Source: an uncultured Clostridia bacterium (lineage in GTDB: Bacteria > Cyanobacteriota > Vampirovibrionia > Gastranaerophilales > Gastranaerophilaceae). Taken from it: a stretch of 55,046 nt of DNA. Below, piece after piece: positions 1-55,046 of this stretch. The notes beneath the pieces were generated by a model. It had not been told where the DNA came from. It worked only from the letters and a program-made list of their open reading frames with translations, and ran no database searches. A program made the translations under genes and the position numbers. How positions within the stretch are numbered: the first letter of the stretch is position 1; each line of letters starts with the position of its first letter. The stretch spans positions 1 through 55,046 of the forward strand of contig CAMEWS010000005.1 of the NCBI GenBank assembly GCA_945946765.1. The letters run 5' to 3'.

Positions 1-34
1 AACCTGTGCAAAAAACAAGTTCATTCTTATCAAC

Positions 35-110
35 AAGTTCGGCACAGGCAACAAGAGCATGGGGTCACCCCTCTCAAAAATGATATTTAATCATTTTTTC
101 GGCAGAGTGC
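35..110. repeat. Dispersed repeat, copy A, with hairpin
   Basis: Positions 35-68 match 8561-8594 at 26 of 34 bases by eye, both ending in GGGGTCAC. Positions 68-110 match 33314-33362: both start CCCCTCTC, end CGGCAGAGTGC and carry a 9-bp hairpin with loop ATTTA. Here the stem is AAAAATGAT/ATCATTTTT. No coding potential is seen. The role is unknown. Confidence 0.55.
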
Positions 111-264
111 AAAATGCTAGACTTGGCGTCGTTCGCACTTCGTTACACTTCTACAAGCGAAGCCGCCTCAGACAAATTTATCATAGTTTTTGATAATTCT
201 ACGTTGATATAACAAACAGATGTTAAGAAACAGAAACAATTTTCAATATATGCATAAGATATAT

Positions 265-292
265 TTGCAAAAACTAAAATAAATGATATAAT
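265..292 (+). promoter_or_regulatory. Sigma-70-type promoter for a candidate small RNA
   Basis: A -35 box TTGCAA (265-270) and a perfect -10 box TATAAT (287-292) are separated by 16 nt. Transcription would start near 299, about 90 nt before a strong intrinsic terminator, with no ORF between. Confidence 0.5.
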
Positions 293-298
293 AAACTT

Positions 299-390
299 GT
301 TATTAATGTTTCGGCTAGTGTAAAAACCTTACGAGGGTTGGGATGTAAGTAATTGCATCAAGCAATTTTACAAAACCCCTCGTTTTTTTT
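299..390 (+). ncRNA. Candidate small RNA ending in an intrinsic terminator
   Basis: The predicted transcript folds into one long interrupted hairpin. The outer stem pairs ACGAGGG (331-337) with CCCTCGT (377-383). The inner stem pairs TGTAA and AATTGC with GCAATT and TTACA around the loop ATCAA. A run of eight T follows at 383-390. Promoter, structured body and terminator fit a free-standing sRNA of about 90 nt. It matches no family I recognise (not 6S, tmRNA, SRP RNA or a known riboswitch). It could instead be the terminator of a gene to the left. Confidence 0.4.
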
Positions 391-472
391 ATGCCTTTTT
401 GTTTAAAATTACAACTCGCAACCGATTTAAATTATTTAGTCAAATTTTTGCTAAATAATTCATTACATTCTA

Positions 473-501
473 TTGCAAATAACAAAAAAAATTTTTATAA
501 T
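473..501 (+). promoter_or_regulatory. Promoter of the barrel-like protein gene
   Basis: TTGCAA (473-478) and TATAAT (496-501) are separated by an ideal 17 nt. Transcription would start near 508, about 40 nt before the start codon at 549. Confidence 0.55.
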
Positions 502-521
502 AATAATCGAAAGGTTATTTT

Positions 522-548
522 AAGTATCTCATTAGAGATACTTTTTTT
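522..548 (+). terminator. Intrinsic terminator or attenuator abutting the start codon
   Basis: A 9-bp stem, AAGTATCTC/GAGATACTT with loop ATTA (522-543), runs into a T tract ending at 548. The ATG begins at 549. It lies between the predicted transcription start (about 508) and the gene, so most transcripts could stop here unless read-through is controlled. Confidence 0.6.
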
Positions 549-1298
549 ATGCAAAATCATCTGATGAACAAATTAAAATACTTATTATTAGTCACATTCA
601 TAATATCAACATTCAGCCCCGTATTTGCACAACAAACTATTATCACAGTGCCATCTTCCGATGTTTTGCCTTTGGGTGAAGTTATACTAAAACAATCTAA
701 CAAATTCAGTCCTTTTAGCAACGGATATACGTCATTAACTCCACAATTCATAATAGGTACAGGGAAAGATACAGAAATGTCCGTTGGCGCAGGTACAAAC
801 ATTACCGATTACAATACATCGGTAAAATTAAATATAGCAGCAAAAAAAGTATTCAAAATAAAAAAAGGATTCAGGTTCACAATGGGCGGCACAATCAGCC
901 CCTCGTTAACAGAAGGACAAAACCCCGACAGTATGATATATGCACACGGTTCATACCTTTGCAAAAAAACAAAAACAACAATAACAGCAGGAGGTTTGGT
1001 TGGGGGAAAAGGAGAAATGCCTTCTTTAACAAGAGCAATGATAGGTATTGACCAAACAATTATTCCAAACAAATTAAGGGTTGCTGTTGATTACATATCC
1101 GGTGATGAATCTTGGGGTGTGTTGGCGGCGGGTTTAAAAATCAGACCTGAGCCTACAACCTCAATTACAACTGCAGTTATAATCCCAAATGATACAGAAA
1201 ACAGAGTTGCGTTTTCTATATCTGTTTCAAAATACGTTGGCAAAATTTTTGAAGAACGCTCAAAAAATACAGATTCAAAAACAAAGGAGAATATTTAA
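549..1298 (+). CDS. Secreted, probably beta-barrel hypothetical protein
   Basis: The 249-aa protein has a Sec signal peptide (hydrophobic core in residues 8-25, cut after VFA). The remainder is rich in alternating polar and hydrophobic strands with many Gly, Thr and aromatic residues and ends in a strand-like segment, as in small outer-membrane barrels. I recognise no family. ATG 549 or ATG 564 could be the start; neither has a clear Shine-Dalgarno, and 564 gives a tidier signal peptide. A terminator hairpin lies directly upstream. The next gene begins 2 nt after the stop, so the two are probably co-transcribed and both exported. Confidence 0.65.
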   Translation: MQNHLMNKLKYLLLVTFIISTFSPVFAQQTIITVPSSDVLPLGEVILKQSNKFSPFSNGYTSLTPQFIIGTGKDTEMSVGAGTNITDYNTSVKLNIAAKKVFKIKKGFRFTMGGTISPSLTEGQNPDSMIYAHGSYLCKKTKTTITAGGLVGGKGEMPSLTRAMIGIDQTIIPNKLRVAVDYISGDESWGVLAAGLKIRPEPTTSITTAVIIPNDTENRVAFSISVSKYVGKIFEERSKNTDSKTKENI

Positions 1299-1300
1299 CA

Positions 1301-1774
1301 ATGCAAAACAAATTAATAATATGCCTTATTATTTTTATTACACTATCTTTTACATACAGTGCATTTGCAAACAACACGGAATTGTCAAAGGATTGTTCAA
1401 ACCTTGATTTAACTCAAAGAAATTTTTCAGGCATGAATCTTGAAAACGTCAATTTTGAAAAAGCAAATTTAAGAAAAGCAAACTTTAGCAATGCAAATTT
1501 AAAAAACGCAAATTTTAAAGACGCTGACATCGAGAAAGCTAACTTCACAGGTGCCAATTTAGAGGGTGCAAATTTTCACAAAGCCGATTTAGAGGATTCA
1601 ACATTTGAAGGTGCAAACCTTAAAGGAGCAAACTTTGAAAAAGCAGACTTGGAAGAAGTATCTCTGTTAAAAGCGAATATAACAAATGCCAACTTTAAAC
1701 ATGCGGAACTGGAATATGCGACTTGGCCTGACGGTAAAATATGCGCAGCGGGTTCCGTAGGTTCTTGTTGGTAA
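1301..1774 (+). CDS. Exported pentapeptide-repeat protein
   Basis: The 157-aa protein has a signal peptide (residues 1-24, cut near AFA). About 20 tandem pentapeptides of the A(N/D)(L/F)xx type (ANFSN, ANLKN, ANFKD and similar) follow, roughly residues 38-135, forming a right-handed quadrilateral beta-helix. The tail carries a W-x-D-G-x-x-C motif and ends GSCW, so the two tail cysteines may form a disulfide. The family is common in cyanobacteria and relatives; the function is usually unknown. A good Shine-Dalgarno (AAAGGAG) precedes the ATG. The signal peptide argues against a cytosolic Qnr-like gyrase protector. Confidence 0.85.
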   Translation: MQNKLIICLIIFITLSFTYSAFANNTELSKDCSNLDLTQRNFSGMNLENVNFEKANLRKANFSNANLKNANFKDADIEKANFTGANLEGANFHKADLEDSTFEGANLKGANFEKADLEEVSLLKANITNANFKHAELEYATWPDGKICAAGSVGSCW

Positions 1775-1839
1775 AAATAATACAATGCAATATGTTTTTA
1801 GTATAATAAAGACACTTCTTACAATAAGAGAGGAATAAA

Positions 1840-2484
1840 ATGTTAGAACACCTACATTCTTTTTTAGGATATTTTTCAAAACTGTTCGTCACTCTTGACG
1901 GGATAGGTTTAGCCCCCGTATTTATAGCGTTAACGGCAAACTCCAAAAAACAATGGCGCAACATAATGATGAACAAAGCAATTGTTATTGCGTTTTTCAT
2001 TTTGCTATTTTTTGCATACACAGGCACTGTTGTATTGCATTTGCTTGACATCAGCCTGACGGCATTAAAAATAGCCGGCGGTATTTTGCTTTTAATAATG
2101 GCTATTGACTTGGTTCTCGGAAACCCCGAACCGGCAATGAATAACGAAAACAAAGAAGAAAGAAAAGAATCATTAAAAAGAACAGATATATCAGTATTCC
2201 CTTTGGCAATACCTTTGTTATCAGGTCCGGCAACTATTACAATGCTAACTATATGTATGAAAAGTGCACAAGGTATGCCGTTAGAGCGTTCATTAATAAT
2301 TGCGGCACTGGCACTTAACCTTGTAGTTTGCTGGTTAATATTAAAGTTTGCATCAAAAGTCAGCCAAATACTCGGCAAAACAGGGGTAAGCGTGATTAAC
2401 AGGATAGTCGGTATTCTTTTGGCGGCTATGTCTTGCGAATTCTTAATGAACGGGTTAATCGAAATTTTAAAAAGCGTTAAATAA
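1840..2484 (+). CDS. MarC family integral membrane protein
   Basis: The 214-aa protein has about six transmembrane helices, the usual size and layout of the MarC/UPF0056 family. The N-terminal motif normally written NPxG-x-x-P appears here as DGIGLAP (residues 19-25). The helix-4 segment PLAIPLLSGPATI is well conserved. The family's function is not established despite the name, which came from an antibiotic-resistance locus. It starts after a good AGAGAGG site and lies 15 nt before nadA, probably in one transcript. The Asp replacing the Asn-Pro of the first motif is unusual. Confidence 0.85.
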   Translation: MLEHLHSFLGYFSKLFVTLDGIGLAPVFIALTANSKKQWRNIMMNKAIVIAFFILLFFAYTGTVVLHLLDISLTALKIAGGILLLIMAIDLVLGNPEPAMNNENKEERKESLKRTDISVFPLAIPLLSGPATITMLTICMKSAQGMPLERSLIIAALALNLVVCWLILKFASKVSQILGKTGVSVINRIVGILLAAMSCEFLMNGLIEILKSVK

Positions 2485-2499
2485 TATCAGGTAATAAAA

Positions 2500-3414
2500 A
2501 TGTCACACAACGAAACAATAGAAAAAATTAACAAATTAAAAAAAGAAAAAAACGCAATCATTCTTGCACATACTTATCAAAATATTGAAATTGATGAAGT
2601 TGCGGATTTTACGGGAGATTCATTATATCTAAGCCAACAAGCGGCAAAAACCGATGCGGACATAATTGTTTTTGCAGGGGTATACTTTATGGCAGAAACC
2701 GCAAAAATTCTCTCCCCCGATAAAAAAGTTTTATTACCAAATATGAATTCAGGCTGTTTAATGGCTGATATGATTAATTTGCAGCAATTAAGAGAATTTA
2801 AAATTAAAAACCCTAATATCCCTGTTGTTTGTTATGTCAATTCAACTGCCGAAGTTAAGTCAGAATGTGATGTATGCTGTACCAGCGCAAATGCCGTCAA
2901 TATCGTAAAAGCTATGGGTGTAAAAGAAGTTCTTTTTGCGCCCGATACCTACCTTGGTACACATGTTGCAAATATGCTCCCCGATGTAAAAGTAATTACC
3001 TACCCCGGTTATTGCCCTACACATTTGAGGATTAAACCTGAAGACATTATTGAAAAGAAAAAAGTTTACCCTGATGCAATGGTGCTTGCTCACCCCGAAT
3101 GTCACAAAGAAGTAACAAAATTGGCGGATTTTATCGGTTCAACTACCGCTATTATTAAAGAAGCAAAAGCATCAGACAAAAAAGAATTTATTATCGTAAC
3201 GGAAAAAGGTGTAGTTGACCGCCTAAAACGTGACTGCCCCGACAAAGAATTTATTCTTGTAAGCCAAAGAGCTGTATGCCCTAATATGAAATGGAACACG
3301 CTTGAAGACATTCTTCACGTTTTGGAAACTGAGGAAAACGAAATTACCGTTGACCCCGAAATTGCTAAAAAAGCTGTATCGGCTATAGACAAAATGATTC
3401 AAATTAACGGATAA
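2500..3414 (+). CDS. nadA: Quinolinate synthase NadA
   Basis: NadA condenses iminoaspartate with dihydroxyacetone phosphate to quinolinate, the second step of de novo NAD synthesis, in the cytosol. The 304-aa protein has the usual short length and all three [4Fe-4S] ligands: C86 (SGCLMADM), C172 (PGYCPTH) and C260 (AVCPNMKWNTL), with the three-fold pseudo-repeat fold. Residues AHTYQ near 23-27 fit the substrate pocket. There is no nadB or nadC nearby, so the pathway is dispersed; pncC near 14.5 kb may serve NAD salvage. The motif before C86 reads NSGC rather than the usual DAGC. Confidence 0.95.
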   Translation: MSHNETIEKINKLKKEKNAIILAHTYQNIEIDEVADFTGDSLYLSQQAAKTDADIIVFAGVYFMAETAKILSPDKKVLLPNMNSGCLMADMINLQQLREFKIKNPNIPVVCYVNSTAEVKSECDVCCTSANAVNIVKAMGVKEVLFAPDTYLGTHVANMLPDVKVITYPGYCPTHLRIKPEDIIEKKKVYPDAMVLAHPECHKEVTKLADFIGSTTAIIKEAKASDKKEFIIVTEKGVVDRLKRDCPDKEFILVSQRAVCPNMKWNTLEDILHVLETEENEITVDPEIAKKAVSAIDKMIQING

Positions 3415-3499
3415 AATCAGTTTTTACAAGTCAATATGGCAATTTTTTATCGCAAATTAACTTTATATATATAAGGTTAGCTTATAAGGTTTATTTTGC

Positions 3500-4624
3500 A
3501 TGGCAATTAGTGCAACAACGGTATCAAATTTATTTAATAAAGGAGGCTACAGACTTGTTTCCAAAATAACGGGACAAGTTGTGCCAAATATGCCTGCAGG
3601 TGCGGCAAGTAAAACGACCTGTATTATAGAGCATATATCAGGCAAAAAGCAAACTATACACCGCTATTTGAATGCGGAAGGCAAGGCCGTACGGATTATA
3701 AGAGCAAACTCTGACAGTAATATAGGGACTTTAAGTGACTTCACTTGGATAAAACCCAAAACTAGAACACGAGACACTGCAATGTACATGGAAAAAATTG
3801 ACCCTTATGCCTTTGAAAATTATGGTGTAAGCAAAAACACTCTGCGCTACGACCGAAAAACATTGGACATTTTAGAAAATTCAGATACTGTTGTAGATAT
3901 CCACGCACCGAGCAAAACAGTTACCAAAAGTTTTGCCTCAAGAATTACCCCTACAGGAAAGGCTTCAGACGGTTTTACTGATGAATCACGCCTGACCGAA
4001 ATTGTTAACGGGAAAAAGACTAAAGAAATTTACCAACGTTCTACAGGCACACCCGACACGGTAAACACCATAACGGAAACTAAAGGATTCGGAGTAACAC
4101 AACAGGAGTTGGATGAAGCTACCTCCAATCCGTATTTTTATGCAATGTTTAAAAGTCCGATAAATTGGATAAAAGCAGTAAAAACACAAGCCTATGCAAA
4201 TCAGGGAATACCACAAACCACCGGATTTAAACTTACTGAACTTAAAGACCGTAGCAGCGGTTATTACCGACCCAAAGAAGATACAATCTATATAAATGTA
4301 AAGCCTATTCGTAAAGGTCTGATACGCCCTTGCACAATAAGCACTTTAGAACACGAAGCCCGACACAAATGGCAGGAAATGCTTGTGGAGAAATATGAAA
4401 AAGGGCTTTTAACAGACCCCAAAGAAATAAAAATGGCTCAAGAATTTAAAAATAATTTTAGCAATTATATTCCTATGAGCCAAAATTACAAAGCCTATGA
4501 AACTCAACCTGTTGAAGATGATGCATATAAAGTCACTGATTGGGTTTACGAAAAATACGCAAAAGCAGTTAATTATTTACAACGACTTTTCCCTCGTGCC
4601 ACAAGAAGAACACTGGGTGAGTAA
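3500..4624 (+). CDS. Putative zinc metallopeptidase-like protein (HEARH)
   Basis: The 374-aa protein matches no family I recognise by name. The only catalytic-looking feature is HEARH at residues 285-289, a canonical HEXXH zinc site inside a predicted helix (STLEHEARHKWQEML). About 45 residues later comes ETQPVEDDAY (334-343), where Glu could supply the third zinc ligand as in gluzincins. The first 240 residues are basic, Ser/Thr-rich and show no signal peptide or membrane segment. The start at 3500 has no strong ribosome site. It sits alone between nadA and the ispF group. A lineage-specific processing peptidase or effector is possible; activity is inferred only from the motif. Confidence 0.55.
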   Translation: MAISATTVSNLFNKGGYRLVSKITGQVVPNMPAGAASKTTCIIEHISGKKQTIHRYLNAEGKAVRIIRANSDSNIGTLSDFTWIKPKTRTRDTAMYMEKIDPYAFENYGVSKNTLRYDRKTLDILENSDTVVDIHAPSKTVTKSFASRITPTGKASDGFTDESRLTEIVNGKKTKEIYQRSTGTPDTVNTITETKGFGVTQQELDEATSNPYFYAMFKSPINWIKAVKTQAYANQGIPQTTGFKLTELKDRSSGYYRPKEDTIYINVKPIRKGLIRPCTISTLEHEARHKWQEMLVEKYEKGLLTDPKEIKMAQEFKNNFSNYIPMSQNYKAYETQPVEDDAYKVTDWVYEKYAKAVNYLQRLFPRATRRTLGE

Positions 4625-4877
4625 GCGATATATCAGAAATAGGCAGGTGCATTTTTACTCGAATTTTAAGCAACTCAGGGCAGTAAAAAACAACAGCGTT
4701 TGGCAAAGAATACCGATAATCCTAAAGAGTTAAGTGCAACAAATCACCTAAATATTGCAATAATCAGACTCTAACTGACTATGCAAGTTGGTCAATTTTT
4801 GGTGCAAAAAATTGCATACTTACTATTCAGAATTTAAGACAACTATGCATGTTAGTACAGCTCCTAAAACAAATTCC

Positions 4878-5363
4878 TTACACTTCAATTTGTTCCAACA
4901 AAACAACCGCATCTACGGCAAGACATTTACCTTCACCTATTGGTCCCATCCATTCCATTGATTTTGCCTTTACTGAAACTTGATTGTCTTCCAAATTTAA
5001 AATATTTGCAATATTTGTTTTTATTTCTTCAACAAATGGACCCAATCTTGGCTGTTGCGTTTTAATTGTGGTATCAATATTGTTAATTTTATAACCTTCT
5101 TTCACAACGAGATAAAGCGTTTGAGCCAAAAGTTCGGTGCTGTCACAACCGTAATATTTCGGGTCATTGTCGGGAAAATGCTGTCCGATATCACCCAGCG
5201 ACAAAGCCCCTAATAAAGCATCAATAATTGCATGGCACAATGCATCTGCATCGGAATGTCCCAACAACCCTTTATTATGCGGGATTTTAACGCCACCCAA
5301 TATCAAATCCCTATCTTCCGCAAACTGGTGTAAATCAAAGCCCTGACCTATTCTATATTGCAT
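4878..5363 (-). CDS. ispF: 2-C-methyl-D-erythritol 2,4-cyclodiphosphate synthase
   Basis: IspF cyclises CDP-methylerythritol 2-phosphate to MEcPP and CMP in the MEP isoprenoid pathway. The 161-aa protein has normal length. The metal ligands D10, H12 and H44 are present in the DLH and ALCHAIIDALLGA motifs, together with GHSDAD. The C-terminal motif reads KAKSMEWMGPIGEG, where most homologues have AKTxExLGxxGxxEG, a mild divergence at the nucleotide-binding end. It is the last gene of a minus-strand chain aspS-nudix-HAD-ispF and overlaps the HAD gene by 11 nt, implying translational coupling. Confidence 0.95.
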   Translation of the reverse strand: MQYRIGQGFDLHQFAEDRDLILGGVKIPHNKGLLGHSDADALCHAIIDALLGALSLGDIGQHFPDNDPKYYGCDSTELLAQTLYLVVKEGYKINNIDTTIKTQQPRLGPFVEEIKTNIANILNLEDNQVSVKAKSMEWMGPIGEGKCLAVDAVVLLEQIEV

Positions 5364-6165
5364 ATTTTTCTCCTATAAATTTTGCAACCGCACAAGGAAC
5401 ACCGTCATTATCAACGGTTTCCGTTACATAATCCGCTATTGCTTTCAATCCTTCCGAAGCGTTACCCATTGCAACCTTAACACCTGCGGCTCGCAGCATT
5501 TCGATATCATTATCCTGATCACCGCAAGCCATAATTTCTTCCTGTTTAAACCCAAACTGCTGTGCCAAAAACCTTACCGCATTACCTTTTGTTGCATCAA
5601 GACAGGAAAATTCGCAAAAACGAGGTGTTGAGCGCACTACATAAAGTTTGTTTTCATATCGTTTTGCCATTTCTTTTTGCAAATCTTCTATCAATTGCGT
5701 ATTATCATCAATTGCAAGAATTTTGTTCAATCCCGTCAAGTCAAGATTATCACAATTTCCTATAACTTTATACGCAATATTTCTAGCATCAACATATTGT
5801 CTTATTAGGTGATTATCTTCTTCCACCATAAGCACGTCATTGATGTACAAATTAAAAAATATTTTTCGCTGTTTCAATTCGTTTACAACATCACGAGCAA
5901 GCGCCGTATCCATTGTTTTTTCAAGAAGTGTAGTATCATCGTGATAAAAATTCTTTACTAACCCGCCTTGATAACAAATAACAGGAGTGCAAAGTCCGAG
6001 TTCCTGCGCAATAGATTTTGTTGCGGCATACATTCTACCCGTACACAAAATAACTTTGATTCCGTCATCAGACAAAGCTTTGAGGGTACGTTTTACCCTG
6101 TCAGTTGCCGTATAGTCTTTTTTGAATATAGTTCCGTCAATATCAAGAACCAATAGTTTTATCAT
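5353..6165 (-). CDS. Cof-type HAD phosphatase
   Basis: The 270-aa protein belongs to the HAD superfamily, Cof/YbiV (type IIB cap) group, which dephosphorylates sugar phosphates and flavin or pyridoxal phosphates. Motif I is DIDGT with nucleophile D8 and acid D10, motif II is the Thr in CTGRM, and motifs III-IV are a Lys region and GDQDNDIEML. The C-terminal stretch MGNASEGLKAIADYVT is typical of the group. The substrate cannot be read from the sequence. The start overlaps the nudix stop as ATGA, and the stop overlaps the ispF start. Confidence 0.9.
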   Translation of the reverse strand: MIKLLVLDIDGTIFKKDYTATDRVKRTLKALSDDGIKVILCTGRMYAATKSIAQELGLCTPVICYQGGLVKNFYHDDTTLLEKTMDTALARDVVNELKQRKIFFNLYINDVLMVEEDNHLIRQYVDARNIAYKVIGNCDNLDLTGLNKILAIDDNTQLIEDLQKEMAKRYENKLYVVRSTPRFCEFSCLDATKGNAVRFLAQQFGFKQEEIMACGDQDNDIEMLRAAGVKVAMGNASEGLKAIADYVTETVDNDGVPCAVAKFIGEKYAI

Positions 6166-6704
6166 AATTTAAAAGCCCGCATTAATGCACAAATTGTCTT
6201 TGCATCATTAATTGTACCATTTTTTACAAGATTGTACACTTCATTAAGGGGAAGTTCAAAACTGTGTAAAAACTCTCCCTCATCAAGGTCTTGCGCAACA
6301 AAAGAAAGGTCTGTAGCCTTAAAAAGATACAACTTTTCGTCACAAATTCCAAATGTTGTAAAAATATACCCTAAAGATTCCCAATTTTTTGCAACATATC
6401 CTGTTTCTTCTCTCAACTCACGTTGTGCGGCAAACAAAGGGTCTTCGCCTTTTTCCAATCTGCCTGCCGGAAGTTCTGTTTGAACAGACTGCACTGCATA
6501 GCGATACTGTTTTACAAGAAGAATATTACCATCAGATTTTTGTGCACAAATAACAACCCCACCGGGGTGGCGAATAATTTCTCTGTGACTTTTTTTACCG
6601 TCAGGCAGTTCAATGTCGTCGTATGTTATATCAAAAATCCGCCCGTTATAGGCGGTTTTTGATGTCAAAGTTTTTTCCGTTAAATTATCCATTATGGTGG
6701 TCAT
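6162..6704 (-). CDS. NUDIX hydrolase, ADP-ribose pyrophosphatase type
   Basis: The 180-aa protein carries a perfect Nudix box, G81-x5-E87-x7-RELREETG (R95 to G102), the Mg-binding catalytic motif. The upstream segment with IRHPGGVVI and the QYRYA strand is typical of ADP-ribose/ADP-sugar pyrophosphatases (NudF-like), which clear free ADP-ribose released by NAD turnover. The start at 6704 lies inside the 3' end of aspS (20-nt overlap); an in-frame ATG at 6692 is an alternative and neither has a good Shine-Dalgarno. Translational coupling to aspS is likely. Confidence 0.9.
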   Translation of the reverse strand: MTTIMDNLTEKTLTSKTAYNGRIFDITYDDIELPDGKKSHREIIRHPGGVVICAQKSDGNILLVKQYRYAVQSVQTELPAGRLEKGEDPLFAAQRELREETGYVAKNWESLGYIFTTFGICDEKLYLFKATDLSFVAQDLDEGEFLHSFELPLNEVYNLVKNGTINDAKTICALMRAFKL

Positions 6705-8478
6705 TTCTTTTTACCGTTGAACGTAAGTGCAATTCCATCAACTGTTCTTCCGAAGCATAAGTCGGAGCATCTGTCATCAAGCATTTTGCACCTGAATTTT
6801 TCGGGAACGCAATTACTTCTCTGATAGAAGTATTATTGGTCAGCAATGCAACAAGTCTGTCCAAACCGATTGCCAAACCTGCATGCGGTGGTGTTCCGTA
6901 TTGGAATGCTTGAAGCATAAATCCAAATTTTTGTTGAACTTCTTCTTCCGTAAATCCAAGAGCTTCAAACACTTTTCTTTGAACTTCTGGTGAATGGATT
7001 CTGACAGAACCGCCACCAAGCTCCGTACCGTTATAAACAATATCGTAAGCAACCGAACGCACATTCATCGGTTCATCTTTCATTTTGTCTACATCTTCAA
7101 GGTTTGGCGAAGTAAACGGATGGTGCATTGCCATTACTCTGTCAAATTCTTTGCTGTACTCAAACATCGGGAAGTCAACAACCCATAGCAAAGCGTGTTT
7201 TTCTTTGTCTATGAGGTTCAATTTTTCGCCAAAGAAAAGTCTGAATCTGCCCATAACATCGTAGGTTGTTTTCTTGTCATCAGCAACAAAGAATACAATA
7301 TCGCCCGCTTTGGCATCAGCTTTAACTCTCAATTTTTCAATTTGTTCTTCCGTTAAGAATTTCAAAATAGGAGATTTAACGGTGCCGTCTTCCATATAAG
7401 TAATCCACGCAATACCCTTAGCACCAAAGGAAATTGCGGTTGAGCGGACATCATCCATTTCTTTTCTTGAATATCCGGCAATACCGGGGATTTTTATTGC
7501 TTTTGCAATACCGCCGTTTTTAAGAGTTTCTTTAACGGGTTCAAATGTTGATTCCATCATAATGTCGGAAATATCAAACAACTCCAAGCCAAAACGTGTA
7601 TCAGGCTTGTCGGAACCGAATCTGTCCATTGCCTCTTGCCAAGTAATTCTTGTAAACGGTGGTTTAACTTCAACACCTGCCGCTTTAAACGCAGATTCAA
7701 CCAAACCTTCCGTCAATTCAATAACATCGTCTTGAGTTGCAAAAGACATTTCCAAGTCGACTTGAGTAAATTCGGGTTGTCTGTCTGCTCTCAAGTCTTC
7801 GTCACGAAAACATTTTGCAATTTGATAATATTTTTCAATTCCGCCAACCATCAAAAGTTGTTTAAAAATTTGAGGTGATTGAGGCAATGCATAAAATTTG
7901 CCTTCTTGCACACGACTGGGAACAAGATAATCTCTTGCGCCTTCGGGTGTTGTGTTAATAAGAATAGGTGTTTCCACTTCCATAAACTGTGCATTGTTAA
8001 GATAATTTCTGATTGCGGTAACAATATTGTGTCTTAACTTTAAGTTGCCGTACATTTGAGGACGGCGGATATCCAAATATCTGTATTTTAAGCGGATATC
8101 TTCTTTCGTATCGTCAGAAGCCAGTTCAAACGGAAGCAATTTAGCTTCGGAAAAGATTTTTACTGACTGAGGATACATTTCAATTTCGCCTGTTGCTAAA
8201 TCGGGATTATAAGTTTCTTGCGGTCTTTTAGAGATTTTACCCGAAACCTGAATAACATATTCATCTTTTAATTTAGAAAATACGGCATGCACATCAGGGT
8301 TTATTTGAGGGTCTGCAACAACTTGAAAGAAACCGCTTTTATCTCTCAATTCAACAAAAATAATACCGCCAAGGTCACGTACTGCTGACACCCAGCCTGC
8401 CAAAGTAACCTCTTTATCAATATCTTGAATCGTTAAATCTTCGTTATAATGAGTTTTCATTTTAGAAAATGTTTTCAT
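6685..8478 (-). CDS. aspS: Aspartyl-tRNA synthetase
   Basis: AspRS charges tRNA-Asp. The 597-aa protein is bacterial type: N-terminal OB-fold anticodon domain (about 20-115), class II catalytic core with motif 2 FRDEDLRADRQPEFTQVD (224-241), a GAD insertion, and motif 3 near GLDRLVALL close to the end. In the anticodon domain the stretch RDLGG (34-38) has Leu where non-discriminating Pseudomonas AspRS has His, which leans towards a tRNA-Asp-specific enzyme. This is weak evidence. A GGATAGGGA ribosome site supports the start at 8478. It heads the chain down to ispF. Confidence 0.97.
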   Translation of the reverse strand: MKTFSKMKTHYNEDLTIQDIDKEVTLAGWVSAVRDLGGIIFVELRDKSGFFQVVADPQINPDVHAVFSKLKDEYVIQVSGKISKRPQETYNPDLATGEIEMYPQSVKIFSEAKLLPFELASDDTKEDIRLKYRYLDIRRPQMYGNLKLRHNIVTAIRNYLNNAQFMEVETPILINTTPEGARDYLVPSRVQEGKFYALPQSPQIFKQLLMVGGIEKYYQIAKCFRDEDLRADRQPEFTQVDLEMSFATQDDVIELTEGLVESAFKAAGVEVKPPFTRITWQEAMDRFGSDKPDTRFGLELFDISDIMMESTFEPVKETLKNGGIAKAIKIPGIAGYSRKEMDDVRSTAISFGAKGIAWITYMEDGTVKSPILKFLTEEQIEKLRVKADAKAGDIVFFVADDKKTTYDVMGRFRLFFGEKLNLIDKEKHALLWVVDFPMFEYSKEFDRVMAMHHPFTSPNLEDVDKMKDEPMNVRSVAYDIVYNGTELGGGSVRIHSPEVQRKVFEALGFTEEEVQQKFGFMLQAFQYGTPPHAGLAIGLDRLVALLTNNTSIREVIAFPKNSGAKCLMTDAPTYASEEQLMELHLRSTVKRNDHHNG

Positions 8479-8560
8479 TTTATATTCCCTATCCTTATTT
8501 TTTTATATTCAAGTTATTCTAACTATTGTTGAAACGGTATAATTAACTTCCGATTTATAC

Positions 8561-8594
8561 AAATTAAATTCGGCTCCGCTAACAATTCCAAGGG
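8561..8594. repeat. Dispersed repeat, copy B (5' part only)
   Basis: This segment aligns without gaps to 35-68 (26 of 34 bases by eye: AA-TTCGGC, AACAA, GGGGTCAC). The hairpin part seen in copies A and C is not recognisable downstream. It lies between the divergent aspS and ricT genes. Confidence 0.4.
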
Positions 8595-8721
8595 GTCACT
8601 TTCGATTATCAAAAGCAATACAACCTCGGACATTCGTAGAAAAATATTATAACAAACATAACACAGAATCAATTTTAAGTATTTTATGCTAAAATAAACT
8701 AAAGATTTATGGAAAACAAAA

Positions 8722-9645
8722 ATGATAAAATACGCAGTTAATTTAATAAAAAACACTTTTCACCCTTTACAAATACCCGAATCCGCCCATGTTGAACACG
8801 GACAGCTTGTACTTGTAAGAACAGAAAAAGGTGAAGAAGTTGCAAAAGTTTTTACAGTAAACCCATTAATAGCAAAAGCTTGGGAAGGCAAAATGCCCCC
8901 TGCTCTGCCTTTAATAAGAGTGCTGGGTCAAAGAGATTTGGAAACACTGGAAGAAATTAAAATAGCTGAAGGTGAAGCTTTTAAGACTTGTAAAGAGCTT
9001 GTTGCACAACACAATCTGCAAATGAATCTTGTGCAAACAAAATACACTTTTGACAGAAGAAAAATCACTTTTTATTACACAGCGCCCGAGCGTGTAGACT
9101 TTAGAGGGTTATTAAAAGACCTTACCCAAACTTTTAAAAGAGTAAGAATCGACCTTCGACATATTGGGGTAAGAGATGAAACTTCACTTTTAGAAGGCAA
9201 CGGCTTGTGCGGAAGACCTTTTTGCTGCTGCACTTTTTTAAGAAAATTTGATTCAATAAACATTAAACTGGCAAAAGACCAAGGAATGCCGATTACTCCG
9301 GGGAAAATCTCGGGCACGTGCGGAAGACTTTTATGCTGTTTAAATTACGAGTACAAAAACTATATTGATGCAGCAAAAGACATGCCGCCCATAGGCTCAG
9401 GCGTAATGACTCCTGACGGTCTTGGCAGAGTTTGTTCTCTCAATTTCTTAAGTAATGAAATTTCCGTTAAAACAGAAGACGGAAAAATCAAAAACTTCAA
9501 AAAAGAAGAAATTGAAATGGTTGACGGGGATGTTAATATTGATATAGATATTCAAGATGCAACCGCATACCAAGAACAACCCGAATACAATGTCGACATA
9601 AAACAACTTGAAGACGATAGAAACAGCTCTACGGGAAATGTATAA
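8722..9645 (+). CDS. ricT: PSP1 domain protein, RicT/YaaT family
   Basis: The 307-aa protein has the PSP1 C-terminal domain (about residues 60-230) with its cysteine signature: C163 and C168-C170 in GLCGRPFCCC, then C200, C205 and C206 in GTCGRLLCCLNYE. In Bacillus subtilis RicT (YaaT) forms the Y-complex with RicA and RicF, binds iron-sulfur clusters and directs RNase Y-dependent mRNA maturation. The cysteines are complete here, so cluster binding is plausible. RicA and RicF partners are not in the window. The acidic tail (about 265-307) is low complexity. It is followed 51 nt later by the FlhA-C-like gene, so the two may share a transcript. Confidence 0.85.
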   Translation: MIKYAVNLIKNTFHPLQIPESAHVEHGQLVLVRTEKGEEVAKVFTVNPLIAKAWEGKMPPALPLIRVLGQRDLETLEEIKIAEGEAFKTCKELVAQHNLQMNLVQTKYTFDRRKITFYYTAPERVDFRGLLKDLTQTFKRVRIDLRHIGVRDETSLLEGNGLCGRPFCCCTFLRKFDSINIKLAKDQGMPITPGKISGTCGRLLCCLNYEYKNYIDAAKDMPPIGSGVMTPDGLGRVCSLNFLSNEISVKTEDGKIKNFKKEEIEMVDGDVNIDIDIQDATAYQEQPEYNVDIKQLEDDRNSSTGNV

Positions 9646-9696
9646 TATTTTCTTATAATCTGATTAAAAAATAGTAAAACGGGGAATTATATAAAT

Positions 9697-11160
9697 ATGA
9701 AATCAACTAAAATGCAATATTGTATTAAAGCTGTACCGAGTGATGACACGTTTCAAATGGAATCTTTACTCAATGAAATGTCCTCTTTAGGCTGGGAACT
9801 GTACACAATGCACGAAGTCGAAGCTGATGAAGGATATAATTACAACTGTATTTTTGTCAAAGAATGTGACAACATTCCCGATACCGAAGAAGATGATGAC
9901 GAAAACCTTTTCGGCTATCGTTCTCAAATGCAAAAAATGATTTCCTCACAAAACGAACCTTATGAACTATGTATAGAAATTCAAAACAAAATCAGAGAAA
10001 AAAGAAAAAAAATTAATAACATTAAATCATTGATTGACGAAACAAACGAAACTCAACGTCAAGAACTTAACAATGAAATGTATAGAACCATTGAAGAATT
10101 GAAGGAATTAAAAAAACAACTTCAAGCTACTATTTCACCTGAAATAATGCTTGATAAAATCGGCGAAGATAAAATAAAAATACGTCTTAGCGAAGAAAAC
10201 ATAGAGCTTGTTAATCCCGACACAGATGCACAGCTTGTTGCGGAAACCGTCAGGGTAAGACAAAACCTTGTTGACGAACTCGGATATGTCATTCCAAAAA
10301 TCAGGTTTGAAAACGATGAAACATTGCAGGCAAACGAATTTCAAATTGATGTAAGGGGAGTTTGTGCGGCAAAAGGCTGTGTATTTAACGGCTACTATAT
10401 GTTTTTTAAAGATGATTTGAACATAGACAAACCGACAAAAGACATGATTAAAGACAACGACCCTATCACAGGCAAAGTTGTATACTGGATTCCGTCTGAA
10501 AAAACAAAAGATTTTTGGGCGGAGGGGTATGATTCTTCACAGGTTATTGCACGTATTTTAGAATACATTTGTATTAAAAACGTGGATGAAATTTTTGATT
10601 ACAACGACATAAACAATTACATTGAAATTGTAAGCGAAAATAACATGTATCTTATAGAAAATATTATTCCGGATTTTGTTTCCGTTGCAGAATTAAAATA
10701 CATATTAACAAGCCTTATAAAAGAACGGGTTTCAATAAAAGACATTGTTTATATCTTTGAAAAAATAAACGATTTTGCTGACGAAGAAACAAAAGAAGAC
10801 CTTTTAAGCAGAGTAAGACATTCGCTTTCTCGCCAAATATCCAAAGGCATTGCGGATGAAAACAATCTTATACGGGCATTTGAATTATCCGAAGAATCCG
10901 TAAAATACCTCTTGGGAAAAGTTTCCGGCAAAAATACCGTTATACGTATTGATAACAACAAGATAAAAGCAATTGTAAATAACATTTATGCATCAATTGA
11001 CCAACAAAAAATCAATGCGGATGAAATAGTTGTTATAGTACCTATGGAAATTCGTCAGGTTACAAGTGTTGTTCTTTCTCAACACATGCCAAGCGTAAAA
11101 GTTGTGGCACGTGAAGAAATTGCAAACGGATATTCCATAGAAATTTACGACAGAGTTTAA
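9697..11160 (+). CDS. Soluble FlhA/SctV C-domain-like protein with DUF4177-like N-terminus
   Basis: The 487-aa protein has no signal peptide or membrane segment. Residues 6-56 look like a DUF4177 domain (MQYCIKAV, then LGWELYTM, then CIFVKE). Residues 85-145 form a charged coiled coil. Residues 150-487 resemble the cytoplasmic domain of the export-gate proteins FlhA/InvA/SctV along its whole length: VRQNLVDELGYVIPKIRF, ANEFQIDVRGV, the GYDSSQVIARILEYI helix, IIPDFVSVAELKYILTSLI with VSIKDIVYIFEKI, and the closing strand and helix from IVVIVPMEIRQV. In flagella and type III secretion this domain forms the nonameric ring that docks chaperone-substrate pairs. Here the N-terminal membrane half is absent. 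No other export gene is adjacent; the neighbour is ricT. Confidence 0.75.
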   Translation: MKSTKMQYCIKAVPSDDTFQMESLLNEMSSLGWELYTMHEVEADEGYNYNCIFVKECDNIPDTEEDDDENLFGYRSQMQKMISSQNEPYELCIEIQNKIREKRKKINNIKSLIDETNETQRQELNNEMYRTIEELKELKKQLQATISPEIMLDKIGEDKIKIRLSEENIELVNPDTDAQLVAETVRVRQNLVDELGYVIPKIRFENDETLQANEFQIDVRGVCAAKGCVFNGYYMFFKDDLNIDKPTKDMIKDNDPITGKVVYWIPSEKTKDFWAEGYDSSQVIARILEYICIKNVDEIFDYNDINNYIEIVSENNMYLIENIIPDFVSVAELKYILTSLIKERVSIKDIVYIFEKINDFADEETKEDLLSRVRHSLSRQISKGIADENNLIRAFELSEESVKYLLGKVSGKNTVIRIDNNKIKAIVNNIYASIDQQKINADEIVVIVPMEIRQVTSVVLSQHMPSVKVVAREEIANGYSIEIYDRV

Positions 11161-11176
11161 CAATACATACACAAAA

Positions 11177-11200
11177 ACAGCGGGATTTTGAACCCGCTGT
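11177..11200 (-). terminator. Intrinsic terminator for the EF-hand repeat protein
   Basis: Stem ACAGCGGG/CCCGCTGT of 8 bp with an 8-nt loop. On the minus strand it is followed by TTTTTG, so it mainly ends the gene at 11232-12605. It lies between convergent genes and may also slow plus-strand transcripts. Confidence 0.7.
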
Positions 11201-11231
11201 CATTATGTGTGAGTGTTACAAAACGGAATAT

Positions 11232-12605
11232 TTATTTTTGAAGTGCATCATATTCTTCTTTGGTTAAATGTTTTTCTTCAGTTCCACCATTATCTTTATA
11301 AATGTATTGTATATAAAATATTTGACCATTGCTTTCTTTAATAATCTGCGTATCATTTTTTCCATATGTAATAGTCTGGCTCCAATCGCCGTCATCGCTG
11401 TGACCATATGTAATTATACCATTTGAAACATATCTTCTGGTATACGACGTACCTTTACTGATGTTCTTTTCATAAATCACATTACCTTGTGAATCATATT
11501 TAGTTTCTTGTGATTCACCCAATACATATTTACCATCATCGCCTGTATAATATTTAGCAAAATAGTCATAAACTTGTTTTCCATTATGGAAACGTTGTTC
11601 TGCACATAAATTTCCGTCTAAATCAAATGTTTTTGTACTTGAAACAGAACCGTCCTGACGAAGGGTAGTTAAATATTTATAATTATTCTTATAATAAGTT
11701 TCTGTTTTTATGTGTCCATCGGGATAAAACGTGTAACTCTCATTTTTATCGGATTTACCATTTTCATCAATCCTGTATACAATTGTTTGACCAAATTTGT
11801 TAGTTTCACGCACAAATTTAGAGCCATCAGTATATCTGGTTATATCGGATATAATTTCACCCTTATTATTATATTTTAATGTTGAAGTATAATTAGCTTC
11901 CTTTATTTCTACAGACCCATCTTTATGTAAAGTTGCATTTCCGTCTTGTCCTTTGTTATCAAAAGTACGACCGTCTGCTGAAACCATACCTACACCTTTC
12001 ATTGCTTTAAAGGTTTTTGATTTATCGTCCCATTGATAGTGTATTTTGGTTGCTTCATCATAATAAATACCCTGTGAATCAGATGCAAATGTTGAACGCA
12101 AACCAAGTCCTGCCGCTGAATCTTTAGCATTTCCGACAAGTTTTTTACCGCTGGCATCATAAGCCTTCATTTCTTTCGGATAAGAAGACTTGTCATACCC
12201 AACATACTTTTGAGTGCCGTTATTACCTTCCATTCGTTTTGCATAAGAACCGTCCTTGCCAACCCAAGAAACATCTTTGGCTTCCAACAATTCACCATTT
12301 GCATCGATAATAAAGTGTTTTTTAGTTTTTGGGTCATACAAAAAATTCGGATTATTGGTTGTTTGGTAACCTTTGGCTATAGCCTCCCACCTGTGATTTG
12401 TATAATTTCCTGATTTATTTGATTGAAAATCATCCATTGCTTTTTCAAGTTCTGGTTGCTCTATTACACCAGTGCCATTTGCATCATACGTGTGAATATT
12501 AATGTTTTTAAATTTAGCATTTATCGACTCTTGATATTTATCAATAGATGCCGTTGATTGTTCGGATAATTCAGGAACATTTTTACCTTGTACTTTTTCT
12601 ACCAT
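11232..12605 (-). CDS. EF-hand protein with YD/MORN-like repeats
   Basis: The 457-aa protein has one canonical EF-hand calcium loop, DANGTGVIEQPE (about residues 43-54 of this start). A long series of Tyr-, Gly- and Asp-rich strand repeats follows (YDKSSYPKEMKAYDASGK, TRYTDGSKFVRETNKFGQ, YTFYPDGHIKTETYY), resembling YwqK/MORN or RHS-type antitoxin-like beta repeats. There is no signal peptide. The start is set at 12605: the ribosome site AGAAAGG lies 9 nt upstream of this ATG but only 3 nt from the ATG at 12611. Function unknown; a calcium-responsive surface or effector protein is one guess. Confidence 0.7.
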   Translation of the reverse strand: MVEKVQGKNVPELSEQSTASIDKYQESINAKFKNINIHTYDANGTGVIEQPELEKAMDDFQSNKSGNYTNHRWEAIAKGYQTTNNPNFLYDPKTKKHFIIDANGELLEAKDVSWVGKDGSYAKRMEGNNGTQKYVGYDKSSYPKEMKAYDASGKKLVGNAKDSAAGLGLRSTFASDSQGIYYDEATKIHYQWDDKSKTFKAMKGVGMVSADGRTFDNKGQDGNATLHKDGSVEIKEANYTSTLKYNNKGEIISDITRYTDGSKFVRETNKFGQTIVYRIDENGKSDKNESYTFYPDGHIKTETYYKNNYKYLTTLRQDGSVSSTKTFDLDGNLCAEQRFHNGKQVYDYFAKYYTGDDGKYVLGESQETKYDSQGNVIYEKNISKGTSYTRRYVSNGIITYGHSDDGDWSQTITYGKNDTQIIKESNGQIFYIQYIYKDNGGTEEKHLTKEEYDALQK

Positions 12606-12757
12606 ACACATACACCTTTCTGTATTTTATAAACTTCACTTGGTGTAATTATCGGCACGTAGGGAAAAAACTTAAGACTCCTCGAGGTTCGCCACGCCAT
12701 GCTATTAGGCAGTATCGTTGGGTTTACAGGATTTGTAAATAATTATTAAGAAGGATT

Positions 12758-13429
12758 TTATTTAACCATTCTGTCGTAATTTTGAGAAATATAATTTTCC
12801 ATAAATTCAAGCATCTTTTTATTGTTTTCAATATCGGTATGGGTTAATGCAGTAACTTTTTGACAGATAAAAAGGTTGCCCGTATGTTTTACATACTTAA
12901 ACTTGTTATTATTTTCCAGCACATCACAAACAAGTTTAGCCGGCCCATAGTAAGAAAAAATATCGTGAATTGCCACATAACCGTTTTCAACGACTCGTGA
13001 CGAAAAAAGTTCAAAATCTCGAGTAACAGCCTCGTATTTGTGAAAACCGTCTATAAAAATAAACTCGATTTTATCCTCAAAATGCAAGCCGACTATTTGT
13101 GATTTTTCTTTAATATGTTCAATTCTCTCCGACAAACCGCAGGTTTTAAGGTTGTGAACAAAAGTTTCGTATTTTTCGTTCGGCTCGTCTTTAGATGTTA
13201 AAAACGGGTCTATACTGTATATTTTGTTTTTAAAATTTATTTTCAATGCTGCAGCAGTTATATTAACAAGAGATTTTCCACACCAAGAGCCGATTTCTAC
13301 AATACATCCGATATCTTTTAAAGAAGAAACCGTATCAAAAAGCATATTAGCTTCATCCTGAGGCAACCAGCCTTCTATGCTTTTAGAAAACTCTCTTAAT
13401 TCTTCTGAGGACAATACAAGTTTGTTCAC
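12758..13429 (-). CDS. Class I SAM-dependent methyltransferase
   Basis: The 223-aa protein has a Rossmann-type SAM-binding motif I, VEIGSWCGKS (about 43-52), and a post-motif pattern FIFIDGFHKYEAVTRDFE with downstream GYVAIHDI. This is typical of the Methyltransf_24/CmcI-like group acting on small molecules or sugars. The substrate is unknown. It is the last gene of a minus-strand run that begins at the S4 protein (15958) and starts 1 nt after the isocitrate dehydrogenase stop. Confidence 0.85.
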   Translation of the reverse strand: MNKLVLSSEELREFSKSIEGWLPQDEANMLFDTVSSLKDIGCIVEIGSWCGKSLVNITAAALKINFKNKIYSIDPFLTSKDEPNEKYETFVHNLKTCGLSERIEHIKEKSQIVGLHFEDKIEFIFIDGFHKYEAVTRDFELFSSRVVENGYVAIHDIFSYYGPAKLVCDVLENNNKFKYVKHTGNLFICQKVTALTHTDIENNKKMLEFMENYISQNYDRMVK

Positions 13430-13430
13430 A

Positions 13431-14432
13431 TTAATTACCCATTTGTCTTATAATTTCTGCGGTATATTCATCTGTTGTTGCGTTGCCACCCAAGTCAGCC
13501 GTAAGAACTTTACCTTCTTCAATCACATTATACAATGCTTTTTCTATTTTTACCGCTGCTGATTCTTCACCTATGTATTTTAACATATTTATGGCACATA
13601 ACAATAATGCCGTAGGATTTGCTTTGTTTTGACCTTTAATATCAGGGGCAGAGCCATGTACAGGCTCAAACACCGCACATTCCGTTCCGATATTTGCTCC
13701 TTGTGCAACTCCCAAACCGCCTATTAATCCCGCCGTTAAATCAGAAACAATATCTCCATACAGGTTTGGCAACACCAAAACATCAAATTGACAAGGCTTT
13801 TGTACAAGCTGCATACAAAGGTTGTCCACCAAAATTTCTTTGTAATTAATTTGCGGATACTCTTTTGCAACTTCTCTGACACAATCCAAAAACAAACCGT
13901 CAGACAATTTACAAATATTGGCTTTTGTTACGGCATGAACAGTTTTTCTTCCGTTCTTAATCGCATAGTCAAAAGCATACTTTGCAATTCTTGTTGAAGC
14001 TTTTCTTGTGATAATTTTTATGGATTCAGCCGAATCCGCATCAATTTGCCTTTCTATACCCGCATACAAATCTTCTGTATTCTCTCTGACAACGACAAGG
14101 TCTACATTGTCAAAGGGGGTTTTTATACCTTTTATATTTTTACAGGGGCGAATGTTTGCATATAGGTCAAGCTCTTTTCTCAGTGCCACATTTACACTTC
14201 TGAAACCTTTTCCAATCGGAGTTGTCACGGGAGCTTTTAAGGCAACTTTATTCTTCCTTATGGAATCAATTACTCTTTGAGGCAAAGGCAAACCTTCAAC
14301 CTCTGCAACATCGGCACCTGCATTTTGAACATCCCAGTCAATTTGCACGCCTGCTGATTCAATAATTTTTTGTACCGCATTAGCAATTTCCGGTCCGATA
14401 CCATCCCCCGGTATAAGAGTAACTGTTTTCAT
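13431..14432 (-). CDS. icd: NAD-type isocitrate dehydrogenase
   Basis: The 333-aa protein is a beta-decarboxylating dehydrogenase of the isocitrate/isopropylmalate family. The substrate-binding run RSVNVALRKELDLYANIRP, with Ser-x-Asn and the Arg/Tyr set, matches isocitrate dehydrogenase rather than LeuB. ENTEDLYAGIE and NLYGDIVSDL supply the catalytic Tyr and the metal Asp. The short length and HGSAPDIKG resemble NAD-dependent enzymes. Homoisocitrate dehydrogenase is the main alternative. It would convert isocitrate to 2-oxoglutarate, probably for glutamate supply. The start overlaps the pncC stop by 1 nt. Confidence 0.85.
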   Translation of the reverse strand: MKTVTLIPGDGIGPEIANAVQKIIESAGVQIDWDVQNAGADVAEVEGLPLPQRVIDSIRKNKVALKAPVTTPIGKGFRSVNVALRKELDLYANIRPCKNIKGIKTPFDNVDLVVVRENTEDLYAGIERQIDADSAESIKIITRKASTRIAKYAFDYAIKNGRKTVHAVTKANICKLSDGLFLDCVREVAKEYPQINYKEILVDNLCMQLVQKPCQFDVLVLPNLYGDIVSDLTAGLIGGLGVAQGANIGTECAVFEPVHGSAPDIKGQNKANPTALLLCAINMLKYIGEESAAVKIEKALYNVIEEGKVLTADLGGNATTDEYTAEIIRQMGN

Positions 14433-14959
14433 TATTCAACTTCCTTTATAAATTCATTAAGACATGCAACCGACTTTTTGGCAAACATATATTTGATAAG
14501 CAATCTTGGATATTTAGGGTTTACGTTATATTTAACAACCCTTACTGAATCTGATTTTCCTACACCGATATACACAAGCCCGACAGGTTTTTCTTTAGTA
14601 CCGCCGGTAGGTCCCGCAATACCGGTTGTTGCAATCGCATAATCAGAACCTGTGTTTTTAAGCAAACCATGCACCATTTCTTCTGCCGTTTGGACACTTA
14701 CGGCTCCGTATTTTGCCAAAGTATCAGATTGTACATTTAAATATTGTTCTTTAGCCTCATTGGCATAGGTAACAAAATTCGCCTTTATATATGCCGAACT
14801 ACCCGACACATCAGTCATCAAAGAACTGAGCAAACCACCTGTACATGACTCCGCAACGGACAAGGTTTTGGAATTATTAACAAGCCACGCTCCAACAGCG
14901 GATTCATTTTCCGTATCAAGTACAAGTTTAAATATTTTAAAACAATCAATAATATTCAT
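14432..14959 (-). CDS. pncC: Nicotinamide-nucleotide amidase, CinA C-terminal type
   Basis: PncC deamidates NMN to NaMN, recycling a by-product of DNA ligase and NAD breakdown. The 175-aa protein is the stand-alone CinA C-terminal domain: LSVAESCTGGLLSSL with the catalytic Ser (about residues 33-47), GSSAYIKANFVTYANEAK, and ATTGIAGPTGG before KPVGLVYI. The N-terminal MoCF half of full CinA is absent, which is normal for PncC. It is coupled to icd by a 1-nt overlap and starts 1 nt after the upstream secreted-protein gene. With nadA and the nudix enzyme it gives the window three NAD-linked genes. Confidence 0.9.
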   Translation of the reverse strand: MNIIDCFKIFKLVLDTENESAVGAWLVNNSKTLSVAESCTGGLLSSLMTDVSGSSAYIKANFVTYANEAKEQYLNVQSDTLAKYGAVSVQTAEEMVHGLLKNTGSDYAIATTGIAGPTGGTKEKPVGLVYIGVGKSDSVRVVKYNVNPKYPRLLIKYMFAKKSVACLNEFIKEVE

Positions 14960-14960
14960 A

Positions 14961-15650
14961 TTAGTGCAAAGGTATATCTAACGGCTGAACCAACATAATT
15001 TCAAACTGTTTGCCCTGTGCCCAGTTTACATTGTTACCTTTTTTGAAAAGGTCGGCAACAGCCATGCCTGCATAATAACCGGCACCGCCAAAAACACCGC
15101 CAACAGCACCAATAGGAACACATACGTATTGCATATTGTCACCTGTGCCTTTGCCCCAATCAATGGTTTTACTTAAAATGTTTTTTGAAGTTTTCCAATT
15201 TTGCTGCAACGCATAACCGTAATTTCCGCCTTGATAAACGCCACCGTCAAGAGTCAATTCCCGATAGTTATACAGACCTGCACCAACAGGTATTTGTCTG
15301 CCCGTAGGAGTAACTACATGGTCAAAATTAAAATACATAACAGCACTTCTTGAAAGTCTTTTGTTCGGCACAATTCTATTGATAGTACCTCTGATTATAG
15401 AACCGGCAGGAAGAGCTATTTTACCGTTTACAATCTTATCTTCTTTCATCATTGCTGAAAACTCATCACCTACACTACCAACTGCAGTTGATACAGGCTC
15501 TAGTATTTCCAGTTTCATTGTTGTACCGGCAGGTATCCTGATAGCTTGAATATTAGTTTTTAAAGTCTTATTAATTTCTGCATTTGCACTTAAATTCATC
15601 GCACCTAGCAAACCAGCTATTACAAAGCTTACTGCTATAAACTTTTTCAT
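14961..15650 (-). CDS. Secreted hypothetical protein
   Basis: The 229-aa protein begins with a clear Sec signal peptide (MKKFIAVSFVIAGLLGAM, cut after ANA, about residue 24). ATG 15650 is chosen because AAAAGGAG lies upstream; a longer frame to 15710 would bury the signal. The mature part has strand-rich segments such as RIPAGTTMKLEIL and LPAGSIIRGTINRI, followed by a Gly-rich stretch (VGGVFGGAGYYAGM) that could insert in or associate with a membrane. The PAG-turn segments recall periplasmic TrbI/VirB10-like beta domains, but the match is loose. Function unknown. Confidence 0.65.
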   Translation of the reverse strand: MKKFIAVSFVIAGLLGAMNLSANAEINKTLKTNIQAIRIPAGTTMKLEILEPVSTAVGSVGDEFSAMMKEDKIVNGKIALPAGSIIRGTINRIVPNKRLSRSAVMYFNFDHVVTPTGRQIPVGAGLYNYRELTLDGGVYQGGNYGYALQQNWKTSKNILSKTIDWGKGTGDNMQYVCVPIGAVGGVFGGAGYYAGMAVADLFKKGNNVNWAQGKQFEIMLVQPLDIPLH

Positions 15651-15712
15651 TTTATTACTCCTTTTAATACTAATTAGTTTTATTTTAAAATTTGATTTTA
15701 CAAAAGGCAATA

Positions 15713-15958
15713 TTATTTTATTTCTTCATACAATAATGAAGCCTCCTGAACAGAAACATTTCCGGTCGGAACTTTGACAACCTTTACACTTACGGACTTA
15801 TTAAAATGTTCTATGGTAATAACATCCCCTTCTTTTAGTTGTTTTGAAGGTTTTGCAAGATTGCCGTTAACAAGCACACGCCCCTGTTCCGATACTTCAT
15901 TTGCCACCGTACGTCTTTTTATTAACCTTGAAACTTTTAAAAATTTATCTAATCTCAT
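15713..15958 (-). CDS. rqcP: S4-domain RNA-binding protein, RqcP/YabO family
   Basis: The 81-aa protein is a single S4 domain: MRLDKFLKVSRLIKRRT, then GRVLVNGNLAKPSKQLKEGD. RqcP (YabO) and Hsp15 bind the large ribosomal subunit carrying a stalled peptidyl-tRNA; in Firmicutes RqcP works with RqcH to add alanine tails. An RqcH homologue is encoded at 28512-30200, which supports this role. The start at 15958 gives the usual family length; a TTG at 15997 would add 13 unconserved residues. It heads a minus-strand run. Confidence 0.85.
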   Translation of the reverse strand: MRLDKFLKVSRLIKRRTVANEVSEQGRVLVNGNLAKPSKQLKEGDVITIEHFNKSVSVKVVKVPTGNVSVQEASLLYEEIK

Positions 15959-16158
15959 ATTTTTACTAACACCCGATTCCTGTTTTTTATTAAACAACTG
16001 TTAATTGGTCTTACTTAACAATTACAAAGAAGTAATTTTATTATATTTAAACAACCTCTTTCAAGGATTATTCTAACAAAAAAGCAAAATAAATTAACAA
16101 AAGCGCAAAAAAATTTCTTCACGGGTTTACAATAAATATAGATTTCGGAATCATAAAA

Positions 16159-16896
16159 ATGACATCACTACTTGATACAATACCTATAAAACAACCCAAA
16201 TACCCAATATCCTCGAAACCTGTGAATAACACACAGGCTTTTAAATCGCAGGATAAAAATCACGAAACAAAAGTAAAAGCAGCAACAATTACAGGCAGCG
16301 CTTTAACTACGCTTGCATATATGTTTATACTGGCTAAAAGTGTAAAAAAAGGTAATTTTAAACTCAAAGACCTTTTAAATGTAGATTTTCATAATATGTT
16401 TAAAGTAATGGGTCTTGCAACTTCCGCTGTTATAGGTGGCTTGACAGGTGGTTTACTAACAGACAAAGAAAACCGCAAAGCAAAACTTCAAGAAGGTATT
16501 CATCAATTTTTCGGCAATATAGTTGCACCTATAACCATTGTTGGCATTGCTAGTAATGCAATAGAAAAAAGAAACTTTGCCCCTTCTAAAGAAATTTTAT
16601 TAAGCGGTCTTACGGCAATTATGGGTGTAGGAATAGGGGTAACAGGCGGAAACTGGTTTGCATCAAAAATAAATAAAGTTATTTTTAAAGAAGATGACGG
16701 CAGGCATGTATCATTTAAAGATTTTGGAATTCACGTAGACGATTTACTTACAGTGGCAGCTTTAACTCCTATAGGAAGAAGTATTCAAAGTTTTATTTCC
16801 GTAGCTCTCCCCGCAATTTTCCAAATTTGCGGTTATGAAGCAGGTACACACACGGAACACGAAAAACACAAACATAAATACGAGCAAAAAGCATAA
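16159..16896 (+). CDS. Hypothetical multi-pass membrane protein
   Basis: The 245-aa protein has a hydrophilic N-terminus (about 1-38) and then three to four hydrophobic stretches (near 40-60, 83-100, 120-135, 147-170) rich in Gly and Ala, including AVIGGLTGGLL. A His/Lys-rich tail (HTEHEKHKHKYEQK) could bind metal. It recalls the larger membrane protein at 37903-39144 in style (no signal peptide, basic ends, Gly-rich helices), but I cannot show homology. Family and function are unknown. Confidence 0.6.
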   Translation: MTSLLDTIPIKQPKYPISSKPVNNTQAFKSQDKNHETKVKAATITGSALTTLAYMFILAKSVKKGNFKLKDLLNVDFHNMFKVMGLATSAVIGGLTGGLLTDKENRKAKLQEGIHQFFGNIVAPITIVGIASNAIEKRNFAPSKEILLSGLTAIMGVGIGVTGGNWFASKINKVIFKEDDGRHVSFKDFGIHVDDLLTVAALTPIGRSIQSFISVALPAIFQICGYEAGTHTEHEKHKHKYEQKA

Positions 16897-16919
16897 AAAT
16901 TCAGGTTTACAAAACAATG

Positions 16920-16950
16920 TTGACAACTTTAAATCTTTTGTTGCTATACT
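16920..16950 (+). promoter_or_regulatory. Promoter giving a probably leaderless mRNA
   Basis: A perfect -35 TTGACA (16920-16925) and -10 TATACT (16945-16950) are separated by 19 nt. The ATG at 16957 begins 7 nt after the end of the -10 box, where transcription normally starts. No ribosome site fits between. Confidence 0.5.
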
Positions 16951-16956
16951 GTATTT

Positions 16957-17808
16957 ATGTTCAGAAAAAAATTATTTAATTTATTAATAACAACATCATT
17001 ACTGTTTTCATCAGCAGCAATTTGTCAGGCAAAAACGCTCACTTTTGCCGTTGCCTCGGGCACTCAATACAGTACGGAAACAAATCCCAACCACAAAAAT
17101 TACACGTTAGGCTCAAAAGTATTACAAGGATTTGTCGACAGAGTAAACGAAAACAACTACGACTTTGTTGTATTTCTTGGTGATAACATTAACAAATCAC
17201 AAAAAAACAACTTATACGGTTTTTTAAAAAAAATAAAAAAAATACACTCCCCATACTATCTTGTAATGGGTGATCAAGATGTTCACAAAATTTCAGGAAT
17301 TTCAAAGCCCGATTATTTACAAGCCGTTATAGAAAAAAACAAATATCAAACGCAAAAAGAAAATTCATACGTGTTTTATCCCGACAAAGAAATTGCCGTA
17401 ATTGTATTGGATAATGTATCTTCTGCTATGCCGAGTACGCATGGTGCATTTACGGAAAAAACATTAAAATGGCTGGATACAACTCTTATAAAAAACAAAA
17501 ATAAAAAGGTTATAATTTTCCAACATGTTCCATACATTGAACCTTATGAAAAATATTCACATTCTTTGTTGGAAAAAACAGATTATGCTGCAATTATAAA
17601 AAGGCATGAAAATATATTGGCGGTTATTTCAGGGCATTACAATCAGGATTATATGGTGAAAGACGAAAAAGGGATTTACCATATTTGCGCTCCCGCACTG
17701 GTTTTAACACCGTTTTATTATCAGGAAATAACGGTTAAATACGACAAAAAGGCTTTTTCTAAAGCTAAAAATTTTGAGATTGAAAAAACTTTAAAACCTG
17801 CCATATAA
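16957..17808 (+). CDS. Secreted metallophosphoesterase-fold protein with altered metal site
   Basis: The 283-aa protein has a Sec signal (cut after CQA, about 25) and the calcineurin-like phosphoesterase layout: strand motif I at FAVASGTQ, motif II FLGDNIN, motif III VMGDQD, motif IV FQHVP, motif V ISGHYN. Compared with the canonical D-x-H, GD-x2-D, GNH(D/E), H, GHxH, motif I lacks both Asp and His, motif III has DQ for NH and motif V has Asn for the last His. Only GD and two His remain. The protein may be inactive or may use a different metal set. It stands alone downstream of its own promoter. Confidence 0.7.
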   Translation: MFRKKLFNLLITTSLLFSSAAICQAKTLTFAVASGTQYSTETNPNHKNYTLGSKVLQGFVDRVNENNYDFVVFLGDNINKSQKNNLYGFLKKIKKIHSPYYLVMGDQDVHKISGISKPDYLQAVIEKNKYQTQKENSYVFYPDKEIAVIVLDNVSSAMPSTHGAFTEKTLKWLDTTLIKNKNKKVIIFQHVPYIEPYEKYSHSLLEKTDYAAIIKRHENILAVISGHYNQDYMVKDEKGIYHICAPALVLTPFYYQEITVKYDKKAFSKAKNFEIEKTLKPAI

Positions 17809-17822
17809 AATTAACTGACTTA

Positions 17823-20800
17823 TCACTCTATCCAGCGGAAGTTACGAACATACTTGTCCTCATCGACTTTACCGTCAATTTTTACGGTAAAAATCCGATA
17901 ATACTTATCGCTCAATTCCACTCCGGGGATTTTATTCAATTCTCTGATAATTTTCATTTTATCTTTGTTATCAAGTTTTATCCCCGGTATTTGAGCCAAA
18001 AGCGTGTTCAAAGAAACATTCCCGATTTTGCCAAGTATATTATCGACACGTCTTGTCAAACGACCGAACACTCTCATATTGGCATATTGGTGTAACAAAT
18101 CGTATTCGCCATTGATATAGATATTAAGATTATCCCCTTTGGAATAAACCTCTATATTTTGAGCAACACCGTTTTTAAGTGCAAAATGTCCCTTAATTGA
18201 ATCAAAATACCCTGTTTTTACAGGCGCAATCAAATCGATAACATTGTTGATACTTGTGCCGGTAATTCCGCTTTTTATAAGGTTTCCTGCTTTTAATAAA
18301 TACTCCACAGAACCTAACTTAGGCATTTTTCCGTCAGCTATCTCAAAATAAACATAGCCTGACATATTTTTAATACGTTCTTCCTCCGTTGCTCCTGATG
18401 TAGTGATGACAATATTTCCGTTGGAACTTCCGTATATTTGGTCTTTAAAATCAAAGAAAGAAGAAGCCACTTTGTTGGAATCAACATTAAATGCCGAAAC
18501 ATTGGCTTTTATCTTGGCTTTATTAAATTCATAAGAGGCACTGCCTGACATTTGCCCCGTAGTAACACCGAATTCAAGCTTTGGGATTTGCAAGACAAGA
18601 TTGTCACCCAGTAAAAATTCCGCATTCAAATTATCCGCATTCAAATTTCTGATAGAAATTTCTTTAGCAAATATCGTACCTTTTTTTATTTGAAAATCAG
18701 AGATATTTAACGAAGATTTTGAAGCGGAAGTTTCATTATCCTTAAAGGACAAAGCCGTATTTGGTGTAGGAATACCGTTTAGATAATCAATCAGTGTATC
18801 TATTTTAAGTTTTTGTGACTTGATATCAAGATTGTTTATAACAAAAGGCGGACGCAAATTGTTAACAACATCGGCAAAGACCGTAAAATCGGAATTTAAA
18901 ATTTCTCCGCTTGTTTTGATTTCAATATTTTTGTCATTAAATTTCACAAGAATATTTTTTACAACAGTGTCATAAAGTGGCATATCAAGGTTGTCCATAT
19001 CAATAAAACCTCGAATAACAGGATTGTTAACATCACCTTTGATATTTAATTTGCAATTAAACAGTCCTTTTTTGAGCACTGATTTTTTAAATAAAACATT
19101 AAATATTTTAATATTTGCTTTATTTAATGTTTCCACATTCAAATTTTTCACATAAACACTGTTTTTATCAGCTTTTACAGCACCGTTTGCCACCAAAACA
19201 GGTAGAGGATATGAAGAATCGTTTTGTGAAGTCATATAACGAACATACTTAAGGTCGTTTATAATATACAAATTATTATCTTCTACGTTAATATCCGCTT
19301 CAATTTCTCTGCTTTCGTTTTCATCGCCTAAATTTGCACCCATATAATAAATATCTGAACCTGACTCCAATTTAAGTTTAGGATGAATTCTCAAACGGTT
19401 TAACGAACCTTTTACATCAGAAGTTAAAGTGATATCCCCCTTAGTTTTTATGGGATAAGTTAAATGAGTATTGATATATTTATTAACAAACTGTTCACTT
19501 ATTTTGGTTGTAAAATAACCTCGTACCTGTGCATTTTTGTCCAAATCATATACCGATAAATTTAAAAACACCGGTGTATCATCAATTTGAGCCACAAAAG
19601 AGCGTAAAAACGCTTTTTGTCCGTCAAGCACAACACTACCTCTGTCAATTACCACAGGTGTTTTAAAATAACTATGATTGAATTTAACATCTCTTAAATC
19701 CACACTGCCTTTGGCAAAATTATTTTTAACCGTTAATGAAATATTTGCTGCACCTTGATAATTTTCATAAGCATTTAATGTATCAGCAATGTAGGTCGGC
19801 AACAATTTCGAATTTTTTATGGTATTTAAAGACGAAATATTAAACTCTCTGATATTAAATCTTCCGTTTATATTAGTGGCTTGAGTAAAAACACTATGAA
19901 TTTTACCATCAGCAATTACATCAGAGCCAAAAAACTTAGCATTAAAATGTTTAAACGAAATATCACCCTTGTTCAAATCAAACGAACCCGAACGGATATT
20001 AAACTTGTCATCAGTAAGCGTTTTTTTGGACGGAATAAAAAATCCTTTTGCTTTAATTTTATTCGCATCAAATTTATCATTATTGGAATTATACTCGGCA
20101 TTAAAAGAGATTAAAGAATCCGTTTTAAAAGGAAATTGAATATCAAACAAATCTTTTAAACAAATAGCAGAAAATTCATCTGTTTTAAGAGCATTTGAAG
20201 AAATTTTTATATGAGTTTTCCCCGCTGAAGATTGACCGTTTATTGATATGGGTGAAGTCCCTATTTTACCCGATAAAACAGTTTTCCAGTTTGTGTTTTT
20301 AAATTCAATTTTACCTTTTAATTTATCCACACTGACAGGAACAAACTTTATGGCACCCTTGCAATCAATTAATTCAATAACCCCTTTAAACAAAAGCGTA
20401 TTTTTTTTCAAAACATCGCCATAATCTTTTACTTTACCCGTAAGATTAATTGATGTTTTAACTTTTCCGCTTACGCTTTCTATTGGGTCAGCCATTTTCT
20501 TTTGGGCTTCAAGGATACTGCTTGTTTGCAAAATTTCAAACAAATCTTTTATATCAATTGCCGCAGAAGTAATATCAAAATCGATATTGCCGTTTAGGTT
20601 AGCTTTTCCATCTACTTTAACTTTTTGTTTTTTTACAAACGCATTTTTTGTGTAAAAATGCATATCTCTTCCATTGAAATCAAGTGTGCCGTCTGCATTT
20701 TCCAAAACAGTATTCAATCCCTGCAAAGTTGCGGTAGTGTTTTTAAAATTAAACTGACCGTATGCGTTTCCGTCAAGTATTGTACCTTTTGTTTTAAGGT

Positions 20801-22286
20801 TTATATTGCCTTTACCCTTAATCGTCATATAAGGTACAGGACCTATGTCAAACCCAACTACTTCGTGAATCGGAATAAGCATATATTCTGCTGTTGCCAA
20901 ATCAACATTTGGGGAAGAAACAACATCAAACTCACCTTCACCATAAGGCTTCATAACGGCAACCCCATTGATGTCCACATATTCTCCATAACCTGCAAAC
21001 ACCCTTGTTGATACCTTTACTTTATCCTTCAGAAACTCAGCAAAAACCTTACAATGAGGTACTATCGGATTATTTTTTACGATATACACATCAGACACGG
21101 TTAAATTTCCGTATATTTCAGGCTTTTCGGCACTGCCTTTTATTTCCAATTTGCCGTTTGCGATACCCCAAGCACCGTACTTTTTAAATTTTTGCATAAC
21201 ATTAAAAGGGTCATCCTTAAATGACGGAGCAAGCCAATACAAAGAATTTATGTTTGCAGACGGAATAACAACACTCAAATTTAAATGAGGATTGTTCTTT
21301 GCGTAATCTTGAATCTGACCTGTAATATTTATTGTCCAATCTTTTGAAGCCAACGATGTTTTTTCAACATAAAGATTATTATTATTAAAATTAAAAACGG
21401 AATCTACCGTTATGTCCCCATTTGATTTAACGGAATCAAGCGGATTTTTCATATCCGTTTTGAAATTTTTAACAGAAGATTTTAAAACGTAGGAATGTTG
21501 TTTATCGCATTCGACCAGTGCATTTACAACTCCCGTAATATTTTGTACATCATTATTGAAATAGGAAACATAATTTTTATAATCCGCTAAATCCAAATTT
21601 TGAATTTTTAAATAGCAATGTTCATTTTCAGGCTTTAAGCAATTTGAATTATTTAACGCTGTATGCAAATCTACGTTAATAAAGGTTTTAGCTTTATTAT
21701 TTACAAAGATTTCAGAATCCAAAACAAGTTTAAGTTTTTTATTTTTTTTATACAAAAGATGTGTTTTTGAAATATTACCTTTGATTGTTTGATTAACAAG
21801 TTTATCGTCAAATGTGATTGTTGAATTTATGATATTTAAATTGTCCAAATCAAAATTAACATCTTCTTTTACATCAAAATTAAAAGGAATTTTGTAATTT
21901 CCAAAATATAAATTTTTATCTTTATTTCGAATAACAAACAAAGAAAAATCATTTACGTTTAAAGATTTTAGAGTAAGTTTTTTAAACAAAAGAGTAGGCA
22001 AAAAGATTTTTGTATCAATATTTTTTACGGTAACAATTTCTTGCTTTTTATCAAACAACGTTAAATTATCCGCAGAAATTTTTGCAGAAAAATCAGGATA
22101 TATTTTAAGTTTTAATTTTTCATAATTTAAAACAAGTCCTGTTTTAACTTTAACTAAATCTACAATCTCTTTTTTTTCAAAATAAGAATTCACAAAAGCC
22201 GGAAGTATCGCCAAAAACAATACCTCTACCCCAACAATCAATGCAATTGCTGCAATTATAAAAATTTTAAGTATTTTTATATTCAT
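17823..22286 (-). CDS. AsmA/TamB-like giant envelope protein
   Basis: The 1487-aa protein has an N-terminal membrane anchor (residues 7-30) followed by a very long run of amphipathic beta strands, the layout of AsmA-clan bridge-like lipid-transfer proteins that span the periplasm as a hydrophobic groove. The N-terminal 100 residues (VKVKTGLVLNYEKLKLKIYP, then LTLKSLNVNDFSLFV) are AsmA-like. The C-terminal 220 residues (MSGYVYFEIADGKMPKLG, SIKGHFALKNGVAQ) resemble the AsmA/DUF3971 C-terminus. The likely role is phospholipid or LPS transport to the outer membrane. It is a single gene facing the metallophosphoesterase-like gene and divergent from the Skp-like gene. Its presence supports a diderm envelope. 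Confidence 0.85.
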   Translation of the reverse strand: MNIKILKIFIIAAIALIVGVEVLFLAILPAFVNSYFEKKEIVDLVKVKTGLVLNYEKLKLKIYPDFSAKISADNLTLFDKKQEIVTVKNIDTKIFLPTLLFKKLTLKSLNVNDFSLFVIRNKDKNLYFGNYKIPFNFDVKEDVNFDLDNLNIINSTITFDDKLVNQTIKGNISKTHLLYKKNKKLKLVLDSEIFVNNKAKTFINVDLHTALNNSNCLKPENEHCYLKIQNLDLADYKNYVSYFNNDVQNITGVVNALVECDKQHSYVLKSSVKNFKTDMKNPLDSVKSNGDITVDSVFNFNNNNLYVEKTSLASKDWTINITGQIQDYAKNNPHLNLSVVIPSANINSLYWLAPSFKDDPFNVMQKFKKYGAWGIANGKLEIKGSAEKPEIYGNLTVSDVYIVKNNPIVPHCKVFAEFLKDKVKVSTRVFAGYGEYVDINGVAVMKPYGEGEFDVVSSPNVDLATAEYMLIPIHEVVGFDIGPVPYMTIKGKGNINLKTKGTILDGNAYGQFNFKNTTATLQGLNTVLENADGTLDFNGRDMHFYTKNAFVKKQKVKVDGKANLNGNIDFDITSAAIDIKDLFEILQTSSILEAQKKMADPIESVSGKVKTSINLTGKVKDYGDVLKKNTLLFKGVIELIDCKGAIKFVPVSVDKLKGKIEFKNTNWKTVLSGKIGTSPISINGQSSAGKTHIKISSNALKTDEFSAICLKDLFDIQFPFKTDSLISFNAEYNSNNDKFDANKIKAKGFFIPSKKTLTDDKFNIRSGSFDLNKGDISFKHFNAKFFGSDVIADGKIHSVFTQATNINGRFNIREFNISSLNTIKNSKLLPTYIADTLNAYENYQGAANISLTVKNNFAKGSVDLRDVKFNHSYFKTPVVIDRGSVVLDGQKAFLRSFVAQIDDTPVFLNLSVYDLDKNAQVRGYFTTKISEQFVNKYINTHLTYPIKTKGDITLTSDVKGSLNRLRIHPKLKLESGSDIYYMGANLGDENESREIEADINVEDNNLYIINDLKYVRYMTSQNDSSYPLPVLVANGAVKADKNSVYVKNLNVETLNKANIKIFNVLFKKSVLKKGLFNCKLNIKGDVNNPVIRGFIDMDNLDMPLYDTVVKNILVKFNDKNIEIKTSGEILNSDFTVFADVVNNLRPPFVINNLDIKSQKLKIDTLIDYLNGIPTPNTALSFKDNETSASKSSLNISDFQIKKGTIFAKEISIRNLNADNLNAEFLLGDNLVLQIPKLEFGVTTGQMSGSASYEFNKAKIKANVSAFNVDSNKVASSFFDFKDQIYGSSNGNIVITTSGATEEERIKNMSGYVYFEIADGKMPKLGSVEYLLKAGNLIKSGITGTSINNVIDLIAPVKTGYFDSIKGHFALKNGVAQNIEVYSKGDNLNIYINGEYDLLHQYANMRVFGRLTRRVDNILGKIGNVSLNTLLAQIPGIKLDNKDKMKIIRELNKIPGVELSDKYYRIFTVKIDGKVDEDKYVRNFRWIE

Positions 22287-22414
22287 CCGTTAATTTCTTC
22301 AAATTGATTCTCATATTATATAATCAATTAACATTTTTTTCACTTGTCTTTACATATATTTATTGCTAAAATTTTTAATTAAGGACTAAGTAATCCGACG
22401 ATGGGAGTATAAAT

Positions 22415-22891
22415 ATGAAAAATTTAAAGACATTATTGTTGGCATCAGCAGCGTTGTGTGTTATGGGAACAAGTTGTTCTTCCGCAGATGCTCAAACAAT
22501 AGGATACGTTAACTACAAAACAGTAGAATCAAACTACGAATATGCAAAAAAAGCATACAAAGAAATTGATACAAAATATCTCGAACTTCAACAATATTTA
22601 ATGGACAAAGAAAAACAATACAAAAATATTGATTCACCAATTAACAAAAAGAACTTTGAAGAACAGGTACAAAAAGATTTTAAACTTAAAAATGACGAGT
22701 TTGACAAATTGAAATTGAAAAAAGCACAAGAAGTTGAAAACAATATTTTGCAAGCAACACAAGCTGTTGCAGCCGACAAAAAAATTGACGTTGTGCTTGA
22801 CTACAGAGTAATCTTTACGGGCGGTACGGATATCTCTCAAGATGTTGTGAACTATCTTAATTCACCAAAATTTAAACCAGTAAAAAAATAA
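22415..22891 (+). CDS. Skp/OmpH-like periplasmic chaperone
   Basis: The 158-aa protein has a Sec signal peptide (cut near ADA, about 26), then IGYVNYKTVESNY and a long charged coiled coil (about 45-115). It closes with AADKKIDVVLDYRVIFTGGTDIS, the OmpH/Skp ending. Skp-type trimers hold unfolded outer-membrane proteins in the periplasm. The signal region contains Cys residues but no standard lipobox. A second family member is at 54254-54694. It diverges from the AsmA-like gene and ends at a bidirectional terminator. Confidence 0.85.
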   Translation: MKNLKTLLLASAALCVMGTSCSSADAQTIGYVNYKTVESNYEYAKKAYKEIDTKYLELQQYLMDKEKQYKNIDSPINKKNFEEQVQKDFKLKNDEFDKLKLKKAQEVENNILQATQAVAADKKIDVVLDYRVIFTGGTDISQDVVNYLNSPKFKPVKK

Positions 22892-22951
22892 GTTAATTTA
22901 CAATAAAAAACATTTGATTACTTAAAACAAATATAAATTTTAATTATAAAA

Positions 22952-22981
22952 AAAGACCCGCATATCAAATTGCGGGTCTTT
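22952..22981. terminator. Bidirectional intrinsic terminator
   Basis: Stem AAAGACCCGC/GCGGGTCTTT of 10 bp with a 10-nt loop, A-rich upstream and T-rich downstream. It separates the convergent Skp-like and TPR-NHL genes and can serve both. Confidence 0.8.
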
Positions 22982-23001
22982 AAATTATTAAATATAATTT
23001 C

Positions 23002-23847
23002 TTAGTACAATTTGTATCTTACGACAGTATTGTTACCTTGTTCGGAAATATACATATAGTTGCCTTTAATTATCAGGTAGTATGGATTTGTGATATTACT
23101 CATAAACGTGTAAACCTGACCTGCTTTGTTGATTTTTAAGATATTATTTTTTGCATAGTTAGCAACATATAAATTGTCCATTGAATCAAAAGCAAGACCA
23201 ATAGGTCCGCCTAAAAGAGCGCTTTTCGTGTACAACTGTGATTGACCGTTTGGCATAACTTTATAAATGCAATTGTCTGTATAACTTGCAACATACAACA
23301 CGCCTTTAGAATCTATTGCAAGACCGGTAGGGCCCGAATATTTATTAACTACACTTCTGTTTGTTGCAACAGCAGTATTTGTTGTACTCAATGCATTTTT
23401 AGCAACTTCTTTTTGCTTAGCAACAACAATTTGGGTTTTCAAGCTTTGAGCCTTACTGTACACATCATCTGTTGAAGATATTTTACTTATATAAAACAAT
23501 GAACGTTCTGTATTACCAACCTTGTAATATAGTTCGGCAAGTTTATATATAACCTCTTTATCGTTAGGATCTAACTGATTAATTTTAGAATACGAAGCTA
23601 TCGCTGATTGGTAACTTTTTAAAAATTCAAATAATGAGCCCATATTATAGTAAGCATCTATAAAATCAGGGTCTTGAGCAACTGCATTCTTAAAAGATTG
23701 CAAGGCTTTTGAGTACTCACCTCTTGAATATGCATCAAGCCCTTCGTTATAATACAACGCACCTTCCGTAGAATATGCAAATGCACCGTTAGACACTCCA
23801 GCGCTCAAAAACAAACCTAAAGCTAAAACAGTTAATATCTTTTTCAT
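23002..23847 (-). CDS. Secreted TPR and NHL-type beta-propeller repeat protein
   Basis: The 281-aa protein has a Sec signal (MKKILTVLALGLFLSAG, cut after AFA). About three TPR units follow (YNEGLDAYSRGEYSKALQ, YNMGSLFEFLKSYQSAIA, YKLAELYYKVGNTERSL; about 28-140), then at least three NHL/SMP-30-like strand repeats (GPTGLAIDSKGVLYVAS, GPIGLAFDSMDNLYVAN, NPYYLIIKGNYMYISE; about 185-281). Three blades are too few for a closed propeller, so it may be truncated or assemble with partners. ATG 23847 is chosen for the signal peptide; longer frames run into gatA. It starts 13 nt after the gatA stop, so co-transcription is likely. Confidence 0.75.
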   Translation of the reverse strand: MKKILTVLALGLFLSAGVSNGAFAYSTEGALYYNEGLDAYSRGEYSKALQSFKNAVAQDPDFIDAYYNMGSLFEFLKSYQSAIASYSKINQLDPNDKEVIYKLAELYYKVGNTERSLFYISKISSTDDVYSKAQSLKTQIVVAKQKEVAKNALSTTNTAVATNRSVVNKYSGPTGLAIDSKGVLYVASYTDNCIYKVMPNGQSQLYTKSALLGGPIGLAFDSMDNLYVANYAKNNILKINKAGQVYTFMSNITNPYYLIIKGNYMYISEQGNNTVVRYKLY

Positions 23848-23860
23848 AACTTCTCCACTT

Positions 23861-25327
23861 CTACAACAATGTTGGCTGTTTTTTACAAAATTCGGTAGCT
23901 TGTTCAAAATTATATGCCATATTAAACAACTTTTCTTCTCCCAATGCTGGAGCAAGAATTTGAAGACCAATAGGCATACCGTCAGAATCAAACCCACAAG
24001 GTAAACTCAACCCCGGAATACCTGCAAGGTTTGCACTTATTGTACCGATATCCGTCAGATACATACTAAGCGGATCTTCAATTTTTGAACCAATTTCAAA
24101 AGCTGTATTCGGACATGTCGGTGATACAAGAATATCAACTTTTTCAAATGCTCTGTCAAAATCTTCTTTAATAAGCCTTCTTAACTGTTGGGCCTTTTTG
24201 TAATATGCATCATAATAACCTGCGCTTAAAGCATAAGTTCCCAACATAATACGTCTTTTAACTTCATCACCAAAGCCTTCTGCTCTTGTTCTTGTATACA
24301 TTTCCAAAAGATTTTTTGCATCTTTTGTACGATGTCCGTATTTTACGCCGTCAAATCTTGCAAGGTTAGAGCTTGCCTCTGCAGTTGCAAGAATATAATA
24401 AACACCGATTGAATATTCAAGTAACGGTAATGAAATTTCAACAATCTCTGCCCCAAGCTCTTTATAAGTATTAATAGCTTTTTCAACAGCAGATTTTACA
24501 TCGACAGAAACTCCTTCTGTAAGCAATTCCTTAATAACACCGACTTTTTTCCCTTTAATATCACCTATCAAAAACTTTGAATATTCAGGAACAGGAATAT
24601 CCAACGATGTTGAATCATGTGAATCATGTCCGCTAATTGCTTCAAGCAAAAGAGCTGCATCTTCAACGCTTCTGGCGAAAGGCCCTATTTGGTCTAAAGA
24701 AGATGCAAAAGCTATAAGCCCATATCTGGATACTCTACCGTATGTAGGTTTCATACCTACAATACCGCAAAAACTTGCAGGAAGACGTATACTTCCGCCG
24801 GTATCAGAACCCAAAGCAAGCGTAGCTTCATAGCCTGCAACTGCGGCAGCCGAACCGCCAGAACTTCCGCCCGGAACTTTATTTGTATCCCAAGGGTTTC
24901 TTGTGATTTTAAATGCAGAGTTTTCGGTAGACGACCCCATTGCAAATTCGTCCAAATTAACCTTACCCAAAACCGGAATTAAATTTTCTTTAAGTTTTTT
25001 TGTAACAGTTGCATCATAAGGAGATACAAAATCTGCCAAAATCTTACTTGATGCAGTAGTTTTTGTATCCTTCATGTTGATATTATCTTTTAGCGCAAGC
25101 GGTATACCTGCTAACGGCGGTAAAGTTTCACCCAATGCAATTTTTTTATCAACTTCTTTTGCTGTTTCAAGTGCTTGTTCTTTACACAATGAATTAAAAG
25201 CACCTAATGTAGAATCAACAGCTTCTATTCTTTTATATTCCTCATTAACCAAATCAACAGCAGAAATTTCTTTATTCAAAAGAGCTTTTTTTTGCTGTGA
25301 TGCTGTTTGTTTCAGTAATTCTTCCAT
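23861..25327 (-). CDS. gatA: Glutamyl-tRNA(Gln) amidotransferase subunit A
   Basis: GatA releases ammonia from glutamine for GatB to amidate Glu-tRNA(Gln) and/or Asp-tRNA(Asn). The 488-aa protein has the amidase-signature triad at family positions: K80 (LALKDN), cis-S155 ([10 protein letters not shown]) and nucleophile S179 ([13 protein letters not shown]). Length and motifs are complete. Neither gatB nor gatC is nearby, which is common in cyanobacterial relatives. The tRNA-Gln(UUG) at 33.2 kb would be a substrate if GlnRS is absent; that cannot be judged from this window. Confidence 0.95.
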
Positions 25328-25505
25328 AACTCTCTTTTATTGCCTCTTTAAAAAATATAATTATATTAATCATTATAATAAAAAAACAGGTTAGTGAGTA
25401 AAAAGAAAATTTTTTATTATGTAAACATTTGTAAAAAATAACTTTTAAACTCTCAAGAAATAAGTAAAATAAGCCGATATGTTAAATATAAAAGGAGTAT
25501 AAACT

Positions 25506-26180
25506 ATGGGCTTATCGGCATCACAAGCACGATACCTGTGCTTAACAGCCAGAAAAAACAATGTTGAATACCAAATCCAACAAATCACCCAACAAAAATT
25601 GGCGCTTGCCAACACGTTGGACAATGAAGCTCTTTTGTGGAGCAATGGAATGAATACTCAACATTTATACTACTCCGTAGGTGGTTCAGGCTCGGCTAAC
25701 GTTGATTTGCCACGACTTTCTTATCAAATTGTAACAGGCGATATGAAAGATGGTGGTTTGGGCTTAACAGTTAGAGATTCTTACGGAAGAACCGTAGTTC
25801 CCGAACTTCCTGACCCAATGCCTGAAGATAAAACTGTTGCCGATTACGCAATCGAACCATATTGCTATCAAGCTGATTATTTTGAAAATAACCTAAAAAC
25901 AGGTAACTGGTTTATTCAACAATATGACGCAAACGGGAATCTTGTCGATTTACCGCTTGATGGTGCAAACTTTGTTTATGAAGGTATTGATGAGGGTGAC
26001 TATGCCATTGCTAATGCCGAATACGAAAACAAAGTAGCAACTTTGGAAAGAATAGACAAAAGATTCGACACTCAAATCCAACAACTTTCAACGGAACAAA
26101 AAGCCATTGAAACAGAAATGGAATCTATCAAAAAAGTTATTGACAAAAATATTGAAGAAACATTTAAAACATTCGGTTAA
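25506..26180 (+). CDS. Hypothetical protein with helical ends and a strand-rich middle
   Basis: The 224-aa protein has no signal peptide or membrane segment. Residues 1-45 form an amphipathic helix (SQARYLCLTARKNNVEYQIQ), residues 55-160 are Gly/Pro/Asp-rich and strand-like, and residues 160-224 form a long charged coiled coil ending IEETFKTFG. Helical termini around a variable middle are typical of flagellar axial proteins and some type III substrates, but I see no specific family match. AAAGGAG lies upstream of the ATG. It converges with the asparaginase gene, overlapping it by 4 nt at the stops. The function is unknown; an exported filament or cap-like protein is a hypothesis. Confidence 0.6.
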   Translation: MGLSASQARYLCLTARKNNVEYQIQQITQQKLALANTLDNEALLWSNGMNTQHLYYSVGGSGSANVDLPRLSYQIVTGDMKDGGLGLTVRDSYGRTVVPELPDPMPEDKTVADYAIEPYCYQADYFENNLKTGNWFIQQYDANGNLVDLPLDGANFVYEGIDEGDYAIANAEYENKVATLERIDKRFDTQIQQLSTEQKAIETEMESIKKVIDKNIEETFKTFG

Positions 26181-27172
26181 ATTTTTAAAGTTTCAATCCA
26201 ATGTTTGTAGTTTTCATTCAAACAATATTCTCCGACAATTACGCCTGTTTCGGTTTTTACAAATTTATTTAAAGAGTTTTCAAGGAGCTTTTCATCTATG
26301 GAGTTTTTAATCACCCAATCCAACATCAACATTGTTTCTATCGCAACAATACTTCTGGCTTTCATATCCGCAGACATCATTTTAAAAACCAAAACACTTT
26401 TTTCTTCAGTATTTGCAACACAAAGTATACCACCTGCACCTGCCTTTGCAGCAAGTTTTTGACTTAACATCATTATTTGTGTATCAGGGCGGTCTTGTCC
26501 TCCTATCAAGTAGGGATTATTCACAAATGCTCTTTTAATATCAATACAATTGTTTGCACAAAACACGTTATAAAAGCCTTTTGCCAAATTTTCAAGAGGA
26601 GTAGCCCAATTCGGAGCAGTACAGCCATCCGGGGTATATGGCATTTCCCCTTCAAATTCGCACAATGTTTTAATTTTCTCATAAACCGCAATTTGCAATG
26701 GATGATTTTTGTCAAGATAATTATCAATGCTCCAACCCATTTGCTTACACACTGCAAGCATTAAAGCATGTTTACCCGAACAGTTGTTATGCAACTTAGA
26801 ATAAACATTGAATTTTCTTTGTTCTTCTTTGTTTAACGGCGCAATTGCAGGGCATTGCAAGTCTTTTTCTGTCAAACCGATTTTAGATAAAATCCCATTA
26901 ATCAATTCCGTATGCACAGGTTCTCCTGTATGTGAAGCACAACATACAGCAATTTCTTCATCAGACAAATCCCAAAATTTTTGTGTACCCAAATCCTCTA
27001 TAATCGAAGCTTGCAAAGGTTTTGCGCAAGAACGATGAAAAAACGGATAATTATTTGTATTTCCGAAACTTTTTATAGTTTTTCCGTCATATTTTACAAC
27101 AAAACCATCGAACCTAAGTTCTTCAAAACTACTTCTGGTTTCAATTAACAATAATTCGGGAGTTAATGTCAT
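26177..27172 (-). CDS. ReAV-type L-asparaginase (PF06089 family)
   Basis: The 331-aa protein belongs to the class 3 asparaginases typified by Rhizobium etli ReAV, unrelated to the bacterial type I/II enzymes. Key residues are present: S48 and K51 in RSCAKP, S80 in CASHTGEPVH, C131 and K134 in NNCSGKH, and C184 in DGCTAP, the last three matching the zinc/cysteine site. It hydrolyses asparagine to aspartate and ammonia in the cytosol. There is no signal peptide. The ATG overlaps the upstream gene's stop by 4 nt, so translation is coupled to the 27169-27930 gene. Confidence 0.88.
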   Translation of the reverse strand: MTLTPELLLIETRSSFEELRFDGFVVKYDGKTIKSFGNTNNYPFFHRSCAKPLQASIIEDLGTQKFWDLSDEEIAVCCASHTGEPVHTELINGILSKIGLTEKDLQCPAIAPLNKEEQRKFNVYSKLHNNCSGKHALMLAVCKQMGWSIDNYLDKNHPLQIAVYEKIKTLCEFEGEMPYTPDGCTAPNWATPLENLAKGFYNVFCANNCIDIKRAFVNNPYLIGGQDRPDTQIMMLSQKLAAKAGAGGILCVANTEEKSVLVFKMMSADMKARSIVAIETMLMLDWVIKNSIDEKLLENSLNKFVKTETGVIVGEYCLNENYKHWIETLKI

Positions 27173-27930
27173 GATTGTTTGTTCTTATTTTGTATATTAA
27201 ACACTGCACGCAATTTATCTTTAAGTAATTTATTTTCTGCCAAAATCTTTTGATTTAATTCATTAATTTCTTTGAGTTTAACATCCGATTGTGATGATTC
27301 ATTACTGCCCTTGTTAATGCCTGAAAGAATATATCTTTTTTTAGATTCATCTTTTATGTAAAGAATTTTCGCAATATCATTATCCGCCACATAGCCCATA
27401 TCAACAAGAATTTCACCTGTTTTTATTTTTTCATCAGGATGCTCCAGATTATAATGTTTTTGTTTTCTCAAAACATTATCAAGTTCTTCGATATTAATTT
27501 TGTTAATTCTTTTAACAAACTCCCCTATTCGGATTTCACCTGCAATATAATAAATTTCGGCCAATAAAACCGTATTTGCAGGAGGTGTAACGAATTCATT
27601 TTTTAAGCAAGTCAATAAATATTTTGAAGATTCTTCAAGAGTCCAAAAATTATTTAAAGTAATATCAATAACCCGCAATTCTTCCATAAGCGAGCTCAAG
27701 TATTTGTATACATTAAAATCCAACCCCATATTGCGGTTTTGAAGTTCTTGTTTCCCTTTAAAAGTAATTTTCGGTTTATATATAGGATAACTGTCAGTCA
27801 AGGAATAAGACAAATCAAATGTCGGAATTTTTTCCTTTAAATTTTCACCTAAATCAATATACAATGCTTCTTGTATCCATGCCGGAGCACTCAAAATCGT
27901 ATCCATTAATATATTTAAATTGTTTTTCAA
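27169..27930 (-). CDS. Hypothetical protein with MshEN-like motif
   Basis: The 253-aa protein is soluble. The first 110 residues match nothing I know. Residues 128-195 contain RIGEFVKRINKINIEELD and, 40 residues on, TGEILVDMGYVADNDIAKIL. This pairing resembles the MshEN/type II secretion ATPase N-domain, which binds c-di-GMP in some members. The usual arginine and glycine contacts are not obvious, so binding is unproven. The C-terminal 45 residues are a coiled coil. It is translationally coupled to the asparaginase gene and divergent from the FlaG-like gene. Confidence 0.5.
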   Translation of the reverse strand: MKNNLNILMDTILSAPAWIQEALYIDLGENLKEKIPTFDLSYSLTDSYPIYKPKITFKGKQELQNRNMGLDFNVYKYLSSLMEELRVIDITLNNFWTLEESSKYLLTCLKNEFVTPPANTVLLAEIYYIAGEIRIGEFVKRINKINIEELDNVLRKQKHYNLEHPDEKIKTGEILVDMGYVADNDIAKILYIKDESKKRYILSGINKGSNESSQSDVKLKEINELNQKILAENKLLKDKLRAVFNIQNKNKQS

Positions 27931-28038
27931 ATTAAAACTCCATTACAGATTTTTCTTATTAACTACCCAGAGCAACAAAAATATATTATAATATAATAAA
28001 GGATTTAGCAAAATATTTATAAGTTTAATGAGGTATCT

Positions 28039-28515
28039 GTGGGTATAGACGGATTTTCAATGTCAAATTTAGGAATGCAAAGGAATTTAACCTCTGCACA
28101 ACTTGCCAATGAAGTTGAAGCAACCGCAAAGCAAGCTCTTGAAAACCAAATTGCAGATGTTGACGGCGTTGGAAAAAAAGAAAAAGCAGGACGCAAAGAC
28201 CCTGATGCAGCATTTAACGGAACAATCCCTTTTATTCCGGAAGAGGAAGAAGAAGATAAAGAAAACGAAGAAAACTCATCAGAAGAAAACCAAAAACAAG
28301 ATTTACCCAATTTGACACAACAAGAAGAACAAGATACAGATACAGACAAAGACGAAGGCGGACAATATCATTTTAAAATAAACCATAATGGAATGATAGA
28401 AGTTTGGAATACCAACACAAATACTATAATGAGAGAAATATCTCCTGAAGATGCCGCAAAAACATTTGTCAATCTTTCGCAAGCTCCGGGATTATTCGTA
28501 AACAGAAAAATTTAA
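28039..28515 (+). CDS. FlaG-like protein
   Basis: The 158-aa protein has no signal peptide. Residues 1-60 are helical, 70-105 are a Glu/Asp/Gln-rich linker, and 108-158 resemble the FlaG domain: YHFKINHNGMIEVWN, then TNTIMREISPEDAAKTF and GLFVNRK, matching the family pattern of a strand pair, (V/I)xRxIPPE, helix and GLxVD. FlaG proteins modulate flagellar filament growth in other bacteria, yet no flagellar genes lie nearby. The start is GTG 28039 with GAGG upstream; ATG 28060 is an alternative. It converges with rqcH, overlapping it by 4 nt at the stops. Confidence 0.65.
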   Translation: MGIDGFSMSNLGMQRNLTSAQLANEVEATAKQALENQIADVDGVGKKEKAGRKDPDAAFNGTIPFIPEEEEEDKENEENSSEENQKQDLPNLTQQEEQDTDTDKDEGGQYHFKINHNGMIEVWNTNTNTIMREISPEDAAKTFVNLSQAPGLFVNRKI

Positions 28516-30200
28516 TCTACTACTATCTCTGTTTCATTTTTGTACACAACAAAACCTGATTTTGTATTATTAGGGCGTTTTACATATTTACGCAAAGTAT
28601 AAACAACAGGGACTTTTGAAGAATTTTTGGCAGTTGAATACTCTTTTGCCAGTTTTGCAATTTTTAAAATTGTCCCATCTTTCATCTGCTGCGAAGAATT
28701 CTTGGCTTTTGCGATAATATGCGAGCCTGGGGTATTTACAACGTGAAACCAAATATCATTACCCGAAGAAATTTTTGAATACAAATAATCGTTTTGTTTG
28801 TTGTTTTTGCCGATAAATACGCTATAACCGTCAATTTCTAATTTTGTTACATTAATCTCTTTTTCTTTTTTCTTTTTGATATTGTGTTCGTTTTGAGGTT
28901 CAAATTCCGCAGAAATTTCTTTTAACTCCTCATAACTGTTACAAACCTCAATATCATAAATAAGTTGTTTTAATATTATTATTTCCGTTTCTGTTTCTGC
29001 AAGCATTTGCTCCGCAATCTTGTATGCTCTTTTTGCTTTGTTATACATAGCAAAATATTTTTTTGCATTATCTATGACATTCAAATTTTCATCGAGTTCT
29101 ATATTTATATATTCATTTGTTTCATAATCAAATAATCTAACGTTTTTATCAAAAGATTTTATCGCATAAGCATTTGACGTCAGCAAATTACCTTTTTTCA
29201 TATACATATTTGCTTTTTCTTTTTTATCGACTTGTTTTTGTTGATTTTTATATGTATTTAACTGTTTTTGCAGTTCTTTATTTACCTTTGAGGATAATGA
29301 CGATTTTAAGCCTGATATAAGACTTTTTTCGATATTATAGGCAAAATAATCATCAATTAATGAATTAATGTTTTCATATTCAATTCCAATATTATCCACA
29401 CAAGAATAAGCGGAAAAGTCTTTGTTAACGCAATAAGAAAAAGTGTCAGAATCCAAAAATTCATGTAAAGTTACAAATAAATGCTGAAGCTCTGTTTCGC
29501 TTGCAGAATTTGCAATTTTATTAGAATCGATTCCTATTTTTGTGCAAATTTCTTCAACCATAGCCTGTGACAAAGCAAAGTAACGTTGTGCCACTGTTTT
29601 TTTTATTGAATCATCGGATTTTAAAATTGCTGATTTGAACCAATCAAACCTTGTTTGCAAGAGATTTTTCTTGTCCTGTTTTGGAGGATAAACATACGGC
29701 AGACCGCCCGAGAGTTCTCTTTCTTTACTTTTTTCCGCTCCGATATTGTGAGCACAACCGAGTATAATATTGTTATCGGCATTGTAAAGCACGATATTAC
29801 TGTGTTTGCCCATAAGTTCAATGCTCAAACATTCTTCGATTCTATCACCTATTTCGTTATAGTTTTCAAAAGTAAGTTCAATAATCCTTTCAAATTCAGG
29901 GTTGTTTACGGAGATTATACGAGCACCTTCAATGTGTTTTCTTAAAAGCATACAAAACATTGGTGGTTGTTTGGGAATTTCAATATTTCTTTTTAGTTCA
30001 TTCTCTTTATTCATAAAACAAATATGATAAAAAGACGGATTTATATTTATATATAATTTTCTTGACACACCGTTATTTCGCAAATGAAGTATAACCTCAC
30101 GTCTTGTAGGCTGTTGAACCTTTTGCACACGGGCGTTTATTAAAAAGTTTTTGTTTTCCTCAAAAAAGGCTTTTAAAAGCAATGAATCAATTTGTAGCAT
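28512..30200 (-). CDS. rqcH: RqcH/NFACT ribosome quality-control protein
   Basis: RqcH binds stalled 50S-peptidyl-tRNA complexes, recruits tRNA-Ala and adds C-terminal alanine degrons. The 562-aa protein shows NFACT-N (about 1-200, with QPPMFCMLLRKHIEGARI), a helix-hairpin-helix region, a long coiled coil (about 290-430) and NFACT-R near the end (GNDIWFHVVNTPGSHIIAKA). The conserved Asp-Arg pair of NFACT-N reads Glu-Arg here (E104-R105). ATG 30200 gives the normal family start; a TTG at 30221 adds 7 residues. An RqcP homologue at 15713 suggests a working pathway. Confidence 0.9.
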   Translation of the reverse strand: MLQIDSLLLKAFFEENKNFLINARVQKVQQPTRREVILHLRNNGVSRKLYININPSFYHICFMNKENELKRNIEIPKQPPMFCMLLRKHIEGARIISVNNPEFERIIELTFENYNEIGDRIEECLSIELMGKHSNIVLYNADNNIILGCAHNIGAEKSKERELSGGLPYVYPPKQDKKNLLQTRFDWFKSAILKSDDSIKKTVAQRYFALSQAMVEEICTKIGIDSNKIANSASETELQHLFVTLHEFLDSDTFSYCVNKDFSAYSCVDNIGIEYENINSLIDDYFAYNIEKSLISGLKSSLSSKVNKELQKQLNTYKNQQKQVDKKEKANMYMKKGNLLTSNAYAIKSFDKNVRLFDYETNEYINIELDENLNVIDNAKKYFAMYNKAKRAYKIAEQMLAETETEIIILKQLIYDIEVCNSYEELKEISAEFEPQNEHNIKKKKEKEINVTKLEIDGYSVFIGKNNKQNDYLYSKISSGNDIWFHVVNTPGSHIIAKAKNSSQQMKDGTILKIAKLAKEYSTAKNSSKVPVVYTLRKYVKRPNNTKSGFVVYKNETEIVVD

Positions 30201-30275
30201 AACAAAATTATTATATAACAATCTTTGTGATAAAATCTTGATTGTAATTACTTACAAACATGAGGTTATAAAATT

Positions 30276-31955
30276 ATGACAGAATTATCACCATTACAAA
30301 AAGCAAGATTGGCTTTTAAACCCGTTTTGCCGTCTACTCTTGCGGCAGGAATCAAAAAAATTGCCGTTATTGAAGGCGAAAAAACAGAATGTGTAAAAGA
30401 CCAAGAAGAAATCAAAAAACTTTTTGCAAACACATACGGAAAATGCACTGTAACATTTAAATCTGGTGAAGAACAAAATTATGAAGCACGCAATGTTGGT
30501 GTAATCCTTTCCGGCGGACAAGCTCCCGGAGGACACAACGTAGTTGCAGGTTTGTACGATGCGTTAAAACAAGCAAACCCCGAAAGCAAATTGTACGGTT
30601 TCTTGGGCGGTCCTTCAGGTATAATAGAAGGTCAATACATCGAATTTACTGACGAAATCATTGACGCATACAGAAACACAGGCGGTTTTGATATCATCGG
30701 TTCAGGAAGAACAAAACTGGAAACTGAAGAACAGTTTGAAAAATCACTTGCAAACTGCAAAAAACTCAACATTTCAGGTATTGTAATCATCGGCGGTGAC
30801 GACTCAAACACAAACGCAGCAATGCTTGCGGAATGGTTTGTAGCTAAAAATGCTGGTATTCAAGTTATCGGTTGTCCAAAAACCATTGACGGTGACTTGA
30901 AAAACGAACAAATCGAAATTTCTTTCGGCTTTGATACCGCAACAAAAACTTATGCCGAACTGGTAGGCAACATCCAAAGAGATGTAAATTCCGCTAAAAA
31001 ATACTGGCACTTTGTTAAAGTTATGGGAAGAAGCGCTACTCACGTAGCTTTGGAAGTAGCTTTACAAACTCAACCTAACATTACTTTGATTTCTGAAGAA
31101 GTTGAAGAAAAGAAAATGTCATTAAAACAAATCGTTGACTACATGGCTGACATTATTGCAAGACGTGCTAATGCAGGCAAAAACTTCGGTGTTGCATTAA
31201 TTCCCGAAGGTTTGATTGAATTCATCCCCGAAATGAAAACAATGATTGCAAACCTCAACGATGTAATGTCTACATTGGAACAGGATGCTTCATACAACAG
31301 CCTTACAGTTCCCGCCGACAAATTCAACTTTATTGAAAGCAAACTCGAACCTAATAACGCTAAAGTGTTTGAATCTCTTCCTGTTTTAATCAAAGCTCAA
31401 TTGCTTATGGACAGAGACCCTCACGGAAACGTACAAGTTTCTAAGATTGAAACAGAAAAATTGCTTATCGAAATGATTAAAGTTAAACTTGCGGAAATGA
31501 AATCTCAAGGTGAATTTGCAGGCAAATTCTCTGACCAATGCCACTTCTTCGGTTACGAAGGAAGATGTGCGTTCCCGTCAAACTTTGATGCTAATTACTG
31601 CTACGCATTGGGCTTTAACGCTTATGCGCTTATGCAATCCGGCATGACAGGATACCTTTCATCAATCAGAAACACAACTGCTCCTTCTACGGAATGGATT
31701 GCAGGCGGTGTACCGCTTACAATGATGATGAACATGGAAAAACGTCACGGTCACATGAAACCTGTTATCCAAAAAGCATTGGTAAAACTTGACGGCCCCG
31801 TATTCAAAAAACTTGAAGCAAACAGAGAAAACTGGGCAATGAATGATGAATACAAATTCCCCGGTTCTATCCAATATTGGGGACCAAGCGAAGTTTGTGA
31901 CATCACAACACAAACACTTAAACTTGAAAGAGGAGCAGTTTTAGCTTCCGTATAA
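30276..31955 (+). CDS. pfp: PPi-dependent phosphofructokinase, long form
   Basis: The 559-aa protein is the long (plant-beta/Borrelia-like) diphosphate-fructose-6-phosphate 1-phosphotransferase. The substrate motifs point to PPi rather than ATP: GGDDS (173-177, second Asp where ATP enzymes have Gly) and PKTIDGD (201-207, Lys in place of Gly). [13 protein letters not shown] near residue 79 starts the phosphate-binding core. It catalyses the reversible glycolytic step fructose-6-phosphate + PPi to fructose-1,6-bisphosphate + Pi, saving ATP in a fermentative cell. It is a single gene with GAGG upstream of its ATG and a strong terminator. Confidence 0.93.
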
Positions 31956-31970
31956 AAAAGTTTAAAACTA

Positions 31971-32004
31971 AAAGAGGGCTTTAATCTTAAAGCCCTCTTT
32001 TTTT
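31971..32004. terminator. Strong intrinsic terminator after pfp
   Basis: A 12-bp stem AAAGAGGGCTTT/AAAGCCCTCTTT with loop AATCTT is followed by a T run. On the minus strand it reads out into TTTTAGTTTT, so it probably also ends the DUF4013 gene. Confidence 0.85.
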
Positions 32005-32812
32005 ATGCTTGAATTTGCTTTTTATCTATTTCTAGTGTTTCCCGAACAAATTGTGCCTGTATATCATTTGTAACAAGGTACTGATAAAACATTGTGAACG
32101 GTAACGCAAGTATACCAATAACGGTAAGTGTCAAAACCAAATTCAATATACCGATTAGTGAATTTAAGGCAAAAAGGATAACCAAATAAATAAAGAAATT
32201 AAAAAAGTCTTTTTTTATAAATGTATGTATCAATTTAAAATTAAAAAATGAGGAGAATTTTAAATCCGTACTAAAAGCAAGCGTTGCTGCGGCTAAATAT
32301 ATAGTAAAGACAAAAAGTAGTATTAAAAAACACAAAGCCATGAAAAGTATAAGCAAAATACTCAATGACGTATTATCTGATGCTGCCGTTAATATAACTA
32401 ACAAAATCGGTACCGCCATTATTAAGACTAATGCCAATATATAAATAAAAACAGCGAAACTTGCCTTAATCCCGACAGAAAACATATTTCCAAAATTTTC
32501 CCAAGGGAGCAACTCTGCATCAGGGCGAAATATGCGCAAATTTATATTTTTGGCAAAATACCCTGAGGTGAACACACTCAGCACAGACATTGTCAAAAAC
32601 AGAAAACAAAGCAATAGGAATGCTCCTAACATTTGCTCCATAGTCATTTGTTTAAAAACTGATTCATAGTAAGAATCGGGAATATGGTTAACCACTTGAC
32701 CCAAATTAGTAAGAACCAAACCTATTGAAAAAAATCCGCCGATTAAAAATTTCTTTTTCCAATCAGTATCCTTAAACATATACTTAAAAGATTTTTCCAA
32801 ATCCAAACCCAT
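32003..32812 (-). CDS. DUF4013 family membrane protein
   Basis: The 269-aa protein has about six transmembrane helices (near 22-40, 62-82, 112-135, 135-165, 165-190, 205-245). A conserved loop reads LLPWENFGNMFSVGIKA, the Trp-Glu-Asn pattern of DUF4013. The family is uncharacterised and common in archaea and some bacteria. The N-terminus (LEKSFKYMFKDTDWKKKFLIG) is also typical. It converges with pfp at a shared terminator. No partner gene is evident. Confidence 0.75.
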   Translation of the reverse strand: MGLDLEKSFKYMFKDTDWKKKFLIGGFFSIGLVLTNLGQVVNHIPDSYYESVFKQMTMEQMLGAFLLLCFLFLTMSVLSVFTSGYFAKNINLRIFRPDAELLPWENFGNMFSVGIKASFAVFIYILALVLIMAVPILLVILTAASDNTSLSILLILFMALCFLILLFVFTIYLAAATLAFSTDLKFSSFFNFKLIHTFIKKDFFNFFIYLVILFALNSLIGILNLVLTLTVIGILALPFTMFYQYLVTNDIQAQFVRETLEIDKKQIQA

Positions 32813-32913
32813 AATATTCTCCTTTGTTTTAATATAGTCAACAGGTTCCGTTTATAGAAAACAGGTTTTATTAATCTTAGCATGTTGCAAAAATTATGTA
32901 ATAATATATTTAT

Positions 32914-33108
32914 ATGACAAAGCACAGAAAACTCGATGAAAAATGGAAGATTTGCAGTTTTTGCAAATACATAAAGCACTGTACGGTTGGTCAAGGACGT
33001 ATTCAAGACCTTGCGGACAATCCTGTTGCGGTAAATGACATCGGTTGCTTTGATTATGAAATATACAAGAAAAACTACAAGGGCAAACAATTAGGGTTAT
33101 TTCAATAA
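32914..33108 (+). CDS. Small four-cysteine protein
   Basis: The 64-aa protein has cysteines at 14, 17, 23 and 45 (WKICSFCKYIKHC, then IGCFDYE), a spacing that could bind zinc or an iron-sulfur cluster. It is basic and ends in LGLFQ. A TAATAT box ends 6 nt before the ATG, suggesting another leaderless start, though the -35 is poor. It matches no family I recognise. It lies just upstream of tRNA-Gln. Confidence 0.5.
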   Translation: MTKHRKLDEKWKICSFCKYIKHCTVGQGRIQDLADNPVAVNDIGCFDYEIYKKNYKGKQLGLFQ

Positions 33109-33185
33109 ATAATTCTTGACATGACTTTATGTGCCTTATACTATATATATTGCGGACACGTTAAAGTGTCATAAAAAACAAATAT

Positions 33186-33258
33186 TGGGGCGTCGCCAAG
33201 TGGTAAGGCAGCTGGTTTTGGTCCAGCCATTCCGGAGGTTCGAATCCTTCCGCCCCAG
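33186..33258 (+). tRNA. tRNA-Gln (anticodon UUG)
   Basis: Complete cloverleaf of 73 nt. The acceptor stem is TGGGGCG/CGCCCCA with discriminator G. The anticodon stem GCTGG/CCAGC encloses loop TTTTGGT, giving anticodon TTG. The T arm has GGTTCGAATCC. The 3' CCA is not encoded. A U-tailed hairpin follows. Confidence 0.97.
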
Positions 33259-33265
33259 GTTTTCA

Positions 33266-33291
33266 AAAAGTTCTCGAAAGAGAGCTTTTTT
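33266..33291 (+). terminator. Terminator of tRNA-Gln
   Basis: Stem AAGTTCTC/GAGAGCTT (8 bp with one G-T pair), GAAA tetraloop and T run, beginning 8 nt after the tRNA end. Confidence 0.8.
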
Positions 33292-33313
33292 GTTGCGGAA
33301 GGATTCTTCGAAT

Positions 33314-33362
33314 CCCCTCTCGTGAAATATGACATTTAGTCATATTTCCCTCGGCAGAGTGC
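33314..33362. repeat. Dispersed repeat, copy C, with covarying hairpin
   Basis: It begins CCCCTCTC and ends CGGCAGAGTGC like 68-110. Its 9-bp stem AAATATGAC/GTCATATTT has the same ATTTA loop as copy A but two different base pairs, each compensated on the other arm. The structure, not just the sequence, therefore appears to be kept. Confidence 0.55.
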
Positions 33363-33485
33363 CCCAGAAGTAGGATGCGGTATAAAACAATTATTTGCAA
33401 CGATAATATAATTTGACTAAAATATCGGACAGAATAAGAATCTTGATTGTTCTTTATCCGTCATATTATAGTTACATTAAAAAAT

Positions 33486-33505
33486 AATATGCCAATTGGC
33501 ATATT
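33486..33505. promoter_or_regulatory. Perfect 20-nt palindrome
   Basis: AATATGCCAATTGGCATATT is fully self-complementary, so it fits a dimeric regulator site or a very tight hairpin. It lies between the tRNA-Gln terminator and the rubredoxin terminator with no promoter that I can assign to it. Role unknown. Confidence 0.35.
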
Positions 33506-33533
33506 TTGGTGTAAAAATTGCACACTACTGACT

Positions 33534-33569
33534 AAAATGTCGGTCAGGAAAATTCCTAACCGACATTTT
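33534..33569 (-). terminator. Terminator of the rubredoxin gene
   Basis: An 11-bp stem AAAATGTCGGT/ACCGACATTTT, with a 4-bp extension AGGA/TCCT and a small loop. On the minus strand it follows the rubredoxin stop by about 40 nt. Confidence 0.65.
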
Positions 33570-33606
33570 TACATAATTTATTTTCTAAATCTTGAACAAT
33601 ATTCAA

Positions 33607-33747
33607 TTATTCACATTTTTCAAATTGGTCTTTGCCAACGCTACACAATGGACAAACAAAATCTTCAGGTTGATTGGCAAATTCTACATTATCATGTTCT
33701 GCAGGGTCATAAATCCAACCGCAAACACTACATACAAATTTTTCCAT
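33607..33747 (-). CDS. Short rubredoxin-like protein
   Basis: The 46-aa protein was translated by hand from the minus strand. It has two CxxC knuckles, C6/C9 in FVCSVCGWIYDP and C32/C35 in DFVCPLCSVGKDQFE, which would hold one Fe(Cys)4 centre for one-electron transfer, for example to an oxygen- or peroxide-reducing partner. The spacing between knuckles is about seven residues shorter than in classic rubredoxins, though the second knuckle (CPLCSVGKDQFE) is close to the true rubredoxin consensus. AAGGAG lies 7 nt before the ATG. It stands alone with its own terminator; no rubrerythrin or flavodiiron gene is nearby. Confidence 0.88.
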   Translation of the reverse strand: MEKFVCSVCGWIYDPAEHDNVEFANQPEDFVCPLCSVGKDQFEKCE

Positions 33748-33929
33748 CTTTATCTCCTTAAATTAAATCGAACATGCTATTTTTAGCATAAAAATAAAAA
33801 ATTTCCTATACAAATTTAAACCACAGTTTTGTCTTAAACACATTCTTGCAAAAATAGTTTTGTCTTTTGTGCTTTACATATTTCTTCATTTGTTAAAAAA
33901 TAGTTTTATCAGGAGAAAGTAAAATAAAA

Positions 33930-34769
33930 ATGAACACATTTTGGACACTGGTTGAAGCAACTGCGCTTGCGGGCGTATTCGGCACCGGACTTGGCGGTGC
34001 GATTGGTGCTTTGTTCAAAAAAGATTCCAACAAAACAGCCAGTTTGTTATTGAGTTTTGCAGCAGGCGTTATGACGGCGATTGTCTGTTTTGACCTTATA
34101 GTCAGTGCCGTTGAAACAAAAACAAATATTTGGCTTGTCAGCCTTGGAATTGCGGCAGGTGTCGGCATTGTATATTGCTTAAACCTGTTCATTGATAAGG
34201 TGACAAACAACGAGGTTTCGCACATAGACAAAACTCACCCGCAAACAGCTGATGACCTTGATGAAATTATCCACAGTAACCATTTGTCAGTACACATTCA
34301 CAAAAACGATAACAAATTCAACCTTTTTATTGCAGGTATAATCATGGCCTGCGCAATTGCTTTGCACAATTTACCCGAAGGAATGACAATCGGTGCATCT
34401 TATGCAAACACCAAAGGTATAATGGAAGGCTCTGCTTTAGTACTGTCAATACTTATCGGTTTACACAATATTCCCGAAGGTATGGCAATTGCCGTACCGC
34501 TTATCAACGGCGGTGTAAAAAGAAGAATGGCTATTTTAATTACGGCTTTAAGCGGTGCTCCAACAATAATTGGTGCAATTCTCGGATACTGGGTCGGTGA
34601 CATAGGTCCTATGGGGCTGGCGTTGAGTTTAAGTTTTGCAAGCGGTGCAATGTTGTATGTTGTATTCGGTGAAATTTTACCACAATCAATACTAATGTAC
34701 AGAAGCAAGCTCCCGGCATTTTTTGTTATTATCGGTATTCTAATCGGTATGGCAGTTATATTTTCATAA
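33930..34769 (+). CDS. ZIP family metal transporter
   Basis: The 279-aa protein has eight predicted transmembrane helices. The two metal-binding helices carry IALHNLPEGM and IGLHNIPEGM (helices 4 and 5), the core transport site of the ZupT/GufA branch. A cytoplasmic loop rich in His and Asp (about 95-130, with SNHLSVHIHK) is typical for metal sensing. It imports zinc or related divalent metals across the inner membrane. AGGAG precedes the ATG. It is divergent from the rubredoxin gene. A short A-rich gap of about 180 nt separates them and probably holds both promoters. Confidence 0.92.
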   Translation: MNTFWTLVEATALAGVFGTGLGGAIGALFKKDSNKTASLLLSFAAGVMTAIVCFDLIVSAVETKTNIWLVSLGIAAGVGIVYCLNLFIDKVTNNEVSHIDKTHPQTADDLDEIIHSNHLSVHIHKNDNKFNLFIAGIIMACAIALHNLPEGMTIGASYANTKGIMEGSALVLSILIGLHNIPEGMAIAVPLINGGVKRRMAILITALSGAPTIIGAILGYWVGDIGPMGLALSLSFASGAMLYVVFGEILPQSILMYRSKLPAFFVIIGILIGMAVIFS

Positions 34770-34823
34770 ATATCATAAATAGCCTTATAGCATAATGAAA
34801 TTTTTTTATTCTCAGTTAAACAT

Positions 34824-34859
34824 ACATATATATTTCATGGCTGAAGGGAATATATATGT
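34824..34859 (+). promoter_or_regulatory. Hairpin enclosing a ribosome site and start codon
   Basis: A perfect 11-bp AT-rich stem ACATATATATT/AATATATATGT encloses a 14-nt loop containing GAAGGG. The second arm contains the ATG at 34856. If transcribed it would mask the start codon of a 53-codon frame, the way RNA thermometers work. An AT-rich coincidence is possible. Confidence 0.3.
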
Positions 34860-35017
34860 TGAAAAAATTATTGCCGCCCTCTTTGATTAATGCCGCCGTT
34901 ATTGTAATTCCCTCTAAATTATTGTTAAACAACAGCAAAAATATTTATAAAATAAAAATACGGTTAATCGTCCTACAAACATCCAACAATCGTTACATTG
35001 CAACTCTTTGCAATTAG
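34856..35017 (+). CDS. Possible small protein, uncertain
   Basis: A 53-codon frame starts 7 nt after GAAGGG and ends before the thioredoxin gene. The product is hydrophobic then basic (LINAAVIVIP, then KIKIRL) and matches nothing known. No comparison is possible here, so this is only a candidate. It occupies the otherwise gene-free stretch 34770-35101, where apart from this frame and its hairpin I see nothing else. Confidence 0.2.
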   Translation: MLKKLLPPSLINAAVIVIPSKLLLNNSKNIYKIKIRLIVLQTSNNRYIATLCN

Positions 35018-35101
35018 GGAAAAGGTGTTAATTAAACATATGCATAACCAAACTATTGATGAATGTAAAATTTGTAATTCATAAACATAAAAGGAGATTA
35101 T

Positions 35102-35425
35102 ATGTCTAAAGTAATAGAGTTTACAGACGAAAATTTTGATATTCAACTTAAAAACACTGACAAACCTGTTCTGGTTGATTTTTATGCACCGTGGTGCGGA
35201 CATTGCAGAACCCAAGCCCCCATTATAGAAAAACTTGCAGAGGAATTTTCAAACAAGGCTGTTATTGCCGCCTTAAACGTTGATGAAAACAATCAAAAAG
35301 CCTCTCAATATTTCATAAGCGGAATACCGACAATACTTGTCTTTAAAAACAGCAAACTTGTTGAACAAAAAGCAGGTGTACACAGTATTGATGACTTAAA
35401 AAATTTGATAGACAAACACGTATAG
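35102..35425 (+). CDS. trxA: Thioredoxin with WCGHC active site
   Basis: The 107-aa protein is a complete thioredoxin fold. The active site W31-C32-G33-H34-C35 has His where bacterial TrxA has Pro; WCGHC is the disulfide-isomerase type and raises the redox potential. The cis-proline motif GIPTI is present. There is no signal peptide, so it acts in the cytosol. It probably reduces disulfides but may be a poorer reductant than TrxA. AAAGGAG precedes the start. Its stop codon lies inside a terminator shared with the next, convergent gene. Confidence 0.92.
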   Translation: MSKVIEFTDENFDIQLKNTDKPVLVDFYAPWCGHCRTQAPIIEKLAEEFSNKAVIAALNVDENNQKASQYFISGIPTILVFKNSKLVEQKAGVHSIDDLKNLIDKHV

Positions 35426-35458
35426 TTCTAAAGTACCTTAAAGGTACTTTGAACTATA
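35421..35458. terminator. Shared terminator containing both stop codons
   Basis: TATAGTTC/GAACTATA plus AAAGTACCT/AGGTACTTT form a 17-bp stem with one bulged T and a 3-nt loop. The thioredoxin stop (35423-35425) and the stop of the convergent gene (35454-35456 on minus) are the two TAG codons at the foot of the stem. Confidence 0.65.
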
Positions 35459-36083
35459 CAGACTTCAAATATTTATGAAACAACTCTTCAATTTTATTGC
35501 CAAAAGAATAAGCCTCAACTTCAAGAGGATTATTTTTATATGCATCACCACCACAGCCCAAAAAGCCGATACCTTCATAATTTGAATAAGCTTTTAAATG
35601 CTCGTATGCAGCTTTACCTTCTGCAGAATCCGCCTTAATTTTAGGCATAGCAAGTACGTCAGCAAAATTTTCTTTTACTATTTTTACTCTTGATTTAAGT
35701 GCGCCATCTTTGATTTTTGCAAGAAACTCTTCTGCTTTACCTTCTTTTTTGGCGCTTAAGCCCATATAATCAACCATTTCTTTATAAGCTTTATCTACAA
35801 AATCCTTACCTTGTAAGTCTTTAATATTTGCAAACCTAACCTGCAAGTCAGCAGGAATTTCGGAAAGAAGTCTTTTTTGCCTTAAAGCTTTACCCTTCGT
35901 TAAAATAATTGCTGTACCGGTTAAAAGAACAGCTGCAACGCCGGCAGCGATAGCCCATTTTTTCTTTTGGGACGTTTTTTGAGGAGAATACTCCGGATGA
36001 ACAGGAGTTGATACAACACGTTTTTTAGTATAATTATTTTGATTATAAACACCAGCACCTGATAAACGATTAATTCCTGTCAT
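35454..36083 (-). CDS. Hypothetical single-pass membrane protein
   Basis: The 209-aa protein has a basic, Ser/Pro-rich N-terminal 40 residues, one transmembrane helix (about 43-62, AIAAGVAAVLLTGTAIIL) and a helical C-terminal domain. The tail NPLEVEAYSFGNKIEELF resembles the Pro-x-Glu-x-x-Ala stretch seen after the zinc motif in some peptidases and in the HEARH protein at 3500-4624, but no HEXXH is present. AAGG-type ribosome site upstream. No family recognised. The stop lies inside the terminator shared with thioredoxin. Confidence 0.6.
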   Translation of the reverse strand: MTGINRLSGAGVYNQNNYTKKRVVSTPVHPEYSPQKTSQKKKWAIAAGVAAVLLTGTAIILTKGKALRQKRLLSEIPADLQVRFANIKDLQGKDFVDKAYKEMVDYMGLSAKKEGKAEEFLAKIKDGALKSRVKIVKENFADVLAMPKIKADSAEGKAAYEHLKAYSNYEGIGFLGCGGDAYKNNPLEVEAYSFGNKIEELFHKYLKSV

Positions 36084-36192
36084 AAAAACACTTCCTTGTA
36101 CACTACATATTCATGTAAAAACATTTTGATGACAAAAATTGCGTTTGAAACATAAAGCAAATATGTTTATTTGCTCAATTAAACATAAAACA

Positions 36193-36265
36193 TGCCGGTG
36201 ATAAGATTCGAACTTACGACCTGACCATTACGAATGGCCTGCTCTACCAACTGAGCTACACCGGC
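36193..36265 (-). tRNA. tRNA-Thr (anticodon CGU)
   Basis: On the minus strand the 73-nt cloverleaf has acceptor GCCGGTG/CACCGGC with discriminator A. The anticodon stem GGCCA/TGGTC (one G-T pair) has loop TTCGTAA, giving anticodon CGT for ACG codons. The T arm has GTTCGAAT. The 3' CCA is not encoded. Confidence 0.95.
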
Positions 36266-36281
36266 AAACAAAAATAAAATT

Positions 36282-37856
36282 TTAATGTACAGATTTTAGC
36301 TTATAAAAGTTTAGATAATTTAAAACAGTTTCACCGTCAGAAGCAAACTTTATATCCGTAGAGTGTTTGTCCGGATATATACGAGAACTCAAAACCGCTT
36401 GTCCGTCATTTGCAAAAACTTCAATCGATGACTTGTCAACAAATATTCTTAATTTAAGCAAGTTATCATCTGATTGCAGCTTAACTTCTCTTTCGCCTTT
36501 AATATTATACGACACATCACTCGATTTGTCCCGATTTAATTTTAAAATTTGAGAATCCTTTTCATAACTTAATACCGTTTCATTCTCGGATGATGCTCGT
36601 AGCTTAATTACAAGAGATTTTGCATGTGTCAAATCCGCTTCCAAGTCCAATTCAAATATATCACCATTTATAGAATTAAAACTTTTTTCATCAGATATCT
36701 TTTGGGCTTTATGAATAATTCCATTTTCTCGCAAATCTGATAAAGCTGAATACGGCACAGTAATAATCTTACCATTTTTTAATATAATTTCACGAGGAAC
36801 AGTCATAATTCCCGCCCAATTTTCACTCTGTGGTTCTGTTGTTTTATCGGGCATATCCATTTGTGCAATTAAGACATACTTGCCGTCTTGTGTCTTTGTA
36901 ATAACGGGAGCATAAAAATCAAACCCATAATCAAACAACCCAAAAGCACCTTTTTGCTTATACTTACCCGTATCATAATCAAGCTTCCCAATAAACCATC
37001 CTGCTTGATATTTATTCAAAAACATCTTTCCATGTGGTTTTATACCTTGAGGACAAATAACCAAAATATCTTCTCCGTTAATATTTAACAGAGATGGAGA
37101 TTCCCACATATAACCCATTTCACCTTTAGCACCAAGAGCGGCTACATTTATAAAAACCCAGTTTCTCAAATCTTTGCTTTTAAAAAGCAACACAGCACCG
37201 TCTTTTGTTTTTTCATACTGTGTACCAATCAAAGCATAATATCTGTCTGATTGTTTCCAAACATATGGATTTCTAAAATTGGCTGAAGAAAAATTCAATC
37301 CCATATAATGCGGAGCCATTTGTATCACCGAATTATTTGCAGATTTACCGAAATTTATTCCGTCTTTACTCATTGCCAGGTTTTGAGTTTGGTGTTGTTC
37401 TGTTTTATCTTCATTTTTATTTACTACATTTCCCGTATATAACAAATACAACAATCCGTCTTCAACAATTGTGCTACCTGCTAAAACCCCGTCTTTATCA
37501 TAAATTTCAGAAGGTGCTAATGCAATTGGTTTGTTTACCCAATTAATTAAATCAGAACTTACATAATGAGAAATATTCCATTCTTTTGCTTTTAAAGAAT
37601 AAGGATTGTGTTGAAAAAACAAATGATACTCACCGTTAAAATAAGTTAATCCTGAAGGTTTTCCCATCAAATAGCCGGAAGATGCCGAATGGTATGCCGG
37701 ATAAAACCTCGATTCTTTTACTGATTTAGAAACTTCATTAATAACAGTTTGAGATTTCTTTAATGCTTCTTTGTGTGAAACAACATCAGCACAAGAACAA
37801 TTATAAAAACTTAAAATCATAGCTGCAGCTATAGTGGTTGACCACAGTGACTTCAT
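36282..37856 (-). CDS. Secreted GH32-fold protein lacking catalytic residues
   Basis: The 524-aa protein has a Sec signal (cut near CSCA, about 23), a five-bladed GH32 propeller (about 50-385) and the C-terminal beta-sandwich (about 400-524, with LRIFVDKSSIEVFAND). Active GH32 enzymes (invertase, levanase, inulinase) need Asp in WMNDPNG, Asp in RDP and Glu in EC. Here these read LMGKPSG (K66 for the nucleophile), RNP (N196) and ES (E252 kept). Hydrolysis by the usual mechanism is therefore not expected. It may bind fructans or use another substrate. It lies just downstream of tRNA-Thr on the same strand. Confidence 0.85.
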   Translation of the reverse strand: MKSLWSTTIAAAMILSFYNCSCADVVSHKEALKKSQTVINEVSKSVKESRFYPAYHSASSGYLMGKPSGLTYFNGEYHLFFQHNPYSLKAKEWNISHYVSSDLINWVNKPIALAPSEIYDKDGVLAGSTIVEDGLLYLLYTGNVVNKNEDKTEQHQTQNLAMSKDGINFGKSANNSVIQMAPHYMGLNFSSANFRNPYVWKQSDRYYALIGTQYEKTKDGAVLLFKSKDLRNWVFINVAALGAKGEMGYMWESPSLLNINGEDILVICPQGIKPHGKMFLNKYQAGWFIGKLDYDTGKYKQKGAFGLFDYGFDFYAPVITKTQDGKYVLIAQMDMPDKTTEPQSENWAGIMTVPREIILKNGKIITVPYSALSDLRENGIIHKAQKISDEKSFNSINGDIFELDLEADLTHAKSLVIKLRASSENETVLSYEKDSQILKLNRDKSSDVSYNIKGEREVKLQSDDNLLKLRIFVDKSSIEVFANDGQAVLSSRIYPDKHSTDIKFASDGETVLNYLNFYKLKSVH

Positions 37857-37902
37857 AATAAAACTCCGTTAAAAGGGACATTGCTATATTATCACAAACA
37901 AA

Positions 37903-39144
37903 TTATGCGATAAACTGCTTAAATGTGGGAGTATAATTTTTCTTTGCAATAAAGTTATTGTTTTGAGCCTGTTGTTCTTTATCTTTGTCGTATCTGTATC
38001 GTGTAAACACATTTGAAACACCTGCAACAAAAAAGCCCATAAATCCAATACTGAATAAGAAAGGAAATCCGCTTATCAAAACTTTTTGTTTTGCAAGTTT
38101 TTTAAATTCACTTTCAACTGTTGTACCGTTTTTTAAAGCAAGATTTTTGGAAAGTTCTTCTATTTTTGCAAAAGAAGGAACTTCAAGATTTTTACCGATT
38201 ATTTGTTTACACTTACCTAGCTTTATTAACAGTTTTTTGAATGCATTTTCATAAGGTTCCGAGCCTGTAATAATATAAAAACCGACAAGAGGGAATCTGA
38301 ATAACGTTTCCAAAAAGTTTTGTTTTCCTCTGTCTTTTGAAGCACCAAAGTAACCTGCACCGCCTATTAACACACAAGAAGTCAATTGACCTTTGCTTAA
38401 AACGAGCTCTCCGTCTTGAGAGGCAAAATCAAGAGAAAAATATTTATTAAAGAAATTTTTCATTTTTTGATTCTTTTTAAAGAATTTTGTACCGGGAGCA
38501 AGAATCATTTCCGAAAACTGCTGCAATAATTTGGATTTTTCACCTTTTTTCGCAAGCATAACTCCTGCCGCTAAACTTGTAAGAAAAGTAAGTCCGGCTT
38601 TTAAAATGTTTTTATGGGCACTTTTTCGCACTTTATCTTGAAAAGATTTATCTTCTTTTTCATTTTGTAAGCTTACGATATTGTTAAAATCGCTTTTGTG
38701 AAAAATGTTTAAAGTCATAAGGTTTTTAAAATAATTCAACGTAAATTCCGTTAAAGGGATAAGCAATGCGCTTAGTGCAATTGCAGCTTTAACGGGTAAA
38801 ACCTTGTTTAAGGCAGTATTGTTTTCTTCTAAAAGTTTTACGGCAGGAGTTGCAACAAGTTTTTTTGCCTCTTGCGATAAGTTTTTTGAGAAAAATTGTC
38901 TTGAAAACTTTTCACCAATAAAAGCAGGTCCAAGATAAACCAAACAGCTTTCAGCTATTTCAAGAAATGCATTTTCCGCCAAATCAGCTTTGCTACGAGC
39001 CAAAACAGCTTTTGGACCTAAACAGGTTGTTGTATCTTGAATAAATCTTGCAGTGGATAAACCTGATGCCTGCTCATTATGATTTACAAATTTTGCTGCG
39101 GTTTTTAACGGTTGAGCTAGTGTATTTATTAAATTAATTGACAT
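37903..39144 (-). CDS. Hypothetical multi-pass membrane protein
   Basis: The 413-aa protein has hydrophobic helices near 80-95, 120-145, 195-215, 270-290, 300-320 and 375-395, joined by basic loops. A short C-terminal tail follows the last helix (TRYRYDKDKEQQAQ, then PTFKQFIA). There is no signal peptide. ATG 39144 is chosen because TAAAGGAA precedes it; the frame extends to 39189 without support. I recognise no family. Lineage-specific membrane proteins of this style appear twice in the window (see 16159-16896). A candidate structured leader lies upstream. Confidence 0.6.
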   Translation of the reverse strand: MSINLINTLAQPLKTAAKFVNHNEQASGLSTARFIQDTTTCLGPKAVLARSKADLAENAFLEIAESCLVYLGPAFIGEKFSRQFFSKNLSQEAKKLVATPAVKLLEENNTALNKVLPVKAAIALSALLIPLTEFTLNYFKNLMTLNIFHKSDFNNIVSLQNEKEDKSFQDKVRKSAHKNILKAGLTFLTSLAAGVMLAKKGEKSKLLQQFSEMILAPGTKFFKKNQKMKNFFNKYFSLDFASQDGELVLSKGQLTSCVLIGGAGYFGASKDRGKQNFLETLFRFPLVGFYIITGSEPYENAFKKLLIKLGKCKQIIGKNLEVPSFAKIEELSKNLALKNGTTVESEFKKLAKQKVLISGFPFLFSIGFMGFFVAGVSNVFTRYRYDKDKEQQAQNNNFIAKKNYTPTFKQFIA

Positions 39145-39212
39145 AAAAAAAATTCCTTTAAACTTAACGCTGACTAAAACTTTTAGCACAGGTTAAATAA
39201 AGAAATTAAAAC

Positions 39213-39263
39213 AATCGTAATAAATCTAAGCCTGTACTATTTAGACAGGCGCCACCAACGATT
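39213..39263. promoter_or_regulatory. Candidate structured leader or regulatory hairpin
   Basis: AATCGT (39213-39218) pairs with ACGATT (39258-39263), enclosing a second perfect stem GCCTGT/ACAGGC with a 9-nt loop. It lies about 70 nt before the minus-strand gene at 39144. It matches no riboswitch I know and lacks a T tract, so it is not an evident terminator. Confidence 0.3.
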
Positions 39264-39345
39264 ATTTAATTTTACTAAATTTGTCAATTTCATATCTTGA
39301 TAATAAACCGAAGAAATAACTGCGTCAATAGGTTATGTAATTATG

Positions 39346-39373
39346 TTGATTTTTATAAAAATTACATTATTAT
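39346..39373 (+). promoter_or_regulatory. Promoter giving a probably leaderless mRNA
   Basis: TTGATT (39346-39351) and TATTAT (39368-39373) are separated by 16 nt; the ATG at 39380 starts 6 nt after the -10 box. No ribosome site fits between. The arrangement repeats that at 16957. Confidence 0.4.
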
Positions 39374-39379
39374 AAACTT

Positions 39380-39946
39380 ATGAAACAAAAATTGATTTTA
39401 TTTTTAATGTTTATTTTAATTGCAGCGCCGTCTATTGCGGCTACGGATTTTGCTACATTATACGAAAATACGCAGGTTCCGGATTTTGAGCTTGTTCACA
39501 ATCTTGACCCTTATCAAAATGAAGATTATCAAAAATATGCGTATGCACCGTATCCGCTTTTCAGACTTAGTTCCGATATTTACTTTAAAAACCAAACGGT
39601 TCCGGCAGGTTACTATATTCTTACTCCGAGAAATATGAAGGGCAGAGATTACGTGTTTTTTAAAGAAGCCGGAAAAGTAAAATATATAATTCCCGTAGTA
39701 AAGAAAGAGCTTGTACCCGTTGATTTTTATCACAACAATTTGCCCACACCAAAATACACAAAGTGGCAAAAGTTCCAAAAGAATTTTAGCAAAAAATTTT
39801 ATACAGTGTTTAGAAATTCTTCAAAAAAAGCACCTGCTCCGCAATCCTATATTGTAACGGAAAATGTTGAAAACAATTTGTATTTGATAATGCTTTATTA
39901 CGGAGAAACGAAATACTATATGGTTTTTCAGGCAAACAAATATTAA
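39380..39946 (+). CDS. Secreted hypothetical protein
   Basis: The 188-aa protein has a Sec signal (MKQKLILFLMFILIAAPSIA). The mature domain is rich in Tyr, Phe and Lys, with strand segments (PLFRLSSDIYFK, AGYYILTPRNMKGRDYVFF) and a C-terminal pair ending YYMVFQANKY. No family is recognised. It appears to be transcribed from a promoter that leaves no leader. Its stop overlaps the efflux gene on the other strand by 4 nt. Confidence 0.65.
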   Translation: MKQKLILFLMFILIAAPSIAATDFATLYENTQVPDFELVHNLDPYQNEDYQKYAYAPYPLFRLSSDIYFKNQTVPAGYYILTPRNMKGRDYVFFKEAGKVKYIIPVVKKELVPVDFYHNNLPTPKYTKWQKFQKNFSKKFYTVFRNSSKKAPAPQSYIVTENVENNLYLIMLYYGETKYYMVFQANKY

Positions 39947-41481
39947 TCCGCTTTTTTACGTCTTCCGTATAACAATAACAACGGTAAGCACAAAAATGTT
40001 ACAATCCCCCAAACTCGAAACGTTTCCATATACGCACACAGTGTAGATTGCTGCAAAAGTTGATTGTATATCATGCCTTTTGCCTTCATTAAAGCCACCG
40101 AATAAACATCAAAGTTGCAAAAATATGAAGTCATTGCTGCTAATTTTTCCGCATAAACTGGATTTTGCGCATCCAAAAAGCTGACAAGATGTGTCTGGAA
40201 GTTTTGTGAATATCGAGAAACCATTGTTGTAACAAGTGATGTTCCGATTGCGGCACCGAGATTTTTTACAAGGTTTTGAACCCCGCTGGCATTGGTCATT
40301 TGTGCATTAGACATTGTTTCCATAGAGGCGGTGCTTAAAACGGTAATGGTTAGGCCGATTGAGAAACCGAAAATAAAGTTTGGAATTATAATATTTATCA
40401 TCGAGAATTCAAGATTCAAAAAACCGAACATCAAACCCGATATGCCGAGCATAATTACACCTATTGCTGTAAACACCCTAAAATCAAGCATTTTGTTTGT
40501 CATACTGTATATAAAAATAGCAAGAACACTTCCAAAACCTCTTGGCATTAATGAATATCCGCTCCAAAAAGCGTTATAACCCATTAAATTTTGCAAAAAT
40601 AAAGGCATTACGGTAGTAGAGGCATACAAAACCATATTCACAACTACAAGAATTAATGTACCGATAACAAAACTTTTATCTTTAAAAACATTTAAGTCAA
40701 TGATTGAGTTTTTCTGAACAATCTGTGAATAGATAAACAACACCAAGGCAACCATTGAAATCCCAAATGTCCAACATATCCATTCGGAGCCGAACCAATC
40801 CGCATTGTTTCCTTTATCAAGAAAAACCTGAAACGTAACAAGCCAAATAATTAAAAAAGTAAAGCCGATATAATCTATTTTTGCACCTATTTGTTTGCGA
40901 GCATATGGCGGGTCAAAAATCCATAACTTAGAAGTTACCGCCGCCAAAATACCAAACGGAATATTAATAAAGAATATCCAATTCCAAGACCAATTATCCG
41001 TAAGCCAACCGCCCAGTATCGGGCCGATAACAGGTGCAACTACCACCCCAAAACCAAATATAGACATTGCCAATGCTCTTTTTTCAAGAGGAAACGCCTC
41101 TAACAAAATAGCTTGTGCTACAGGAAGTAATGCACCTCCGCCAAGCCCCTGCAAAATTCTTGCAAGTATCATCATATCCAAAGAAGTTGACATGCCGCAA
41201 AATAAAGAGGCAACGGTAAACAGCAAAATACATCCGATAAAGAACTGTTTACGTCCGAAAAATTTTGAAAACCAATCTACGGAAGGAACAACTATACCGC
41301 TGGCAATAAGATAACTCGTTAATATCCAAGTTGCCTCGTCATTGCTAGAAGAAAAACTTCCCGCCATTTGAGGAAGCGCAACGTTTGCGATAGTTCCGTC
41401 CAGTACAAACATGAAAGCTGCACTCATGACCGCAATTGTGGTCAGCCAAGGGTTTATTTTGGGTGTATCATCCGTAATCAT
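39943..41481 (-). CDS. emrB: EmrB/QacA-type multidrug efflux transporter (DHA2, MFS)
   Basis: The 512-aa protein has 14 transmembrane helices. DHA2 signatures are present: helix 1 FVLDGTIANVALPQM, loop 2-3 FGRKQFFI, the helix 4 segment ARILQGLGGGALLPVAQAI, and motif C near GFGVVVAPVIGPILGG. It exports hydrophobic drugs, bile salts or similar compounds by proton exchange. An EmrA adaptor gene is absent, so it may work alone or with a distant partner. It starts 15 nt after the marR stop, in one operon. Confidence 0.92.
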   Translation of the reverse strand: MITDDTPKINPWLTTIAVMSAAFMFVLDGTIANVALPQMAGSFSSSNDEATWILTSYLIASGIVVPSVDWFSKFFGRKQFFIGCILLFTVASLFCGMSTSLDMMILARILQGLGGGALLPVAQAILLEAFPLEKRALAMSIFGFGVVVAPVIGPILGGWLTDNWSWNWIFFINIPFGILAAVTSKLWIFDPPYARKQIGAKIDYIGFTFLIIWLVTFQVFLDKGNNADWFGSEWICWTFGISMVALVLFIYSQIVQKNSIIDLNVFKDKSFVIGTLILVVVNMVLYASTTVMPLFLQNLMGYNAFWSGYSLMPRGFGSVLAIFIYSMTNKMLDFRVFTAIGVIMLGISGLMFGFLNLEFSMINIIIPNFIFGFSIGLTITVLSTASMETMSNAQMTNASGVQNLVKNLGAAIGTSLVTTMVSRYSQNFQTHLVSFLDAQNPVYAEKLAAMTSYFCNFDVYSVALMKAKGMIYNQLLQQSTLCAYMETFRVWGIVTFLCLPLLLLYGRRKKAD

Positions 41482-41496
41482 TATTATATCCGTTTG

Positions 41497-41973
41497 CTAA
41501 ATTTGTATGTTTGCATTTTCGCTTATTTTTGACGATATTTTTTTCAACATTTCCTCCATAATCAACAATTTTTGTTGGTCAAATTGAGAAAGAAAAGTGT
41601 TTAAATCATTTTTTAAAATGTCGGCATATTTGTCTATAAGTTCTTGTCCTTTATCTGTTAAGTAAGAAACCTTTACCATTCTGTTTGATTTTTGTGACAT
41701 TTCACGATAAATCAATCCTTTTTCCTCAAGAAGATTTAAAATTCTTGTGACATTAGAACGGTCTTTTAATAATATTTTTGCCAAATCTCTTTGACAAACG
41801 CCTTTGCCTGTTGAAATTGCATCTAATGTAATAAATTGTTCAAGCGTGATACCTGCATCCAATTGGTTAAGCAGCAATGCGCCTTTTAATCTTATATATA
41901 CTGATGCCTTTTCTATTTGATACGGCAAACTTCTTGCATAACAATCAAAAAATTCTTCTTCAAAAAGATTCAT
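41497..41973 (-). CDS. MarR family transcriptional regulator
   Basis: The 158-aa protein has the MarR winged helix: helix pair around LEQFITLDAIS, recognition region CQRDLAKILLKDRSNVTRIL, and the wing LIYREMSQKSNRMVKVSYLT. It is expected to repress its own operon and the downstream emrB, and to release DNA when it binds a hydrophobic ligand or is oxidised. Two tandem palindromes just before its ATG (41975-42008) fit as operators over the transcript start, so autoregulation is likely. Confidence 0.92.
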   Translation of the reverse strand: MNLFEEEFFDCYARSLPYQIEKASVYIRLKGALLLNQLDAGITLEQFITLDAISTGKGVCQRDLAKILLKDRSNVTRILNLLEEKGLIYREMSQKSNRMVKVSYLTDKGQELIDKYADILKNDLNTFLSQFDQQKLLIMEEMLKKISSKISENANIQI

Positions 41974-41974
41974 T

Positions 41975-42008
41975 ATGTTGCAACTCCAACATGTTGTAAT
42001 TCCAACAT
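41975..42008. promoter_or_regulatory. Tandem MarR operator palindromes
   Basis: Two 18-bp sites of the form ATGTTG-N6-CAACAT lie at 41975-41992 and 41991-42008, sharing two bases so that the half-sites meet as CAACATGTTG. They cover the region between the -10 box and the marR start codon. An 18-bp spaced palindrome is the normal size for MarR dimers. Confidence 0.7.
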
Positions 42009-42009
42009 A

Positions 42010-42038
42010 ATGTTATAAAATTATTTTATAATAGTCAA
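42010..42038 (-). promoter_or_regulatory. marR-emrB promoter
   Basis: On the minus strand, -35 TTGACT (42033-42038) and -10 TAACAT (42010-42015) are 17 nt apart. Transcription would start near 42003, inside the operator pair, so bound repressor would block initiation. Confidence 0.55.
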
Positions 42039-42067
42039 GTTTGTATTTTTTACGTATAATATAAGCT

Positions 42068-42388
42068 ATGGATAAACAAGAAGAATTGAAAATTATAGAA
42101 GATATGCAGGCCGTTGTTGCGCAAATGAAAGCAGACGACATAGAGGAAAATCCTGACAGTGAATTTGAAATGTTTGACTGTCAATGCTGCGGTGAGGAAA
42201 AACCGCTTGCGGGTTCCGTTGTCTATGACGGAATAAGAATATGCAACGATTGTGTTTTATACGCAGAAACAGGCTTTGCACTCGGAAAAATCACCAAAAT
42301 TGATGATTTGTTTAAAAACATGGAAGACAAAAAATTAGAGGCTCAATGCAGTTTCATCAAAAGAGATGAAATGGAGCATAACAACTAA
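42068..42388 (+). CDS. Small zinc-ribbon hypothetical protein
   Basis: The 106-aa acidic protein has two knuckles, C38-x2-C41 (FDCQCCGEEKP) and C59-x2-C62 (RICNDCVLY), spaced like a treble-clef zinc ribbon, with helical flanks. It looks like a protein- or RNA-binding adaptor; the function is unknown. The ATG lies 7 nt after a perfect TATAAT (42055-42060), so the mRNA may be leaderless. It starts a plus-strand run leading to the LptF/G-type permease 30 nt downstream and is divergent from marR. Confidence 0.65.
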   Translation: MDKQEELKIIEDMQAVVAQMKADDIEENPDSEFEMFDCQCCGEEKPLAGSVVYDGIRICNDCVLYAETGFALGKITKIDDLFKNMEDKKLEAQCSFIKRDEMEHNN

Positions 42389-42418
42389 TTTATTAACGGA
42401 AGAGTATCGGGAATTTAA

Positions 42419-43552
42419 ATGCATATTAAACTTTTTGACAAGTTAAGCATACTAGACAAATTTATTTTAACGCAGGTATTGGAAATCTTTATTATGGGGA
42501 TTGTAATATTCACCTCCATTATTTTTGCCTCCGATACTTTTATTACGTTAATCAAGCAAATTACTTTGTACGGAATACCGTTTAATATTGCTCTTATGAT
42601 TGTTTTACTAAACCTCCCTCAGGTAATAGTAATGGCAATCCCCATGAGTGTTTTGTTTTCGACTGTAATGACCTTAAACAAACTCAGCTTGTCATCGGAA
42701 ATTACGGTTATGAGAGCATGCGGAATCGGTTTAAATCGTATAGCAAAGCCTATATTTATTTTTGCAACGGCAATGGCGTTATTGACTTTTATTGTTAACG
42801 AAACTATTGTCCCCGTAACAAATTCTCAATCAAAAACTCTTGCCGTATGGGCATTGGGACAAAAAAATATCCCTAACGGAAAACAGAATTTTACTTTTAA
42901 AGAAATCAAAGAAAATGAAAACGGATACAAAGAAATGAAAAGACTTTTCTTTGTACAAAAGTGCGAAGATAACACCTTAAAAAATGTTTCGGTTGTTGAT
43001 TTTTCAAACAAAAAAACGATTCAGGTAATTCAATCACAATCGGGAAAAACAAGTCCTGCGGGCTGGCAGTTTAACAGGGGTGCTGTTTACACTATGAACA
43101 AAGACCAAAAGATATTGAATACAACTTGGTTTAGCCAATCTGTTGTTGACTTTGGTATGGATGTAAAAGACGCACTGACGGAAGAAGAAGCAACTCAATA
43201 TAACGTAATTGCTTTGTGGAAATACGTTGAAAACAATGCAAAAAAACACGATGCCAAGACACACTCTTTATTTAAAATAGAATTACACAACAAATTTGCA
43301 TTCCCCGTTACAACGGTTGTATTGGTACTTTTAGGTGTACCTCTTGCTATTACTCCGCCCAGAGTCCGATATAACAGAGGATTTTTGTTTAGTATTTTAA
43401 TCATATTTCTATATTATCTATTGAGAGCCTTATCGCTTTCATTTGGTGAAACAATGGCTATATCACCGTTTTTGGCAGCTTGGATACCCAATGTTGTTTT
43501 GTTTATTTTGGGCTCCGCCCTTTATTACAGAAAGGTTTACACTATAACATAG
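42419..43552 (+). CDS. LptF/LptG family lipopolysaccharide export permease
   Basis: The 377-aa protein has the YjgP/YjgQ layout: three N-terminal transmembrane helices (about 15-45, 55-80, 100-125), a periplasmic beta-jellyroll (about 135-270) and three C-terminal helices with KFAFPVTTVVLVLLGVPLA. The motif LNLPQVIVMAIPMSVLF is typical. In the LptB2FG transporter it extracts LPS from the inner membrane. As in other cyanobacterial relatives only one such subunit is seen here, so a homodimer or a distant partner is possible. The next gene starts 22 nt later. Confidence 0.88.
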   Translation: MHIKLFDKLSILDKFILTQVLEIFIMGIVIFTSIIFASDTFITLIKQITLYGIPFNIALMIVLLNLPQVIVMAIPMSVLFSTVMTLNKLSLSSEITVMRACGIGLNRIAKPIFIFATAMALLTFIVNETIVPVTNSQSKTLAVWALGQKNIPNGKQNFTFKEIKENENGYKEMKRLFFVQKCEDNTLKNVSVVDFSNKKTIQVIQSQSGKTSPAGWQFNRGAVYTMNKDQKILNTTWFSQSVVDFGMDVKDALTEEEATQYNVIALWKYVENNAKKHDAKTHSLFKIELHNKFAFPVTTVVLVLLGVPLAITPPRVRYNRGFLFSILIIFLYYLLRALSLSFGETMAISPFLAAWIPNVVLFILGSALYYRKVYTIT

Positions 43553-43574
43553 TTGTTTAAAGTGAGGTTTTAAA

Positions 43575-45356
43575 GTGAATAGAGAAGAAGTTTTAGAAAA
43601 AGCAAACGAACTCATTTCCGATAAAAATTTTGAAGAAGCCAAAGAGCTTCTCGATTCTTATACAAAAGAAAATGACGATAATACATTGGATATACAAAAA
43701 ACACTCGGACTTTGTAATGTAAACCTTGATAAATATTCGGAAGCCAAAGAAAATTTCGAAAAAGTAGTGACATTAAATGACGAAGATGCAACGGCTTGGT
43801 TTTATCTCGGTATAATTTATGAAGAACTTGAAAAAATTGAAAAAGCCCAAAAAGCTTATGAAAAAGTAATAGTATTAAGAAAAGATTATAAAGAAGCCTA
43901 TAAAAACCTTGCGCTTGTCCATCTGAAACTCAAAAACAATGATACGGCACTTGAATTTGCTCAAAAGGCTTTTGAATTGGATAGTGAAGACTACCAGATA
44001 CCATATATTATCGGTACCGCATACACATCAAAAAAAGAATACGAAAAAGCCGTAGAAGCATTTCTTGAAGGTATAAAAATAAATCCTCAACATCCGTTGA
44101 TATACAACAATCTCGGCTCATGTTATCTTGCTTTAAAAAGAATTAAAGATGCACAATCTGCTTTTGAAAAATCAGTCGAACTTTCTCCTAACAATGCAAC
44201 AAGCCAATATAATGTAGCGACATCACTACAATTACAACAAAATCACGAAGAAGCATTTGAATATTTTGAAAAAGCTTTTGAACTTGAACCTTCAGAATTT
44301 TATCTGTCCGCTGTTGCTTTAGCATCAATAAATGCACAAAAATGGGAAAAAGCGATTATTTATTATCAAAAACTTGTTATACTTCATCCTGAAAAACAAA
44401 ACTTCCAATATAACCTTGCAACCGCATATCAAGAAACAGGGAAGTACAAAGAGGCTATTGCAATATTAAGTCAGCTTGTTTCTACCAATCCAAAATCAAT
44501 ATCAATGGGGCAAAGACTTGCTGAGTGCTATGAAAAAACAAACAATTTAACAGCAGCCCAAACAGTTTACACAAATATGCTTAAACTTGGCAAAGTCCCT
44601 GCCAATATATATTACAAATATGCTTTGTTATGTATGAAAACAAATGACAAAGAAAAAGCAGAAACAATTTTTAAAAAAGTAATACAACTTGACCCACAAA
44701 ACCCATATGCACACAAGGATTTAGGGGTTGTGTATTTAAGTCAACGTCTGTTTGACTATGCACAAAATGAATTTGAAACTGCATACAAAATTGCGCCTCA
44801 AGATGCTTCCGTCATTTTTGAATATGCAAACTTTAACCATGCAATGAATGATTTTGTTAAAGCACAGGAATTATACGAAAAAGCATACTCCATAGATTCA
44901 AACTCTGTTGATATATGCATTTTTAGAGCATTAAATTATTTAAGACTCAATAATATAGAAAAAGCGCTTGAATTGTTTTTGGAGGCAAACAAAAAATTCC
45001 CGTCACAACACACGATTTTATTTAATATCGGATTAATTTATTTCCAAAAGAAAAGCTATGATGCGGCTAAAGAATTTTTGTCCGATGCTTATTCACTATA
45101 TCAAGATGCCGAAACAATGAATGTTCTTGCTTTAACCTTTTATGAAATAAAAGAGTACGAAAATGCAAAAAATCTTGCACAAAAACTTCTTGTTGAATAT
45201 CCTGACAATATAAATATTTTATTGTTATTGGCAAAAACATACATAGAACTCGAAGATATTGAAAACACAATAAAATATTTGGAAAAAATATTAAAAATAT
45301 TTCCGGAGCAACCGGAAGCCAAAGAACTTTACGAAAGGATTAAAGGTATAAACTAA
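43575..45356 (+). CDS. TPR-repeat protein
   Basis: The 593-aa protein is composed almost entirely of about 14-16 tetratricopeptide repeats of 34 residues (ATAWFYLGIIYEELEKIEKA, PLIYNNLGSCYLALKRIKDA and similar), with no signal peptide or membrane segment. It begins with GTG after GTGAGG. Such alpha-solenoids act as scaffolds; its position between the LptF/G-type permease and queD, with a 1-nt overlap to queD, suggests shared transcription but does not define a partner. Confidence 0.85.
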   Translation: MNREEVLEKANELISDKNFEEAKELLDSYTKENDDNTLDIQKTLGLCNVNLDKYSEAKENFEKVVTLNDEDATAWFYLGIIYEELEKIEKAQKAYEKVIVLRKDYKEAYKNLALVHLKLKNNDTALEFAQKAFELDSEDYQIPYIIGTAYTSKKEYEKAVEAFLEGIKINPQHPLIYNNLGSCYLALKRIKDAQSAFEKSVELSPNNATSQYNVATSLQLQQNHEEAFEYFEKAFELEPSEFYLSAVALASINAQKWEKAIIYYQKLVILHPEKQNFQYNLATAYQETGKYKEAIAILSQLVSTNPKSISMGQRLAECYEKTNNLTAAQTVYTNMLKLGKVPANIYYKYALLCMKTNDKEKAETIFKKVIQLDPQNPYAHKDLGVVYLSQRLFDYAQNEFETAYKIAPQDASVIFEYANFNHAMNDFVKAQELYEKAYSIDSNSVDICIFRALNYLRLNNIEKALELFLEANKKFPSQHTILFNIGLIYFQKKSYDAAKEFLSDAYSLYQDAETMNVLALTFYEIKEYENAKNLAQKLLVEYPDNINILLLLAKTYIELEDIENTIKYLEKILKIFPEQPEAKELYERIKGIN

Positions 45357-45721
45357 TGTACGAATTAAAAGTATTAGGTTCATTTTCCGCCGCACATCAT
45401 CTACTCAATTACGAAGGCGAATGCGAAAATCAACACGGGCACAACTGGAAAGTTGAAGTTTATATAAAAGGAGAAAATCTCGATAAATCAAATATTTTGG
45501 TGGATTTTAAAGTATTAAAAAGAGAGCTGAAAACCGTTCTCGACAGGCTTGACCACAAAGATATAAACGAATTACCGGAGTTTAAAGGTATAAGCCCAAG
45601 CAGCGAAATACTTGCAAAATACATATATGAAGAAATGAATAAACTATTCCCACAAATTTCCAAAGTGGGGGTTTGGGAAAACGAAAACTCTTGTTCAATG
45701 TATTACGAACAATGGGATTAA
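45356..45721 (+). CDS. queD: 6-carboxy-tetrahydropterin synthase QueD
   Basis: QueD converts dihydroneopterin triphosphate to 6-carboxy-tetrahydropterin, the second step to preQ0 and queuosine in tRNA. The 121-aa protein has the T-fold residues: zinc ligands H14 (FSAAHHL), H27 and H29 (QHGHNW), nucleophile C23, the H67-containing DHKDIN motif and E108/E110 in WENE. Length is normal for QueD. No queC, queE or queF is nearby. It overlaps the TPR gene by 1 nt and precedes uppP by 45 nt. Confidence 0.93.
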   Translation: MYELKVLGSFSAAHHLLNYEGECENQHGHNWKVEVYIKGENLDKSNILVDFKVLKRELKTVLDRLDHKDINELPEFKGISPSSEILAKYIYEEMNKLFPQISKVGVWENENSCSMYYEQWD

Positions 45722-45766
45722 TAATCAGACATATAAAATTTATATTTTATTAATAAGGGACAAATT

Positions 45767-46612
45767 ATGAATTTAATACAAGCAATAATAATGGGACTAA
45801 TGCAAGGCTTGACGGAATTTTTGCCCGTTTCAAGTTCGGGACACCTTGTTTTAACATCAAGTTTATACAAGTTTTTTACACACAAAGACTTTGTAACCGG
45901 CGGAAACGAAGAAGTTGTTTTCGACATAATCTTGCATTTGGGTACTTTGCTTGCCGTAATTTTGTTTTTTAAAGATGACATTATAAAAATAACAAAATCC
46001 TTTTTTAACGCTTGTATAAAAAAAGATTTTTCCGACCCCGAAGCAAAACTAGCCGTTTTTATATTAATCGGCACATTTTTTACAATATTGGTTGCTTATC
46101 CGTTAAAAGTAGTTTCAGAAAGTCTTATAAACCTTCCATATATTGTCGGTATTTTTATTTTTATAACAGGTTGTATCCTATATCTTGGTGAATGGGCAGC
46201 CGAAAAAATTGCAACAAAAAAAGACAAAGTTGATTTAAAAACAGCAATCATACTGGGTGTTGCTCAAGGTCTTGCATCTATCCCCGGTATTTCCCGTTCA
46301 GGTTCAACTATATCTACAGGTATATTTCTTGGTTTAGATAGAGTAGCTTGCGCAAGGTACTCCTTTTTGCTTAGCTTGCCTATCATTGTCGGTGCCTCAA
46401 TATTTTATCCGATATTAGAGCTTGATTTACACGAATTTTTAAATTTTAACTGGCTTTCATTTGCCGTAGGTTTTATTGTTTCATTTATATCAGGATATTT
46501 TTGCATAAAATACTTCTTGCAATTTTTAGGCAAGCACTCAATGAAAGTTTTTGCTTACTATTGTTGGACAGTCGGTGTATTTATGTTTGTGTTTTTCAAA
46601 TTTTTTGTATAA
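45767..46612 (+). CDS. uppP: Undecaprenyl-diphosphate phosphatase
   Basis: UppP (BacA) dephosphorylates undecaprenyl pyrophosphate so the lipid carrier can be reused for peptidoglycan and O-antigen synthesis. The 281-aa protein has seven to eight transmembrane helices and both inverted-repeat signatures: GLTEFLPVSSSGHL near residue 14 and ASIPGISRSGSTISTG near residue 168, which supply the catalytic Glu, Ser and Arg. AAGGGA lies before the ATG. It ends the plus-strand run from 42068. Confidence 0.95.
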   Translation: MNLIQAIIMGLMQGLTEFLPVSSSGHLVLTSSLYKFFTHKDFVTGGNEEVVFDIILHLGTLLAVILFFKDDIIKITKSFFNACIKKDFSDPEAKLAVFILIGTFFTILVAYPLKVVSESLINLPYIVGIFIFITGCILYLGEWAAEKIATKKDKVDLKTAIILGVAQGLASIPGISRSGSTISTGIFLGLDRVACARYSFLLSLPIIVGASIFYPILELDLHEFLNFNWLSFAVGFIVSFISGYFCIKYFLQFLGKHSMKVFAYYCWTVGVFMFVFFKFFV

Positions 46613-46650
46613 AACAGTCTAAGCAAAGTTTCTAAAATCAAGCAAAAAAA

Positions 46651-46666
46651 AAGACCTTTCGGTCTT
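46651..46666 (-). terminator. Intrinsic terminator for the ruvX-DUF1292 run
   Basis: Stem AAGACC/GGTCTT with loop TTTC. On the minus strand it is followed by about nine T, so it ends transcripts coming from the DUF1292 gene about 120 nt upstream. It may also block read-through from uppP. Confidence 0.65.
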
Positions 46667-46783
46667 AAAAAGTTTTTCGATTCTCGTGTGTGGTAGATTT
46701 TCTCTCTTATTCCTCGTATATATATAAAGTATACACACAAGAAATAATTGACTTTTACACACGTAATTATTAAGAAATGTTAA

Positions 46784-47065
46784 CTATTCTTCTTCAGAAT
46801 CCTCTAAAGTGTCAATATAGTCAACAACATTGTTAAATTCTTCATCATCTTCTATCATTTCAAAAACGTATTCTTCGCCTTCTTTTGTTAAACGCATAAG
46901 AACAACTTCTTTATCTTCTTCTGATTCCTCATCGTCCTTAGGAAGCAAAAGTCCGTACTCTTGTCCATCCATTTCGATAATATCGATGAGTTCAAAGTTA
47001 ATTACGTTACCTTCTTCATCAATAGTTTCAATTAATTGTTCTTCAATTTCTTCGTGATTTGTCAT
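46784..47065 (-). CDS. DUF1292 family protein
   Basis: The 93-aa, very acidic protein matches DUF1292 (YrzB-like): TIDEEGNVINFELIDIIEMDG, then EYGLLLP, EVVLMRLTKE, YVFEMIEDDEEF. The function is unknown. In Firmicutes it follows ruvX/yrrL as here, so this short gene order is conserved across phyla. The start is preceded by AAGGAAA, and the gene lies 15 nt after the ruvX stop. Confidence 0.88.
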   Translation of the reverse strand: MTNHEEIEEQLIETIDEEGNVINFELIDIIEMDGQEYGLLLPKDDEESEEDKEVVLMRLTKEGEEYVFEMIEDDEEFNNVVDYIDTLEDSEEE

Positions 47066-47080
47066 TTTTTTTTCCTTATA

Positions 47081-47497
47081 TTAATTTGTTCTGTCTAAGT
47101 ATTGTTGCAATATTATACAAGCACTTTTAAGGTCAACCAGTCCTTTATTTTTTGTGTATTTTTTACCTTGCAATGCAAGTATGTTTTCAGCTTGTCGGCT
47201 TGTTAATCGTTCATCTTCAAAAATAATTTCGCATTCAGGTATCTTTAGTTTTAACAGATTTGAAAATTTTTCGCAATCCTGCGCCTGTGGTCCTGTTGTA
47301 CCATTCATATTTTTGGGCAACCCCACCACAATCTTTTTCACATTGTTTTCACTGCACAATTGCGCAATTTTATTGACTGATTCAGTTTCCGGCTCACGAT
47401 TTATTGTTTCACAAGGCTGCGCTGTAATAAGCAAAAAGTCACTTAAAGCAATGCCTATTCTTTTTGTACCAACATCAAGCCCCATTATTTTTTCCAT
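47081..47497 (-). CDS. ruvX: YqgF/RuvX-type nuclease
   Basis: The 138-aa protein has the RNase H-like fold of the YqgF family: IMGLDVGTKRIGIALSD with the first catalytic Asp, VVGLPKNMNG, FEDERLTSRQAE with the second acidic residue, and VDLKSACIILQQYLD with the third. It is annotated as a putative Holliday junction resolvase; in E. coli it also acts in 16S rRNA 5' processing. It starts 1 nt after the HEAT-protein stop. Confidence 0.92.
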   Translation of the reverse strand: MEKIMGLDVGTKRIGIALSDFLLITAQPCETINREPETESVNKIAQLCSENNVKKIVVGLPKNMNGTTGPQAQDCEKFSNLLKLKIPECEIIFEDERLTSRQAENILALQGKKYTKNKGLVDLKSACIILQQYLDRTN

Positions 47498-47498
47498 A

Positions 47499-49127
47499 TT
47501 ACACCCAATGTTTTTCTATTTCGGTAATACAGCTTTTAATATAATTAATGTCAATTTCATTCAAATCTTTATTTGCTTTTCTTGTAAAAATAGATGTTGC
47601 GCTTTTGAGATTATCATATCTGTCTTTTTGTGAAAGGAAATATTCATATACACTTTTTTTAAGGATATCAGTCATAAATTTGTCTTTAATTGAAGAATCT
47701 TGACGCAAAGAATATATCATATCGGCAAAAGTTTCTTCGTTATCATTTTTGATTAAATAAGCACCTAAAAGCAATCTGTGATTAAATACCCTTAAAAATG
47801 CCAAATCAAAAACTTTATCTTTATTGTCTTCAACAATACGATTAATTTCACAGATATCAGAAATTTTGTTATCTGCAATCTCATCAATCAAGACGGCAAA
47901 ATCATCATTGTGTGCAACATCAAAGAACCATTTGTCAAAATAGTCTTTTTCATACAACTGCTGCAACAAAAATTCATTCATCTCTATTTGGGAAAATATT
48001 GTCAAATCTATCTCTGACGATTCTTCTACATCTTTTGTAATCATTGACCAAGCAGCATATTCATAGGAAAACTCTTTATATTTTAGTCTTGAAATTTTTT
48101 CAGCATCTAGCATTAAGGATTTACACAAATGTTCATCAATTTGAACCACTTTGCCGTTTTGATAAAACTTTGACGCAATTCTTTCAAATTCACTTTCGTT
48201 AATTTCATTAAAACCAAAGCAATCAATGATGCCATCAATATCATTTACAACAGTTGCAAACATTTGAATAAAATCAAACTCGTTTTTTCTGGAAAAAATC
48301 AGTCCAACATTGCCATGACCATCGGGAAAACTTGCAAAGCATTGATAAACAGGAGATACAGAAAGTAATTTTTTGTAATACTCGCCTGTTGTGTCTTCTT
48401 TCACTCCTGACAATTTAAGCATACTCATGCTTTTTTGGACATTAGCTTTTACAGCTAAATCATCCATTGTTTCCAACAAATTTTGCAAAATAGGAAATGC
48501 CAACAAAGAACGGCTTTCACCCAATGCTTTTATAGCAATTTGAGCCAAATCACTATATGGCGAAGACACAATAAGCGGTATTAAAATATTCGCCAAATTA
48601 TCCCCGTCAAAATCCTCGTTCATAGATTCAACCAAGACATTTTTTTCAGATTCCGGCAAAGCATGTATAAAATCTAAAAAGTCTATTTGTGCTTCGGGAT
48701 TAATTTTAGCGTTTTCCAAAAGCTTTACAGTATCAGAGTCAATTATTTCATCAGGATTTTGAAAATAAGTCATATACTGATCATAATCAACATGTCTTCC
48801 ACATTCTCTTAAAAAGTTAACTATTTTAGACTTAATTTTGTCATTAATCTTTGGATTAGCCAAAGTTTCAAACATAAGTTTTTCGGCTTGTTCCTTATCA
48901 GTCAATTCACTCAACAAAAATGTTATCGTATAATCTCTGATTTCAGAATTATCTTTAAGAAGTTCTTTGTGCAATATATCCAATACTGCTGTTTTGTCTT
49001 GAATAGTATTTAAATCATCAAGCGTATTCCCGACAAAAGGCATATCGGAATGATTGTTTTGTAAATTAACAATCGCCGAGAGAATTTTTGCTCTAATTTG
49101 CAATTTATTTTCAGAAGATTCCGACAT
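47499..49127 (-). CDS. HEAT-like helical-repeat protein
   Basis: The 542-aa protein is all-alpha. The first 230 residues show HEAT-type pairs (IRDYTITFLLSELTDKEQA, LAQIAIKALGESRSLLAFPILQNLL). The second half has no recognised domain. There is no signal peptide. ATG 49127 is chosen because GGAG lies 9 nt upstream; a longer frame runs into the zinc-finger gene. It lies between a ClpX-type zinc finger (14 nt upstream) and ruvX (1 nt downstream), so it is surely co-transcribed. It may be a scaffold that works with the zinc-finger protein. Function unknown. Confidence 0.65.
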   Translation of the reverse strand: MSESSENKLQIRAKILSAIVNLQNNHSDMPFVGNTLDDLNTIQDKTAVLDILHKELLKDNSEIRDYTITFLLSELTDKEQAEKLMFETLANPKINDKIKSKIVNFLRECGRHVDYDQYMTYFQNPDEIIDSDTVKLLENAKINPEAQIDFLDFIHALPESEKNVLVESMNEDFDGDNLANILIPLIVSSPYSDLAQIAIKALGESRSLLAFPILQNLLETMDDLAVKANVQKSMSMLKLSGVKEDTTGEYYKKLLSVSPVYQCFASFPDGHGNVGLIFSRKNEFDFIQMFATVVNDIDGIIDCFGFNEINESEFERIASKFYQNGKVVQIDEHLCKSLMLDAEKISRLKYKEFSYEYAAWSMITKDVEESSEIDLTIFSQIEMNEFLLQQLYEKDYFDKWFFDVAHNDDFAVLIDEIADNKISDICEINRIVEDNKDKVFDLAFLRVFNHRLLLGAYLIKNDNEETFADMIYSLRQDSSIKDKFMTDILKKSVYEYFLSQKDRYDNLKSATSIFTRKANKDLNEIDINYIKSCITEIEKHWV

Positions 49128-49141
49128 TAAAATCCACTCCG

Positions 49142-49411
49142 CTAATCCAATTTTTCCCAAAAAGAATCAAGTATTTTTTGCGCTTCGCCTGACGGCATTT
49201 TATCTTCCAAAATAAGATACTGAACAGCAATCATAGTACATTCGGAACAAATATTGACACCGGGCCCCTTTACCATTTTTATTACTTGAGTATTTGGTCT
49301 GCCGCAAAAACTACAATAAACAGGCTCAACTCCCATCGGCACATCTTCTTTTTTTTCTTCTATATCTTGCTTAGCCCGAGAAAGCGATACTACTTTTTTA
49401 TCATCTGACAT
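49142..49411 (-). CDS. Stand-alone ClpX-type zinc finger protein
   Basis: The 89-aa protein has the C4 zinc finger of the ClpX N-domain: C33 and C36 in YCSFCGRPNTQV, C55 and C58 in NICSECTMIAVQYL, with VKGPGVNIC between. In ClpX this dimerises and binds adaptors and substrates. Here no AAA+ ATPase follows: the helical tail ends after 30 residues. It could compete for ClpX adaptors or act as an independent binding module. First gene of the run to DUF1292. Confidence 0.75.
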   Translation of the reverse strand: MSDDKKVVSLSRAKQDIEEKKEDVPMGVEPVYCSFCGRPNTQVIKMVKGPGVNICSECTMIAVQYLILEDKMPSGEAQKILDSFWEKLD

Positions 49412-49536
49412 ATTATATTCCTTATCTTGATAATATAATTACAATCTACTTCGTTCATTGTATCTTATTTTACAAAAGTTGCCAAACATTTTAATTTTGT
49501 TTATTATGTTACAGGTTAGTATAGAGTACTATTTAT

Positions 49537-50154
49537 ATGAAGAAATTTATATTATTAATCACCATATTATTTGTATCGGTTATTTCTACAGCTTGCATAA
49601 ATAACCTTGCAGTACAAGAATTAAACAATAAAGCTAAAGAATATATGGCTAACGGTGAAACAGAAAAAGCAATAAGCCGCTTGCGTTCAAGTATTGACCT
49701 TGACACCAGTATTTTTGAAACCCACTATAATCTTGGTGTTGCGTTAATAGAAACAAAAGAATACGAAGAAGCTCAAACGGCTTTAGAAAACGCAATTAAA
49801 TTACAACCTGATTTTGCGGATTCATATTATTCACTTGCAATAGCTTATGAAGGTCAAGCAGATAACATTATCAATGATGATGACAAAATTGATTCCGACA
49901 AAGAAAGTGATACAACAGTAAAAAAAGATAAAACTTTAACAGAAAACGAAAAATTAAAAGTTATCAACCTCTTAAACTCAGCTGTTGATAATTACAATAA
50001 ATACCTTGTAAAAAAACCTGATGCTCAAGATAAAGAAAAAGTTCTTGAACAAATTGATTATATTAACAAACAAATTGCAGAATTTAACTCTATAAAAGAT
50101 ACTTCTTTAGACTCTGTAAAAAGCACATCAACAAATGGAGAAATTGACGACTAA
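49537..50154 (+). CDS. Exported TPR protein, possible lipoprotein
   Basis: The 205-aa protein has a signal peptide ending STAC (Cys about 20), a near-lipobox, so lipid attachment is possible. Two to three TPR units follow (KAKEYMANGETEKAISRLR, HYNLGVALIETKEYEEAQ, YYSLAIAYEGQ), then an acidic linker and a last helix pair. A promoter TTGTTT (49497-49502)-17 nt-TATAGA (49520-49525) would start transcription within a few bases of the ATG. It overlaps lgt by 1 nt, and Lgt is the enzyme that modifies such proteins. Confidence 0.75.
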   Translation: MKKFILLITILFVSVISTACINNLAVQELNNKAKEYMANGETEKAISRLRSSIDLDTSIFETHYNLGVALIETKEYEEAQTALENAIKLQPDFADSYYSLAIAYEGQADNIINDDDKIDSDKESDTTVKKDKTLTENEKLKVINLLNSAVDNYNKYLVKKPDAQDKEKVLEQIDYINKQIAEFNSIKDTSLDSVKSTSTNGEIDD

Positions 50155-50942
50155 TGCTTTCACCAAAATCATCCGTGCTTATAAACATAGGTGATTTTAG
50201 TATCCATTATTACGGTGTAATAATGTTTGCAGCTATAATTTCTGCCTTGTTGGTTATCAGATTTATTGCAAAAAAATATTACAAAGATATAGATACCGAA
50301 ATTATATTGGACATATTACCTATCATAATATTGTCTGCAATATTTGGTGCAAGAATTTATTACGTGTTAATGGATTTACAGTATTTTAGTAATCACTTGA
50401 ACGAAATTTTTGCTATATGGCACGGAGGAATGTCTATACATGGTGGTTTACTGGGTGGAATTGTATCAGGTGTTATACTTGCTAAAATAAAAAAAATAAA
50501 CTTTTTAAAATATGCGGATATATTTTCCTACGGTATAATAATTGGTCAGGCAATTGGACGCTTTGGAAACTGGTTCAACTGTGAAGCATTTGGAAAGCCT
50601 TGTTTTGTTCCTGTACTAAAACTCTTTATTCCGGAAGAACACAGACCCTTCGGTTACGAAAACTTTGAATATTTCCACCCGACATTTTTGTATGAGTCTG
50701 TATGGAATATTTTTGTATTTACAATATTATTTACAGTGATAAGAAAAATACCAAGTGTAAAAGAAGGTACAATATTTTTCTCATATCTTATATTGTATTC
50801 TGTCGGAAGATTTTTTATCGAATGGTGTAGAATAGACAGTATACGAAATTTGTGGGGATTACCTGTCGCACAAATAATATCGTTTGTAATTGTATTTTTC
50901 TCGACAATTTTTTTATTTCGGATATATAAAAAGAAAAGGTAA
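50154..50942 (+). CDS. lgt: Prolipoprotein diacylglyceryl transferase
   Basis: Lgt transfers diacylglycerol from phosphatidylglycerol to the lipobox cysteine of prolipoproteins. The 262-aa protein has seven transmembrane helices and the family motifs: HGGMSIHGGLLGG near 98-110, the signature GQAIGRFGNWFNCEAFG near 128-144 with its Arg and Asn, HPTFLYES and GRFFIEWCRID near the end. The ATG overlaps the TPR-protein stop (TAATG), so translation is coupled. Confidence 0.95.
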   Translation: MLSPKSSVLINIGDFSIHYYGVIMFAAIISALLVIRFIAKKYYKDIDTEIILDILPIIILSAIFGARIYYVLMDLQYFSNHLNEIFAIWHGGMSIHGGLLGGIVSGVILAKIKKINFLKYADIFSYGIIIGQAIGRFGNWFNCEAFGKPCFVPVLKLFIPEEHRPFGYENFEYFHPTFLYESVWNIFVFTILFTVIRKIPSVKEGTIFFSYLILYSVGRFFIEWCRIDSIRNLWGLPVAQIISFVIVFFSTIFLFRIYKKKR

Positions 50943-50959
50943 GAAGTAATCTTACCTTT
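50935..50959. terminator. Terminator at the end of lgt
   Basis: A 9-bp stem AAAGGTAAG/CTTACCTTT with a 7-nt loop. It contains the lgt stop codon and lies between lgt and the convergent Q-rich gene. The T run is short, so its strength is uncertain. Confidence 0.45.
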
Positions 50960-50992
50960 ATGTATAAACAGATGTATGTAATAGTTTTTTAA

Positions 50993-52819
50993 TTAAGCAA
51001 TCATATCGGGATATGGAGATTGATACAGTTCATTAAATCTGAATGTGTTATCGCCCATATATTGCATCGGTTGGGGATATGCATACTGACCGAAAGGGCT
51101 TGTTGCATATGGATTATATTGTTGTATTCCTTGTTGTGTTCCTTGTTGTGTTGCTGCCTGTTGAGCTTGCTGCTGTGCTGCTTGTTGTTGAGCAATATCC
51201 GTTACTTTCAAACCTTGTGCCGCAAGTTGTTGGTCAATAGCATCAGCCAATTGTTCTGCCGTCATGCCTTGTTGTGCTGCTGCTTCTATCATTTGGTCTT
51301 TTGAATCAAATCCGTACAGTTGTGCATATTCATCGTTTATTGTTTGCGGAGCCGCACCTGATAGATAGCTTGAACCATATGCCAATCCTACCTTAGGTAA
51401 GTGTTGCTGTGCTGCAAGTTTGTAATTAGCATTTCTAAGTATTTGTTTATCTCTTGCAATTGCTCCTTTCAACGTATTAATCCTTGCATCTATTGTATTT
51501 AACCTTGCTTGTTGAGCAGATGTCAGATTGTGAGACTGAGTTGGAAGATTCTTTTCGGCTTCAAGTTCCGAAATCATTCTTTGTGCTCTGTTTATTCGTT
51601 CTTGTACTCCATCTATTTTGAAATTATTTTTAAAATATTTAATTTCTTTATTCAAGAGTTTTATATCTGCTTCAATTGCTGCTTTTTGTTCACCTGTTGC
51701 TGTTTTAAGTTGTTCTTGAAGGCTTTTTAAATTTTCTTCTGCCACTTTGATACAATCTTTTCTGGAAGTTGATGCACTCGGACCATTTTGCATTCTGGTT
51801 GTGTTATATGCACTATGAACTTCTGCATTTGCTCTTTGAGCTATTAAATCATTATATTGAGTATTTAATTCTACCCTTCTTGCATCGGATAAATCGGGTT
51901 TTTGTAATTCTTCTGATATTTTAGACATTTTGGAATCAATATCATTAATTTTTTTATTAATTTTAACTTGTTCAGCTTCTGTGTAGTTCTTGTAACCGTT
52001 TTTGTAAGAAAATGCTTGTTGAAGATTCGGTTTCGCCGTATTAGACCAGTAGTTTCGAATACTTCTTGCAGTTTGTATTGGATGGAGCATCGAACCTTTT
52101 GCACTCCAAAGACCTTTACCCGTTATCTTAAAGCAATCAACCGTTGCCCTTAAACTGCTTGTAACAGCATTGCCTTTAGGCACAGCTACTCCTGCCGATT
52201 TTAATGCACCTTTAGCACCTGCTACCGATGCAACAATACCTGTCGCACCTGTACCGATTTCTTGCCATGCCTGTTCAGCTTCCCTATCCGTTTTAGCAGT
52301 ACAAGCTTTATATACTCCTTTACCGGTTTGAACAGTTGCCATAGTAGCTCCTGCTGCTATCAAATAAGGTGCTGCGGCACCGCTTGTTGCAACGGTCAAG
52401 GCAATAGCTCCGCCTACAACTGCTGCGGTTGTTAATGTTCTTTTCCAACTAAATTTACCGTTTTCATCGCAAACCATTCCTTTAAAGAAATTTCCTATGC
52501 CTTTTCCAAAGTTTTTGAGCTTTTTGCCCCAACTAATTTTACCGTCATCTTTGCCGTCACCTGTTTGAGGCGGTAAAGTGCCTGCCGAGACACACGGCTG
52601 TTGCGTTTGACCCACAGCAACTTGAGAATAATCTTGCTGTTGTGGGAGATAAGCATCCATTTGTACCTGTTGCGTAGCCATCTGTTGTTCACGCTGCTGT
52701 TGAGCCAACAACGCCATTTGCTGTTGTTGCTGAATCATCTGCATCATATAGTACTGATACATAGGATTCGTTGTGTAATTAGCCGGTAATCCATAACCGG
52801 AATAAACTCCTTGTGGCAT
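50993..52819 (-). CDS. Large Q-rich coiled-coil protein with hydrophobic hairpin
   Basis: The 608-aa protein has no signal peptide. Residues 1-75 are Tyr/Met/Gln-rich; 95-115 are basic; 129-165 are hydrophobic (VVGGAIALTVATSGAAAPYL, then IAAGATMATV), with a second Gly/Ala stretch near 188-203. Residues 280-480 form long coiled coils. Residues 520-580 are again Gln-rich before an aromatic tail. Hydrophobic segments followed by coiled coil resemble type III translocators and pore-forming effectors, but no homology is visible. AGGGAGAAG precedes the ATG. It is convergent to lgt. Function unknown. Confidence 0.6.
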   Translation of the reverse strand: MPQGVYSGYGLPANYTTNPMYQYYMMQMIQQQQQMALLAQQQREQQMATQQVQMDAYLPQQQDYSQVAVGQTQQPCVSAGTLPPQTGDGKDDGKISWGKKLKNFGKGIGNFFKGMVCDENGKFSWKRTLTTAAVVGGAIALTVATSGAAAPYLIAAGATMATVQTGKGVYKACTAKTDREAEQAWQEIGTGATGIVASVAGAKGALKSAGVAVPKGNAVTSSLRATVDCFKITGKGLWSAKGSMLHPIQTARSIRNYWSNTAKPNLQQAFSYKNGYKNYTEAEQVKINKKINDIDSKMSKISEELQKPDLSDARRVELNTQYNDLIAQRANAEVHSAYNTTRMQNGPSASTSRKDCIKVAEENLKSLQEQLKTATGEQKAAIEADIKLLNKEIKYFKNNFKIDGVQERINRAQRMISELEAEKNLPTQSHNLTSAQQARLNTIDARINTLKGAIARDKQILRNANYKLAAQQHLPKVGLAYGSSYLSGAAPQTINDEYAQLYGFDSKDQMIEAAAQQGMTAEQLADAIDQQLAAQGLKVTDIAQQQAAQQQAQQAATQQGTQQGIQQYNPYATSPFGQYAYPQPMQYMGDNTFRFNELYQSPYPDMIA

Positions 52820-52981
52820 ATTCTTCTCCCTATAAAATAAATTCCCTCAATAAAGTATAAATATAATTCCCTTATATAAATAAAAACATTCTGTTTTTGG
52901 GAATTGCCTCAACAAAATAATAATATTAAGAAATGTTAATATGTTTTTTTGCTATTATTTAATCAGAAAGAACAGGTTAAA

Positions 52982-54202
52982 ATGAATAAGATAATTGAAC
53001 AAGCAGAAGAAAAAGTACTAGAACAATTTAAACATGTTGATAAAATCAAAGACCACAACCAACGTAAAGTCTTGGAAGCATTTCAAAAAAATAAAATCGG
53101 ACTTGAGCATTTTTCTACGGTAAGCGGGTACGGTCATGACGATATGGGTAGAGAAGCTCTGGATAAAACATTTGCTGATGTTTTCAAGACAGAATCAGCT
53201 ATTGTGCGTAATCACTTTGTATCAGGAACACACGCAATTGCTTGCTGTTTATTCGGTAATTTGCGTTCCGGCGAAAAGCTTGTTTCAGTGGTTGGCACAC
53301 CGTACGATACTTTAGAAGAAGTTATTGGGACAAGAGGTAACTATCGTGCCTCACTAATGGGTCATGGGGTTTTGTACGAAGAAATACCTCTTGTTAACAA
53401 CCAAACCGTTGATCTTGAAAAACTTGAAAAAACAATAGACAAAACAGTGAACATGGTTACGATACAACGTTCGAGAGGTTATGCAACAAGAAAATCTTTA
53501 AACATTGAAACAACAAAAAAAATTATTGATATTGTAAAATCTAAAAATCCAAACTGCATTTGTTTTGTTGACAACTGCTACTGTGAATTTGTTGAAGAAA
53601 ACGAACCTACAGAAATAGGCGCAGACCTTATTGCCGGTTCTTTAATCAAAAACCCAGGAGGCGGCATTGTTGAAACAGGAGGCTATGTTGCAGGAAAAGA
53701 AGAATATGTTGAACAAACTGCAATGCGCCTAACAGCCCCCGGTATCGGAGCAGAAGGCGGAGCAATGCTAAACCAAACCCGTTTGATTTTTCAAGGGTTA
53801 TTTATGGCACCGTTAATTGTGTCCGAAGCAATCAAAGGTGCGATACTTGCATCTCAAGTATTTGAAGATATAGGTTTTATTTCCACTCCAAAACCTCATG
53901 AACCAAGAACAGATTTAATTCAAACTATAGAATTTCAAAAGCCCGAACCATTGTTAGCTTTTTGTAAAGCTTTACAACACAATTCACCGATTGAATCTTA
54001 CTTAACACCTGTACCTGATGAAGTACCGGGGTACGATAACAAACTAATTATGGCTGGTGGTAGTTTTATCGAAGGTTCAACAATAGAATTGTCGGCAGAC
54101 GGTCCAATGCGTCCACCATACGCAGCGTATATGCAAGGAGGATTAAGCTATTCTCATGTAAAAATTGCTCTTGACGGAGTATTAAAAGAATTAGGAATAT
54201 AA
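52982..54202 (+). CDS. PLP-dependent aluminium-resistance/methionine gamma-lyase-like protein
   Basis: The 406-aa protein matches the family often called aluminium resistance protein (Met_gamma_lyase, PF06838): HFSTVSGYGHDDMGR, IVRNHFVSGTHAI, QRSRGYATRKSL, FVDNCYCEFVEENEP, and the PLP-lysine segment GSLIKNPGGG. The fold is that of cysteine/methionine-metabolism PLP enzymes; the true substrate is not settled. ATG 52982 is preceded by ACAGG; a longer frame begins at 52949 without support. It is a single gene with a strong terminator. Confidence 0.88.
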   Translation: MNKIIEQAEEKVLEQFKHVDKIKDHNQRKVLEAFQKNKIGLEHFSTVSGYGHDDMGREALDKTFADVFKTESAIVRNHFVSGTHAIACCLFGNLRSGEKLVSVVGTPYDTLEEVIGTRGNYRASLMGHGVLYEEIPLVNNQTVDLEKLEKTIDKTVNMVTIQRSRGYATRKSLNIETTKKIIDIVKSKNPNCICFVDNCYCEFVEENEPTEIGADLIAGSLIKNPGGGIVETGGYVAGKEEYVEQTAMRLTAPGIGAEGGAMLNQTRLIFQGLFMAPLIVSEAIKGAILASQVFEDIGFISTPKPHEPRTDLIQTIEFQKPEPLLAFCKALQHNSPIESYLTPVPDEVPGYDNKLIMAGGSFIEGSTIELSADGPMRPPYAAYMQGGLSYSHVKIALDGVLKELGI

Positions 54203-54205
54203 CAA

Positions 54206-54235
54206 AAAACTCCGCCAATATTAAGGCGGAGTTTT
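54206..54235. terminator. Bidirectional intrinsic terminator
   Basis: An 11-bp stem AAAACTCCGCC/GGCGGAGTTTT with an 8-nt loop, between the convergent PLP-enzyme and Skp-like genes. Confidence 0.8.
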
Positions 54236-54253
54236 AATATTTTAAATTCGTTA

Positions 54254-54694
54254 TTACTGACCTGCGTTCAATGTTTTTATAATACTGTCAGAAATATCAA
54301 CTGCCCCGTATAACGCATTGTTGCTTGTTAAAATAAGAGCATAAATACCTTTTTTACCTTCTAAATCAATAGCCCTTCTTACATCTTTTTCAAGCCCTTG
54401 CAATGCTGCAATTTTGTCTTTTTGAAGTTTATCCATTTTAACTTTTAATTCTTTAGCATATTTATCTTCAAGTTTTTTTCTCTCAGCGTCGGTAGTTGCA
54501 CCTACTACAGATTTTTGTGCATCTACAATAAATACTCTAATATCTGCTTCACGTTTTTGAAATGTTTTATTAATAGAATCAGTTTTTTTATAACCCTTTA
54601 AGACCTTATCTATATCTACAGATGCATATTTATCTGCCGCAAACGCAGGTGAAACAATAGCTAACGCCACAAGTAAAGTAAGTAATTTTTTCAT
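54254..54694 (-). CDS. Second Skp/OmpH-like periplasmic protein
   Basis: The 146-aa protein has a Sec signal (MKKLLTLLVALAIVSPAFA), then YASVDIDKVLKGYKKTDSIN and a charged coiled coil (about 40-110). It ends with KKGIYALILTSNNALYGAVDISD, the family's closing strand. It is expected to trimerise and hold outer-membrane proteins in the periplasm. It differs from the 22415-22891 copy by a shorter tail and a different linker. A GAAAAGAGG site precedes the ATG. Confidence 0.85.
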   Translation of the reverse strand: MKKLLTLLVALAIVSPAFAADKYASVDIDKVLKGYKKTDSINKTFQKREADIRVFIVDAQKSVVGATTDAERKKLEDKYAKELKVKMDKLQKDKIAALQGLEKDVRRAIDLEGKKGIYALILTSNNALYGAVDISDSIIKTLNAGQ

Positions 54695-54761
54695 CGTTAT
54701 CCTCTTTTCCTTTTTGGGGTATATTTGATTGAAATCATCATAAAATAAACTTGCAAAAAAT

Positions 54762-54792
54762 AAAAGCGGGCAACAAAATATTACCCGCTTTT
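54762..54792 (-). terminator. Terminator of the repeat-protein gene
   Basis: Stem AAAAGCGGG/CCCGCTTTT with a 13-nt loop, 18 nt downstream of the stop codon at 54811 on the minus strand. Confidence 0.7.
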
Positions 54793-54810
54793 ATAATAAA
54801 TATTAATAAA

Positions 54811-55046
54811 TTAAAATTTAAAAGAATCTTTGAAATTTTTAACTGCGTCTTTTCTTTGTTGTTGTCTTTGTTGAGCAGCTTTTTTGTTTGCTTCTTGTTG
54901 TTTTTTATATTCTTCTTGTTTTTTCTTCAAAGCATCTTGATTAGCTTGTTGTTGTTTTTTATATTCTTCTTGTTTTTTCTTCAAAGCATCTTTGTTAGCT
55001 TGTTGTTGTTTTTTATATTCTTCTTGTTTTTTCTTCAAAGCATCTT
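54811..55046 (-). CDS. C-terminal part of a Lys/Gln-rich tandem-repeat protein
   Basis: The frame is open to the right edge, so the N-terminus is missing. The visible 78 codons contain repeats of 18 residues, DALKKKQEEYKKQQQANK, predicted to be a highly charged single helix or coiled coil, then a short tail ending KNFKDSFKF. Whether it has a signal peptide cannot be seen. Such helices can act as spacers or bind nucleic acid or peptidoglycan; no function is assigned. The upstream Skp-like neighbour suggests an envelope role at most. Confidence 0.6.
   Translation of the reverse strand, partial: DALKKKQEEYKKQQQANKDALKKKQEEYKKQQQANQDALKKKQEEYKKQQEANKKAAQQRQQQRKDAVKNFKDSFKF
54901..55046 (-). repeat. 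54-bp in-frame tandem repeat
   Basis: Units start at 54901, 54955 and 55009, an exact 54-bp period, nearly identical at DNA level (the clearest change is TTGATTAG against TTTGTTAG). The last unit is cut by the window edge. High identity suggests recent expansion or ongoing slippage. Confidence 0.8.

What the first reader, a model, noticed from the sequence alone, without database searches (positions are those of the whole stretch)
9697..11160. Cytosolic FlhA/SctV C-domain fused to a DUF4177-like domain
The C-terminal 340 residues follow the export-gate cytoplasmic domain from its first to its last subdomain, but the membrane half is replaced by a DUF4177-like domain and a coiled coil. A soluble export-gate ring without a gate, next to ricT and with no flagellar operon in view, is an architecture I do not know. 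It may be an exapted chaperone-docking ring.
Basis: partly seen in the sequence, partly recalled or inferred. Interest (0 to 1): 0.75.

Follow-up and report, generated by a model that had tools for sequence, protein, structure and literature searches.

The report
Gateless FlhA paralogue of gut cyanobacteria
A protein that normally forms the inner half of the gate of bacterial flagella and injection machines occurs here as a free-standing soluble protein with a new front end; nearly all sampled members of an order of non-photosynthetic gut relatives of cyanobacteria keep it alongside full-length copies of the gate protein, so it probably does a separate job for that machinery.

Summary
The ORF at 9697-11160 (487 aa) carries the complete cytosolic FlhA/SctV domain D1-D4 (Pfam FHIPEP E 3.8e-54, from profile position 307 of 657; all 50 PDB fold hits shown are FlhA/SctV C-domains). 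No membrane gate precedes it; instead there is a small Sp36/DUF4177-like domain (below both curated cut-offs) and a coiled coil.

It is neither a split gate nor a one-off. The window comes from a Gastranaerophilales MAG that also encodes two full-length FlhA proteins. Orthologues of about 490 aa occur in 144 of 146 sampled genomes of the order; none was found outside it in the genomes searched. On a tree they form one clade (100/100) on the side of the FlhA of a second, rod-bearing export system, not of flagellar FlhA. The ricT neighbour is not conserved.

D3 and the N-terminal domain are the most conserved parts; the chaperone-binding dimple is altered. Best reading: a duplicated, neofunctionalised export-gate ring domain serving type III export from the cytosol. 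Ring formation, ligand and export role are inferred, and gene context supports them only weakly. Other gate-less FlhA-C paralogues, some lacking D2 and D4, occur in the class. Rated a new variant of a known kind.

The parts
9697..11160 (+). Gate-less FlhA2-C paralogue, 487 aa
9712..9864 (+). N-terminal Sp36/DUF4177-like domain, residues 6-56, beta-alpha-beta-beta; invariant or nearly so: Y8, L24 L25 N26 M28, W33, Y36, E40, C51 I52 F53
9958..10134 (+). Two-helix coiled coil, residues 88-146, in place of the membrane domain; its second helix runs up to the FlhA linker
10135..10167 (+). FlhA linker remnant, residues 147-157 (P148 and M151 conserved as in full-length FlhA2)
10168..10404 (+). FlhA-C subdomain D1, first part, residues 158-236 (subdomain limits are my approximation)
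10405..10521 (+). FlhA-C subdomain D2, residues 237-275; altered chaperone dimple (D255, T258) and start of the family-only motif D272-F273-W274..G277
10522..10596 (+). FlhA-C subdomain D1, second part, residues 276-300
10597..10851 (+). FlhA-C subdomain D3, residues 301-385, the main ring-forming part in FlhA/SctV; most conserved region here and, apart from the short linker, in FlhA2
10852..11157 (+). FlhA-C subdomain D4, residues 386-487, least conserved subdomain
11177..11200 (+). Terminator-like hairpin in the gap to the convergent gene at 11232-12611
   Evidence: consensus match only
8722..9645 (+). Upstream neighbour ricT (PSP1 domain); neighbour only in the loci most like the window

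Best explanation
A duplicated and neofunctionalised export-gate ring domain. Shown: the gene branches from FlhA2, the export-gate protein of a second, flagellum-like type III export system; it lacks the membrane gate, has a small N-terminal domain and a coiled coil instead, and is kept by almost all sampled genomes of the order. Shown by alignment: D3 and the linker motif are kept while the chaperone dimple is changed. Inferred: the protein oligomerises through D1/D3 in the cytosol (alone, or stacked or mixed with FlhA2), with the coiled coil and N-domain capping the face where the gate would sit, and uses its altered D1-D2 cleft to bind a ligand set other than the gate ring's own. In that way it receives, sorts or hands over cargo, or times export, for the type III export machinery from the cytosol.
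For: Tree of 57 C-domains: soluble family one clade 100/100 inside the FlhA2 side (41 rows, 99/93), FlhA1 apart at 100/100. Present in 144 of 146 genomes of the order, where FliP is present in 145 of 146. All 172 matches at E<=1e-80 among 386 genomes of the phylum lie in the order. Conservation D3 0.74 and N-domain 0.69 against D4 0.53. Dimple positions (Salmonella D456/F459/T490, PMC8166844 passages; mapped): D kept at 95%; F/Y position is T in 88% (FlhA2 Y 71%, FlhA1 F 90%); T490 position is R in 60% (FlhA2 T 57%, FlhA1 T 100%). Two other gate-less paralogues carry at their N-terminus a domain homologous to a gene of the FlhA2 operon (45% identity over 159 aa, E 8e-45 for L004; E 1e-5 to 5e-10 for L155; E-values are for a six-sequence comparison), so some gate-less FlhA-C modules do connect to this system. 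In one genus (2 genomes) the gene lies directly upstream of fliJ-fliK-flgD-flgE.
Against: No conserved operon with export genes: neighbours change between lineages, and the gene is absent from the six other fliJ-fliK-flgD-flgE operons read in full. Co-occurrence is not discriminating, because nearly every genome of the order has both. That D3 is the best conserved subdomain is also true of the parent FlhA2 (0.85), so it shows retention, not a ring. The consensus agrees with FlhA2 at only 39% of D3 and 17% of D4 positions. The family evolves faster than FlhA2 (stem 1.18, tips up to 1.12, against FlhA2 tips of at most 0.28). G122 has the gene without a detected full-length FlhA, and G135 has FlhA2 without it. 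In D3 several positions differ consistently from FlhA2 (Y302, N316, K356), which could mean altered ring contacts. No oligomer or interaction evidence was obtainable.
Confidence: 0.48

Rival explanations
1. Negative regulator or decoy: the soluble copy inserts into, or competes with, the FlhA2 ring and so throttles or times export, for example before the machine is built.
For: Residues shared by the soluble family, FlhA2 and FlhA1 include R188, G196, P200 (D1) and E343, S346, E355, R374, I381 (D3); that these make ring contacts here is not shown. Mini paralogues that keep only D1 and D3 (10 frames) look like ring pieces without the docking parts.
Against: Consistent family-specific changes in D3 (Y302, N316, K356) argue against free mixing with FlhA2. 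A pure decoy would not obviously need a strongly conserved N-domain.
Confidence: 0.2
2. Exapted for a task unrelated to export, such as an RNA- or envelope-related scaffold.
For: Upstream neighbours in different lineages are ricT, nucleoside-phosphorylase-like genes behind ompH- and bamA-like genes, or a 178-aa unknown (names other than ricT from inspection). Altered dimple; faster evolution.
Against: It is confined to an order in which the parent export system is near universal; other gate-less paralogues are fused to an export-operon domain.
Confidence: 0.24
3. A split but ordinary FlhA whose membrane half is encoded elsewhere.
For: None found.
Against: Own genome has two full-length FlhA (707 and 699 aa) besides this protein; no N-terminal-only FHIPEP match in the 29 genomes searched.
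Confidence: 0.02
4. Degenerate pseudogene or assembly artefact.
For: None.
Against: Orthologue in 144 of 146 genomes and purifying selection.
Confidence: 0.01

Closest known systems
Cytoplasmic domain of flagellar FlhA (PDB 6ch1-6ch3, 3a5i, 3mix)
   Same: D1-D4 fold and order, linker motif, family-wide conserved residues; best PDB profile and fold matches
   Different: Known FlhA-C is the C-terminal part of a multi-TM gate protein; here it stands alone behind a different N-terminal domain, with an altered chaperone dimple
Cytoplasmic domain of SctV (MxiA 4a5p, CdsV 6wa6, YscV 7alw)
   Same: Same fold; the nonameric SctV ring is held mainly by SD3-SD3 and linker contacts (PMC8223533 passages), and D3 is the best conserved subdomain here
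   Different: Weaker sequence match (NCBIfam hrcV 99.6 bits, FlhA 166.1); no gate
FlhA2, full-length FlhA of the second export system in the same genomes (L002, L249)
   Same: Parent side of the tree
   Different: FlhA2 has the membrane gate, sits in an operon with fliI, fliH and fliF, and evolves slowly
Sp36 (NCBIfam NF053529) and DUF4177 (Pfam PF13783) small domains
   Same: Weak but consistent profile match of the N-domain
   Different: Below both curated cut-offs; a fusion to FlhA is not known to me (recall)
Chlamydia pneumoniae FlhA (583 aa, PMC2830194, passages)
   Same: A second FlhA-family protein beside the type III SctV
   Different: It keeps seven predicted TM segments

Membership tests
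FlhA/SctV export gate (FHIPEP family) | Cytosolic domain D1-D4 | tested here: met
FlhA/SctV export gate (FHIPEP family) | N-terminal multi-TM gate | tested here: not met
   profile match starts at 307 of 657; no clear TM segment
FlhA/SctV export gate (FHIPEP family) | Equivalog score of FlhA or SctV (NCBIfam) | tested here: not met
   166.1 of 772.1 and 99.6 of 692.25 bits
FlhA/SctV export gate (FHIPEP family) | Nonameric ring | not testable with these tools
   monomer prediction only
FlhA/SctV export gate (FHIPEP family) | Conserved gene neighbourhood with export genes | tested here: not met
   exception G007 and G013
FlhA/SctV export gate (FHIPEP family) | Canonical chaperone dimple (D, F/Y, T) | tested here: not met
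   by alignment: D kept; F/Y to T in 88%; T to R in 60%; FlhA2 itself varies at the third position (T 57%)
DUF4177 domain | Pfam gathering score | tested here: not met
   0 of 30 genomes above the cut-off
DUF4177 domain | Same fold as a DUF4177 protein | tested here: inconclusive
   beta-alpha-beta-beta prediction; no PDB fold match at E<=0.001; no profile-profile comparison made
Sp36 family | NCBIfam cut-off of 50 bits | tested here: not met
   window 19.9 bits; 42 of 44 members match at E<=0.1

The most novel reading that the evidence does not exclude
A detached, cytosolic export-gate ring: a whole bacterial order runs a type III export system with two kinds of FlhA-C ring, one under the gate and one free in the cytosol with its own dock, plus a changing cast of gate-less and pared-down FlhA-C proteins. 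Substrate reception would then be separable from the gate.
Probability: 0.3. Interest if true: 0.82.

Novelty: new variant of a known kind. Interest (0 to 1): 0.62.

Why it matters
FlhA/SctV is thought to couple cargo docking (C-domain ring) to the proton-driven gate (membrane domain) in one chain. A paralogue that is near universal in an order, keeps the ring domain and drops the gate offers a natural separation of the two functions. It also bears on an older puzzle. Gut Melainabacteria were reported with incomplete flagellar gene sets (PMC3787301, PMC4040986; passages seen). The data here suggest that much of that set belongs to a separate rod-bearing export system with its own FlhA, FliP, FlhB, FliF and FliI, and, if my reading is right, that the soluble FlhA belongs with it rather than being debris of a lost flagellum.

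Tried and rejected
Split FlhA: rejected because of two full-length FlhA in the same genome. Link to ricT: rejected as general; of the 81 loci (80 relatives and the window) the upstream neighbour is ricT in 22, a 178-aa family in 26, and two nucleoside-phosphorylase-like families in 17 and 10. Operon with fliJ-fliK-flgD-flgE: found in G007 and G013 (one genus), not in G017 of the same family (contig ends 1.3 kb downstream) nor in six other such operons read in full; kept as weak. Physical closeness to fliP (about 6-12 kb) in at least seven genomes of three genera (positions, both lists capped): in the three loci read the genes between are unrelated, so not used as evidence. DUF4177 as a firm label: rejected at the cut-off. 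Defence-system role: one weak PADLOC hit (BrxA E 0.0023, no stretch passing) dismissed. Weak Pfam TIR hit (E 0.02) dismissed, since it overlaps D1. The hat-shaped structure related to flagellar export (PMC9380563, abstract and outline only) was considered; no link was found. Sp36 literature search gave nothing relevant. Literature: searches for Gastranaerophilales or Vampirovibrio with type III secretion, Melainabacteria with FlhA or injectisome, and FlhA paralogue phrases showed no report of a soluble FlhA-C paralogue in their listings; an open-licence library only, so not proof of absence.

Full report
What is there. The ORF at 9697-11160 on the + strand encodes 487 aa. Pfam finds only FHIPEP with confidence (E 3.8e-54), covering residues 131-477 and profile positions 307-654 of 657. 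All 47 members of an alignment of relatives match FHIPEP. A profile of the family matches 23 PDB sequences at E<=0.001, best 7e-44, all of them FlhA or SctV proteins. The AlphaFold2 model (mean pLDDT 80.9, pTM 0.62) has FlhA/SctV C-domains in all 50 rows shown of the PDB fold search. Ahead of this lie a small beta-alpha-beta-beta domain (residues 6-56), a low-confidence loop, and two helices (88-113, 118-146), with no hydrophobic segment comparable to those of full-length FlhA.

The N-terminal domain. DUF4177 is a fair lead but not an established label. Single members match it at best E 0.0059 (28 of 47 at E<=1). In a scan of 30 related genomes the best E was 2.1e-4 and no match passed the Pfam cut-off; 28 of the 34 matches listed, the two strongest among them, lie in frames of this protein's size (487-506 aa). 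NCBIfam Sp36 matches 42 of 44 N-domains at E<=0.1, best 5.6e-7, also below its cut-off for the window. A fold search with the N-domain and coiled coil gave nothing at E<=0.001.

Where it comes from. Of 80 relatives fetched, many are titled Candidatus Gastranaerophilales MAGs, the closest at 87% identity among them. The window's own genome holds four FHIPEP matches: a full-length 707-aa FlhA (L001); a full-length 699-aa FlhA beside a FliI/SctN-type ATPase and a FliH-type gene (L002, L150); this protein; and a 636-aa protein (L004). The second full-length protein scores 698.6 bits for FlhA and 588.9 for SctV in NCBIfam, both under the equivalog cut-offs; I call it FlhA2 (a working name; my notes call it SctV).

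Distribution. In 146 genomes of the order the orthologue is present in 144 (E<=6.1e-87). G135 (98% complete) and G028 (83% complete) show only full-length relatives, best at 2.6e-42 and 5.9e-43. In 240 genomes of the class, 144 of the 186 with a match are in the order; 143 of these match at E<=8.4e-134 and G135 at 5.4e-67. The other 42 are outside the order, with best E between 1.4e-65 and 3.2e-43; 54 genomes had no match, 34 of them not listed. Seven of the 42 were checked with the FHIPEP profile: five hold only full-length proteins, and two (G149, G173, one family) also hold partial ones; the other 35 were not checked. In 386 genomes of the phylum 172 match at E<=1e-80, all in the order; 214 do not, 194 of them unlisted, and G135 is the one in-order genome among those listed.

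Origin. A maximum-likelihood tree of 57 C-domains puts all 21 soluble rows in one clade (100/100), on the FlhA2 side of a 100/100 split from flagellar FlhA. The five other gate-less rows fall in several places, so the gate was lost or replaced more than once. Rows with long branches (L158 above all) are placed with less certainty.

The parent system. In G007, FlhA2 lies in an operon with FliI, FliH, a 319-aa and a 187-aa protein in the usual FliG position, FliF, FliE, a lytic transglycosylase, FlgC, FlgB and two FlgF/FlgG-like proteins (FlgB and FlgC from their Flg_bb_rod matches and inspection). In the window's genome a second cluster has a SpoA protein, FliO, FliP, FliQ, a 118-aa protein and FliR (FliQ by inspection). 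FliP is found in 145 of 146 genomes and FlhB in 25 of 25. I compared 15 genomes with one FliP and 10 with two, chosen by hand. A hook-sized Flg_bb_rod frame (448-500 aa) occurs in 10 of 10 two-FliP genomes and 0 of 15 one-FliP genomes, whose longest is 300 aa. Short FlgB/FlgC-like frames (114-164 aa) occur in 15 of 15 one-FliP genomes, two of them in 11 of 15. Flagellin was not searched for. This fits a rod-bearing export system distinct from the flagellum. Earlier papers describe incomplete flagellar sets in such genomes (passages of PMC3787301, PMC4040986 and PMC5877343). The first lists two flhA genes among 13 flagellar genes shared by its four genomes; that one of them is this soluble protein is my guess, not tested.

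Anatomy against function. In FlhA/SctV the ring is held mainly by D3 and linker contacts (PMC8223533 and PMC8213127 passages), and flagellar chaperones dock at a dimple around D456, F459 and T490 (PMC8166844 passages). In the soluble family (57 sequences) mean conservation is D3 0.74, N-domain 0.69, D1 0.63-0.64, D2 0.60, D4 0.53. In 21 FlhA2-type sequences it is D3 0.85, D1 0.72-0.79, D2 0.61, D4 0.76, so D3 leads among subdomains in both and the largest drop is in D4. Linker residues P148 and M151 are shared with FlhA2. Residues R188, G196, P200 (D1), E343, S346, E355, R374, I381 (D3), R453 and E474 (D4) are shared with FlhA2 and FlhA1; which of them touch a neighbour in a ring was not established. 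In the dimple D is kept (95%; FlhA2 D 76%, FlhA1 E), the aromatic position is T (88%; FlhA2 Y 71%, FlhA1 F 90%), and the T490 position is R in 60% (FlhA2 T 57%, FlhA1 T 100%). A family-only motif D-F-W..G (272-277, W274 in every row with a letter there) lies beside it. D3 also has consistent changes from FlhA2 (Y302, N316, K356). So the scaffold is kept and the docking surface appears re-specified.

Other gate-less paralogues. L004 (636 aa) and L155 (593 aa) carry at their N-terminus a domain homologous to the FliG-position protein of the FlhA2 operon (small-database E-values), then hydrophobic segments and an FlhA-C. L158 (427 aa) has hydrophobic segments and FlhA-C. Of 18 gate-less frames in L155-L171, ten short ones (213-296 aa) keep D1 and D3 and show no match to D2 or D4 in all 10 cases; some of these ten have a hydrophobic stretch. 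In a family outside the order (G149, G173) the two gate-less forms put on the tree branch with that family's own FlhA.

Context. The upstream neighbour is ricT in the loci most like the window but differs elsewhere. In G007 and G013 the gene is directly upstream of fliJ-fliK-flgD-flgE (Pfam run on the G007 genes; G013 by likeness). Six other such operons read in full, the window genome's among them, lack it. Gene context therefore gives only weak support for an export role; the case rests on ancestry, retention and the kept scaffold.

Verdict. The feature is real, old within the order, under selection, and its architecture is new to me and was not seen in the paper searches. Its fold and ancestry are known, so I rate it a new variant of a known kind. 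Ring formation, ligand and effect on export remain to be shown.

Noticed in passing
L150, L151, L249: A second, rod-bearing flagellum-like export system with its own FlhA, FliP, FlhB, FliF, FliH and FliI appears near universal in Gastranaerophilales and may explain the 'partial flagellar gene sets' of earlier papers.
   Followed up: partly
L004:1468-3378 (-), L155:2542-4323 (-), L158:2528-3811 (-), L160:2296-3957 (-): Further gate-less FlhA-C proteins with a few hydrophobic segments; L004 and L155 carry an N-domain homologous to the FliG-position protein of the FlhA2 operon.
   Followed up: partly
L163-L171: Ten mini FlhA-C frames (213-296 aa) that keep D1 and D3 and show no match to D2 or D4.
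   Followed up: partly
L248:7889-13576, L250:5329-11020: In one genus the soluble gene directly precedes fliJ-fliK-flgD-flgE.
   Followed up: yes
L249:8871-10405 (-): Two paralogous proteins (319 and 187 aa) in the fliG position between fliF and fliH without a confident family match (FliG_C at E 0.09 only).
   Followed up: no
window 25506-26180 (+) and L257:17835-18842 (+): Two proteins with alike beginnings (MGLSA(S/T)Q...); perhaps an axial or secreted protein family, by inspection only.
   Followed up: no
G122, G135: G122 has the soluble gene but no detected full-length FlhA; G135 has FlhA2 but no soluble gene. The genomes are listed as 97% and 98% complete.
   Followed up: no
L061, L065, L072 and others (fam 2): A 178-aa protein of unknown family is the upstream neighbour of the soluble gene in 26 of 81 loci.
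   Followed up: no
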